A DNA stretch of 37,710 bases from positions 1 through 37,710 of IMG/VR virus record IMGVR_UViG_3300010233_000101; one strand, 5' to 3'. The DNA comes from a virus. The notes under the pieces are model-generated. The model searched no databases and had not been told where the DNA came from. It saw only the letters and a list, made by a program, of their open reading frames with translations. Of the stretch, positions 1 through 37,710 are shown one piece after another. Positions within the stretch are counted from its first letter, which is position 1; the number at the start of each line of letters is the position of its first letter. The position numbers and the translations under genes are program-made.

Positions 1-1
1 G

Positions 2-244
2 GGGAGAAAGCAGATAGAAAGAGAGTTTCCTAAAAACAACGAAAAGCGTAGAAAGATCTTAAAACCTCAACCGCTTTGCATCATCGTGGAAAAAGATATG
101 CTTGACTTTATTAAAAGCCAAGCATTACAACGGTCGGTTCAGCAAGGTTTTTTGATAGAAGCTAACGAGCTGATCCGCGAGGCGTTACAAAAAGCGTTTC
201 CCACACCCAAACAATTCGACATGTTTGGGGAGAGGAAAACGTAG
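2..244 (+). CDS. Small basic protein, C-terminal part (5' end outside window)
   Basis: The frame is open from the window edge to the TAG at 242-244, giving at least 80 residues. The visible part is very basic at its N-terminal end (KRRKIL) and then has amphipathic helices (DMLDFIKSQALQ, EANELIREALQKAF) and a short tail ending FGERKT. This layout resembles small DNA-binding or plasmid/phage regulatory proteins of the ribbon-helix-helix kind, but no diagnostic motif is complete. It lies just upstream of the replication gene, so a role in replication or partition control is possible; this is inference. That it is coding is fairly sure; its function is unknown. Confidence 0.6.
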   Translation, partial: GRKQIEREFPKNNEKRRKILKPQPLCIIVEKDMLDFIKSQALQRSVQQGFLIEANELIREALQKAFPTPKQFDMFGERKT

Positions 245-253
245 GGATATTCA

Positions 254-418
254 ATGTTAAAAATCAGGAAGGAAGACAGGACGCTATCGATTTGTGATTT
301 GCATTTCGATGGCTTTTTGTCTTCCGCTCTGATAAAATATAGACTGATACCTCAGCGTAATAGACTCGATGAGGTACCGGAGCGAAAATGTTTGACCGCA
401 TTTCGTCTACAACTATAA
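254..418 (+). CDS. Possible small protein, 54 aa, unknown
   Basis: An ATG-initiated 54-codon frame follows the previous stop by 9 nt, with a weak GGGAT Shine-Dalgarno-like stretch about 8 nt upstream. The product would be MLKIRKEDRTLSICDL onward, with no recognisable domain. Its last codons overlap the predicted promoter at 392-419, which weakens the case for it. It may simply be a leader region before the replication gene. Confidence 0.25.
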   Translation: MLKIRKEDRTLSICDLHFDGFLSSALIKYRLIPQRNRLDEVPERKCLTAFRLQL

Positions 419-419
419 C
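392..419 (+). promoter_or_regulatory. Predicted sigma-70-like promoter for the replication gene
   Basis: TTGACC (392-397) and TATAAC (414-419) are separated by 16 nt, each one base from consensus. The expected start near 426 would give a leader of about 115 nt before the gene at 541. The leader is AT-rich and ends in a hairpin covering the ribosome-binding site. Confidence 0.55.
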
Positions 420-512
420 GAATACAATATTATTCGCAAACATAATTCTTCTTAAAAAGAATGTTTATCGAATTGTTAAGTTATTATTTTGGACGGCAGT
501 CATCAGTTTTGC

Positions 513-534
513 TCCTTTAATAAAAATTAAAGGG
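513..534 (+). promoter_or_regulatory. Hairpin enclosing the Shine-Dalgarno of the replication gene
   Basis: CCTTTAAT (514-521) and ATTAAAGG (526-533) form a perfect 8-bp stem with an AAAA loop, extendable by a T.G pair. The 3' arm contains the AAAGGG Shine-Dalgarno that serves the ATG at 541. Translation of the replication protein may therefore be limited unless the hairpin opens. The structure is read from sequence; the control is inferred. Confidence 0.5.
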
Positions 535-540
535 TAACAA

Positions 541-1518
541 ATGAAAGAAATTTCCAACTCAGTAGAATTCATTGAAGATCGTCCCGATCATCATTTCCGT
601 ACAGAAATCCCCAACTTTGTTTTCGATATCTTAAACCCAAATCAGCTTGCTGTATATTGCCACATCAAGCGTATTTGCGGAGACATGGGTCGGTGCTGGA
701 TGTCAATGAAAAATCTAGCTAAGACGATGCAGCTAGGAGAAACAACAGTACGGCAATGTCTTCAGCAATTGAGTTGCGTTGACTTCTTTATTGAAGGATC
801 TTTGATCGAGATAATCAAACGCAAAAAACCTGACGGATCTCAGGACTCAAATATTATTCGAATCGTAGATGTGTGGCGCATAAACGGAGACCATTATCGA
901 GAAACGAAGAAAAAGGGGGGTACCTCGCCAAACGAACTACCCCTACCTCGCCAAACGAAGGGGGGTACCTCGCCAAACGAGGACAAACAAGAACACTCTA
1001 AAGAACAACTCTCTAAAGAAACAAACAAACAGCCTGTTGTTGTTTCCTCTTCCGATGATGAAGAAAAGAAACGCATCCTTGCCCCTTATCCGCTGCGTCA
1101 CGACATTATCGCTTCCTTCATGGACCTTTCCCTTGAACACATACGCAATAGCGTCCTAGCTTATGAGCAGTACGTTCAGATTCAAACTGAAAAACGCAAA
1201 ACAATATTCAATCCTCTGGGTACTCTACGCGATGCAATCGTCTGTGGGTGGAAGCCAAATTTAAAAAAACAGAATGATGAAGATGCCAAACAAAAAGAAG
1301 TCCTTGAAAGTGAGAAACTTAGATCAAAAAATTATGAACTTGCGTGCAGTCTAATGAAGCAGCATCAAAGCAAATTCAACGAAAACTTTAGTTTTACAAT
1401 CGGGGCATCAGCTTTATCTTTGAGATATCCAAAAAATAGCTTCTATCCGCTTTCGCTTATGGACAAAGATTTTGAACAAATTATTATGGGATATATCAGA
1501 AGAAACAAATCTAAGTAA
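541..1518 (+). CDS. Winged-helix phage replication protein (lambda O/plasmid Rep-like)
   Basis: This 325-aa protein probably binds the phage origin and starts replication. Residues about 25-85 look like the helix-turn-helix (HTH_36 type) domain of phage and plasmid replication proteins, with a recognition-helix-like stretch GETTVRQCLQQL. Residues about 118-170 are a low-complexity, hydrophilic linker (Lys, Glu, Gln, Ser), and a helical C-terminal domain follows. The linker DNA carries three direct repeats, as in the lambda O gene, where the origin iterons sit inside the initiator gene. An AAAGGG Shine-Dalgarno precedes the ATG, within a hairpin. An SSB-like gene follows, which supports a replication role. 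The family assignment is by pattern only, and the protein could also be a transcription regulator. Confidence 0.65.
   Translation: MKEISNSVEFIEDRPDHHFRTEIPNFVFDILNPNQLAVYCHIKRICGDMGRCWMSMKNLAKTMQLGETTVRQCLQQLSCVDFFIEGSLIEIIKRKKPDGSQDSNIIRIVDVWRINGDHYRETKKKGGTSPNELPLPRQTKGGTSPNEDKQEHSKEQLSKETNKQPVVVSSSDDEEKKRILAPYPLRHDIIASFMDLSLEHIRNSVLAYEQYVQIQTEKRKTIFNPLGTLRDAIVCGWKPNLKKQNDEDAKQKEVLESEKLRSKNYELACSLMKQHQSKFNENFSFTIGASALSLRYPKNSFYPLSLMDKDFEQIIMGYIRRNKSK
915..980 (+). repeat. Three iteron-like direct repeats inside the replication gene
   Basis: The 15-bp core TACCTCGCCAAACGA occurs exactly at 921-935, 944-958 and 966-980, at intervals of 23 and 22 bp, about two helical turns. Copies one and three also share a preceding GGGGGG. 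Copies one and three are read as TSPNE but copy two is read in another frame as PRQTK, so the DNA sequence rather than the peptide appears conserved. A second short repeat, CTCTAAAGAA, occurs at 996-1005 and 1011-1020. Confidence 0.7.
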
Positions 1519-1525
1519 AAATCTT

Positions 1526-1554
1526 TTGCATCACACTCGAAATTGCGCTATGTT
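1526..1554 (+). promoter_or_regulatory. Predicted promoter before the SSB-like gene
   Basis: TTGCAT (1526-1531) and TATGTT (1549-1554) are separated by 17 nt in the short gap between the replication gene and the SSB-like gene. The predicted start lies about 35-40 nt upstream of the ATG at 1599. Confidence 0.45.
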
Positions 1555-1598
1555 TACCCGTGGAAGCTATAAAGCTTTTTTAAATGAAAGGAAAATAC

Positions 1599-2033
1599 AT
1601 GGATAAATTACAGTTTTTAGGCTTTGAGCCTACCCCTGGAGAGAAGCATTTAGGCATTGCAACCGTGAGGGTGAATGGCGACTTTGTATTTGTTTTACGA
1701 TTCAAAATTGTTTCTAAGAAAGATGGCAGCGGTCATTTTCCTACTGTCGCTTCTTACAAGATGTCAAGAGGGGCCGGAGACGAATATGAGCCATCGTTCA
1801 TGCTCGATTCACGCTCAGACAATGAGATGATCAATAAATTCGTGATGAGCAATGTGCACAAGAGTATGAATGTTGGTCGAAATGCTGTTGCGCAGCCTCA
1901 AGAGCAACTAGTCCCGAATTATATGCAACAAGCGCAACAGAGCACTCCATTCGTCCAGAGGCCCGAATATCAGAATAGCCCAAATTCAATGCCTGATATG
2001 CCACCATTCAATAATGATGACTTGCCTTTTTAA
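1599..2033 (+). CDS. SSB-like single-stranded DNA-binding protein
   Basis: This 144-aa protein likely coats single-stranded DNA during replication. Residues about 1-90 form a beta-rich region that could be an OB fold (IATVRVNGDFVFVLRFKIV). Residues about 95-135 are a Gln/Pro/Asn-rich linker, and the chain ends NNDDLPF, close to the acidic DDDIPF tip by which bacterial SSB recruits partners. Length and layout match SSB, although the OB domain is divergent. I chose the ATG at 1599 because GAAAGGA lies 7 nt upstream; an ATG at 1584 in the same frame has no good ribosome-binding site. It follows the replication gene and has its own predicted promoter. Confidence 0.7.
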   Translation: MDKLQFLGFEPTPGEKHLGIATVRVNGDFVFVLRFKIVSKKDGSGHFPTVASYKMSRGAGDEYEPSFMLDSRSDNEMINKFVMSNVHKSMNVGRNAVAQPQEQLVPNYMQQAQQSTPFVQRPEYQNSPNSMPDMPPFNNDDLPF

Positions 2034-2098
2034 TGGACAAATTCAAATGAATACTGACAACATAAGGAGACGGGAAATTAGATTGGAGGATTCATTCC

Positions 2099-2248
2099 AT
2101 GAAGCCAAAATTTCTGAGCCTGCTCCAAATGTTTGCGTTGGGCGTAAATGTAACGCTAAGATGGGCAAAAATGACGACCAGACAACGAGTGAAGACGATC
2201 TTGCTCGTGAAAGAACTGCAACACAATATCGAGAAGGATGATTCATGA
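2099..2248 (+). CDS. Small basic protein, 49 aa, unknown
   Basis: The ATG at 2099 is preceded by a strong Shine-Dalgarno (TTGGAGGA, 8 nt spacing), and the stop overlaps the next ATG as ATGA (2245-2248), a typical coupled pair. The product starts MKPKFLSLLQMFALGVNV and is basic, with a short hydrophobic N-terminal stretch that could be membrane-associated. A competing frame (2047-2241, 65 aa) covers the same DNA but has no ribosome-binding site, so this frame is preferred. Function unknown. Confidence 0.5.
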   Translation: MKPKFLSLLQMFALGVNVTLRWAKMTTRQRVKTILLVKELQHNIEKDDS

Positions 2249-2514
2249 CGGCAAATAGGTTCACAAACTTCTTAGCATATCAGGGCATACTTGCGCTTGA
2301 TGATGGCTATGAAAAGCGATTCGTAGTTGATGACTCAGGTAACATTTTATATACGGCAAAGTGTCTCACGCCGAATGCGTCAACAGCCGATAATATTTGG
2401 TCAGTGCTAAAGATCCACTATGATATCAACGGGTTTATAGATCGTGTGCAGCTACCAGATGATGGAGAAGGATTTTTGTATAATTTTGATGATATCGTTA
2501 CTTACTTCAGTTAG
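2245..2514 (+). CDS. Phage protein of about 90 aa preceding tail fibre genes, unknown
   Basis: This is an 89-aa acidic protein (MTANRFTNFLAYQGILAL...). Its composition, with many D, Y and G residues and alternating hydrophobics such as VLKIHYDINGFIDRV, suggests a small beta-rich fold. It begins in an ATGA overlap with the previous small gene and is followed 23 nt later by a fibre-like gene, so it is probably expressed with the fibre block. Similar short proteins are common beside phage tail-fibre genes, but no function is established that I know of. Confidence 0.6.
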   Translation: MTANRFTNFLAYQGILALDDGYEKRFVVDDSGNILYTAKCLTPNASTADNIWSVLKIHYDINGFIDRVQLPDDGEGFLYNFDDIVTYFS

Positions 2515-2537
2515 TACCACAAAAATGAGGGAGTGGC

Positions 2538-3173
2538 ATGACAAAATTTGCATTAAATCCGATTACGGGACTACTTGATCTTATAGGTATAGGAGATGGC
2601 ACAATTGTACCGGTAGGAGAAGGTGGAACGGGGAGGGCAGCGTTAACGGCTCATACTGTGATAATCGGCGAGGGTACAAGTCCTGTCGGAATGGCGGGGC
2701 CAGGAACAGACAACACGGCTCTTTTGGGTCACACTGGTGCAGATCCATCTTTTGCAGCGGTGCCAAATGCTACATTAGAGCACTCAAGCATAACTTTTAC
2801 CGCTGGCCCAGGGATATCACTTTCAGGCTCATCAATTTCCCTGGGCGGGTCGCTCACTATCTCATCCACAGATGCTATAGCAGCCTACAAAAATATAACG
2901 ACAGCTATGTCACCCTACACAGTGCTTGCAGGAGACGAATTCCTCTCATGCGACTCGACAGCAGGGGCGATCACATTGCTATTCCCAAACACAACCACCG
3001 CCTCAAGGAACTTTATTATTAAAGACCGAGTCGGTAACGCTGCAACAAACAATATTACAATCACAACAGTAGGAGGCTCAGTCACAATTGATGGGCAGAC
3101 CTCTTACGTATTCAGCGATAACTTTGAGTCGCTTGAAATGATCTTCAACGGTACTACATATGAAGGATACTAA
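2538..3173 (+). CDS. Tail fibre or virion-surface repeat protein
   Basis: This 211-aa protein is rich in Gly, Thr, Ser and Ala. Residues about 25-75 carry the phrase GGTGRAALTAHTVIIGEG followed by a second short repeat (LLGHTGADPSFAA), a signature widespread in phage fibre and collar proteins. Residues about 75-115 have a beta-helix-like Gly/Ser run, and the C-terminal part (NNITITTVGGSVTIDG) reads as beta-structure. It starts after GAGGGAGTGGC and heads a series of surface proteins with nearly no gaps. It probably contributes to receptor binding; this is inference from composition and context. Confidence 0.65.
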   Translation: MTKFALNPITGLLDLIGIGDGTIVPVGEGGTGRAALTAHTVIIGEGTSPVGMAGPGTDNTALLGHTGADPSFAAVPNATLEHSSITFTAGPGISLSGSSISLGGSLTISSTDAIAAYKNITTAMSPYTVLAGDEFLSCDSTAGAITLLFPNTTTASRNFIIKDRVGNAATNNITITTVGGSVTIDGQTSYVFSDNFESLEMIFNGTTYEGY

Positions 3174-3175
3174 TC

Positions 3176-4207
3176 ATGGCGAACGTCGGTACCGCTGATG
3201 CGGGAAGAACACTCATAGCAGATGGACAAGGAAAGTCACCCACTTTTGCTGCTATCGGAACAAAATCAGGATTAGCAGCACATGGCGTGTTGATAGGCGC
3301 AGGAGCATCGGCTTTTACTGTCGTCGGCCCGACTTCGACAGCAGGTCAAGTTTTTCAAAGTGCGGGCGCATCAGTAGATCCAGCTTTTTCAACCGCAACA
3401 TATCCCGCTATTGCAACGTCAACAGGTACGCTTATGCGAGCCGATGGAACAAATTGGGTACATAGCACAAGTACTTATCCCGACACTAATGCGATTAATA
3501 CGCTGCTCTATGCAAGCGGAACAAATGCCATGGCAGCTCTTGCAACAGCAAACAACGGCACTTTAGTTACGTCCGCTACAGGTGTTCCTTCGATTTTAGG
3601 AGCACCCGCAACAACAGGGCAAATTTTTCAATCAAATGCTGCTGCACCGCCTAGTTTTTCTACTGCTTCATACCCCTCTTCTACCACAATAAATCAAATA
3701 CTTTACTCATCTGCCGACAATGCCGTTGCAGGGCTTTCAACAGTGATCGAAGGCGTCCTAATCACTTCGCATACCGGAGTTCCTTCCATTCTTCCAAATG
3801 GAACTCCGGGACAAGTTTTCACCGCAAATTTAAATCTTCCAGGCTCATGGCAAGATCTACCACCAACGTTTCAGTGGCAGAACATCACTAGCGGTCAAAC
3901 AATGGCTGTTAATAATGGATATAGTGTGACGTCTGGTGCCTTATCCTTGGCCCTTCCTACAACATCTGCTGTTGGTACCATGCTTGAAGTAGTATTAGCT
4001 GGAGGGACATCCTGGACAATCACGCAAGCCTCAGGTCAACAAATCTTTATGGGAGCTAATGGAAGTGGAGCTGTTTCTACTACTTCAGGTGCTACAGGCA
4101 CTCTTGTTTCAGTAAGGGCTGGAGATTGGGTTAAACTTGTATGTATCACCGCTAACACAGTCTGGCAAGCTTGCGTCCTGCAAGGCGACGCTATCACGTA
4201 CACATAG
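3176..4207 (+). CDS. Tail fibre-like surface protein with short internal repeats
   Basis: This 343-aa protein has degenerate repeats of about 45-50 residues built on the phrases TAGQVFQSAGA, TTGQIFQSNAA and PGQVFTANLN, and on STATYP, STASYP and STSTYP. Low-complexity Ala/Ser/Thr composition and no charged catalytic clusters point to an extended fibre. The C-terminal third (about 240-343) changes character and may be the distal domain (VRAGDWVKLVCITANTVW). It begins two nt after the preceding fibre gene, with GAAGGA as ribosome-binding site. Receptor binding is inferred. Confidence 0.65.
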   Translation: MANVGTADAGRTLIADGQGKSPTFAAIGTKSGLAAHGVLIGAGASAFTVVGPTSTAGQVFQSAGASVDPAFSTATYPAIATSTGTLMRADGTNWVHSTSTYPDTNAINTLLYASGTNAMAALATANNGTLVTSATGVPSILGAPATTGQIFQSNAAAPPSFSTASYPSSTTINQILYSSADNAVAGLSTVIEGVLITSHTGVPSILPNGTPGQVFTANLNLPGSWQDLPPTFQWQNITSGQTMAVNNGYSVTSGALSLALPTTSAVGTMLEVVLAGGTSWTITQASGQQIFMGANGSGAVSTTSGATGTLVSVRAGDWVKLVCITANTVWQACVLQGDAITYT

Positions 4208-4215
4208 GGGATTTG

Positions 4216-4722
4216 ATGGCTACTCAGAATAATATGAACTTTACGTCAGGGGTGACGGGGCAAATCCTGACGGGAAATGCCTCGACTCCTGCTACTTTTC
4301 AGAGTACGCAGGTGTTGATTTTAACAGCATCTGTGACTATTACTTCCGCACAGATTAAAGCATTAAACGCCACCCCTATTGAAATTATTGCAAACCCTGG
4401 ATCAGGAAAGACCATTGTGTTGACTGGCTTGGTATATAAATTTATATATGGAGGGAATAATGCTTTCACGCTTGGAAGTGAAATTGATCTGGCTTATGGA
4501 AGTGGAATAATAGCAAATTCCGGCGCTCTATCCACAGCAAATATGTACTCTACATCTAGTTTTACAATAATCAATTTCCCAATTCAAATAAGTAATAGAA
4601 CTCTTGCAAATATTTCAAACACAAAAATGCAATTAAAAAATTTTGGAGCAGAATATACCGGAAATGCCGCAAACGACAATTCTTTACTTGTGTATGCAAA
4701 TTATTTTATTGGGAGCGTGTAA
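4216..4722 (+). CDS. Surface protein, first of three tandem paralogues
   Basis: This 168-aa protein opens MATQNNMNFTSGVTGQI and contains the signature AQIKALNATPIEII, then PGSGKTIVL, YGGNNAFTLG and, near the C-terminus, GNAANDNS followed by a final beta strand. The same landmarks occur in order in the next two genes, so the three arose by duplication. Proteins with the QIKALNATP...PGSGK pattern are common among phage fibre and tail-associated beta-sandwich proteins; the PGSGK here is not a nucleotide-binding P-loop. The start at 4216 has GGGGATTTG upstream; an upstream in-frame start at 4171 would lie inside the previous gene. Confidence 0.65.
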   Translation: MATQNNMNFTSGVTGQILTGNASTPATFQSTQVLILTASVTITSAQIKALNATPIEIIANPGSGKTIVLTGLVYKFIYGGNNAFTLGSEIDLAYGSGIIANSGALSTANMYSTSSFTIINFPIQISNRTLANISNTKMQLKNFGAEYTGNAANDNSLLVYANYFIGSV

Positions 4723-5237
4723 TGACAACTCAAAATTCTCTCAACAACACCATAGGAACTGTTAGTCAGGTATATGGAGCCACTACAAATTTACCCCCTT
4801 CATTTCAAAACGCTCAAGTGTTTACAAAGACCGTGGTCTTAACCAGCTCACAGGTGAAGAATTTACACGCTACTCCAATTGAGTTCATTCCAGCGCCATC
4901 AAGTGGAAAAATAATCTTTCTTTTGTCTTGTGCAATCAGTCTTGAATATGGTGGTACAAACGCATTCACTGCTGGAGCTTCTCAATCAATAAATTTATAT
5001 TACGGTAGCACTTCTGGAACTCCTGCTTGTCAAAACCCGATCCTCACCGCATCTTCAATATCGGCTACAGTTAATAAAACTTTGTTTTTTTGGATAATCC
5101 CGACTGCGGCAATTGCATCAAATTTATACGAAACACTTAATATTATAATTTACCAAGACAAAGCCACTGAAGTTTCAGGTAATGCAGCAAATAATAATAC
5201 GATTTCAATAACAGCTTTTTATCAAATAGTTGGATAA
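4722..5237 (+). CDS. Surface protein, second of three tandem paralogues
   Basis: This 171-aa protein begins in a TAATG overlap with paralogue one, so the pair is likely translationally coupled. It keeps the landmarks SSQVKNLHATPIEFI, PSSGKIIFL, YGGTNAFTAG and GNAANNNTISI in the same order and spacing. The middle third differs strongly between the copies, which would fit variable receptor-facing loops on a shared beta-sandwich. Function is inferred from position in the fibre block. Confidence 0.65.
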   Translation: MTTQNSLNNTIGTVSQVYGATTNLPPSFQNAQVFTKTVVLTSSQVKNLHATPIEFIPAPSSGKIIFLLSCAISLEYGGTNAFTAGASQSINLYYGSTSGTPACQNPILTASSISATVNKTLFFWIIPTAAIASNLYETLNIIIYQDKATEVSGNAANNNTISITAFYQIVG

Positions 5238-5240
5238 CGC

Positions 5241-5759
5241 ATGGCAACACAAAATAGAATGAATTCTACTGTGGGAACAGCAAGTCAAATCTACATAGCA
5301 AATACAAATCTCCCCGCTACATTTCAATCCAACAATGTACTAACAACTACAGTGCAAATGACGTCAACGCAAATAAAAGCAATGAATGCTAGTCCAATTG
5401 AAATAATTCCTGCCCCAGGTTCTGGTAAATATATAGTAATTTTATCTACTCTTTGGGCAAAGGTTTACGGGGGCAGCAATGCTTTTGTAAATGCCGGGGG
5501 GCAGACTCTTCAATTACAGTGGGGAACATTATCATCCCCAGTTCCCCTAAATGGAGGTTTTTCAAGCGCTGCACTTACCTCAACAACCACAAATTATAAT
5601 ATGATCATTAGAAATAATAGTTCAACAGTTACCAATCAATCGAAGTTAGAAAATAAAAATATAGTTGCAACTCAATCGTCTGCAATAGAAATTACAGGCA
5701 ATTTAGCCAACGACAACGTCATTAACATCACTGTTTGGTACAATATTTTCAATATTTAA
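5241..5759 (+). CDS. Surface protein, third of three tandem paralogues
   Basis: This 172-aa protein starts MATQNRMNSTVGTASQIY, close to the start of paralogue two, and repeats the landmarks TQIKAMNASPIEII, PGSGKYIVI, YGGSNAFVN and GNLANDNVINI. It lies three nt after paralogue two. The three genes together look like locally duplicated and diverged virion decoration or receptor-binding units. Whether they assemble together or replace one another cannot be told from sequence. Confidence 0.65.
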   Translation: MATQNRMNSTVGTASQIYIANTNLPATFQSNNVLTTTVQMTSTQIKAMNASPIEIIPAPGSGKYIVILSTLWAKVYGGSNAFVNAGGQTLQLQWGTLSSPVPLNGGFSSAALTSTTTNYNMIIRNNSSTVTNQSKLENKNIVATQSSAIEITGNLANDNVINITVWYNIFNI

Positions 5760-5773
5760 AAAAAGGAAATCAC

Positions 5774-5812
5774 ATGAGAAAAAAACCTCGAAAAGAAAAG
5801 AAAATTAAATAA
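5774..5812 (+). CDS. Possible 12-aa Lys/Arg-rich micro-ORF
   Basis: AAAAGGAAATCAC precedes an ATG that opens MRKKPRKEKKIK and stops. The Shine-Dalgarno (AAAGGA) is good, but the peptide is too short to judge. It may be a remnant of a gene end or a leader. It is recorded because the ribosome-binding site is clear. Confidence 0.2.
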   Translation: MRKKPRKEKKIK

Positions 5813-5814
5813 TC

Positions 5815-5907
5815 CTAAATATTTTTACCTGAATAATCCTGTGGCTCATTGAATGGAACAAATTCAGGAGCTGGCGGGAGTGGCGCTAGAGGCCAAGTAA
5901 TCGTCAT
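5815..5907 (-). pseudogene. Possible 30-aa remnant of a virion gene on the opposite strand
   Basis: The reverse strand reads MTITWPLAPLPPAPEFVPF and ends after 30 residues. The opening, Trp-Pro followed by a Pro-rich stretch, resembles the starts of some small phage tail or head accessory proteins. It lacks a ribosome-binding site and is opposite to its neighbours, so it is more likely a broken remnant than an active gene. Low confidence. Confidence 0.25.
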
Positions 5908-6023
5908 AGAATTTTTAAATTAATCGAGCTCATATGAACGAAGAATTTCCTCAAGATTGGTGTTGTGATTTTCCTGGGGATTGTGACATTCCAATAAATA
6001 AAGATAAAAATAGGAGCCAAAAA

Positions 6024-6221
6024 ATGGCACAAGAAAGACATGCAATCGTAGATAAAGCAGGTGAAGTAGTAAATGTGGTGATCTGGGAAGGTGCGGAATG
6101 GATGCCTCCTCGTGATCACTATGTTGTTCGTGATGATGGGTGCGATGTCGGTGATCTTTATAATTTTGATAAAGGAACATTTACAAAACATTATGATAGA
6201 GTAAAGAAAGATGGCGTGTAA
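6024..6221 (+). CDS. Tail fibre-associated small protein
   Basis: The 65-aa product (MAQERHAIVDKAGEVVNVV, then IWEGAEWMPPRDHYVV and GDLYNFDKGTF) follows a pattern very common beside phage tail fibres: a short beta start, V-V-N-V-x-x-W, W-x-P-P, and a final G-D-x-Y. The precise function of this family is not known to me. I chose the ATG at 6024 because AGGAG lies 7 nt upstream and because family members start near this point. An in-frame ATG at 5934 would add 30 residues with four cysteines and has no good ribosome-binding site, although that extension is open and may be translated. Confidence 0.6.
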   Translation: MAQERHAIVDKAGEVVNVVIWEGAEWMPPRDHYVVRDDGCDVGDLYNFDKGTFTKHYDRVKKDGV

Positions 6222-6507
6222 TGCGAATTCATCATGCAAGGGAATGAATTCATGCTCAGGGATGAGTAAGAAGCCTGATAATAGCGTTGGTCTTGACGTT
6301 AAAAGAAAAGACTTGATTGCAACTCCAAAATTTAAGAAAGTTATGGCTGAATATGGAACTGGTAAGCTTGAGTCATCAAATGGTCAGCCTGTCAACAATG
6401 CAAAACAAGCCGAGGCTATAGCTTCAAGTGAAAGTGGTCAGTCGTATAACCAGCAATCGAATAGAAGTTCAAAATATGATAATTACGGTATTAGGAGAAC
6501 AAAATGA
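6211..6507 (+). CDS. DUF6496-like small protein
   Basis: This 98-aa protein has an N-terminal Cys/Asn/Ser cluster (MACNANSSCKGMNSCSGM) and then FKKVMAEYGTGKLESSNG and AKQAEAIASSES. The second part matches the usual pattern of DUF6496 proteins (KKVMxEF..G.L.S.SG..V...KQA.AIA.SE), short basic proteins of unknown role frequent in phages. It overlaps the preceding gene by 11 nt and the next by 4 nt (ATGA), so it is co-translated with the surrounding small genes. Confidence 0.55.
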   Translation: MACNANSSCKGMNSCSGMSKKPDNSVGLDVKRKDLIATPKFKKVMAEYGTGKLESSNGQPVNNAKQAEAIASSESGQSYNQQSNRSSKYDNYGIRRTK

Positions 6508-6713
6508 AAGATAGAAAGATCAAAGATGCTCCTGTAAAAGGAACTATCCCAAAGAAAGAGATGAAGAAAGCTGTAAAGAAAGTATCAGAAGATAGAAAAG
6601 AATCAGCACCGGTTAAAAAAGACAAAAAGGCCAAAGGAGACAAAGATGACGAACACGATAATTCCGTCGGATCAAAGACAAGAAAAGCGGATGGCAAACC
6701 CAGGAAAAAATAA
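6504..6713 (+). CDS. Lys-rich small protein, unknown
   Basis: About one third of the 69 residues of this protein are Lys or Arg, with no hydrophobic core (KKEMKKAVKKVSEDRKE). It is probably disordered and nucleic-acid or protein binding. It begins in an ATGA overlap with the previous gene. The next gene starts inside it in another frame, an unusual 68-nt overlap. Function unknown. Confidence 0.5.
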   Translation: MKDRKIKDAPVKGTIPKKEMKKAVKKVSEDRKESAPVKKDKKAKGDKDDEHDNSVGSKTRKADGKPRKK

Positions 6714-6876
6714 CGTCTTTGTCGGATCAAGGCAAGGAGGCCCAGATGAAGCTTCGAGGACAAAACAGGCTTCAATGAAGCATGCGAATCCAGAATTCTT
6801 TAAGCGACAATCTGATCGAAAGAACGCTGATAACATGCCAGCGATGAAGCAATTTTCAAAGGGAACAATGTACTAA
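6646..6876 (+). CDS. Small basic protein, unknown
   Basis: This protein has 76 residues (MTNTIIPSDQRQEKRMANP...), is rich in Lys, Arg, Asn and Gln, and ends FSKGTMY. The ATG at 6646 has a strong ribosome-binding site (AAAGGAG, 6-7 nt), which supports translation despite the 68-nt overlap with the preceding gene. An alternative ATG at 6691 would remove most of the overlap but has only a weak purine stretch. Likely co-expressed with the two small basic proteins before it; function unknown. Confidence 0.5.
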   Translation: MTNTIIPSDQRQEKRMANPGKNNVFVGSRQGGPDEASRTKQASMKHANPEFFKRQSDRKNADNMPAMKQFSKGTMY

Positions 6877-6884
6877 GGACGTAT

Positions 6885-7526
6885 ATGACTGATTCTAATT
6901 ATGTGTATGATAAAGGTACTCTATTTGTAGCGCGTGGTGGAGGAAGTGCTCCTGAACCATTGGCACCTGGAGCAGCTAACCAAGCTTTATTTGCAAATCC
7001 AGCGTCTGATTTAGGGGTTGAATGGGGTGCAGGAGATGCTATGGGTAATGTTGTCGGCCCTGTTAGCTCAACAGCGCATCACATTGCAGCATTTGCAGAC
7101 ACGACAGGCGAATTGCTTGAGGATTCTGGTATTCTTGTCGCTAACGTAGTGCAAGGGCCAGCATCGTCAACAGATAACGCTATTGCTCGTTATGATAGTA
7201 CTACTGGAAAGCTACTGCAAAACTCCCCTGCAACAATGGCCGACGTGACTGGGACAATCACGTTTCCAGCTGGGGGAGGTACTGTTTTAACTACTGGTGG
7301 AGGAGCAGCGCGCAAAGGAACATTTACTTTGACTGCTGGTGCTTCTGGAGATATCTCTACTACTTCTGTACTTACAGGGTCAGCTCTTTCGATTACAATC
7401 ACAGCTCTTGGTACTGTTACTGCGCCTAAACCTTTATTGGCAACAATAACAAACGGCTCTAAATTTGTAATTACGAGTGCAGACGGTACAGATACCTCAA
7501 GTGGTACCTGGGCGATTGTAGCATAA
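6885..7526 (+). CDS. Tail fibre-like repeat protein
   Basis: This 213-aa protein contains two repeats of a fibre signature: NVVGPVSSTAHHIAAFADTT and NVVQGPASSTDNAIARYDST, each followed by G-(E/K)-L-L-(E/Q)-(D/N)-S. The C-terminal half is Thr/Gly/Ala-rich beta sequence. It is the last gene of the rightward surface block and is followed by a hairpin terminator. The pattern is typical of phage structural repeats; the exact place in the virion is unknown. Confidence 0.6.
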   Translation: MTDSNYVYDKGTLFVARGGGSAPEPLAPGAANQALFANPASDLGVEWGAGDAMGNVVGPVSSTAHHIAAFADTTGELLEDSGILVANVVQGPASSTDNAIARYDSTTGKLLQNSPATMADVTGTITFPAGGGTVLTTGGGAARKGTFTLTAGASGDISTTSVLTGSALSITITALGTVTAPKPLLATITNGSKFVITSADGTDTSSGTWAIVA

Positions 7527-7571
7527 AGTTTTTTGCAAGATGATTCCATTTTGCATCTCTGAAATATTTAG

Positions 7572-7599
7572 GGTGCGTGAAATAAAAAAATCACGCGCC
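7572..7599 (+). terminator. Hairpin after the fibre block, possible terminator
   Basis: GGTGCGTGA (7572-7580) and TCACGCGCC (7591-7599) form a 9-bp stem with one T.G pair and a 10-nt A-rich loop, followed by TTATTCTT. The U-tract is imperfect, so it may be a partial terminator ahead of the stronger one at 7717. Confidence 0.45.
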
Positions 7600-7630
7600 T
7601 TATTCTTAACTAAAAAATAAGGATTTATTT

Positions 7631-7696
7631 ATGACGGCTCCCCTATACCCATGTCACAAGCGTGATTGTGGTGAACACCGAGAGCACAGAGGATAG
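7631..7696 (+). CDS. Possible 21-aa Cys/His microprotein
   Basis: AAGGA lies 8 nt before an ATG opening MTAPLYPCHKRDCGEHREHRG. The peptide has two Cys and three His in a tight pattern (C-H-x3-C-x2-H-x2-H) that could bind a metal. It sits alone between two terminator-like hairpins. Its small size makes coding uncertain; it could also be a short regulatory RNA or debris. Confidence 0.3.
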   Translation: MTAPLYPCHKRDCGEHREHRG

Positions 7697-7716
7697 TTAG
7701 CCCCCTAAATATCCTG

Positions 7717-7757
7717 AGGATCATATTCAGCGTTGCACGAATATGATCCTTTTTTTA
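7717..7757 (+). terminator. Strong rho-independent terminator
   Basis: AGGATCATATTC (7717-7728) and GAATATGATCCT (7739-7750) form a perfect 12-bp stem with a 10-nt loop, followed by seven T (7751-7757). It points rightward and ends transcription of the fibre block exactly where the convergent leftward genes finish (stop of the 7755-8015 gene). Confidence 0.85.
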
Positions 7758-8015
7758 TGCATGATTTTTGCAATCATAAATAATATCGGGCTTCCATTCA
7801 GCAGCTTCTTTTTCTAGTTCTTTTTGTATTAACTCACGTGTTTTTAATTTTCCGTTTGAATCTTTATTGTATGGATTTAATGTCTGACATATTGTTGTTT
7901 GTCGATAAAATTTTTTACCACATTCCTGGCGATTTATCGATTTTTTTACAGACTTTTTTATTTCTTCAAAAATATAAGTCTTTCTATCTCCACGATCTAT
8001 AATTTTTGTCCCCAT
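7755..8015 (-). CDS. Small protein, last gene of the leftward operon, unknown
   Basis: This 86-aa basic, largely helical protein (MGTKIIDRGDRKTYIFEEI...) has three cysteines and a charged C-terminus (KELEKEAAEWKPD). Its stop lies at the 3' end of the convergent terminator's T-run. No family recognised. It follows the next upstream gene by 11 nt in the same direction and belongs to the same operon. Confidence 0.55.
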   Translation of the reverse strand: MGTKIIDRGDRKTYIFEEIKKSVKKSINRQECGKKFYRQTTICQTLNPYNKDSNGKLKTRELIQKELEKEAAEWKPDIIYDCKNHA

Positions 8016-8026
8016 ATTTTTTGTAC

Positions 8027-8470
8027 CTAAATAAATGGATAATTTTGAACTTGTTGTGAAAAAACGCTTGGCTGTTTCTCAGGCGTCACAGCTTGATATT
8101 TTGACCGATACACATCTTTGGGCGTTATGGTACCAATGTCTCCACGGCGGTCACCCTTTGCCTCTTCTTTCGCCTTGGCTATCGCTTCATTTCGTGGCAC
8201 ACCTTCGCCTATCATTTCCTTTATACGTTGATGAATACTAGCTAGCTTATTTGATTCACCCTCTTTTTCGGTGTTATTCATCGGGAAAATATCAGCCGGA
8301 AGTGCAAGCTCCTGGTTGCGCCCTGGGTTGTATTGTTCTTTCTGTTTAGGATAGCTAGGATGATTTTTGTTATAGTCTAGCTTTCCAGGCTGGCTTTGCT
8401 CTCCATGACCCTGGAGGACGTCAACACCTAGGTTAACTGTTCCCCATTCTTCTGATGGTGCGTAAGACAT
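8027..8470 (-). CDS. Hypothetical hydrophilic protein, 147 aa
   Basis: The product is hydrophilic and Gln/Pro/Asn-rich in its first half (GKLDYNKNHPSYPKQ), with a helical segment in the middle (LASIHQRIKEMIGEGVPRNEAIAKAKEE) and no membrane segment. GAGGA stands about 6 nt before the ATG. The start overlaps the end of the upstream gene by 43 nt. No family recognised; function unknown. Confidence 0.55.
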   Translation of the reverse strand: MSYAPSEEWGTVNLGVDVLQGHGEQSQPGKLDYNKNHPSYPKQKEQYNPGRNQELALPADIFPMNNTEKEGESNKLASIHQRIKEMIGEGVPRNEAIAKAKEEAKGDRRGDIGTITPKDVYRSKYQAVTPEKQPSVFSQQVQNYPFI

Positions 8471-8784
8471 TTTGTATCCTCAATAAATTGTTTTCTATCT
8501 AGTTTGCATTTCATGAGTTGTGATTTTGCTCCTCCTCTAGCCATGCAAAAATTACAACCGCAATTTTGTGTGTTTTCAGTCCCTTCTAAAAATCCTAAAA
8601 TTTCAACTCTTGATTCACCACCCATGCCTTTTGAGCTAACAAAAAGTTCTTTAGGCGGTTCTTGGGTACCGCCCCCACCAGGAGGTAAAAATATATGATT
8701 GCCAATTATTTTCATAATTGGGTCATCAGTTAAATGCGTATATTTAAGGCTAATCGATGATCCTTCTGCATCAAATTCTTCCAT
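8428..8784 (-). CDS. Hypothetical protein with Cys cluster, 118 aa
   Basis: The second half of this protein has NCGCNFCMARGG and two further cysteines (MKCKL, TKCLTHH), a spacing that could bind zinc. The middle contains SSKGMGGES, encoded by the DNA that is duplicated exactly at 12337-12364. GAGGT precedes the ATG at about 8 nt. Its start follows directly after the stop of the upstream gene. Function unknown. Confidence 0.55.
   Translation of the reverse strand: MEEFDAEGSSISLKYTHLTDDPIMKIIGNHIFLPPGGGGTQEPPKELFVSSKGMGGESRVEILGFLEGTENTQNCGCNFCMARGGAKSQLMKCKLDRKQFIEDTKCLTHHQKNGEQLT
8611..8638 (+). repeat. 28-bp exact repeat, copy 1 (inside the 8428-8784 gene)
   Basis: The stretch beginning TGATTCACCACCC and ending CTTTTGAGCTA is identical, in the same orientation, to 12337-12364. 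Here it lies in a coding frame on the opposite strand. A 28-bp identity is far beyond chance in a window of this size. Confidence 0.9.
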
Positions 8785-9102
8785 TTATTTAACCTCAATT
8801 TCTGCAAAAAGAACATTTCCATGAGTCTGAAAAAGCCATTCTTTGCCATTCCATAAAAACATGGGATTGTAGTCGATATTGTCTCGTGTTGCACATAAAA
8901 AAACTTTGCTTCCGCAATGTCTTCCATATCGAATTGGATGATATCGACTCTCAACGGAAACCTGCTGTTTAGTCGTTAAAAATATCGATACTATTGCAAA
9001 ATCACCCTCTATTTTTGGCAGTACATGTGCATTCGCGTATTTAATTATGTTTGGCTTATCAGCCAATAGTGGTACATATTTTTCTTCGTCAAAATAATGC
9101 AT
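8785..9102 (-). CDS. Hypothetical protein, 105 aa
   Basis: This is a mixed alpha/beta protein (MHYFDEEKYVPLLADKP...) with beta-like stretches FAIVSIFLTTKQQVSVES and GSKVFLCATRD and a C-terminal segment PMFLWNGKEWLFQTHGN. GAGGA lies about 10 nt upstream of the ATG, inside the end of the preceding small gene. No family recognised. It sits in the middle of the leftward operon. Confidence 0.55.
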   Translation of the reverse strand: MHYFDEEKYVPLLADKPNIIKYANAHVLPKIEGDFAIVSIFLTTKQQVSVESRYHPIRYGRHCGSKVFLCATRDNIDYNPMFLWNGKEWLFQTHGNVLFAEIEVK

Positions 9103-9105
9103 GGC

Positions 9106-9234
9106 TTAAATTTCCTCGTATCGTCGTAGCGACATTTTAACTAACTTTTCATTACTTCGCGCGATCTTACCTAAGCTGCACGAAATATCAAGCATCCAAA
9201 GGAATGCAAAAATATAAAATATTGTCTCTAACAT
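9106..9234 (-). CDS. Small membrane protein, 42 aa
   Basis: The reverse strand reads MLETIFYIFAFLWMLDISC and continues with a basic tail (KIARSNEKLVKMSLRRYEE). The first 20 residues form one strongly hydrophobic helix, and the positive tail predicts a cytoplasmic C-terminus. AGGAAG lies 6 nt before the ATG, and the spacing to both neighbours is tight (3 and 13 nt). This looks like a real small inner-membrane phage protein. Function unknown; such proteins may act in superinfection exclusion or host takeover, but nothing here proves it. Confidence 0.55.
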   Translation of the reverse strand: MLETIFYIFAFLWMLDISCSLGKIARSNEKLVKMSLRRYEEI

Positions 9235-9247
9235 AGTTCTTCCTATA

Positions 9248-9541
9248 TTAATATGGAGTTGTTACAGTTTGCTCTTTCGGAAAATCAACAACAATTTTCT
9301 TGATATAATTTTCTTCTACATCTACAATTCTATCAAAAACAATCTGATTGGCGCGTTTGATATAATGTATTTCCATTTCAGTATTAGTTCTGAATCTATA
9401 AAGATCTTCATTTGTGTCTCGGGATCTTTTATAAATATCGATAAAACCTGTATTAAATTGATGTGATAGAATATTGACTTGTTTTTCTAATTCATTTATT
9501 TTTTCCAATAAAATATCGAGCGTGCCGTCATATTGTGTCAT
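9248..9541 (-). CDS. Coiled-coil protein, 97 aa, unknown
   Basis: The product starts MTQYDGTLDILLEKINELEKQ with a heptad-like pattern over residues about 8-35, followed by more charged helix. It probably oligomerises through the coiled coil. A GGGGAA stretch precedes the ATG, and the start overlaps the upstream stop by four nt. No family recognised. Confidence 0.55.
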   Translation of the reverse strand: MTQYDGTLDILLEKINELEKQVNILSHQFNTGFIDIYKRSRDTNEDLYRFRTNTEMEIHYIKRANQIVFDRIVDVEENYIKKIVVDFPKEQTVTTPY

Positions 9542-9852
9542 GTTCCGTTCCCCTTGTGTTTATATTTTTCGATTAAATCAAATTCAATTTTTGAAGCGTT
9601 CATATCATCACGCTCAGCATCACTCCAACCCCGTATAAAAGCATTTTTAAGAGTTTTGATGAAATCACGAATATCAATTTCTTCAAGACTAAACTCAATA
9701 TCGAATTTTAATATATTTACAACCCAACTTTCGATAGAGTCTAAAATCATATCCATTTTGTAATTACCAATTGGTAAATTATATCTTATTTTACCAATGC
9801 TGTAATGCCTTAAAATTAAGGTTTGAATGTATGAATTATCGTTCTGTTGCAT
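9538..9852 (-). CDS. Hypothetical protein, 104 aa
   Basis: The protein starts MQQNDNSYIQTLILRHYSIG, has beta character in residues about 10-35 and helical, acidic character afterwards (EFSLEEIDIRDFIKTLKNAF). It ends in an ATGA overlap with the next gene and begins two nt after the preceding stop, so it is coupled on both sides. Function unknown. Confidence 0.55.
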   Translation of the reverse strand: MQQNDNSYIQTLILRHYSIGKIRYNLPIGNYKMDMILDSIESWVVNILKFDIEFSLEEIDIRDFIKTLKNAFIRGWSDAERDDMNASKIEFDLIEKYKHKGNGT

Positions 9853-9854
9853 CC

Positions 9855-10058
9855 CTACGTACTCTTCTTTAGAAATTGATTAGAGGCTATCATTGTGATA
9901 GTCATATTGATATCCGTGTTATCCTCAATTGGAGCGATATCTATGACGTGTGCTTCAATAATTCCGCTCTGAAGCAGATTAGCCATACGCAAACGATCTT
10001 CTTGCGAGGGGTAGCTCCAAGTTGTGTGGTCAAGATTAGTTCCGCGTATGTGATTCAT
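9855..10058 (-). CDS. Hypothetical protein, 67 aa
   Basis: AAGGA lies 7 nt before the ATG, and the product begins MNHIRGTNLDHTTWSY. The C-terminal half is rich in Ile, Asp and Met (DIAPIEDNTDINMTITMI). It overlaps the preceding gene's stop by four nt (ATGA). No family recognised. Confidence 0.5.
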   Translation of the reverse strand: MNHIRGTNLDHTTWSYPSQEDRLRMANLLQSGIIEAHVIDIAPIEDNTDINMTITMIASNQFLKKST

Positions 10059-10282
10059 TTTTTTTCCTTGTTTAATTGATTGAATTTTCGTTTACAATAT
10101 TTACACATCCATTTATCTCGTTCATTTGCTGAAGGATGATAACCATCGTTCTTTTGTTCGAACTTCAAAAGATATCTAGTGTAAGCTTGAATGAGTTCGA
10201 ACATGTCCCATTCATTCACTACGTAAATGTTATCCGATTGATATTTTGTCATTGGCTTAAAATCCATAATCGAATCGTCCAT
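10055..10282 (-). CDS. Small protein with C-terminal CxxC, 75 aa
   Basis: The product has an acidic N-terminus and a basic C-terminus with KWMCKYCKRKF, one CxxC pair that could form half a zinc site together with nearby His. The open frame extends to a TTG at 10294; I chose the first ATG at 10282, although no clear ribosome-binding site is visible for either. It overlaps the upstream gene by 26 nt. Function unknown. Confidence 0.45.
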   Translation of the reverse strand: MDDSIMDFKPMTKYQSDNIYVVNEWDMFELIQAYTRYLLKFEQKNDGYHPSANERDKWMCKYCKRKFNQLNKEKK

Positions 10283-10616
10283 TACTATTGACAATCCATT
10301 TTTTTAAATTTGAAGAATAAATAAAGTTTGGTTGCGTATCATAGCCTGGACATCCCGCGTGAATTCGTAGTGATTGATAATTTTCACATCCTAAATTGAA
10401 GTAACAATCGTCATTGGTTATTAAATTGAATTCACCTTTGTTAATGAAAACAATTTGAATTTTCCATTCACATGTTTTAATGTTAACATGTGGCGTTGGA
10501 AATATTAAATGACCTTTAAAAGAAGGGATGACATTGATTGTATTTGGTATTAAAACGTATATATTTTCTTCGTTCTCATCGTGCTCATAAACACTATTGA
10601 TAAATGGATTTAACAT
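10257..10616 (-). CDS. Hypothetical beta-rich protein, 119 aa
   Basis: The protein (MLNPFINSVYEHDENEENIY...) is rich in Asn, Ile and aromatic residues, with alternating strands such as WKIQIVFINKGEFNLI and four cysteines. AGAGGA precedes the ATG by about 9 nt, and the start overlaps the upstream gene by 7 nt. No family recognised. Confidence 0.5.
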   Translation of the reverse strand: MLNPFINSVYEHDENEENIYVLIPNTINVIPSFKGHLIFPTPHVNIKTCEWKIQIVFINKGEFNLITNDDCYFNLGCENYQSLRIHAGCPGYDTQPNFIYSSNLKKWIVNSNGRFDYGF

Positions 10617-10903
10617 TGAATCTGATCCTCTATGTGCTGCTTAACCATTTCTTCTCTCCTTACAACATACTCGGTTAAATTGTTGTCATAATCTTTTCGA
10701 TGACACCATTTTTTTCGTTTAAAATTATAGTATTTTATAAAAGGATAGAATCCTTTTGTTTTCTTACAATAATTTCCAGTGTCAAAAGAATAGTGAATCT
10801 TTACTTGATTCAACTTCTTCTTAACATAAGCAGTTATAACATTATGTAAAATTCCAACTATTGCACCTGTAACAAAACTTATTATGAATGTTTGTAATGT
10901 CAT
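10610..10903 (-). CDS. Membrane-anchored small protein, 97 aa
   Basis: Residues about 3-25 (LQTFIISFVTGAIVGILHNVI) form one predicted transmembrane helix, followed by a basic stretch (AYVKKKLNQ) and a soluble tail rich in Tyr and Lys. An N-out, C-in orientation is predicted from the positive residues after the helix. GGGA precedes the ATG, one nt after the upstream stop. A host-membrane role is plausible but unproven. Confidence 0.5.
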   Translation of the reverse strand: MTLQTFIISFVTGAIVGILHNVITAYVKKKLNQVKIHYSFDTGNYCKKTKGFYPFIKYYNFKRKKWCHRKDYDNNLTEYVVRREEMVKQHIEDQIQC

Positions 10904-10904
10904 A

Positions 10905-11132
10905 TTATTCCCGTAAATAATCTAATAGCTTATTAAGTGCTATTTCTGCACTTATTTTCATTTCATATTTATCAGATAAAATTAAAATAGTTTCATCTTG
11001 TAAACTGCATTGCACTAAATATACTGAAACGACCACCTCACCTTTTGGCATATAGGTTTTCCCTAAAAATATACGTTGAACAAGCGATGCATTGTAGTAT
11101 GAATCGTCGTATAAATCTTTTACAAATTTCAT
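10905..11132 (-). CDS. Hypothetical protein, 75 aa
   Basis: The ATG at 11132 has AGGAA 6 nt upstream and opens MKFVKDLYDDSYYNASLVQ. A longer in-frame start at 11174 lacks a ribosome-binding site and would run into the hairpin at 11156, so the shorter form is preferred. The middle is beta-like (GEVVVSVYLVQCS), the end helical. Function unknown. Confidence 0.5.
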   Translation of the reverse strand: MKFVKDLYDDSYYNASLVQRIFLGKTYMPKGEVVVSVYLVQCSLQDETILILSDKYEMKISAEIALNKLLDYLRE

Positions 11133-11155
11133 GAAATTTCCTATTGATGTGTGGT

Positions 11156-11182
11156 GAGGAAAGTTGAAAAACAACTTTCCTC
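11156..11182 (-). other. 11-bp perfect hairpin between DUF932 gene and downstream genes
   Basis: GAGGAAAGTTG (11156-11166) and CAACTTTCCTC (11172-11182) form a perfect stem with a five-base loop, UUUUU in the leftward RNA. No T-run follows in either direction, so it is not a classic terminator. It lies between two leftward genes and could stabilise or process the messenger RNA. Confidence 0.6.
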
Positions 11183-11190
11183 GTGATTAA

Positions 11191-11979
11191 TTATTGTGAT
11201 AATTGTGCCATTTTTTCAGTTAAAGTCCAAAGAGCGGTATTGAGGCGTACATTTTCACCAACCGACTTCACTGGTACTGTTCTACGTCTAACGCCGTTAT
11301 CCGTACGATATCGTATTCCTCCTCGGATCATGTTCTCTTGGATGACATTGAATGTTGTCCAAAGATCATTCTTTGTGTCAGCAGAACGTCTTGGATCTAA
11401 AATTTCATCAGGCGTTAAAGGAAACTCGTCGTTTTCGTCTTTGTCCCATTTTAGTGCCATTGCAGCTTGTGCAAATACGACCTGTTGTTGTTTATTAAGC
11501 CCAACTCCCTGCCAATGGGTTGCTGTATGCATGCTTATCGGAACTAGATCGATCAGGTCATTTGCAGCTTCGACCACACGCTCAACGACATCTCCCTGGT
11601 GTTTAACTCGTCTGCAAAACATTTCGTCGCCGACAATCATTCCATTGGCGCAGACAAGTCGATAGATTCCAGCTCGAAGCTGATAACTTGTTGTCCCGTC
11701 ATGACTGTTCACTAGGACAATCTCGGGAACGATACCGCCTTTTTCAAGGCATGTCTCGTGGCGTAGTCGCATTATATGTTTGACGAACTCTTGGCGTCCT
11801 GGAATGCGTGTTCGCGATTGAGTGGCTAAAACAGGGTGAAAGCCAGACTTGCTCAATCCGCGAACGACTTCGATTGTAGGAATGAATCCATATCGTGAGC
11901 TCGTGTGCTCTGACCCACCAGTTGCGAAAATGCTAGGAGCTAATCTATTCAACTGGACTTCACTTAGAAAATTTGTCAT
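11191..11979 (-). CDS. DUF932 family protein (YfjQ-like)
   Basis: This 262-aa protein follows the E. coli YfjQ pattern along its whole length: RYGFIPTIEVV near the N-terminus, then PGRQEFVKHIMRLR, PEIVLVNSHDGTTSYQL, RLVCANGMIVGDE, HQGDVVERVVEAANDL, ILDPRRSADTKNDLWTTFN, QENMIRGG, and a final LNTALWTLTEKMAQL. DUF932 proteins are spread among prophages, plasmids and phages; their biochemical function is unsettled. AGAGGTC precedes the ATG. It is the largest gene of the leftward operon, separated from its neighbours by strong hairpins, which suggests its level is set separately. Family assignment is confident. Confidence 0.85.
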   Translation of the reverse strand: MTNFLSEVQLNRLAPSIFATGGSEHTSSRYGFIPTIEVVRGLSKSGFHPVLATQSRTRIPGRQEFVKHIMRLRHETCLEKGGIVPEIVLVNSHDGTTSYQLRAGIYRLVCANGMIVGDEMFCRRVKHQGDVVERVVEAANDLIDLVPISMHTATHWQGVGLNKQQQVVFAQAAMALKWDKDENDEFPLTPDEILDPRRSADTKNDLWTTFNVIQENMIRGGIRYRTDNGVRRRTVPVKSVGENVRLNTALWTLTEKMAQLSQ

Positions 11980-12011
11980 AATGACCTCTATAGTTTATTG
12001 GTGTGTTGATG

Positions 12012-12037
12012 AAGGGGAGCGACAACTCCCCTTTTTT
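12012..12037 (+). terminator. GC-rich hairpin with T-run, rightward orientation
   Basis: AAGGGGAG (12012-12019) and CTCCCCTT (12026-12033) form an 8-bp stem with a six-base loop, and the T-run at 12032-12037 follows on the + strand. It looks like a rightward terminator, yet it lies between two leftward genes. It may stop antisense transcription into the leftward operon, or act as an RNA structure in the leftward message. Confidence 0.55.
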
Positions 12038-12039
12038 AT

Positions 12040-12231
12040 TTATGCAAAAACTTGCGTTGCTCTTGTCGAATTTCCATTCGACGCGTTCCATTCGTTATAT
12101 TTCTTGATATGATCTTGTAGAAAACTCTTGTGGTTTGGGTCGCCAGCTAAAATGAAAAATTGGTCTGGAGTTGAATATCCAATTACTTTCCCTGATTCTT
12201 TTATTTCAATTTTAAAAAGTTCTTTTTCCAT
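12040..12231 (-). CDS. Small protein, first gene of the leftward operon, unknown
   Basis: The 63-aa product (MEKELFKIEIKESGKVIGYS...) has an N-terminal beta-like half and a helical, Asn-rich C-terminal half (YNEWNASNGNS). AAGGAAG lies 6 nt before the ATG. It is closest to the divergent promoter region, so it is probably the earliest expressed product of the leftward operon. No family recognised. Confidence 0.55.
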   Translation of the reverse strand: MEKELFKIEIKESGKVIGYSTPDQFFILAGDPNHKSFLQDHIKKYNEWNASNGNSTRATQVFA

Positions 12232-12272
12232 TCTTTACTTCCTTGTCTTGCTTGTTTCGTTATACCCCAAAT

Positions 12273-12299
12273 ATTATCAAACTCAGTCTTTTAAGTAAA
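12273..12299 (-). promoter_or_regulatory. Candidate promoter of the leftward operon
   Basis: On the reverse strand TTTACT (12294-12299) and GATAAT (12273-12278) are separated by 15 nt, shorter than ideal; a second possible -10, TATAAC, lies at 12259-12264. The region is very AT-rich and sits between the divergent gene sets, so a promoter is expected here even if the exact hexamers are uncertain. Confidence 0.35.
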
Positions 12300-12310
12300 G
12301 TGAAAAAAGA

Positions 12311-12337
12311 TTGCAAGATATATTTTTGTCATATTAT
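12311..12337 (+). promoter_or_regulatory. Candidate promoter of the rightward early block
   Basis: TTGCAA (12311-12316) and TATTAT (12332-12337) are separated by 15 nt. A start near 12344 would place most of the second copy of the 28-bp repeat at the very 5' end of the rightward transcript. The spacing is short, so the assignment is tentative. Confidence 0.35.
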
Positions 12338-12364
12338 GATTCACCACCCATGCCTTTTGAGCTA
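12337..12364 (+). repeat. 28-bp exact repeat, copy 2, flanked by 8-bp direct repeats
   Basis: Identical to 8611-8638. Here it is intergenic, between the divergent operons. ATTATGAT occurs on both sides (12333-12340 and 12364-12371), overlapping the repeat ends and bracketing a 23-bp core like a target-site duplication. Confidence 0.9.
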
Positions 12365-12379
12365 TTATGATGCACAACT

Positions 12380-12619
12380 ATGTTTAAAGGAATAAAAAAG
12401 TTTGGGGTTATTTTGGAAGTCACGATCAATTTTAGAAAGCGAGGCTGTTGGTCACAAAAACACGATCAATGTTTGGCTTGCGCTGGTAAAATGCGAAAGC
12501 ATAGTGGAAAAGGACTATGCAGCACATGCTATTCCCGTGCATACAGAGATGCAGTCTTGGTCAGGAATGCTAGAAATAAAGAAACGGCGCGTAGGATGAT
12601 GGATGACAATAACGAGTGA
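12380..12619 (+). CDS. Cys4 zinc-binding-like protein, 79 aa
   Basis: Residues 31-51 carry C-x2-C, twelve residues, then C-x2-C-Y (CLAC...HSGKGLCSTCY), a pattern found in short phage and plasmid zinc proteins, often with a basic region after it (YSRAYRDAVLVRNARNK). DNA binding is likely but not shown. The ATG at 12380 lacks a good ribosome-binding site, so the true start is uncertain. The end overlaps the nuclease gene by 17 nt. It is the first gene of the rightward early block. A 10-bp direct repeat, CACGATCAAT, lies inside it (12421-12430, 12461-12470). Confidence 0.5.
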   Translation: MFKGIKKFGVILEVTINFRKRGCWSQKHDQCLACAGKMRKHSGKGLCSTCYSRAYRDAVLVRNARNKETARRMMDDNNE

Positions 12620-12959
12620 TGATCTGAATGAACTTCGAAGAAGAAAAGTACAAAGACACAAGTTCGGAGCCATCAGATGTGAACGAGACGAAAAAAAGTT
12701 CCCGTCACGATTGGAAAGGCGATATTACGATCAACTTAAGTGTAGGCAGCAAAGCGGCGAAGTGGTTTTCTTTTTGCGTCAAGTGCCCTTTGATCTTCCT
12801 GGTAACGTTCGCTATGTATGTGACTTTCAGGTGTTTTTGGTTGATGGTACAGTGGAGTTTATTGATACAAAAGGAAGAGACACAGCCCTGAGTATAGCTA
12901 AGAGAAAAATTGTAGAGGATCTTTATCCAGTAGAAATTAAAATTGTTACTAAGGTTTAA
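12603..12959 (+). CDS. DUF1064 PD-(D/E)XK nuclease
   Basis: This 118-aa protein fits the DUF1064 layout: a basic N-terminus (HKFGAIRCERDEKKF), SRLERRYYDQLK with the conserved Glu at about residue 38, QVPFDLPG, then VRYVCDFQVFL with Asp74 and VEFIDTKGRD with D88-T-K90, followed by the helix AKRKIVEDLYP. These give the metal-binding and catalytic residues of the PD-(D/E)XK superfamily. Length is typical. In phages such enzymes are thought to process recombination or packaging intermediates. It precedes the modification genes in a tight rightward array. Confidence 0.75.
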   Translation: MTITSDDLNELRRRKVQRHKFGAIRCERDEKKFPSRLERRYYDQLKCRQQSGEVVFFLRQVPFDLPGNVRYVCDFQVFLVDGTVEFIDTKGRDTALSIAKRKIVEDLYPVEIKIVTKV

Positions 12960-12961
12960 AT

Positions 12962-13177
12962 ATGGACGAGCAAATATACTCTAAAGAGCAAAAGAGGGCC
13001 ATTTTTCATGAATGGATGAAAGGTGTTTTATCATCTGCAAAAAAATCTTTAATTGAAGGTCGTGGTTGCAAGGGAGATGAATTCGAAAAAATTTTTGAGT
13101 TTAATGATACTTCAGATTCTGATTTTATGTGCGAAGTTAAAATTACAGTAAAAAGAAAAGGAGTAAAAGATGAATGA
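12962..13177 (+). CDS. Hypothetical protein, 71 aa
   Basis: The small protein begins MDEQIYSKEQKRAIFHEWM, helical at first, with a beta-like charged end (CEVKITVKRKG). It starts two nt after the nuclease gene and overlaps the next gene by 8 nt. No family recognised; probably an accessory early protein. Confidence 0.5.
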   Translation: MDEQIYSKEQKRAIFHEWMKGVLSSAKKSLIEGRGCKGDEFEKIFEFNDTSDSDFMCEVKITVKRKGVKDE

Positions 13178-13370
13178 AATTGGAAGATTTATTGAAGGAA
13201 TATTTATTAGTCATATTCCTCAATTAAAACAATTTGTGGTCGATGAACTATTGGAAGACGTGGTCGATCTGGTGTTATCAGAGTGTGGGCAGTTGACCAA
13301 GGAAGGGAAAAAACAATTGATAGACAAACTAAAACAAAAAATAGGAATTGAAGATGGAACAACAAAATAA
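13170..13370 (+). CDS. Small helical protein, 66 aa
   Basis: AAAAGGAGT lies about 6 nt before the ATG, among the strongest ribosome-binding sites in this block. The product is acidic and helical (FVVDELLEDVVDLVLSECG, GKKQLIDKLKQKI). It overlaps both neighbours. Function unknown. Confidence 0.5.
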   Translation: MNEIGRFIEGIFISHIPQLKQFVVDELLEDVVDLVLSECGQLTKEGKKQLIDKLKQKIGIEDGTTK

Positions 13371-13878
13371 TGAAAATACATCACTGGGTGATCCTGTTTG
13401 TGGCAGTGGTGTGGTGGACAATTTTCCTGAACATGCTCCTGTCATCACTGACGCAAGATCATTAGAAAAAGAATTGTGCTGCATATGCAATGGAAATGGA
13501 ATTTTGCCTGGTGAAAATCCGCTGTGCGTAGATCACTATCAAAGCGAAGTGATTGAAAAGGGAAGAGCAGTAAGTGAAGCTGAAGCTCTTGGGATCAAAC
13601 TGTACTTTGATGAAGATACCAGCAGCTATATTATGACATTCGTAGAAGGCGCAAAGAGCATTTTCCAAGTAAAAATGGCTCCTGACGCATTCGAGAAGCT
13701 AACAAATGATATGATTAAGACAGTCAAAAATTACAATCTATATCAAGCACAAAAATTTCAGGAAGATCAAAAAGCAAACGAAAAAACTGGAGAACAAAAT
13801 GAAACAGAGCTCCATATCGGATCTGTCGTACAAGATAATGCGTGTGCCGATTGCCAGTGTGAGACTCAATCCGAATAA
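13354..13878 (+). CDS. Hypothetical protein with Cys cluster, 174 aa
   Basis: The protein has an N-terminal acidic segment, then CCICNGNGILPGENPLCVDHY (about residues 42-62), which could form a zinc site, a middle beta-like domain (KLYFDEDTSSYIMTFVEG) and a Gln/Glu-rich end with CADCQC. AGGA stands 7 nt before the ATG at 13354; an in-frame TTG six nt upstream is less likely. The last 80 nt overlap the first ParB-like gene in another frame. Function unknown, but the position suggests a role with the ParB-like proteins. Confidence 0.55.
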   Translation: MEQQNNENTSLGDPVCGSGVVDNFPEHAPVITDARSLEKELCCICNGNGILPGENPLCVDHYQSEVIEKGRAVSEAEALGIKLYFDEDTSSYIMTFVEGAKSIFQVKMAPDAFEKLTNDMIKTVKNYNLYQAQKFQEDQKANEKTGEQNETELHIGSVVQDNACADCQCETQSE

Positions 13879-14437
13879 TCCAAGGGTCATCACAGACGAA
13901 AACTTTATGTCTTTGGTTGAATCGATCAAGATGGATAGCTACATGCTATCCATCCGACCAATTGTTGTAGACATGAATATGGTTGTCCAAGGTGGAAACC
14001 AAAGGCTGAGAGCATGCCAAGTTGCAGGATTTAAGGAAATCTATATCATCAAAGCTGATGATTTATCAACTGATCAATTGCGCGAATTTGTTATCAAAGA
14101 CAACCTGCACTTTGGCGAGTGGGACAAGAAGACTCTTGCTATTCATTATTCAGACAAAGAGATGATTGAGTTAGGTATGGACCTGGTTGAGGTATCTACC
14201 CCAAGGATGGAAACAATAGGTGACATCGAGCCAGAGATAGACGCATCTGATCTTTCAAAAAAGAAAGAAACTTATGATAACAATAAAATAAAACAAATTG
14301 TAGTCTATTACCCATCAGATATTTACGAAAAGGTTATTAATTCAATAAACTTGATTAAAGATAAAATGAGATGCAAAGAGAATCCTGAATTTCTACTCAA
14401 ACTTATTAGTTACTGGAAAATGAATTATGGAAAATAA
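13799..14437 (+). CDS. ParB-like (ParB/Srx N-terminal domain) protein, copy 1
   Basis: Residues about 13-110 match the ParB/Srx N-terminal domain: VPIASVRLNPNNPR, then IRPIVVDMNMVVQGGNQR with G65-G-N-Q-R69 where ParB has its GxRR nucleotide motif, then RACQVAGF and LREFVIKDNLHFGEWD. There is no ParB helix-turn-helix DNA-binding domain. The remainder is a helical C-terminal part (KQIVVYYPSDIYEKVI). GGAG is 7 nt before the ATG. Phage proteins of this type often sit beside DNA-modification and terminase genes. It may use CTP or act as a nuclease-like switch; neither is shown here. Confidence 0.75.
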   Translation: MKQSSISDLSYKIMRVPIASVRLNPNNPRVITDENFMSLVESIKMDSYMLSIRPIVVDMNMVVQGGNQRLRACQVAGFKEIYIIKADDLSTDQLREFVIKDNLHFGEWDKKTLAIHYSDKEMIELGMDLVEVSTPRMETIGDIEPEIDASDLSKKKETYDNNKIKQIVVYYPSDIYEKVINSINLIKDKMRCKENPEFLLKLISYWKMNYGK

Positions 14438-15107
14438 AAATCAATACAAAGTTGAGTTAGTAGAAATAGATAAAGTTAAGGTGAATTTAAATAATCCTAG
14501 GACTATAGACAAAAAGAAGTTTAATTTACTAAAAAAATCAATCAAAGATGCCTTGTGGATGCTGAAAATACGCCCAATCGTGGTTGACAAGGACTGTGTT
14601 GTGCTTGGTGGCAACATGCGATTCAAAGCTTGCTCAGAGCTCGGATTGCAATTTGTTTGGGTCATGTGTGTTGATGATATCACAGATGAACAAGCTCGAA
14701 GATTCATTATCAGAGATAACGTGGATTTTGGCACCTGGGATATGGAATTGCTAGAGAAGCAATATTCTCAACAGGGGCTTTTAAGCTATGGTGCGGAGAT
14801 TCAACTTCTAGTGCAAAAGCAACTTGATTTAGAAGATTCACCTAAGCTGCCCCCTATGTTCGACGAAGATGATGAAGAGCCAGAAATTGATGAAAAGGAA
14901 TTTCAAGACTCTCAAAAGTCTTTCAATGACAATGCCATAAAGCAAATTGTTTTTCAGTTGCCTGATGATATCTATGAGGATACCCTGAAGAGCATGGATC
15001 AAATTTCACGAGATCTAGATCTTAATGATAATAGCGAAGTGCTACTAAGTTTAATCAATTTTTATCAGGTGAATAATGAACTGGACAGTGCCGATATTCA
15101 TACCTAG
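14427..15107 (+). CDS. ParB-like (ParB/Srx N-terminal domain) protein, copy 2
   Basis: This 226-aa protein is a tandem paralogue of copy 1: LNNPRTIDKKKF, KIRPIVVDKDCVVLGGNMR with G61-G-N-M-R65, FKACSELGL, RRFIIRDNVDFGTWD, and a matching C-terminal segment (KQIVFQLPDDIYEDTL). An acidic insert (EDDEEPEIDEKEFQD) separates the two halves. It overlaps copy 1 by 11 nt and the glycosyltransferase-like gene by 32 nt, so all three should be made together. Two unequal copies suggest a heterodimer or two specificities; this is inference. Confidence 0.75.
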   Translation: MENKNQYKVELVEIDKVKVNLNNPRTIDKKKFNLLKKSIKDALWMLKIRPIVVDKDCVVLGGNMRFKACSELGLQFVWVMCVDDITDEQARRFIIRDNVDFGTWDMELLEKQYSQQGLLSYGAEIQLLVQKQLDLEDSPKLPPMFDEDDEEPEIDEKEFQDSQKSFNDNAIKQIVFQLPDDIYEDTLKSMDQISRDLDLNDNSEVLLSLINFYQVNNELDSADIHT

Positions 15108-15807
15108 CAAAGGCAGGGCGGGAAAGACAAAGACGGATAAGTTATTGCGTGAAGCGGGACTTAATCATACATTTTTTGTAGAATCTCAAGATTATAATTC
15201 GTATAGAGCAGCAGGGAACTTTGCTTATGTCTTGGATGAAGATAATCAAGGTATTACATATGCAAGGCAGCAAATTTTAGATTTTGCTAGACGCAATGGC
15301 TATCATCAATTTTGGATGCTTGATGACGACATAGAATGTTTTGGAGAAGCAAATGATGGAAAAACTACTCCAACAAGCGCGGAAGTGCTCCTTAAAGCAT
15401 ATAACCAATTACAATTTTACGGTCCAGCTAGTCTTTACTCGCTTGAACTACGACAGTTTGCGTGGACGGCTCCATCAGTACAAAAAGATAAAATTGCAAT
15501 GCAGTGCGTGTTGTTTGATCTACAACATTGTGAGAACATAAATTATGATCTGAGACTCAAAATTCGGGAAGACTATGATTTAAGTTTTCAAGCTATCCTA
15601 AAAGGAAAAGGCGTGCTAAAAAGCGGGAAATATTATTATGGAATTGCCGACATGAAGTCCCAGCCTGGGGGAATGTCTCAATGGTACAATCAAGAGACTG
15701 AAATGCATGAGACGTGGAAGCTTTGCCGTAAGTGGCCTGGACTAGTAGAGCCATTGAAAAAAGATGGAAGAATAGACGTGAAAATAAATTGGAAGAAAAT
15801 AAAATGA
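15076..15807 (+). CDS. TET-associated glycosyltransferase-like protein (GT-A fold)
   Basis: This 243-aa protein opens NWTVPIFIPSKGRAGK and continues LLREAGLNHTFFVESQDY, NQGITYARQQIL and WMLDDDIECF. Asp83-Asp84-Asp85 supply the DxD metal and nucleotide-sugar site of GT-A enzymes, and REDYDLSFQAIL lies where a catalytic acidic residue is expected. This is the pattern of the TAGT family, described computationally beside phage TET/JBP dioxygenases, where it is proposed to glycosylate 5-hydroxymethylcytosine in DNA. The dioxygenase gene follows, after one small gene. The sugar used cannot be read from the sequence. Family assignment is fairly confident. Confidence 0.8.
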   Translation: MNWTVPIFIPSKGRAGKTKTDKLLREAGLNHTFFVESQDYNSYRAAGNFAYVLDEDNQGITYARQQILDFARRNGYHQFWMLDDDIECFGEANDGKTTPTSAEVLLKAYNQLQFYGPASLYSLELRQFAWTAPSVQKDKIAMQCVLFDLQHCENINYDLRLKIREDYDLSFQAILKGKGVLKSGKYYYGIADMKSQPGGMSQWYNQETEMHETWKLCRKWPGLVEPLKKDGRIDVKINWKKIK

Positions 15808-16022
15808 AAGTTGATTTTGGTAAGAATTCATCGGTATTAGATTTAATTAGAATGATTAGATGTCTTGAAGCAATGGAAATATATAGTGGATCAGATTATG
15901 GAGATTCTATTGCGGTAAAGTCTTCTGAATTGCTCAAAATTGTTTATTTAGAGCTAGGTGCTCAAATCGCTTTCACTGTCGAAGATATTGAAATCGAGGA
16001 ATTAGAAAATGAAAGTGATTGA
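15804..16022 (+). CDS. Small acidic protein between glycosyltransferase and dioxygenase
   Basis: The ATG at 15804 overlaps the glycosyltransferase stop as ATGA, giving 72 residues (MKVDFGKNSSVLDLIRMIR...) ending in a strongly acidic stretch (VEDIEIEELENESD). A longer in-frame start at 15732 would overlap by 76 nt and is less likely. It overlaps the dioxygenase gene by 14 nt. It could be an accessory subunit of the modification enzymes; no family recognised. Confidence 0.55.
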   Translation: MKVDFGKNSSVLDLIRMIRCLEAMEIYSGSDYGDSIAVKSSELLKIVYLELGAQIAFTVEDIEIEELENESD

Positions 16023-16839
16023 AATTCAACCTAAAAAAGTAGACTTAAAAAAATATAAAATGCGCCCTGCTCTGGAAGATGATTGCTCTGAGTTAGTCGA
16101 TTACGATTGTCTAGTTACTGTGAATGGAAGTCCACGCATTCTTTATTGCTCAATTGAAGATGCGTTAACAATGAGCCTAAGATGGGCTGTAAAGACTATT
16201 GATTATTTAGTTGATAATCGAACTTCTGGTCTTAAATCTTCATCTTCAATTTTTGGTTACTCGCCTAGGATTCCTCTTAGACATGATTTTTGTACTTCAA
16301 CAGCCATGTCACGCAATTTTCCAAAACAGCACTACATTATCTGTGGCTTTGCTAAAGAATTGATAAAGCTGTATGAATGCTTTTTTAGTGAGACCCTGGA
16401 ACGTCACTATCAACACTGTAATTTAAAAGTAAAAGATGAGTGGAAGCTTCCAGGGACTCCTTTTACTTCAGGTATAGTCAACAAAAATAATCCGCTAAAA
16501 TATCATCACGATGCTGGTAATTTTAAAAATGTGCTCAGCAATATGATTGTGCTGAAAAGAGGTGTCGAAGGCGGTCGCCTAGCTTGTCCTGAATTTGATA
16601 TTAAATTTGAATGTGCCGATAATCATGTAGTGATTTTTGACGGTGCTGAAATTTTACATGGTGTCACTCCAATCATTAAGCCACAAGACGACGAAAGTAG
16701 TTATAGATACTCTGTGGTATATTATTCACTGGAACAAATGTGGAATTGCGAGAATATAAATGAAGAAGTCAAAAGAATCAGAAAAGTCAAAAAGCAAAGA
16801 GAATTCAAGAGAATTGGTGGATCCGAAAATAGTAATTAA
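16009..16839 (+). CDS. TET/JBP-like 2-oxoglutarate/Fe(II) dioxygenase
   Basis: This 276-aa protein likely oxidises 5-methylcytosine in phage DNA. The double-stranded beta-helix core lies in the C-terminal half: YHHDAGNF gives the iron ligands H166-x-D168, LSNMIVLKRGVEGGRLACP is the conserved following strand pair, VIFDGAEILHGVTPI gives the distal iron ligand His217, and YRYSVVYYS gives Arg233 for binding 2-oxoglutarate. All four key residues are present. GAGGA precedes the ATG by about 8 nt. The neighbouring TAGT-like gene supports a DNA-base role over other 2OG dioxygenases, although a protein or nucleotide substrate is not excluded. No 5mC methyltransferase is visible in the window. Confidence 0.8.
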   Translation: MKVIEIQPKKVDLKKYKMRPALEDDCSELVDYDCLVTVNGSPRILYCSIEDALTMSLRWAVKTIDYLVDNRTSGLKSSSSIFGYSPRIPLRHDFCTSTAMSRNFPKQHYIICGFAKELIKLYECFFSETLERHYQHCNLKVKDEWKLPGTPFTSGIVNKNNPLKYHHDAGNFKNVLSNMIVLKRGVEGGRLACPEFDIKFECADNHVVIFDGAEILHGVTPIIKPQDDESSYRYSVVYYSLEQMWNCENINEEVKRIRKVKKQREFKRIGGSENSN

Positions 16840-17287
16840 AAAGAATCGATATTGCAAGCCTCCAATAGCTAATAAATATAAGCCGACTGAACAAGATAAA
16901 AAGATTGCTTATTCATATGCTGCTTATGGTGCCACTAACGAGGATATCGCAGCAGTCCTAGGCATGGATAACAAAACATTAACTAAGCATTTTCCAGAAG
17001 AACTTCTTAGCGGAAGGGCAACCGCAAAAAACACGATTGCGCAGCGTCTATACAATATCGCAATCGGAAAAGATGCTGTTATTGATCCAGTGACTCATGA
17101 ATTAATTGCAGCAGCAATTAAACCCAATTTATCAGCGTTGATATTCCTGGCTAAGACAAGGTTAGGATGGAAAGAGACCGCTATTTTAGAACAAAAAGTC
17201 GATATGCAGACATCAGGTGTTACGATTTATCTACCCGACAATGGTATGCAAATCGTATCAGAAACTAGCGAAATAATTGATGCATGA
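16760..17287 (+). CDS. Terminase small subunit
   Basis: This 175-aa protein has a Lys-rich N-terminus, a helix-turn-helix (YAAYGATNEDIAAVLGMDNKT, about residues 53-75), a helical oligomerisation part and the typical end of the HTH segment KPNLSALIFLAKTRLGWKE. It recognises phage DNA and guides the large terminase. The start overlaps the dioxygenase gene by 80 nt, an unusual length; a later start at GTG or TTG codons near 16815 would reduce this, but the ATG is plausible. It is directly followed by the large terminase gene with an 8-nt overlap. Confidence 0.8.
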   Translation: MKKSKESEKSKSKENSRELVDPKIVIKKNRYCKPPIANKYKPTEQDKKIAYSYAAYGATNEDIAAVLGMDNKTLTKHFPEELLSGRATAKNTIAQRLYNIAIGKDAVIDPVTHELIAAAIKPNLSALIFLAKTRLGWKETAILEQKVDMQTSGVTIYLPDNGMQIVSETSEIIDA

Positions 17288-18632
17288 TCTTGAATTAAGA
17301 CCTCAGAAAGGCCCGCAAGAAGCTTTTTTAAGCAATAGAGCAGATATTGTTATCTATGGGGGTGCTGCCGGAGGGGGGAAGACCTTCGCTTTACTTTTAG
17401 AATGTCTCAGGTGGATTAGGGTTCCACAGTTCTCAGCAGTCATATTTAGAAGGAATTCGACTCAAGTTCGCAATCCAGGTGGCCTTTGGGATACTTCTAT
17501 GACAATGTATCCGCTAGTCAGTGGTTACCCTAAACAATCTGTCCTTGAGTGGAAATTTCCAGCTGGATCAAAGATTACATTCGCTCATATGGAACATGAT
17601 AACGATCGCTTCAATTGGCAAGGAAGTCAAATTCCTTTGATTGGTTTCGATGAGCTGACTCACTTTTCATGGCAACAGTTCATGTATATGTTTTCGAGGA
17701 ATCGCTCTGTATCCGGCGTGCCCTCATACATTCGAGCAACAACCAATCCAGACCCTGATAGTTGGGTAAGGGCATTTATTGACTGGTGGATTGATCCTAT
17801 TTCAGGGTTTGCCATCCCGGAAAGATCGGGTGTTGTCCGCTGGTTTGTGATAGAAAGTGACAAAGTCATTTGGGCCGATACTAAAGCGCAACTCTTACAA
17901 AAAGACTCGACCAGGCTTCCAAAAAGTTTTAGTTTTGTAGCCTCAACAATTTTTGATAACAAAATCCTTCTTGAACGTGATCCAGGCTATCTTGCTTCTC
18001 TCAAAGCTTTGTCTCGATACGAAAGATTACAGCTTCTTGATGGGAACTGGAATGTGCGCCCAACCTCTGGAATGTTTTTTCAGCGTTCATTTTTTTATGT
18101 TTGTGATGTGCTTCCAAGGAATTGCACATTTGTTCGGTACTGGGATAGAGCAGCCACTAGAAAGACTGAAAATAATGATCCCGACTATACAGTGGGATTA
18201 AAAATGGCTAAAGATAAAAACGGAATATTTTATATATGTGACGTTGTTAGATTGCAAGAAAGCCCTCTACACGTGCAGAATGCTATTAAAAATACAGCTT
18301 CACAAGACGGCCCGTTATGCAAGATTGGTATTGAGCAGGACCCTGGTCAAGCAGGAGTTAGCGAAGTTGATTTGTTGATTAGAATGCTATCCGGTTATAA
18401 TGTTAAGCCGTATAGAGCTACGAAGGACAAAGTAACCAGAGCTTCTCCTGTTAGTGCTCAAGCAGAAGCAGGAAATGTCAGGGTGTTAAGAGGGCCATGG
18501 AATGAAGATTTTTTCAAAGAACTTGAAAACTTTCCAGAAGCTAATCACGATGATATAGTTGATGCATTGAGCGGTGCGTTTCTGATGCACACAGAGTCCA
18601 ATTACAATTTTGAAGCATTCATAAAAATGTAG
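17280..18632 (+). CDS. Terminase large subunit
   Basis: The 450-aa motor and nuclease packs DNA into the prohead. Walker A is GGAAGGGKT (Lys34, Thr35), Walker B is IPLIGFDELTHF (Asp124, Glu125), ATTNPDPD follows as coupling motif, and the C-terminal RNase H-like nuclease has RYWDRAAT (Asp289), GIEQDPGQAG (Glu352, Asp354) and NHDDIVDALSGA (Asp424/425, Asp428). Length fits. The ATG at 17280 is preferred to the TTG three nt upstream. It overlaps the small terminase by 8 nt. Confidence 0.95.
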   Translation: MHDLELRPQKGPQEAFLSNRADIVIYGGAAGGGKTFALLLECLRWIRVPQFSAVIFRRNSTQVRNPGGLWDTSMTMYPLVSGYPKQSVLEWKFPAGSKITFAHMEHDNDRFNWQGSQIPLIGFDELTHFSWQQFMYMFSRNRSVSGVPSYIRATTNPDPDSWVRAFIDWWIDPISGFAIPERSGVVRWFVIESDKVIWADTKAQLLQKDSTRLPKSFSFVASTIFDNKILLERDPGYLASLKALSRYERLQLLDGNWNVRPTSGMFFQRSFFYVCDVLPRNCTFVRYWDRAATRKTENNDPDYTVGLKMAKDKNGIFYICDVVRLQESPLHVQNAIKNTASQDGPLCKIGIEQDPGQAGVSEVDLLIRMLSGYNVKPYRATKDKVTRASPVSAQAEAGNVRVLRGPWNEDFFKELENFPEANHDDIVDALSGAFLMHTESNYNFEAFIKM

Positions 18633-18638
18633 GATATC

Positions 18639-20147
18639 ATGAGAGTAAAAGCAATCGTCAACGCAGACGCAGTCGATCTTGCCCCTGTTACATATATCCA
18701 AGAGCAGAAACATTTGTTAGCTAAAGTCAAGCAAGTCCACAATGATAATTTTGTCCGAGGTGACGGGTGGATGAATGTGCTTACGGGGCTTGGTATTTGC
18801 GGTCGAGATAAAAAGCAAAATGGTACTTTCAGGATAACTAACATTTTTAATCGATCAGAACTGGATCAAATGTATCGCAGTGATGGTGTCCTGCGTCTAA
18901 TTATCGACATATTCGCTCAGGAGATGATACGTCAAGGATGGGAACTTGAAGGTGATACAGATGGAAAGATCATTGGAAAGCTTGAAGAGCTGAAAGTAAA
19001 TCAGGCGATGGACAATCTAATTAAATGGGCGCGATTGTTTGGTGGTGCAGTCTGTATCATGGGTATTGCCGATGGATTGCCGTTAGATCAACCAGTAGAT
19101 GAAAAAGGAATAAGAGATGTTCAATGGCTACGTGTTTTTGACCGTTACCAGGTTTATAGTCGTGACGGCACGTTTGAATCTGATCTTAATAGCCCAAATT
19201 ATGGCTTCCCTAATATTTATACTGTTAATGATAACAGGACTGGTGCTGTTTTTTTCGTTCATTATAGTCGAATTCTTCGTATGGATTGGAACGTTTTACC
19301 TCCTCGTTGGCAGAACTTTAATCAAGGCTGGGGAGATCCTCTAGTACAAACAATCTATGAGGAATTAAGGAACTACTCTACAGCTTTTAGTCATACAGCA
19401 ACGATGATGGAAGACTTTGTAAATGGCGTGCTAAAGATACCGAACTTGACTGCAATTATGGCTTCTCAATGTGGTGACGAGAATGTTTTAAAGAGATTGA
19501 ACATTCTTAATCTATCCAAGTCGACAACAAATACAATGCTTTTGGATGGTGATGAAACATACGAAAAGCAGACAACGAATGTTTCTGGAATAGCCGATCT
19601 GATTGATAGATTTATGCAAGCTCTATCCGCAGTTTGTAAAGTGCCATGCACCCTGCTTTTTGGTCGTAGTCCCGCTGGTATGAATGCCACAGGCGAAAGC
19701 GAATCGCGAAACTTTTACGATGCCATAAAAACAGAACAAGAAAGCAAGCTTAGAGGCGTGTTAGAGAAGCTAATTCGATACATTATGCTTTCTAAAGATG
19801 GCCCTTTTCTTGGTATCGAGCCTGATTATTGGTCGCTACAATTTGTTCCGCTTTGGCAGAACACCGAAGAGCAGGATGCTATTACTAGAAGGACTGTTGC
19901 CGAAACAGACGCTATCTATATTGATAGAGGCGTACTAACTCCTGAAGAGGTTGCCGTGTCCCGTTTTGGTGGTAACAAATGGTCAATGAATACGCAAATT
20001 GATGTTAATGCTCGTGAAAGGGTGTCAAACGATCCTCAGTTTCTAGAAGGTGTTGAAAAGGAAAAAGAATTTTCAGAACCTGAGCCAACAGAAGGACCAG
20101 ACTATCTAGGTACTGGTTTGCCAAGATCCTCACCATCGGCAGCGTGA
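18639..20147 (+). CDS. Portal protein (DUF1073 family)
   Basis: The 502-aa protein forms the dodecameric ring through which DNA enters the head. It has the DUF1073 pattern: RSDGVLRLIIDIFAQEM, WARLFGGAVCIMGI, LRVFDRYQVY, HYSRILRMDW, the long helix AFSHTATMMEDF and TLLFGRSPAGMNATGESE before the C-terminal helices. The end is acidic and Pro/Ser-rich. AGGA lies 6 nt before the ATG. It follows the terminase by 6 nt and overlaps the next head gene. The N-terminal part of this family is also listed in databases beside Acb1; no Acb1-like active site is claimed here. Confidence 0.9.
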   Translation: MRVKAIVNADAVDLAPVTYIQEQKHLLAKVKQVHNDNFVRGDGWMNVLTGLGICGRDKKQNGTFRITNIFNRSELDQMYRSDGVLRLIIDIFAQEMIRQGWELEGDTDGKIIGKLEELKVNQAMDNLIKWARLFGGAVCIMGIADGLPLDQPVDEKGIRDVQWLRVFDRYQVYSRDGTFESDLNSPNYGFPNIYTVNDNRTGAVFFVHYSRILRMDWNVLPPRWQNFNQGWGDPLVQTIYEELRNYSTAFSHTATMMEDFVNGVLKIPNLTAIMASQCGDENVLKRLNILNLSKSTTNTMLLDGDETYEKQTTNVSGIADLIDRFMQALSAVCKVPCTLLFGRSPAGMNATGESESRNFYDAIKTEQESKLRGVLEKLIRYIMLSKDGPFLGIEPDYWSLQFVPLWQNTEEQDAITRRTVAETDAIYIDRGVLTPEEVAVSRFGGNKWSMNTQIDVNARERVSNDPQFLEGVEKEKEFSEPEPTEGPDYLGTGLPRSSPSAA

Positions 20148-20995
20148 TGAGACATAATCATTTTCAAATGATGGTGGAAATTCGTAGAAGTAAGGGCATA
20201 AAACCAAAATCCAAAGTCCCTCCAAAATGGCTGTTTCCAAAAAATGCAGAAAAAGAATATGACAAAGCCCTTTATTCCCTTGTGAATGAATTAAGGCAAT
20301 TGATAAAAGAGATATTTGTTCCTGAAATTCCTTCGATGATTAATGAAGTTAATTCAAGAACTCCAAATGATAGAAATGATAGTTATATTACTAGGATAAA
20401 AGGATTAGTAATATTTATCAATAGAGCTATACAAAGAAAAGTGGAAGAAACTATCGATAAATCCAAACTGGTAGGTTTTCAAATTGCAAAATTCAACAAA
20501 ACTCAATTCGACAAAACAAAATATTCACTTTTTGGTTTTGATATTTTCGTTGATGAGCCTTGGCTGGCTGATCAACTCCAATTGTTTTCATCTCAAAATG
20601 CCGAGCTCATACGCTCATTGCCGGATCAGGAGCTTGAAAGAGTGTCTGGAATTGTTGAACGAGGACTCCAGCAGGGCTTAAGATTCACTGATGTTTCAAG
20701 AGAGATTCAAAAATCTTTTGGAATTACTCACAGACGTGCTAAGTTGATTGCAAGAGATCAGACGACGAAGTTAAACGCAAGTTTGACAAAGTTGAGGCAG
20801 GAAGAGATAGGTGTAGAGGAATATATCTGGCAAACGAGCGATGATGAACGGGTCAGGACCACTCACAGAGCAAATGAAGGTAAGACATTCCGTTGGGATA
20901 CGCCTCCTAAAGTTACTGGTCACCCTGGTCATGATGTTAATTGCAGGTGCGTTGCAAGACCTGTTTTAGATAAGATTTTAAACTTGGGTAAATGA
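20147..20995 (+). CDS. Minor head protein (Mu gpF/SPP1 gp7-like)
   Basis: This 282-aa protein has the phage head morphogenesis domain at its C-terminus: HRRAKLIARDQTTKLN, WQTSDDERVRTTHRANEGK and GHPGHDVNCRCVARPVL. Such proteins join the portal to the capsid and are often packaged in the head. The N-terminal half is helical and basic. The ATG at 20147 overlaps the portal stop; a GTG three nt upstream is possible. Confidence 0.85.
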   Translation: MRHNHFQMMVEIRRSKGIKPKSKVPPKWLFPKNAEKEYDKALYSLVNELRQLIKEIFVPEIPSMINEVNSRTPNDRNDSYITRIKGLVIFINRAIQRKVEETIDKSKLVGFQIAKFNKTQFDKTKYSLFGFDIFVDEPWLADQLQLFSSQNAELIRSLPDQELERVSGIVERGLQQGLRFTDVSREIQKSFGITHRRAKLIARDQTTKLNASLTKLRQEEIGVEEYIWQTSDDERVRTTHRANEGKTFRWDTPPKVTGHPGHDVNCRCVARPVLDKILNLGK

Positions 20996-22326
20996 TGAAT
21001 CTTACGAGTTTAGCTAGGTATGATAAGGGCGTTGTCCCTGGTGAAACTACCATCACGAGCGAAGGCTATGTTAAAGCGCGAGCTATTGTTACACGATGCG
21101 GTGTTTTTTTATATAAAAATGCTGATGGTACCATAAGAAAAGAACTTCGCCATCCTGATGACGTGCTTGATCCTTTGAGTCTTGAAACAATTAAAATGAT
21201 CCCTGTTGTCAATGGCCACCCTTCAGAAAGACTTGTAAATGCTGATAACGCCAAACGCCTGGCAATTGGTTACACTGGCGAATTAGTCGAACAGGAACTT
21301 CCTTATATCGTGGCCAACCTACTTGTTACTGACAAGGATGCAGTTGAAGAAATAAAAGATAAAATAAAGAACGAATTATCTTTAGGTTATACTGTCGATT
21401 TGGTACCTGATTTAGGAACGTATTACGGCGAGCCTTATGAATATAGACAGACTAACATTAGATATAATCATCTAGCATTAGTTGATCAAGCTAGAGCCGG
21501 CCCAGAAGCCAGAATAGCTTTAGATGGTAATGACGCAGAAGAAATCTTAAAAGAGGAGGCTATAGTGGCGACAAAAAAGAAAATTAAAATTGACGCAGAA
21601 GAATATTTGCTTGAAGATAATGCAGCAGAGGGCGTCGAGGGCCTTATGCAAAAGCACGAAGAACTCAAGAAAGCTCATGCTGATCTTATGTCCGAGCATA
21701 TGACGATGAAAGACGAGCACGAAAAAATGATGGCAGAACGTGACAGCATGCGCGATAAAGACGCTCATGATCCTGAATCAGTTCATCACCCTCTTGAGAA
21801 TGATGAAATTGGACCTGAAGGTAAAGAAGAGATGGACCCAGTAGATTCATACGGGCAACAATCTCACGTAAAAGACTATGAAAAACCTGTTAACATGGAG
21901 AATCATGCAGTGATGTCACCAAAAAATGAACACTACCCTCACGATCTACCGCACGTTGCAAAAGTCGATGCTGCCGAAGTGAATCGTAGAGTTAAAAATC
22001 GAGTAAGACTTGAAAAGCTTGCGGAACGATATTTAGACAAGAAATCACTAGCGCGATTGGACTCCATGGGCGATATCGAAGTGAAAAAAAGAATCATTTT
22101 AAATTCTCAGCCTAATGCTAAGCTGGAAGGAAAAAGCGATACTTATATTCATGCGCGCTTTGATTCAGTTTTAGAGGATCTTCCAGGAGCAAAAGTTCTT
22201 GCAATGCCTTCTAGCTATAAAGCGGACCGTGATCCGGAAGCAGAAGAAAAGGATAATGCAAATGCCAATGATGCTAGAAAAAATATGATCCGAAGACAAA
22301 AAGTAGCGTATAAAGGAGGGAAATAA
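20992..22326 (+). CDS. DUF2213 capsid maturation protease with C-terminal scaffold
   Basis: The 444-aa protein carries the DUF2213 domain in residues about 1-185 (YVKARAIVTRCGVFLY, IKMIPVVNGHPSE, AIGYTGELVEQE, ELSLGYTVDLV, YNHLALVDQARAGPEARIAL), with His and Ser positions expected of a prohead protease. From about residue 192 it becomes a charged, helical scaffold-like domain with a coiled coil rich in Met, Asp and Glu. A strong internal start at 21565 indicates the scaffold is also made separately. It starts in an ATGA-type overlap with the gpF-like gene, and the capsid genes follow. Confidence 0.85.
   Translation: MMNLTSLARYDKGVVPGETTITSEGYVKARAIVTRCGVFLYKNADGTIRKELRHPDDVLDPLSLETIKMIPVVNGHPSERLVNADNAKRLAIGYTGELVEQELPYIVANLLVTDKDAVEEIKDKIKNELSLGYTVDLVPDLGTYYGEPYEYRQTNIRYNHLALVDQARAGPEARIALDGNDAEEILKEEAIVATKKKIKIDAEEYLLEDNAAEGVEGLMQKHEELKKAHADLMSEHMTMKDEHEKMMAERDSMRDKDAHDPESVHHPLENDEIGPEGKEEMDPVDSYGQQSHVKDYEKPVNMENHAVMSPKNEHYPHDLPHVAKVDAAEVNRRVKNRVRLEKLAERYLDKKSLARLDSMGDIEVKKRIILNSQPNAKLEGKSDTYIHARFDSVLEDLPGAKVLAMPSSYKADRDPEAEEKDNANANDARKNMIRRQKVAYKGGK
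21565..22326 (+). CDS. Nested scaffold protein, internal in-frame GTG start
   Basis: Inside the protease gene, AGAGGAGG is followed 6 nt later by an in-frame GTG at codon 192, the start of MATKKKIKIDAEEYLLED. The product would be 253 aa: the scaffold-like domain alone. This resembles the lambda C/Nu3 arrangement, in which the protease gene contains a separately started scaffold. The ribosome-binding site is one of the best in the window, so the start is likely used. Confidence 0.65.
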   Translation: MATKKKIKIDAEEYLLEDNAAEGVEGLMQKHEELKKAHADLMSEHMTMKDEHEKMMAERDSMRDKDAHDPESVHHPLENDEIGPEGKEEMDPVDSYGQQSHVKDYEKPVNMENHAVMSPKNEHYPHDLPHVAKVDAAEVNRRVKNRVRLEKLAERYLDKKSLARLDSMGDIEVKKRIILNSQPNAKLEGKSDTYIHARFDSVLEDLPGAKVLAMPSSYKADRDPEAEEKDNANANDARKNMIRRQKVAYKGGK

Positions 22327-23111
22327 TGCCCCAATTAGCCTATAACTTTCTCATGAATGTCGGCGTTGCCGGTGAACTTTATGATATTGGATTCAACAAC
22401 GTTTTGACTCCAGTGTCTCCAATTGAGCCTCAAATTTTCCCTGGTCTCGGATTAGCGAAAATTATCGGTGAAGATCTACAAGTCAGACTTCCTCACCAAG
22501 ATATCGTTACGTTGAATGCGTCTGTACCTCTTGTAGCTTCCAACAGCACTATTGTGACATTAAATGGTATTTCTTTAACTGCTGTGGTGTATGCTACTAG
22601 CAATGCAGCAACTTTAACTGCGATTGCAGAATTGATTGCAGCGCAGCCTAATATTGCTTCTGCAACTTCTGACGGTACTTCTAATATCGTAGTTAATGCA
22701 GTGCAAGGGTACGGCGTTACAGCAACAGCAGTAACTACCGCAGGTTCAGGACAACCTACTTGGACTGAAACTTACTCTAACGATAACGTGTTCTATGGCG
22801 TATCTGTATTTATTCAGAATAAAATGAACCTGTACAGTCCTCAAGGGTCAGCGGGAGCAGCTCCTTATATTCCAGGCGATGCAGTCTCAACACTGACTCG
22901 TGGAAGAATTTACGTAACAGCTGAAAATAACGTCACCTCTGATAGTCCAGTTTACTGGAGGATGGTTGCTACTCTTTCCAATCCTGTTCTTGGGTCGTTC
23001 CGATCCGACTCAGATAGTGGAAAAGCGATCCTTCTTTCTAGCAGTCAAGTCAGATGGATTACAAGTGCCACAGCAGGTAACTTAGCTGTTTTAGAAATCA
23101 ACCAACCATAA
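22326..23111 (+). CDS. Capsid decoration or structural protein with inserted domain
   Basis: This 261-aa protein lies between scaffold and major capsid genes, the usual place of a decoration or cement protein. Its N-terminus (QLAYNFLMNVGVAGELYDIG) and C-terminal half (FYGVSVFIQNKMNLYSPQG, GRIYVTAENNV) form the core. Residues about 65-140 are a separate domain (TIVTLNGISLTAVVYAT, LTAIAELIAAQP, VTTAGSGQPT) that resembles inserts in three other virion proteins of this phage. AAAGGAGGG precedes the ATG. Surface display of the insert is inferred. Confidence 0.7.
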   Translation: MPQLAYNFLMNVGVAGELYDIGFNNVLTPVSPIEPQIFPGLGLAKIIGEDLQVRLPHQDIVTLNASVPLVASNSTIVTLNGISLTAVVYATSNAATLTAIAELIAAQPNIASATSDGTSNIVVNAVQGYGVTATAVTTAGSGQPTWTETYSNDNVFYGVSVFIQNKMNLYSPQGSAGAAPYIPGDAVSTLTRGRIYVTAENNVTSDSPVYWRMVATLSNPVLGSFRSDSDSGKAILLSSSQVRWITSATAGNLAVLEINQP

Positions 23112-23129
23112 TCGAGGAGCACTTACAAA

Positions 23130-24095
23130 ATGTCCGATTTAAGTATCATCAAGACCTTCTCTAGCCTTCGACATGACGCTGGGGAAACATTCTTTTTCGC
23201 CAGGGAACTCGAATTTATCAAGTCTAAAAGCTATGATATTGAATTTGCTGAAATGAAATCATTTAAGCATATTCCAATCTCAACAGAGGCTGGTGAAGGT
23301 GCTCAGGCTATTACTTACGCGCAGTTCGAAGAAATCGGTCTTGCTAGGGTCATTGAATCCTATGCAGACGATTTACCGCGTGCTGATATCACTGGTAAGG
23401 AATATACAACTCAGGTCAAATCCATTGGTGTATCTTATGGATATTCTGTGCAGGAGATTCGTTCTGCTGTTCTTGTGGGTCGTTCTTTGACTCAGCGTCA
23501 AGCAAATGCTGCAAGACGTGCAAACGACCAAAAAATCAACCGTTTGGCTTGGTTTGGAGACGCAACATACAACATCCTTGGTGTTATCAATACACCAAAC
23601 ATTCCAGCTTATTTAGTTGCGAATGATGGCGTAGGTGCATCAACTTTATGGGTAGATAAGACTCCTGACCAGATCTTAAGGGATTTAAATCAGATCACCA
23701 ATAGTATCCCTCAACTAACTAAAGGCGTTGAAATGCCAAACACTGTATTGCTTCCTGTGGAACAGTACACTTTGATTGCATCAACTCCAAGAAGTACAAC
23801 GAGCGATACTACTATCCTAGAGTACTTTATTCAGAATAACCCTTTCATCACTACTGTTGACTGGGTTCCTGAATTAACTGGTGCTGGTATTGCTCCTCCA
23901 AGTGGTGGTGCGGGAACAGATATGTTTATTGTTTACGATAAAAATCCAGACAAACTTACCATGGAAATCCCAATGCCATTTACGCAGTATCCTCCACAGG
24001 AACGCGGATTGGAATTTGTGGTTCCATGTGAATCACGTTACGGTGGTATTATCACATACTACCCTCTATCACTAGCATTTGGAGAAGGAATTTAA
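23130..24095 (+). CDS. Major capsid protein (DUF2184 family)
   Basis: The 321-aa protein matches DUF2184 major capsid proteins: ETFFFARELEFIKSKSYD, the segment SIGVSYGYSVQEIRSA, ANAARRANDQKINRLAWFGD, LLPVEQYTLIASTPRS and the end GLEFVVPCESRYGGIITYYP. It builds the HK97-fold capsid shell. GAGGAG precedes the ATG by about 10 nt. It follows the decoration gene by 18 nt. Confidence 0.9.
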   Translation: MSDLSIIKTFSSLRHDAGETFFFARELEFIKSKSYDIEFAEMKSFKHIPISTEAGEGAQAITYAQFEEIGLARVIESYADDLPRADITGKEYTTQVKSIGVSYGYSVQEIRSAVLVGRSLTQRQANAARRANDQKINRLAWFGDATYNILGVINTPNIPAYLVANDGVGASTLWVDKTPDQILRDLNQITNSIPQLTKGVEMPNTVLLPVEQYTLIASTPRSTTSDTTILEYFIQNNPFITTVDWVPELTGAGIAPPSGGAGTDMFIVYDKNPDKLTMEIPMPFTQYPPQERGLEFVVPCESRYGGIITYYPLSLAFGEGI

Positions 24096-24097
24096 AG

Positions 24098-24472
24098 ATG
24101 GCTTTAGTTAAATACAACGGAAAGAATGTTCTTGGAGTGATTGGAAAAAAAGGGATTAATCGCGTTATCCCCGGAGTGAATGAAGTAGACGATGAAGTTC
24201 TCAATGAAATGAAAGCTCATCCTCTATTTCGTTCGCGAATGGATAAAGGATTGATCCAAATTTTGAAGGACTCTGAATCAAAAGATGGAAAGAGAAGCGT
24301 GGATGAGATGCTTGGTTTAATGCCTGGAATCTTCGACGTAAAACTCTTGAAAAAATTGATCGAGACTGACGGAAGAACACCTGTGACTCGTGCTGCTCAA
24401 AAGCAGCTTGATGCTATCAGAAATCCATCTAAAGCCAAGGAACAAAAAGAAGATGACAACCATTTCCAGTAG
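24098..24472 (+). CDS. Head-region structural accessory protein, unknown
   Basis: This 124-aa protein has a small beta-rich N-terminus (MALVKYNGKNVLGVIGKKG, INRVIPGVNEVDDEVL) and a helical, Lys-rich C-terminus. In related phages a gene at this place, between capsid and DUF4054 gene, is structural, but its function is not firmly known. AAGGA lies 8 nt before the ATG. It overlaps the next gene by 20 nt. Confidence 0.6.
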   Translation: MALVKYNGKNVLGVIGKKGINRVIPGVNEVDDEVLNEMKAHPLFRSRMDKGLIQILKDSESKDGKRSVDEMLGLMPGIFDVKLLKKLIETDGRTPVTRAAQKQLDAIRNPSKAKEQKEDDNHFQ

Positions 24473-24908
24473 TACAGTGATAAGCGCGTTGTTTATCTAT
24501 GCGCCACAATTCTACACGACCGATACGGATCGACTTGCATATCTGAATAGCCTATATACGCTACTCACTTGTCAGGTTAACTCTAATTTTTTGTCGTGCT
24601 GTGGCCCATCTGTATTTGCTTTTTTAATGGCTCATTATCTTACTTTGGCTGCCAATCCAAATCTAGGCGTGCTCTCAAATATAGCCGAGGGAGATCTTTC
24701 CCTCGGTTATAATGTGTCGGCTGATATGGATGCTTTACTACTTACTCCTTATGGTAGAAGCTATATGGATCTTGTAAAACGTACAACTCTGGGAAGTACT
24801 GTGACGAATTTACCCGTTGTTCTCGGCGGTGTAATTCAGAATATGCCTGTTACATGTGGTTGTGCGGGCGGTTACGGATGGGGTTTCGGTAATGCGGGAT
24901 GCTGCTAA
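24453..24908 (+). CDS. DUF4054 head-completion protein
   Basis: The 151-aa protein (ATG at 24453) fits DUF4054: FIYAPQFYTTDTDRLAYLNSL, AFLMAHYLTLAANPN, SLGYNVSAD and LLLTPYGRSYMDL. This family acts as the head-tail adaptor. The longer frame start at 24390 overlaps the previous gene too far. The C-terminus is unusual: it ends in a Cys/Gly-rich tail (CGCAGGYGWGFGNAGCC) that could form disulfides or bind metal. Confidence 0.75.
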   Translation: MTTISSSTVISALFIYAPQFYTTDTDRLAYLNSLYTLLTCQVNSNFLSCCGPSVFAFLMAHYLTLAANPNLGVLSNIAEGDLSLGYNVSADMDALLLTPYGRSYMDLVKRTTLGSTVTNLPVVLGGVIQNMPVTCGCAGGYGWGFGNAGCC

Positions 24909-24910
24909 AT

Positions 24911-25393
24911 ATGGCTGGGATATTCGAAGAAGATCGAAAGCAGTTTGATCAGATGATCAAGAATATTGAACAGTTCGAAAATTCATATGTTTTGATTGGG
25001 TTCCAGGAAGGCTCGGTTACAAAATCACAGGTGAAAGGCAATCGCAGAAAAGAGCCTGGAAAATCTATGGCTCAAATTGCGTCTGACAACGAATATGGAA
25101 CCAGATCAGTGCCTCAAAGGTCATTCATGAGGACAAGTTTCGATGAAAATCGTGACCTTCTTGTGCGCGTGATAAATGCAGAATACGATAAAGTTGTCCA
25201 AGGTACATCCACAGTGAAAAAATCTCTCAATGCCATTGGGTTATTAGGAGTAGATTTAGTGCAGCAAAAGATTAGATCTATCTATGTGCCACCGAACTCA
25301 GCCAGGACAATTGCGATTAAAAAGAGCTCTAAACCACTAATAGATTTTGGTCAAATGATTCAGTCAGTTAGACACAAAGTAGTGATGCCATGA
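24911..25393 (+). CDS. Neck/tail completion protein (HK97 gp10-like)
   Basis: The 160-aa product (MAGIFEEDRKQFDQMIKNI...) contains AQIASDNEYGTRSVPQRSFMR, a motif typical of tail-completion or minor virion proteins of the HK97 gp10 group. The ATG at 24911 is preferred because the sequence MAGIFEED is a natural start; an in-frame ATG at 24899 overlapping the previous gene is also possible. It ends in an ATGA overlap with the next neck gene. Confidence 0.6.
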   Translation: MAGIFEEDRKQFDQMIKNIEQFENSYVLIGFQEGSVTKSQVKGNRRKEPGKSMAQIASDNEYGTRSVPQRSFMRTSFDENRDLLVRVINAEYDKVVQGTSTVKKSLNAIGLLGVDLVQQKIRSIYVPPNSARTIAIKKSSKPLIDFGQMIQSVRHKVVMP

Positions 25394-26064
25394 TTCCAAT
25401 AATCGAGCCACTGTCACCATTCGAAGTTTTTAGAACACCTATTACAATTAGACGTTTTACGCAGGGATTTTATCTAAATGGAATATGGCAAGAAGGAAGC
25501 CAGGTTATCTTATCTACTGTGCTTATTACTGGCAACGTGGTCAATATTACGATTAACGGCGTGGCCCTAGCTCCAATCACTTTTTTGACTAGCGCGACAA
25601 TCACAATGAATTTGATTGCAGCAGCTCTATTGCTTCAACCTGGAATTCAGCAAGTTGATATTTCATCCAATAATTTGACTCTGACAATCATTCCAATACA
25701 GCCGGCCCTTTCTTCTGTTTCAGTTTTTACAATCACTGGAGGAGCAAGCCAGCCAACAAAAACAATTACAAATTCACCTATGATAATTAGTGCAACCGCT
25801 AGTGTGCAACCGCTCGGAAAAGATGTCGCATTAGTTCCAGAAGGAAGAAGAGACAAAGCAGAATTTAAATTTTACACGTCAACCGAAATCTATGGCATTA
25901 CAACACAAAACCCAGATCAAGTCTCAGTAATTAAAGCTCCATTTACAGGAATAGTTTACGAAGTAATTAATATTAATGATTGGCAAAACAATTCTAATTT
26001 TAATATAACTAATCATTATAAGTTTATTGCTTTGAGATTGCATCCGTTACCAGGAGTTTTGTAA
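25390..26064 (+). CDS. Head closure/neck protein with inserted domain
   Basis: The flanks of this 224-aa protein match small head-closure proteins (TIRRFTQGFYLNGIWQEGS at the start; SATASVQPLGKDVALVPEGR, NPDQVSVIKAPFTGIVYEV and NHYKFIALRL at the end). Between them, residues about 38-130 form an extra domain with VVNITINGVALAPITF, LIAAALLLQPG and FTITGGASQPTKTI, resembling inserts in three other virion proteins. The insert interrupts the protein at a clear junction. Confidence 0.7.
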   Translation: MIPIIEPLSPFEVFRTPITIRRFTQGFYLNGIWQEGSQVILSTVLITGNVVNITINGVALAPITFLTSATITMNLIAAALLLQPGIQQVDISSNNLTLTIIPIQPALSSVSVFTITGGASQPTKTITNSPMIISATASVQPLGKDVALVPEGRRDKAEFKFYTSTEIYGITTQNPDQVSVIKAPFTGIVYEVININDWQNNSNFNITNHYKFIALRLHPLPGVL

Positions 26065-26606
26065 TGGCGATAGATTTTAGTCTGGTTCGGACATATTTGT
26101 ATAATTGGGCAGTTGCCAATATTCCTTCTGCAATGCCAGTAGTATATCTATTTCCAAATGCTCCTAGACCGACAGTTGATTATGTATCGCTTTATATAAG
26201 CACAATTACTCAGATTGGTTGGGATTGGACACAAGATCCACTCGATGATTTTGGTATTTCAAAAATGGTAGGCGACCGCGAATTCACTCTACAAGTACAG
26301 GCGTATGGAGGTGATCCGATGACTGTGCTTCAAAATCTTCGAACGAGCTTGCAAAAACAGACTGTTTTAGATAGTCTACGTGTGAATGGAATCGTTTTCG
26401 TAAACTGGTTTGCCATAAATGATGTGACCGAATTAGTTGACTCGCGATTCGAGCAAAGAGCGTCTATGGACGTACTTTTTAGGATTGCGGATATTTCCAC
26501 CGATGATTTAGGTGTAATTGATAGAATAGTGTTGCAAGAGGTTGTGAAAGATCCAACCGGAACAACTGTGTACGATGAAACATTTACCATACCCCCAGCC
26601 CCATAA
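26064..26606 (+). CDS. Phage neck terminator protein (LIC_12616-like)
   Basis: The 180-aa protein has the family pattern VDYVSLYISTITQIGWD, REFTLQVQAYGGDPM, LQNLRTSLQKQTVLD and RFEQRASMDVLFRIADIS. Such proteins end the tail tube and join it to the neck. AGGAG lies 8 nt before the ATG, which overlaps the previous stop. The sheath gene follows after 9 nt. Confidence 0.8.
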   Translation: MAIDFSLVRTYLYNWAVANIPSAMPVVYLFPNAPRPTVDYVSLYISTITQIGWDWTQDPLDDFGISKMVGDREFTLQVQAYGGDPMTVLQNLRTSLQKQTVLDSLRVNGIVFVNWFAINDVTELVDSRFEQRASMDVLFRIADISTDDLGVIDRIVLQEVVKDPTGTTVYDETFTIPPAP

Positions 26607-26615
26607 GGATTCATT

Positions 26616-28826
26616 ATGCCTCTGAGCAATATCGTAAACGTGCAAATCACAAGAGAGACTCAAAGCGTATCTCAAGCCGGATTCGGATCTTTGATGGTGC
26701 TTGGAACGAATAAAAACTGGAATGATCTAATCAAACAATATGCAAATTTGCAAGAAGTCGCAGCAGATTTTAACTCATATGACTCTGAATATATTGCAGC
26801 GCAAGATTTTTTCTCTCAGCCTATCACACCCCCTTTGCTATATATCGGAAGGCGTACTGTTGACTCGGTAGGAATCGATGTCGAAACAGCTATGGCAGGT
26901 AAAGAATATACTGCAACGATTAATGGTAATGATGTCACAATAAATTCGACGACAAATGTGCAAGATTCTGTGGTGACTCTTACAGGGATCATGACATACA
27001 CAATCACATTTAGTACTGATTTTAACTCAGGTACTACCGCCATTACTCCAACTGTAAATGGTGTTACTTTAGCCCCTACAGCTTGGACTTCAAACCAAGT
27101 GACAACGATTGCAGCCGTTGCAACAGTTATTGGTGCGGCATCAGGTGTAACAAGTTCAACTTCTTCAGGTGATGTTATCACTGTCGTTTTTGCAGCATCT
27201 GCAACTGCAACAGTGAATTCGTGTACAGTTGCCGGAACAGGATCCCAACCGACTGTTGTTATCGCTAACAACGGCCCTCTAGTTGCTAGTAATGCTATCA
27301 CTGTTGCAGTAAATGGTACACCGCTTTCAGGCTCTCCTTTTACATATGCTTCAACAAGTCTTGCAACGATGACAACAATTGCAAATGCTATTAAAACGTA
27401 TCTCAATACTACATATAGTCCTGGCATAGCAAATGCTGTTGTAAGCGGTGTCAACCACAATATTTTGACTATAACTAGCAATCCTTACCAGGGTGGCGTA
27501 GTAACAACATTTAGTGTTGCAAGTGGATCATCTCAAGCAACCGCTGCAATCGTAAATACTGCTCAACCTACCGATAAGAATACTATTGCCGATGCATTAG
27601 CAGCAGCGATTAATGCCTTTTCTCCTTCTCTTCCTGTTACTGCCTCTGTTCCAGATGCGCCCGATGGAACTTTGACAATTGTTGCAGACGTGTCAGGCGT
27701 GCCATTTACACTAGTTGTATCGACGAATATTACTAATCCAAGTCAGGCTAGGGTACGAATTACACAAGTAAAGCCAAATCAGGCATACACAGTGCTGATA
27801 AACGGAACTCCGTTTATCTATCAAGCCCCTAATAATGTCTCTAGCAACGCTCAAATTGCTGCCGGTCTTGTGGATTTGATTAACGCTCCTACTACGCTAG
27901 TTCCTGTAACTGCTTCTGACAATGCCGATGGTTCATTTGAAGTTTTAGGAAATGCCAATGCAGCATTTTTGATTCAAGCTACTCCTCTGGAGGTGATGGC
28001 GATTCAAAAAGGTTTGATTATTCAACCTTATGTGCCTTCAGCTTCAGTTGTGGATGATTTAACAGCTATACAGGCGGTGAATAATGATTGGTATGCTCTT
28101 GCCCTCACGGATAGAACGGTTGCGACAGTCGAGGCCGTGGCATCGTGGATTGAAACGCAGATCAAGATCTTTGGCACAGCCTCAGATGATACCGATATTA
28201 TCGATGAAGCAGCGGGAGTCGACACCACTTCTATTGCAGCTTTGTTCAACAATGCAGGATACGTAAGAACGTTTGTATTATATCACGAGGAAGCTGCCGA
28301 TGATTATCCAGAGTGCGCTTGGTTTGGAAATTGTCTACCATTTGTTCCAGGGTCAGAAACATGGATGTTCAAAACACTGAATTCAATTTCCTACTCGACA
28401 TTGAGCTCAACACAAGAAGCGAATGCTTTTGCAAAGTCCGCAAATACTTATGAGTATGTGGGTGGCGTTGGAATCACACAGAGAGGAACAATGGCCCAGG
28501 GTGAATACATAGATATCATTCGCGGTGTTGATTGGCTCACAAGCACAATACAAACACTAGTGTATGCCATCCTAGTCAACTCTCCAAAGATCCCTTATAC
28601 TGATTCAGGCATTACAGCGATTGAAGGGCAAATTAGAAAGGCATTGCAAATGGGTGTAACGAATAATTTCATAGCTCAAGATCCACCATACCAAATTTTT
28701 GTTCCTCTTGCGTCTGCCGTGCCTTCAGTTGATAAAGCGAATAGGATCTTGAGGAATGTCAAGTTCCAGGCAACTCTAGCAGGAGCAATCCAAGCTGTGA
28801 ATATTACCGGTACCGTAAGAGTGTAA
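26616..28826 (+). CDS. Contractile tail sheath protein (DUF3383) with large insert
   Basis: This 736-aa sheath subunit is much longer than the usual DUF3383 protein of about 400-500 residues. The sheath core is seen at both ends: N-terminal NIVNVQITRETQSVSQAGF and LLYIGRRTVD, and C-terminal ALTDRTVATVEAVASWIE, CAWFGNCLPFVPGSETWMF, GGVGITQRGTMAQGEYID and the closing FQATLAGAIQAVNITGTVRV. Residues about 110-330 hold one or two copies of the Thr/Ala-rich beta domain (TPTVNGVTLAPTAW; SNAITVAVNGTPLSG), each ending near G-S-(S)-Q-(P)-T/A. The insert is likely exposed on the tail surface; this is inference. Confidence 0.9.
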   Translation: MPLSNIVNVQITRETQSVSQAGFGSLMVLGTNKNWNDLIKQYANLQEVAADFNSYDSEYIAAQDFFSQPITPPLLYIGRRTVDSVGIDVETAMAGKEYTATINGNDVTINSTTNVQDSVVTLTGIMTYTITFSTDFNSGTTAITPTVNGVTLAPTAWTSNQVTTIAAVATVIGAASGVTSSTSSGDVITVVFAASATATVNSCTVAGTGSQPTVVIANNGPLVASNAITVAVNGTPLSGSPFTYASTSLATMTTIANAIKTYLNTTYSPGIANAVVSGVNHNILTITSNPYQGGVVTTFSVASGSSQATAAIVNTAQPTDKNTIADALAAAINAFSPSLPVTASVPDAPDGTLTIVADVSGVPFTLVVSTNITNPSQARVRITQVKPNQAYTVLINGTPFIYQAPNNVSSNAQIAAGLVDLINAPTTLVPVTASDNADGSFEVLGNANAAFLIQATPLEVMAIQKGLIIQPYVPSASVVDDLTAIQAVNNDWYALALTDRTVATVEAVASWIETQIKIFGTASDDTDIIDEAAGVDTTSIAALFNNAGYVRTFVLYHEEAADDYPECAWFGNCLPFVPGSETWMFKTLNSISYSTLSSTQEANAFAKSANTYEYVGGVGITQRGTMAQGEYIDIIRGVDWLTSTIQTLVYAILVNSPKIPYTDSGITAIEGQIRKALQMGVTNNFIAQDPPYQIFVPLASAVPSVDKANRILRNVKFQATLAGAIQAVNITGTVRV

Positions 28827-28832
28827 ATCTGT

Positions 28833-28860
28833 TTTACATTAAATGGTCGTATGATATATT
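28833..28860 (+). promoter_or_regulatory. Predicted promoter of the HNH gene, starting inside its hairpin
   Basis: TTTACA (28833-28838) and TATATT (28855-28860) are 16 nt apart, and TG precedes the -10 as in extended -10 promoters. The predicted start near 28867 lies inside the left arm of the hairpin at 28858-28886, so RNAs from here cannot form the full hairpin. Confidence 0.55.
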
Positions 28861-28886
28861 TTCACCTCTAATTTAGGGGTGAAAAT
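28858..28886 (+). promoter_or_regulatory. Hairpin hiding the ribosome-binding site of the HNH gene
   Basis: ATTTTCACCTCTA (28858-28870) and TAGGGGTGAAAAT (28874-28886) pair over 13 bp with one T.G and a 3-nt loop. The right arm contains the AGGGGT Shine-Dalgarno and the first two bases of the ATG at 28885. In read-through transcripts from the sheath gene this should block translation. Confidence 0.7.
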
Positions 28887-29343
28887 GAAATGTGAATGTG
28901 GAATTTGTTTGAAATGCAAAAATCGTGAAGCTTGTAAAAAATATAGGAAAAATAATCCTGAAAAACAAAAACAAAAAAATGAAAGACAGCGTGAAAAAAG
29001 GAAAATTAGTGGATACTTAAAGAAATATTTAAAAGAAAATCCACTAATAAGAAAAAAAATTGCAGAAAGAAGAAAAATATATGTTAAAGAAAATTTAGAA
29101 AAAATTAAGAGTCAGGTAAAAAGACATCAAGCTAAAAATAGAGATAAATATTTAGCTCGTCAAGACCTACGTAGAGCAGTATTAAGAGGAAAAATTATAA
29201 AACCTTCAATTTGTCAAAATTGTAATATTGAGAAAGATAAGATTGAAGGGCATCATACAGATTATTCAAAAAGACTTGAAGTGATCTGGTTATGTAAAGA
29301 ATGTCATCAAAATGAACATAAGAGAATTGGAGGTATACTGTGA
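28885..29343 (+). CDS. Free-standing HNH endonuclease
   Basis: The 152-aa protein has an N-terminal Cys cluster (CECGICLKCKNREAC), a long basic helical middle rich in Lys and Arg, and a C-terminal HNH domain: SICQNCNIEK (C110, C113), IEGHHTDYSKRLEVIWLC (H123, H124) and CKECHQNEH (C137, C140, H141, H145). It is a likely homing endonuclease placed between the sheath and tube genes. It is richer in A and T than its neighbours, which suggests separate origin. Its ribosome-binding site is hidden in a hairpin. Its last codons supply the GGAGG Shine-Dalgarno of the tube gene, so the insertion is well fitted to the operon. Confidence 0.85.
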   Translation: MKCECGICLKCKNREACKKYRKNNPEKQKQKNERQREKRKISGYLKKYLKENPLIRKKIAERRKIYVKENLEKIKSQVKRHQAKNRDKYLARQDLRRAVLRGKIIKPSICQNCNIEKDKIEGHHTDYSKRLEVIWLCKECHQNEHKRIGGIL

Positions 29344-29771
29344 GCGTGGCAACGTACGACCCGAAGCAAATAATTATTTCAATCGGTGGAATTCCTGTAA
29401 GCGGTTTTACAGATGGCACTTTTCTTCAGATCGACCGCAATGAGCCGACGTGGAATACAGTCGTAGGGGCAGACGGTTTAGTGACTCGTGGGAAGACCAA
29501 TAACTTTTCAGGCACACTTACCCTCACGCTCAAGCAATCAAGCCCAAGCAACGACGTCCTAAGTGGTTTTATGGCCGTTGACGAAGCTACTAACCAGGGT
29601 GTATTTCCAGTGCTCGTGAAAGACCTTAGCGGGAACTCAATTTATTTTGCTGGCCAAGCTTGGATTACACAATACGCAAGCTCGACTTTTGATAAAAATA
29701 TCACAGATCGTCAGTGGGTACTTACTCTTGCAGAAGCTGATATTTTTGTTGGTTCAAATAGCAACTCTTAA
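29340..29771 (+). CDS. Tail tube protein (DUF3277)
   Basis: The 143-aa protein fits DUF3277: TYDPKQIIISIGGIPVSGF, GTFLQIDRNEPTWNTVVGADG, GTLTLTLKQSSPSNDVLSGF and FPVLVKDLSGNSIYFAGQAWI. It forms the inner tube of the contractile tail. It starts with GTG at 29340, 6 nt after GGAGG, overlapping the HNH stop by 4 nt; an in-frame GTG six nt later is possible. In relatives this gene follows the sheath directly. Confidence 0.9.
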   Translation: MSVATYDPKQIIISIGGIPVSGFTDGTFLQIDRNEPTWNTVVGADGLVTRGKTNNFSGTLTLTLKQSSPSNDVLSGFMAVDEATNQGVFPVLVKDLSGNSIYFAGQAWITQYASSTFDKNITDRQWVLTLAEADIFVGSNSNS

Positions 29772-29773
29772 TG

Positions 29774-29802
29774 CAATTTTTGCATATTTTCTGCAAAAAT
29801 TG
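29774..29802 (+). other. 11-bp perfect AT-rich hairpin after the tube gene
   Basis: CAATTTTTGCA (29774-29784) pairs perfectly with TGCAAAAATTG (29792-29802) across a 7-nt loop. No U-run follows, so it is not a standard terminator. It sits between the very abundant tube product and the chaperone and could lower or stabilise expression of the flanking message. Confidence 0.6.
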
Positions 29803-29831
29803 ATTAAATAAACGAAAAAAACGGGGAAATC

Positions 29832-30242
29832 ATGATCGAAACAATAGAAAAAATAATCGACGGCGATACGTACATGGTAACTCAGTTGCCAGCACGTAGA
29901 GCTCTCAGGATGAAAGCAAAATTACTTAAAGTTTTTGGGTCACTATTCTTAGGTTCTGGCGAAAATTCCCTGAAATCCATGTGTATGTCTTTGGATGAAA
30001 ACCAATTCGAATCCCTTTGTATGGAACTGATTCAAGGTGTTCGTAAGAATGGCGTCGAGCTCGTTCCAGCAACTTTCGATCTTGAATTTGCGGGTGATAT
30101 GGGTGGGCTTTACAAGCTAATTATTTTTATCTTAGAGACAAACTACTCAAATTTTTTTTCCCTGTTCAATATTGGTCTTCCATCATTCGAGGAGGAACAA
30201 ACCAACGATCATGTCACGAAGAAAAGCTTCACGAGGACATAA
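29832..30242 (+). CDS. Tail assembly chaperone (G-type, zero frame)
   Basis: This 136-aa protein (MIETIEKIIDGDTYMVTQL, PARRALRMKAKLLKVFG, DMGGLYKLIIFILETNYSNFF) has the place and pattern of a phage tail assembly chaperone between tube and tape measure. It ends in a short polar tail. A run of eight T (30152-30159) offers a slippery site T-TTT-TTT in frame, and the -1 frame is open from there to 30400, so a longer G-T fusion is expected. Confidence 0.75.
   Translation: MIETIEKIIDGDTYMVTQLPARRALRMKAKLLKVFGSLFLGSGENSLKSMCMSLDENQFESLCMELIQGVRKNGVELVPATFDLEFAGDMGGLYKLIIFILETNYSNFFSLFNIGLPSFEEEQTNDHVTKKSFTRT
30152..30158 (+). promoter_or_regulatory. Candidate -1 frameshift slippery site
   Basis: In the zero frame the codons read AAT TTT TTT TCC, giving the heptamer T TTT TTT, one of the efficient slippery sequences. 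A -1 shift here would join 109 residues of the first chaperone to 80 residues in the -1 frame, ending with the TGA at 30398-30400, a fusion of about 189 aa. Confidence 0.55.
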
Positions 30243-30271
30243 GAGACGAATTCTTAATCTGGAGGCTAGTC

Positions 30272-30400
30272 ATGGATAAAGTAGCAACTTTAGAAGAGTT
30301 AGAATGTTTTTGGAGTCTAGATGATGCTCAAAGAGCAAATGCTATTTTAGATATGCGCTCAGATCTTACAGAAGAAGCAAGAAGGAAGAATCCAACATGA
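30272..30400 (+). CDS. Second tail assembly chaperone (T-type), separately started or fused by frameshift
   Basis: The 42-aa frame MDKVATLEELECFWSLDDAQ... has GGAGG 7 nt upstream and overlaps the tape measure ATG by 4 nt. It lies in the -1 frame relative to the first chaperone, and the -1 frame is open upstream through HEDIRDEFLIWRLV. The sequence pattern (FLIWRLV, ATLEELE, WSLDDAQRANAILDMR) is typical of the T part of phage chaperones. Both frameshift fusion and independent start are possible. Confidence 0.7.
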   Translation: MDKVATLEELECFWSLDDAQRANAILDMRSDLTEEARRKNPT

Positions 30401-31479
30401 CGATTGCCCGTGAGCTAGTTACAAAGCTTGGATTCTCTTTTGATCGAACTAATCTCGATAAATTCGAAAATGCCATCGTTGGATTTAAGACAAAAGTTGC
30501 TGTAGGCGTTGGGATTATCGGTGTGGCATTTAAGAAAGTCATCGATTATGCCGATGAATTTTCCAACAAAATTCTAAATACAAAAGCAATCGCTAAATTT
30601 ACCGACACGTCAATACAAGATCTTGATGCGCTCCAAAGTGCATTTAACAAGTTAAATGTTCCCGATGATGTTTTTAACAGCTTTGCTAGCAAATTAGCTA
30701 TTGGGATTAAAGAGGCATCCAGAGGCGTCAACAACTCTTTTAGGCAGCTTGTAGACCAATCCAATGGTGCGGTAAGGCTTCGGATTAACAATGAAGTCGT
30801 CACCGTAAAGCAAGCCGTGGACGATATTTTCGAATATTTGAAAAATATCGAAAAAGAATCTGAAAAATTACGTATCACCCAGAACATTTTTGGCGTTGAT
30901 CTTGCCACAACTGATGCTATCGTACAGATTGCAAAACTGACTAAAGATGAATTTCAAAAGATTGTTGAGCAAGAAAAGCAGTCGCTAGAGTTGCTAAATT
31001 CTCAGGTCAAAGCTGCTCAAGAGTTCAAAAATCAGATCAATGAAATGAACACGGAGTGGAGCAAGTTCTCAGCAAAGATAGCTGAAACAGCCGTTCCAAT
31101 CATTACAGCAGCCCTTGCAGGAAATACCCTGATAACGGAAAAAGTTCAAGGCGAAGGCGTTGTTTCTACTCTGTCATTTTTGCGAGATGCTATCGAAAAT
31201 GTTTTCGCTGGACTGAATGGAGAGGATCATATCACTCGTGTAAAACGAGAAATTCAATCCGAAGATGAAGACTTCAGAAGAAGAGTCTCTGAATTCAATG
31301 GTCAAGGAGCAAATTCGAATGCTTCGATTACGAACAATAATAAATTCGAATTCAATGTGCCCCCTGGAACTACCGAGCAACAAGCTAACTTTTTGACAGA
31401 AACCGTAAAAACGACTATGAGTTCATTTTGGGATGAAAAAGTCCGTGAAGTGATTAACAATAATCCCCAGGTCGAATAA
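30397..31479 (+). CDS. Tape measure protein (short)
   Basis: This 360-aa protein follows the chaperones and precedes the baseplate genes, as tape measure proteins do. It is mainly helical (DKFENAIVGFKTKVAV, DLDALQSAFNKLNV) with one hydrophobic segment near residues 32-46 (KVAVGVGIIGVAFKKV). The short length implies a short tail by the usual rule of roughly 1.5 angstrom per residue. The C-terminal part is polar and Asn-rich. It overlaps both neighbours. Confidence 0.8.
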   Translation: MTIARELVTKLGFSFDRTNLDKFENAIVGFKTKVAVGVGIIGVAFKKVIDYADEFSNKILNTKAIAKFTDTSIQDLDALQSAFNKLNVPDDVFNSFASKLAIGIKEASRGVNNSFRQLVDQSNGAVRLRINNEVVTVKQAVDDIFEYLKNIEKESEKLRITQNIFGVDLATTDAIVQIAKLTKDEFQKIVEQEKQSLELLNSQVKAAQEFKNQINEMNTEWSKFSAKIAETAVPIITAALAGNTLITEKVQGEGVVSTLSFLRDAIENVFAGLNGEDHITRVKREIQSEDEDFRRRVSEFNGQGANSNASITNNNKFEFNVPPGTTEQQANFLTETVKTTMSSFWDEKVREVINNNPQVE

Positions 31480-32144
31480 TGGTGCTCAGTCTAATATTTG
31501 GTAAAAAATATGCGCAAAGTCAAATCAATCAAATCAAAACTGGAATCGCTCTCATTACGTTTGATACAATGGTCTCTGAGGAACACAAATTTTCATCGCG
31601 CGTTACATACTATCCTGTGGAGTCCGGAACCATTGTCAGCGATCACATTATTAATCAGCCAGACGTAGTGATACTTTCAGGGCTAGTAAGCGATACACCG
31701 CTAAATATTTTCGCTACTTTTAGCCGTTCAGTTGCCGCGTTTAATGCTCTAATACAATTGCACGAACGAAGGCAGATCGTGGATATTGTGACAGGGATAA
31801 AAGTATATAAAAACATGGCAATTACGTCTATAGATGTACCTAGAACGATAAAGACGGGCCAGACTTTAACTTTTAATATTCAGTTGCAAAGGATTGTGTT
31901 CGACAATACAATTCAAGTTTTCAAAGATCAAACGAATGTATTCTCAGGAATTCAAGATGTGACTCCAAGAGATATCGTAGCGGAAAATACCAATATTCCT
32001 ATTCTGCAAAATGATCCACAATTTAGTTTGAAGGATCAGGCCACCACTGCAACGAATGTAGGTGTACAAAGTCTTGCTACAATACCAAATTCTATTAGAC
32101 CAAATGTCCTAGCAAATTTACGTTCGATTGCAGGAGTCGTATAA
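31479..32144 (+). CDS. Distal tail (Dit)-like baseplate protein
   Basis: The 221-aa protein has the pattern of Dit-like N-terminal domains in this phage group: ALITFDTMVSEEHKFSSRV, VESGTIVSDHIINQPDVV, GLVSDTPLN and an extended polar C-terminus. Dit forms the ring at the end of the tail tube. It overlaps the tape measure by one nt (TAATG). Confidence 0.75.
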   Translation: MVLSLIFGKKYAQSQINQIKTGIALITFDTMVSEEHKFSSRVTYYPVESGTIVSDHIINQPDVVILSGLVSDTPLNIFATFSRSVAAFNALIQLHERRQIVDIVTGIKVYKNMAITSIDVPRTIKTGQTLTFNIQLQRIVFDNTIQVFKDQTNVFSGIQDVTPRDIVAENTNIPILQNDPQFSLKDQATTATNVGVQSLATIPNSIRPNVLANLRSIAGVV

Positions 32145-32479
32145 TGCAGATCATACCTTTTAAGGACCCAGCAGCATTCCAAGAACAGATCACCTTGTCA
32201 GAAGATCTGTTTGTGCTAGCTTTTCGTTGGAACGCAATGAATGGGTATTGGGTGATGAATTTGTATGGACGTGACAGCATACCTATTCTTTTGGGCGTTA
32301 AAGTTGTAACCAATTTCAATCTAACAGCACAATTCGCTGCTATTACAGGTATGCCCTCGGGAGATATCTTGTGTCAAAATATTCTAGGTTTATGGGATAC
32401 AATTCAACGATTTGACATGGGTCAAACAACTGAATTGATTTATTATGAGCCTAACGAATTGACGCAGGATGTGTTATGA
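32144..32479 (+). CDS. Baseplate plug protein (Pam3 gp18-like)
   Basis: The 111-aa protein has FVLAFRWNAMNGYWVMNLY, DSIPILLGVKVVTNFNL and a polar end, matching the small plug protein family known from the cyanophage Pam3 baseplate, which closes the tail tube. AGGAG lies before the ATG. It overlaps both neighbours and is part of the baseplate operon. Confidence 0.7.
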   Translation: MQIIPFKDPAAFQEQITLSEDLFVLAFRWNAMNGYWVMNLYGRDSIPILLGVKVVTNFNLTAQFAAITGMPSGDILCQNILGLWDTIQRFDMGQTTELIYYEPNELTQDVL

Positions 32480-33369
32480 AATTTGACCGTGAAGCCATCC
32501 TGCAAGTTCGAATTCGAAACAAAGACTTCAACGGATATACTGACACAATCATTGTGAAGGGCTTGAGAATTTCGTTTACCATCATCAAGTCTACCTCCGC
32601 GACAACGAATTCGGCCGTCATAAAAGTTTGGAATCTAAGTCAAGACAATCGAAATCTTATAAAAGACTATGGCGATCAAGTCACTCTTTATGCTGGCTAC
32701 AAAGAGGATGGTGGTCCTCAAGTTCTATTTGTCGGTGATACTACGACTGTTATTCATACGTATGACGTGCCTGAAATTGTAACGACGCTAGAGTGTGGTG
32801 ACGGTGAAAAATATGTGAATCAGTTGCGAGTTGTTCTTTCCTTTGGGGCCAATGTGCAGGCTAGGACGATTATCAGCAGCATTGCTTCTCAAATGGGAGT
32901 TACTTTATTGCCTATTCCTTCAGGGTTTAATCTTGTGTATCGACAAGGCTTTAAGTACATAGGAATGGGAAAGGATGCTCTCAATATTGTGTGTGATAAG
33001 TTGGGATTAGAATATAGCATTCAAAACAATCAGCTGCAAATTATACCAGTCAATGGAACGATTCCAGAGTCGATCATTCAAGTGAATGAAGGAAATGGAA
33101 TGCAGGGGATACCTCAGAGATACACTTACAGGTCTTTGGAATCATATAGGTCTATCGATGTCCGCAACACTGGATACAAAGTGAATGTCGCTTTAAATCC
33201 CTCTATTTTGCCAGGATCTAAAATTGATCTTGCTTCAACAAGGCTTAATTTTCGCGGCCCCTACAAAGTTCTCACCGTAAGGCACGAAGGGGATACATAT
33301 GGTTTTGTTTGGTCATCAAGTCTGGAATGTATAGAATTACCTCAAAGTGCTACTGAAGGAGTTTCGTAA
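32476..33369 (+). CDS. Baseplate hub protein
   Basis: The 297-aa protein has beta-rich N-terminal sequence (ISFTIIKSTSATTNSAVIKVWNL, VTLYAGYKEDGGPQVLF), a middle part resembling the hub fold (NIVCDKLGLEYSIQNNQLQII) and C-terminal beta (RNTGYKVNVALNPSILPGSKI). This fits hub proteins of the gpP/gp44/gpD type, which carry the spike. It lies directly before the spike gene. Confidence 0.75.
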   Translation: MKFDREAILQVRIRNKDFNGYTDTIIVKGLRISFTIIKSTSATTNSAVIKVWNLSQDNRNLIKDYGDQVTLYAGYKEDGGPQVLFVGDTTTVIHTYDVPEIVTTLECGDGEKYVNQLRVVLSFGANVQARTIISSIASQMGVTLLPIPSGFNLVYRQGFKYIGMGKDALNIVCDKLGLEYSIQNNQLQIIPVNGTIPESIIQVNEGNGMQGIPQRYTYRSLESYRSIDVRNTGYKVNVALNPSILPGSKIDLASTRLNFRGPYKVLTVRHEGDTYGFVWSSSLECIELPQSATEGVS

Positions 33370-34055
33370 TGCCTAATCCAGTCACTCTAAATGATGCAAC
33401 GAAAGCCGTTGTGGATTATCGACTCAATAATTTACATACCGCTTTGCCTGCCGAGATTATTTCGTACGATTATAGGACTCAAAAAGCCTCTGTGCAGCCC
33501 TTACTGAATAAAGTGTGGAATAGTGCGCTCACTCCCAATGATCCAAATTCTCCGAATGCGTTAACTACTCCTATGCCGGTACTTGAAAACGTACCAGTGA
33601 TTTTTCCTCGAGCAGGGGGTGCTGGCTTGACTTTCCCCGTAGTACAGGGCGATACCTGCCTGCTCGTTTTTGTCGAAAGGAGTATGGATCTGTGGCTGAC
33701 AGTTGGGGGGCAAGTTAGTCCTGATGATAATCGTAAATTTGACCTTTCGGATGCTGTGGCTATTCCAGGTCTATTTCCTTTTACTGAGACATCAACAGCG
33801 ACGAATAATACAGATATGTTGTTGAGCTTTTCTGGATCGGAAATAAGGATTTTGCCGACAGGCGAAGTCGACATTAAAACCGCAAGCAAAGTGGCCATTG
33901 GAACCTCTACCGTCGAACTACTACAAAAAGTGATCGACCTCTGCACAAGTCTGGCAACCAATCTTGCAGTAGGCCCTGGACCATATCCAGGTGTTGTAAC
34001 AGATGCGGGAAATATTGCAATCGCTTTAACTACTATTAAAGGGACAATTACATGA
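33369..34055 (+). CDS. Membrane-puncturing spike protein (gp138-like)
   Basis: The 228-aa protein matches the gp138 family: LPAEIISYDYRTQKASVQPL, VPVIFPRAGGAGLTFPVVQGD, VFVERSMDLWL, RKFDLSDAVAIPGLFPF and a C-terminal beta-helix-like repeat (SGSEIRILPTGEVDIKTAS). It forms the needle tip that pierces the outer membrane, which suggests a Gram-negative host. GAAGGAG precedes the ATG. Confidence 0.85.
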   Translation: MPNPVTLNDATKAVVDYRLNNLHTALPAEIISYDYRTQKASVQPLLNKVWNSALTPNDPNSPNALTTPMPVLENVPVIFPRAGGAGLTFPVVQGDTCLLVFVERSMDLWLTVGGQVSPDDNRKFDLSDAVAIPGLFPFTETSTATNNTDMLLSFSGSEIRILPTGEVDIKTASKVAIGTSTVELLQKVIDLCTSLATNLAVGPGPYPGVVTDAGNIAIALTTIKGTIT

Positions 34056-34411
34056 TCGATATTGCATTGGATCCTAAAACTGGCGATTTAGCATTTGCAA
34101 ACTTTGATTTTTCTTTGGTTGGTGGTGTGGATCAAATTGCACAAAATCTTGCAATTCGTTTGCGATTCATGCAAGGAGAATGGTATCTAAATACGCTTGC
34201 AGGAATACCATACTATCAGTACTTTTTCATTAAAAATCCGAATCAAATTCAAGTAGACACATTCCTGAAGGATGAAATATCTAACACCCCAGGCATAATA
34301 GATATCACCTCGTTCTCAAGCAATTTTGATGGCGTTAACAGAAGATTTGGTGTAAATTTTGCGTGTATAAGCGTAGATGGCACATTAGAAATGGAGCAAA
34401 TTTTACCATGA
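34052..34411 (+). CDS. Baseplate wedge protein (gp25/W-like)
   Basis: The 119-aa protein has the fold pattern of gp25/gpW baseplate wedge proteins: DFSLVGGVDQIAQNLAIRL, FMQGEWYLNTLAGIPYYQ and VDTFLKDEISNTPGIIDI. It links hub and sheath in the baseplate. It overlaps the spike gene and the baseplate J gene in ATGA style. Confidence 0.85.
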   Translation: MIDIALDPKTGDLAFANFDFSLVGGVDQIAQNLAIRLRFMQGEWYLNTLAGIPYYQYFFIKNPNQIQVDTFLKDEISNTPGIIDITSFSSNFDGVNRRFGVNFACISVDGTLEMEQILP

Positions 34412-36402
34412 CATTTGGACTCACTCCTGAAGGATTTAACACGCCTCGACTTGCAGATATTAAGCAGTCATTAGAAGATGATTTTGTGGCTACATTTGGT
34501 GACGTTAATACTGATCCACAGTCAGTAACAGGTCAAATTATTGGAATATTCTCAAAGGTGTTTGCGGATCTATGGGAGAATGAAGAAGATATTTATTTCT
34601 CTCAATATCCAAATAGTGCTTCAGGATCATCCTTAGATAATGTTGTTCAACTAAATGGAATTACAAGACTACCTGCAACGCAAACTTCAGTAGTGGCTAC
34701 ATGCGATGGCCTTGAAGGAACATTCATCCCCGCTAATTCACTTGCAAGAGTTAGCTCGACAGGAGATACTTTTTTTGCTCTAACAGGCGGGACAATCACT
34801 CGTTCGAATGCTGATATCGTTAAAGTAGAAGTTGTAGCACTTGACACGCAATCCTACACGATTGTTTTGAATAATACCGCATTCACATACTCTTTGCCGG
34901 TAGTTACATTTTCAAACTCAGGTGATATTTTTTATGCAGGACAGACAATAAATGTCGTGCTAAATGGTGTGGCCCTTACTGCAATTCCATTTAATACCGA
35001 TAGCGATACAACGCTAGGAGACATTGCAGCAGCGATTCAATTATTTGATTCCTCAACATTATGCACATGCGCCCCTTCTACTCCTGATGTTTTAACTATC
35101 ACTCCTCTCACCGGAAAGAGCGTCAATGTCGTAATAAATGTGACTGGAAGTGGAACTCTACCGACAAATGTCGTTACCTTTCTCGCGCCTGGAAGCAACA
35201 ATATCCTGACAGCAGGATTGACGGCGATTATCAATGCAACTTCCACGACTTTACTAGCAGTTGATAATATGGATGCAAGCATCACAATCAATGCTAATGT
35301 CGCTTCAGTACCATTTTCATGCAATGTAGGATTCAATCTCTCGGTTACTTATCAAGCGTCTCCAATCACTTTTAATGCTCAAAATTATGGCCCTGTGCCT
35401 CTTCCGATTGGTACACTAACAACGATTGTAACGCCGATTGCTGGATGGAACTCAATCACAAATTTGGTCGCTGGAAATACAGGCACATTAGTCGAAACTG
35501 ATGCTGAACTAAGAATTCGTCGTCAAAATTCAATCAAACTTTTAGGTTCAGCAACCGTCGAAGCTATTACAGCGGGCTTGTTGCAAAAAGTACCAGGCGT
35601 TACCTCTGCAACTGTATTTGAAAATACTTCGTTGCAGCAAACTAATATTGTCATAACATTTCCTCTGGTTTTCTCAGCAAGCGATATCATCACTGTAACG
35701 TATGATCTTTCGTCGAATTTTATGGTCACTTGTCCTGGCTCACCAGATCAAGCGACATCGATGGGATTGCTAGTAGCAGCGTTTGAATCCCTTCCTGAAG
35801 TGGCCTCAGCATCATACGGGGGCTCTGGAAATAAATTACTTACCGTTGTGATGAATATCTCAAGTGTCCTTACAGTTGACGCCGTTGTGACAAGTGTGTC
35901 AGCGCAGTCAGCAGCAATTAACGGTGGAAGACCACCAAAATCATTTGAAGCAGTAGTAGAAGGAGGAACCGATGAAGCAGTCGCAGATCAGATCTGGCTC
36001 ACAAAGCCGGCTGGAATCGAAACTTTTGGTAATGTTAACAGCGGGAACGGGATACAGATCATTGACTCCCAGGGAAATACACAGACGATCTTCTTCAGCC
36101 GTCCAAGTGCAGTCACAATTTGGGTCTCGGCAGCGTTAACGCTTTACGCTTCTGAAACATTTCCAGCGAATGGCGTTCAAGAAGTAGCCTTGGCGATTTT
36201 AAATTATGGAAACACTCTAGGGGTAGGTGGAGATGTCTTACAGCAAAGAGTTGCAGCGCAGATATTTAACGTCCCTGGAATCGCTAGCGGAACGGTAACA
36301 ATTGGAATAACGCAGAATGCACTTTCATCTTCTGATATACCAATAAATGATAACGAAATTTCCACTTGGGATCTTTCTCGAATATTCGTTACGGTGGCAT
36401 GA
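34408..36402 (+). CDS. Baseplate J/gp6-like protein with inserted domain
   Basis: The 664-aa protein has the typical J start (PEGFNTPRLADIKQSLEDDF, GQIIGIFSKVFADLWENEE) and middle (ETDAELRIRRQNSIKLLGS, LLQKVPGVTSATVFEN). Residues about 145-345 contain beta-rich segments like the inserts in the sheath and two head proteins (INVVLNGVALTAIPF, DIAAAIQLF, NVVINVTGSGTLPTNVVTF), which explains the large size. The ATG at 34408 overlaps the previous stop; longer starts lie inside the previous gene. Confidence 0.85.
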   Translation: MTFGLTPEGFNTPRLADIKQSLEDDFVATFGDVNTDPQSVTGQIIGIFSKVFADLWENEEDIYFSQYPNSASGSSLDNVVQLNGITRLPATQTSVVATCDGLEGTFIPANSLARVSSTGDTFFALTGGTITRSNADIVKVEVVALDTQSYTIVLNNTAFTYSLPVVTFSNSGDIFYAGQTINVVLNGVALTAIPFNTDSDTTLGDIAAAIQLFDSSTLCTCAPSTPDVLTITPLTGKSVNVVINVTGSGTLPTNVVTFLAPGSNNILTAGLTAIINATSTTLLAVDNMDASITINANVASVPFSCNVGFNLSVTYQASPITFNAQNYGPVPLPIGTLTTIVTPIAGWNSITNLVAGNTGTLVETDAELRIRRQNSIKLLGSATVEAITAGLLQKVPGVTSATVFENTSLQQTNIVITFPLVFSASDIITVTYDLSSNFMVTCPGSPDQATSMGLLVAAFESLPEVASASYGGSGNKLLTVVMNISSVLTVDAVVTSVSAQSAAINGGRPPKSFEAVVEGGTDEAVADQIWLTKPAGIETFGNVNSGNGIQIIDSQGNTQTIFFSRPSAVTIWVSAALTLYASETFPANGVQEVALAILNYGNTLGVGGDVLQQRVAAQIFNVPGIASGTVTIGITQNALSSSDIPINDNEISTWDLSRIFVTVA

Positions 36403-37199
36403 TGGTTGATATCCCAAACTACTTTGAAAGAGCAATAGCACTCCTGGCTTCGCAATTTCAAATACGCAATCCAGATGGTTCGCCAACAAACTTGCAGAAA
36501 GTGGTTAAAGCTCTCTGCATGGAAGCGCAAGTTTTAAATGAGCAGCAACAGCTCTTGATTACGATGCGATATTTGAATACAGCCGAGGGGGTGCAGTTAG
36601 ATGGTTTGGGGCAAATATTAGGACTTCCACGCGTTCCTGGACAAACAGATCAATCATATCGTGAAGATTTACAATTCCAGATTTTTGTAAATCAGAGCAA
36701 TGGAACGCCTGAAGAAGTGATTTTCATTTTGAAGTATCTGACAGAGGCTTCAAAAGTATGGTATGACGAATTATATCCAGCAGCTTACGAGATGGCGACA
36801 AATGGTTTAGTTGGACTCGACGCAGTGCGATTTCCAGGCACCAATCCCAGCGATTTAGTTGATGCAATTCAGAATGTCAGCCCTGCCGGAGTATCATTTG
36901 CAGCCCTGATAGCAACATATAATGTCGACCCTTTTTCGTTTTCATCAGATCCGATAACAGAGCAATTTTTTGTTTCACCTGACCCAAATAATCCAACCGA
37001 TCTTCATCCCCTTCAAGTTGATCCAGGAAGCGGGCCAGTAAATTTTTATATACAAAGAGGTGAGACAGTAGATCCAAATTTTGGCGGTGGATTTGCCGAA
37101 GCCCTCGGGAACTATCCAGATTACACAATAGACCCAACGAATGCTGGAATCATGGTAGAAGCAATTCAAACTAACGGAAGTGTGCCACCGGCACCTTAA
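36399..37199 (+). CDS. Baseplate protein of the DUF2612/gpI group
   Basis: The 266-aa protein (MMVDIPNYFERAIALLASQF) has TAEGVQLDGLGQILGLPRV and QTDQSYREDLQFQIFVNQS, a pattern of DUF2612 proteins that link baseplate and fibres, like gpI in P2. The C-terminal part is Pro/Asn/Asp-rich. It starts in ATGA overlap with baseplate J. Confidence 0.8.
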   Translation: MMVDIPNYFERAIALLASQFQIRNPDGSPTNLQKVVKALCMEAQVLNEQQQLLITMRYLNTAEGVQLDGLGQILGLPRVPGQTDQSYREDLQFQIFVNQSNGTPEEVIFILKYLTEASKVWYDELYPAAYEMATNGLVGLDAVRFPGTNPSDLVDAIQNVSPAGVSFAALIATYNVDPFSFSSDPITEQFFVSPDPNNPTDLHPLQVDPGSGPVNFYIQRGETVDPNFGGGFAEALGNYPDYTIDPTNAGIMVEAIQTNGSVPPAP

Positions 37200-37208
37200 G
37201 GAGATTTT

Positions 37209-37673
37209 ATGGTAGAAAAACCAACTGTATTCCCTGTGTGGGCTGAACAAGATCAAGTTGACCCTGTTTCATTGCAAAATAATGTGCTCACACCGCCTCC
37301 AGAGAAGCAGCAATATGGATGGAGCCGACAGTTTCCTCCAAGGAATTGGTTTAATTGGCTTGCTAGATATACTAATAGATGGTTGCAATGGCTGAGTCAG
37401 CAAGAGAGCCAGTCGATTGTGACTGATGGAAACGGTGTGGGTCTATTCCCAACCGATGGAGCACTAGTCATATTGTATGCCGTCGATTCCGCTAATCCAA
37501 CACATTTCATTTTTGCTACAGGCTATAAGCAGGCTGCAACGAATGTTGCTCTGAATGTCATTGATAGCGATACACTGACTCTTGGATCTGCCACGACGAC
37601 TGGTAACCAACCCATATCAGGTGGAACGCCATCTGATATTATCGTGTACGGCCAAACTAAAATCATACCATAG
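37209..37673 (+). CDS. Tail fibre N-terminal or adaptor protein
   Basis: The 154-aa protein has the fibre adaptor pattern PPPEKQQYGWSRQFPPRNW, FNWLARYTNRWLQWLSQQE, followed by beta-rich sequence (GALVILYAVDSANPTHFIF). Such proteins attach fibres to the baseplate. AAGGAG precedes the ATG. The next gene begins nine nt after its stop. Confidence 0.7.
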   Translation: MVEKPTVFPVWAEQDQVDPVSLQNNVLTPPPEKQQYGWSRQFPPRNWFNWLARYTNRWLQWLSQQESQSIVTDGNGVGLFPTDGALVILYAVDSANPTHFIFATGYKQAATNVALNVIDSDTLTLGSATTTGNQPISGGTPSDIIVYGQTKIIP

Positions 37674-37681
37674 GGATTTTT

Positions 37682-37710
37682 ATGACATCACCGGTACAGC
37701 TTTCGGACTT
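37682..37710 (+). CDS. Start of a further tail gene (cut by window end)
   Basis: AGGGAT lies about 5 nt before an ATG opening MTSPVQLSD, then the window ends. From its position it is probably another tail fibre or baseplate gene. Nothing more can be said. Confidence 0.45.

Follow-up and report, generated by a model that had tools for sequence, protein, structure and literature searches.

A TET/JBP-TAGT gene cassette of uncultivated phages as a predicted DNA hypermodification system, probably acting on thymine

In the kinetoplastid base J system, thymine in DNA is oxidised to 5-hydroxymethyluracil (5hmU) by JBP1 and JBP2, and the product is glycosylated by JGT. A tail consisting of a kinase and an amino acid:DNA transferase is characteristic of thymidine hypermodification and needs 5hmU. 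The DNA of Pseudomonas phage M6 carries a modified thymidine, 5-aminoethyl-deoxyuridine (PMC6449724), and the ParB-TET-ADDT-kinase set of Rhodococcus phage Tonitrus has been described in the literature as a system for thymine hypermodification (PMC11955845); ADDT denotes the Pfam amino acid:DNA transferase (PF18724). The characterised phage TET systems are described as cytosine-based in the passage of PMC12730594 that cites Burke et al. 2021, and TAGT glycosyltransferases act on glucosyl-hmC in T6-like phages (PMC13390438). Glucosylated 5hmU had not been reported from phages as of 2019 (PMC6449724; the later literature was only partly checked).

The window analyzed here is an IMG/VR virus record of 37,710 bases, taken at its full length (G000). 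It belongs to a contractile-tailed phage, with Pfam matches to baseplate-J and baseplate-hub proteins. The record is not complete; a check for terminal repeats found none, and it is a few kilobases shorter than the collinear record G001. The window encodes a TET/JBP-family dioxygenase and a TAGT glycosyltransferase, and this pair very probably hypermodifies the phage DNA.

Organization and proteins of the cassette

The cassette and the adjoining genes are as follows:

13799-14437, plus strand: ParB-N-like protein 1 (PF02195, E 6e-6; PHROG 620/940, ParB-like)
14427-15107, plus strand: ParB-N-like protein 2 (PF02195, E 2e-5, slightly below the cut-off; PHROG 940/8071/620)
15076-15807, plus strand: TAGT glycosyltransferase (PF20691, E 1e-18; predicted GT-A fold; DDD metal site at residues 83-85)
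15804-16022, plus strand: small acidic ORF, 72 aa from the ATG at 15804 (ATGA overlap with the TAGT stop; not conserved)
16009-16839, plus strand: TET/JBP-family 2OG-Fe(II) dioxygenase of clade A (N171, L241), 276 aa (PF12851, E 4e-12)
16760-17287, plus strand: terminase small subunit, start codon uncertain, overlapping TET (PHROG 309, E 4e-9)
17277-18632, plus strand: terminase large subunit (PF03237/PF17289; PHROG 979, E 2e-169)

The gene order ParB-ParB-TAGT-(small ORF)-TET-TerS-TerL is compact. The start of the small ORF overlaps the TAGT stop codon, the TET start lies inside the small ORF, and because of these overlaps the cassette has the appearance of one operon. The position between two ParB-like genes and the terminase, proposed in the initial annotation, was confirmed by the PF02195 matches and the terminase matches downstream; the first ParB-like protein also matches the N-terminal part of a ParB-methyltransferase family. 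The gene order is common to many uncultivated phages, and the contigs nearest to the window have the same operon, in which the number of ParB genes is one or two. As the same order recurs in many independent contigs, a chance arrangement is excluded. The small acidic protein described in the middle of the cassette does exist as an ORF, probably starting at the ATG at 15804, and Pfam and PHROG searches yielded no match for it. It was rejected as a conserved component: it is missing in the sister contig L002, and L001 has other ORFs instead.

The protein encoded at 16009-16839 matched the Pfam family Tet_JBP with 46.1 bits, versus a cut-off of 34.9 (E 4.1e-12). The TET/JBP core residues are kept, as had been claimed: H166, D168, H217, and R233 align to the Fe/2OG residues of TET2. 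Of the 103 other phage TETs compared, all have H166 and D168, and 102 have H217 and R233; the remaining row is gapped there. AlphaFold models of TET and TAGT were built on alignments of the window and locus proteins. For TET (pLDDT 92.4), a DSBH fold like that of TET2 and NgTet1 was predicted, and the VIA comparisons gave Z values of 20.5 for TET2 (rmsd 4.0, 251 residues), 19.5 for NgTet1 (rmsd 3.4, 220 residues), and about 19.5-19.6 for CMD1. FTO and AlkB proteins remained well under these values, with Z of about 15 and below, and no JBP structure was among the fold matches listed. The window TET consists of a single domain, and its alignment with TET catalytic domains covers the full length. 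When solved structures were searched, the single sequences gave no match, and only a profile matched TET2 and CMD1. The protein is predicted to be a methyl oxidase acting on DNA, with thymine (or 5mC) as substrate.

The TAGT protein (15076-15807) scored 68.5 bits, versus a cut-off of 27.5. Its opening PSKGRAGK and its D83-D84-D85 site, both pointed out in the initial annotation, are present, and the metal site is conserved. The model (pLDDT 93.8) has a GT-A fold and was most similar to UDP-sugar GT-A enzymes (VIA Z 14-15.5, best 15.5); among solved structures, protein and teichoic-acid glycosyltransferases have the nearest folds. The AlphaFold and VIA results yielded the folds that had been anticipated for the two proteins, TET/JBP for 16009-16839 and GT-A for 15076-15807.

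Elsewhere in the window, 6885-7526 encodes a K1-lyase C-terminal domain (PF24146), which is typical of the C-terminal part of tailspikes, and 11191-11979 (minus strand) encodes a DUF932 protein (PF06067, E 3e-41) that is conserved in G001, G003, and G004. Counts of palindromes revealed mild avoidance only (CATG 0.75, ACGT 0.80); together with the dinucleotide counts, they were uninformative on the modified base.

Two clades of phage TET proteins and their partner enzymes

A scan of IMG/VR with a TET profile found 510 relatives, of which 80 were kept, and a TAGT scan yielded 63 loci. Related TETs also occur in cultured mycobacterial, gordonial, arthrobacterial, and microbacterial phages, where the genes are often annotated as "queuine tRNA-ribosyltransferase", and a TAGT relative is present in Nonlabens phage P12024L. 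In a maximum-likelihood tree, calculated by a quick method and with long-branch warnings, the phage TETs split into clade A, which includes the window, and clade B (SH-aLRT 99 each). Clade A is characterized by H-x-D-x-x-N (Asn171) and by Leu241, rarely Met or Ile, located eight residues beyond the 2OG Arg. At the equivalent positions, H-x-D-x-x-D (one Asn) and Arg (one Asp) are found in clade B.

Both positions correspond to contacts with the flipped base in known TETs. N4 of 5mC is contacted by the first, which is Asn1387 in TET2, Asp234 in NgTet1, and Asp350 in CMD1, and N3 or O2 of 5mC by the second, which is His1904, His297, and Arg418 in the same order (PMC7854593, PMC11040006). His or Arg is found at the second contact in TET2, NgTet1, CMD1, and CcTet; the window protein, with Leu241, lacks this feature of the 5mC-oxidising TETs. 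The Asp and Arg of clade B look like the base contacts of the cytosine enzyme CMD1. In clade A, the amide could face N4 of cytosine or O4 of thymine, and the second polar contact is lost. The clade A residues are only suggestive, because TET2, a 5mC enzyme, also has Asn at the position of N171, and an Asp-to-Asn mutant of CMD1 gained no thymine activity (PMC7854593).

The partner enzymes of clade A were not uniform. Among 89 loci, 64 had TAGT, 13 had a P-loop kinase (alone or together with ADDT), and 12 had neither; no locus had both. Three of the ADDT/kinase loci (L026, L030, and L081) nest among TAGT loci on the TET tree, which shows that one oxygenase clade serves both finishing routes. In the window, TAGT stands in place of the kinase/ADDT finishing enzymes that occur with clade A TETs elsewhere: the Pfam and PHROG matches of the window include neither a 5hmU kinase nor ADDT, and the kinase family PF18751 was not found in G001-G005. 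The ADDT proteins are homologous to gp51 of phage M6 (pairwise E 4e-10 and 2e-11), and an independent profile agrees; the clade A kinases reached only marginal scores against the M6 kinase.

A ParB gene is located upstream of TET in 60 of 60 clade A loci with enough upstream sequence, compared with 6 of 24 clade B loci. The order of the two enzymes also differs, i.e., ParB-TAGT-TET in the window and TET-TAGT in clade B. The clade A loci were fetched mainly by TET alone and the clade B loci mostly via TAGT, so the TAGT frequency in clade B is biased by selection.

Neither finishing enzyme turned out to be a clean indicator of thymine. ADDT is weakened as a marker by Caulobacter phage Cr30, where it accompanies a clade B TET, and the kinase by phage Melnitz, a clade B case with a C5-methyltransferase, TET, and a weak kinase match. 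The Cr30 locus (L148:5410-10573) also encodes a weak TAGT-like protein and a member of the thymidylate synthase family; its ADDT match is strong (PF18724, E 1e-52), and no C5-methyltransferase was found in Cr30. Gene 3 of Mycobacterium phage Nigel (L152:1786-2382), annotated as "terminase small subunit", has a strong match to the P-loop nucleotide kinase family PF18751 and adjoins TET. Some of the clade A loci with neither TAGT nor kinase/ADDT have a different protein in the place that TAGT takes in the window, between ParB and TET. Of four such proteins (L019:1130-2029, L022:7300-8004, L027:6809-7711, L031:7314-7997), one has a weak glycosyltransferase match, one matches an FkbM methyltransferase, and two are without any match. 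These are possible further finishing enzymes. A ParB-TAGT-TET-terminase cassette was also found in a contig of an Ignavibacteria MAG (L158:2594-4224), which provides a lead to a host group.

The modified base and the source of its hydroxymethyl group

A cytosine-5 methyltransferase had not been seen in the window, and a PF00145 search of the window was likewise negative. The initial annotation had offered two explanations, a methyltransferase elsewhere in the genome or a dependence on host-made 5mC. The presence of METHYLTRANSFERASE outside the window was checked via two close relatives with terminal redundancy, G003 (41.9 kb, exact terminal repeat of 123 bases) and G004 (44.4 kb, 235 bases with one mismatch), which were therefore taken as complete. 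Both have the ParB-TAGT-TET cassette, and neither contains PF00145 or PF00303; a methyltransferase was also not found among the ten larger ORFs of the early region of G003. The 38 clade A records searched, among them complete actinophage genomes and the two relatives, were all without PF00145, compared with its presence in 4 of 21 clade B records (Fisher p 0.013), and C5-methyltransferases were found beside clade B TETs only.

PF00303, the dUMP hydroxymethylase family, is carried by phage M6. It was absent from the window, from G001-G005, and from the complete genomes of Wooper, Tonitrus, and Nigel. Wooper and Tonitrus are complete actinophages with a clade A TET, ADDT, and kinase; as both lack PF00145 as well as PF00303, TET is the sole identifiable maker of 5hmU for their kinase and ADDT. 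The cultured Nonlabens phage P12024L (L003, complete) encodes a clade B TET, TAGT, and an N4/N6 methyltransferase; PF00145 and PF00303 are both absent from it. Since complete clade B isolates such as this one also lack PF00145, the absence of a methyltransferase alone is no proof of thymine. For clade A, the lack of a C5-methyltransferase is normal and would most simply be explained by thymine as the substrate.

Taken together, thymine is probably the modified base: TET would oxidise thymine in DNA to 5hmU, TAGT would glycosylate it, and ParB would help to target the modification. The cassette would be a post-replicative DNA hypermodification operon. The dioxygenase would flip the base out of the phage DNA and hydroxylate its C5-methyl group, most likely that of thymine itself, and therefore no methyltransferase would be needed. 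TAGT would then move a sugar from a nucleotide-sugar onto the new hydroxymethyl group, and the resulting glycosyl-5hmU would work like base J. The ParB-like proteins may bind to DNA or slide along it and guide the modification, perhaps in coordination with packaging, and the bulky base would block host restriction nucleases.

The initial annotation had called the locus a cytosine hypermodification cassette. DNA-base hypermodification by TET/JBP and TAGT was retained, and the assignment to cytosine was not, in view of the thymidine-pathway partners of clade A and the lack of a C5-methyltransferase. If cytosine were the base, TET would oxidise 5mC stemming from host (or otherwise acquired) C5-methylation, and TAGT would glycosylate 5hmC. 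The cytosine-based precedents, the use of TAGT on glucosyl-hmC by T6-like phages, and the Asn shared with TET2 agree with such a pathway. However, it is unlikely, as clade A never occurs with a C5-methyltransferase, enzymes of the thymidine pathway can take the place of its partners, and the His/Arg contact is lost. Moreover, dependence on a host enzyme would be hard to keep across many phages and diverse hosts (actinobacteria, the Ignavibacteria MAG). With 38 clade A records devoid of a C5-methyltransferase and an alternation of TAGT and kinase/ADDT, reliance on host-made 5mC is not the favored interpretation.

Base J marks transcription ends. The cassette could also write a targeted regulatory mark at few ParB-set sites instead of conferring genome-wide protection, and the invariable upstream ParB in the 60 clade A loci tested and the adjoining terminase genes would fit this idea. 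It is nevertheless rather improbable, because the sequences gave no evidence for particular sites and no target motif was found. That TET acts on thymine or 5mC while TAGT, a neighbor by chance, has a protein or cell-surface target, as its nearest solved folds might suggest, is very improbable in light of the 64 clade A loci in which TAGT adjoins TET, out of 89 that were collected mainly with TET alone, the adjacency in reversed order in clade B, and the mutually exclusive swap with the DNA-acting ADDT/kinase at the same place.

With thymine as the preferred substrate, it appears on balance that a widespread class of phages makes a counterpart of base J, in which a JBP-like dioxygenase acts on thymine, TAGT on 5hmU, and ParB-like proteins in targeting, and in which the oxygenase clade can swap between sugar and amino-acid-type finishing. 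If true, this would be a methyltransferase-free phage route to hypermodified thymine at the DNA level, a bacterial analogue of base J, and a source of new enzymes with which modified thymine could be written or mapped. The sequence rule HxDxxN plus Leu versus HxDxxD plus Arg would predict the substrate base of phage TETs.

Comparison with known systems

The TET/JBP-TAGT systems of the cytosine type (clade B: P12024L, contigs L110, L123, and L124) share with the window a TET/JBP dioxygenase next to TAGT. They differ by HxDxxD and Arg, the order TET-TAGT, a C5-methyltransferase in some of them, and an upstream ParB in a minority of loci, whereas the window has HxDxxN and Leu, the order ParB-TAGT-TET, and no methyltransferase was found in it. 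Likewise, the phage-encoded C5-methyltransferase of the cytosine system composed of C5-methyltransferase, TET, and glycosyltransferase was not found in the window.

The ParB-TET-(ADDT)-kinase modules of the actinophages, i.e., Rhodococcus phage Tonitrus, Gordonia phage Wooper, Mycobacterium phage Nigel, and Arthrobacter phage Kharcho, resemble the window in having a clade A TET, an upstream ParB, a location just before the terminase genes, and no C5-methyltransferase. Where the window has TAGT, they contain a P-loop kinase, in some cases together with an amino acid:DNA transferase. Arthrobacter phage Bolt007 (L154:4803-7074) shares with the window the set of ParB, clade A TET, and a glycosyltransferase with a weak TAGT match, but TAGT follows TET, and an additional PIG-L deacetylase is encoded, which suggests an amino sugar on the modified base.

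With the thymidine hypermodification of the M6 type, 5hmU would be the common intermediate. M6 has PF00303 and builds on 5hmdU, in contrast to the window and its complete relatives, which are without PF00303. The kinetoplastid JBP has a J-DNA-binding domain, unlike the window TET, a single domain of 276 aa without one, and the glycosyltransferase is JGT in the kinetoplastids and of the TAGT family in the window. The likeness to base J lies in the proposed chemistry, which leads from thymine via 5hmU to glycosylation and which, for the window, is deduced from the genomic context.
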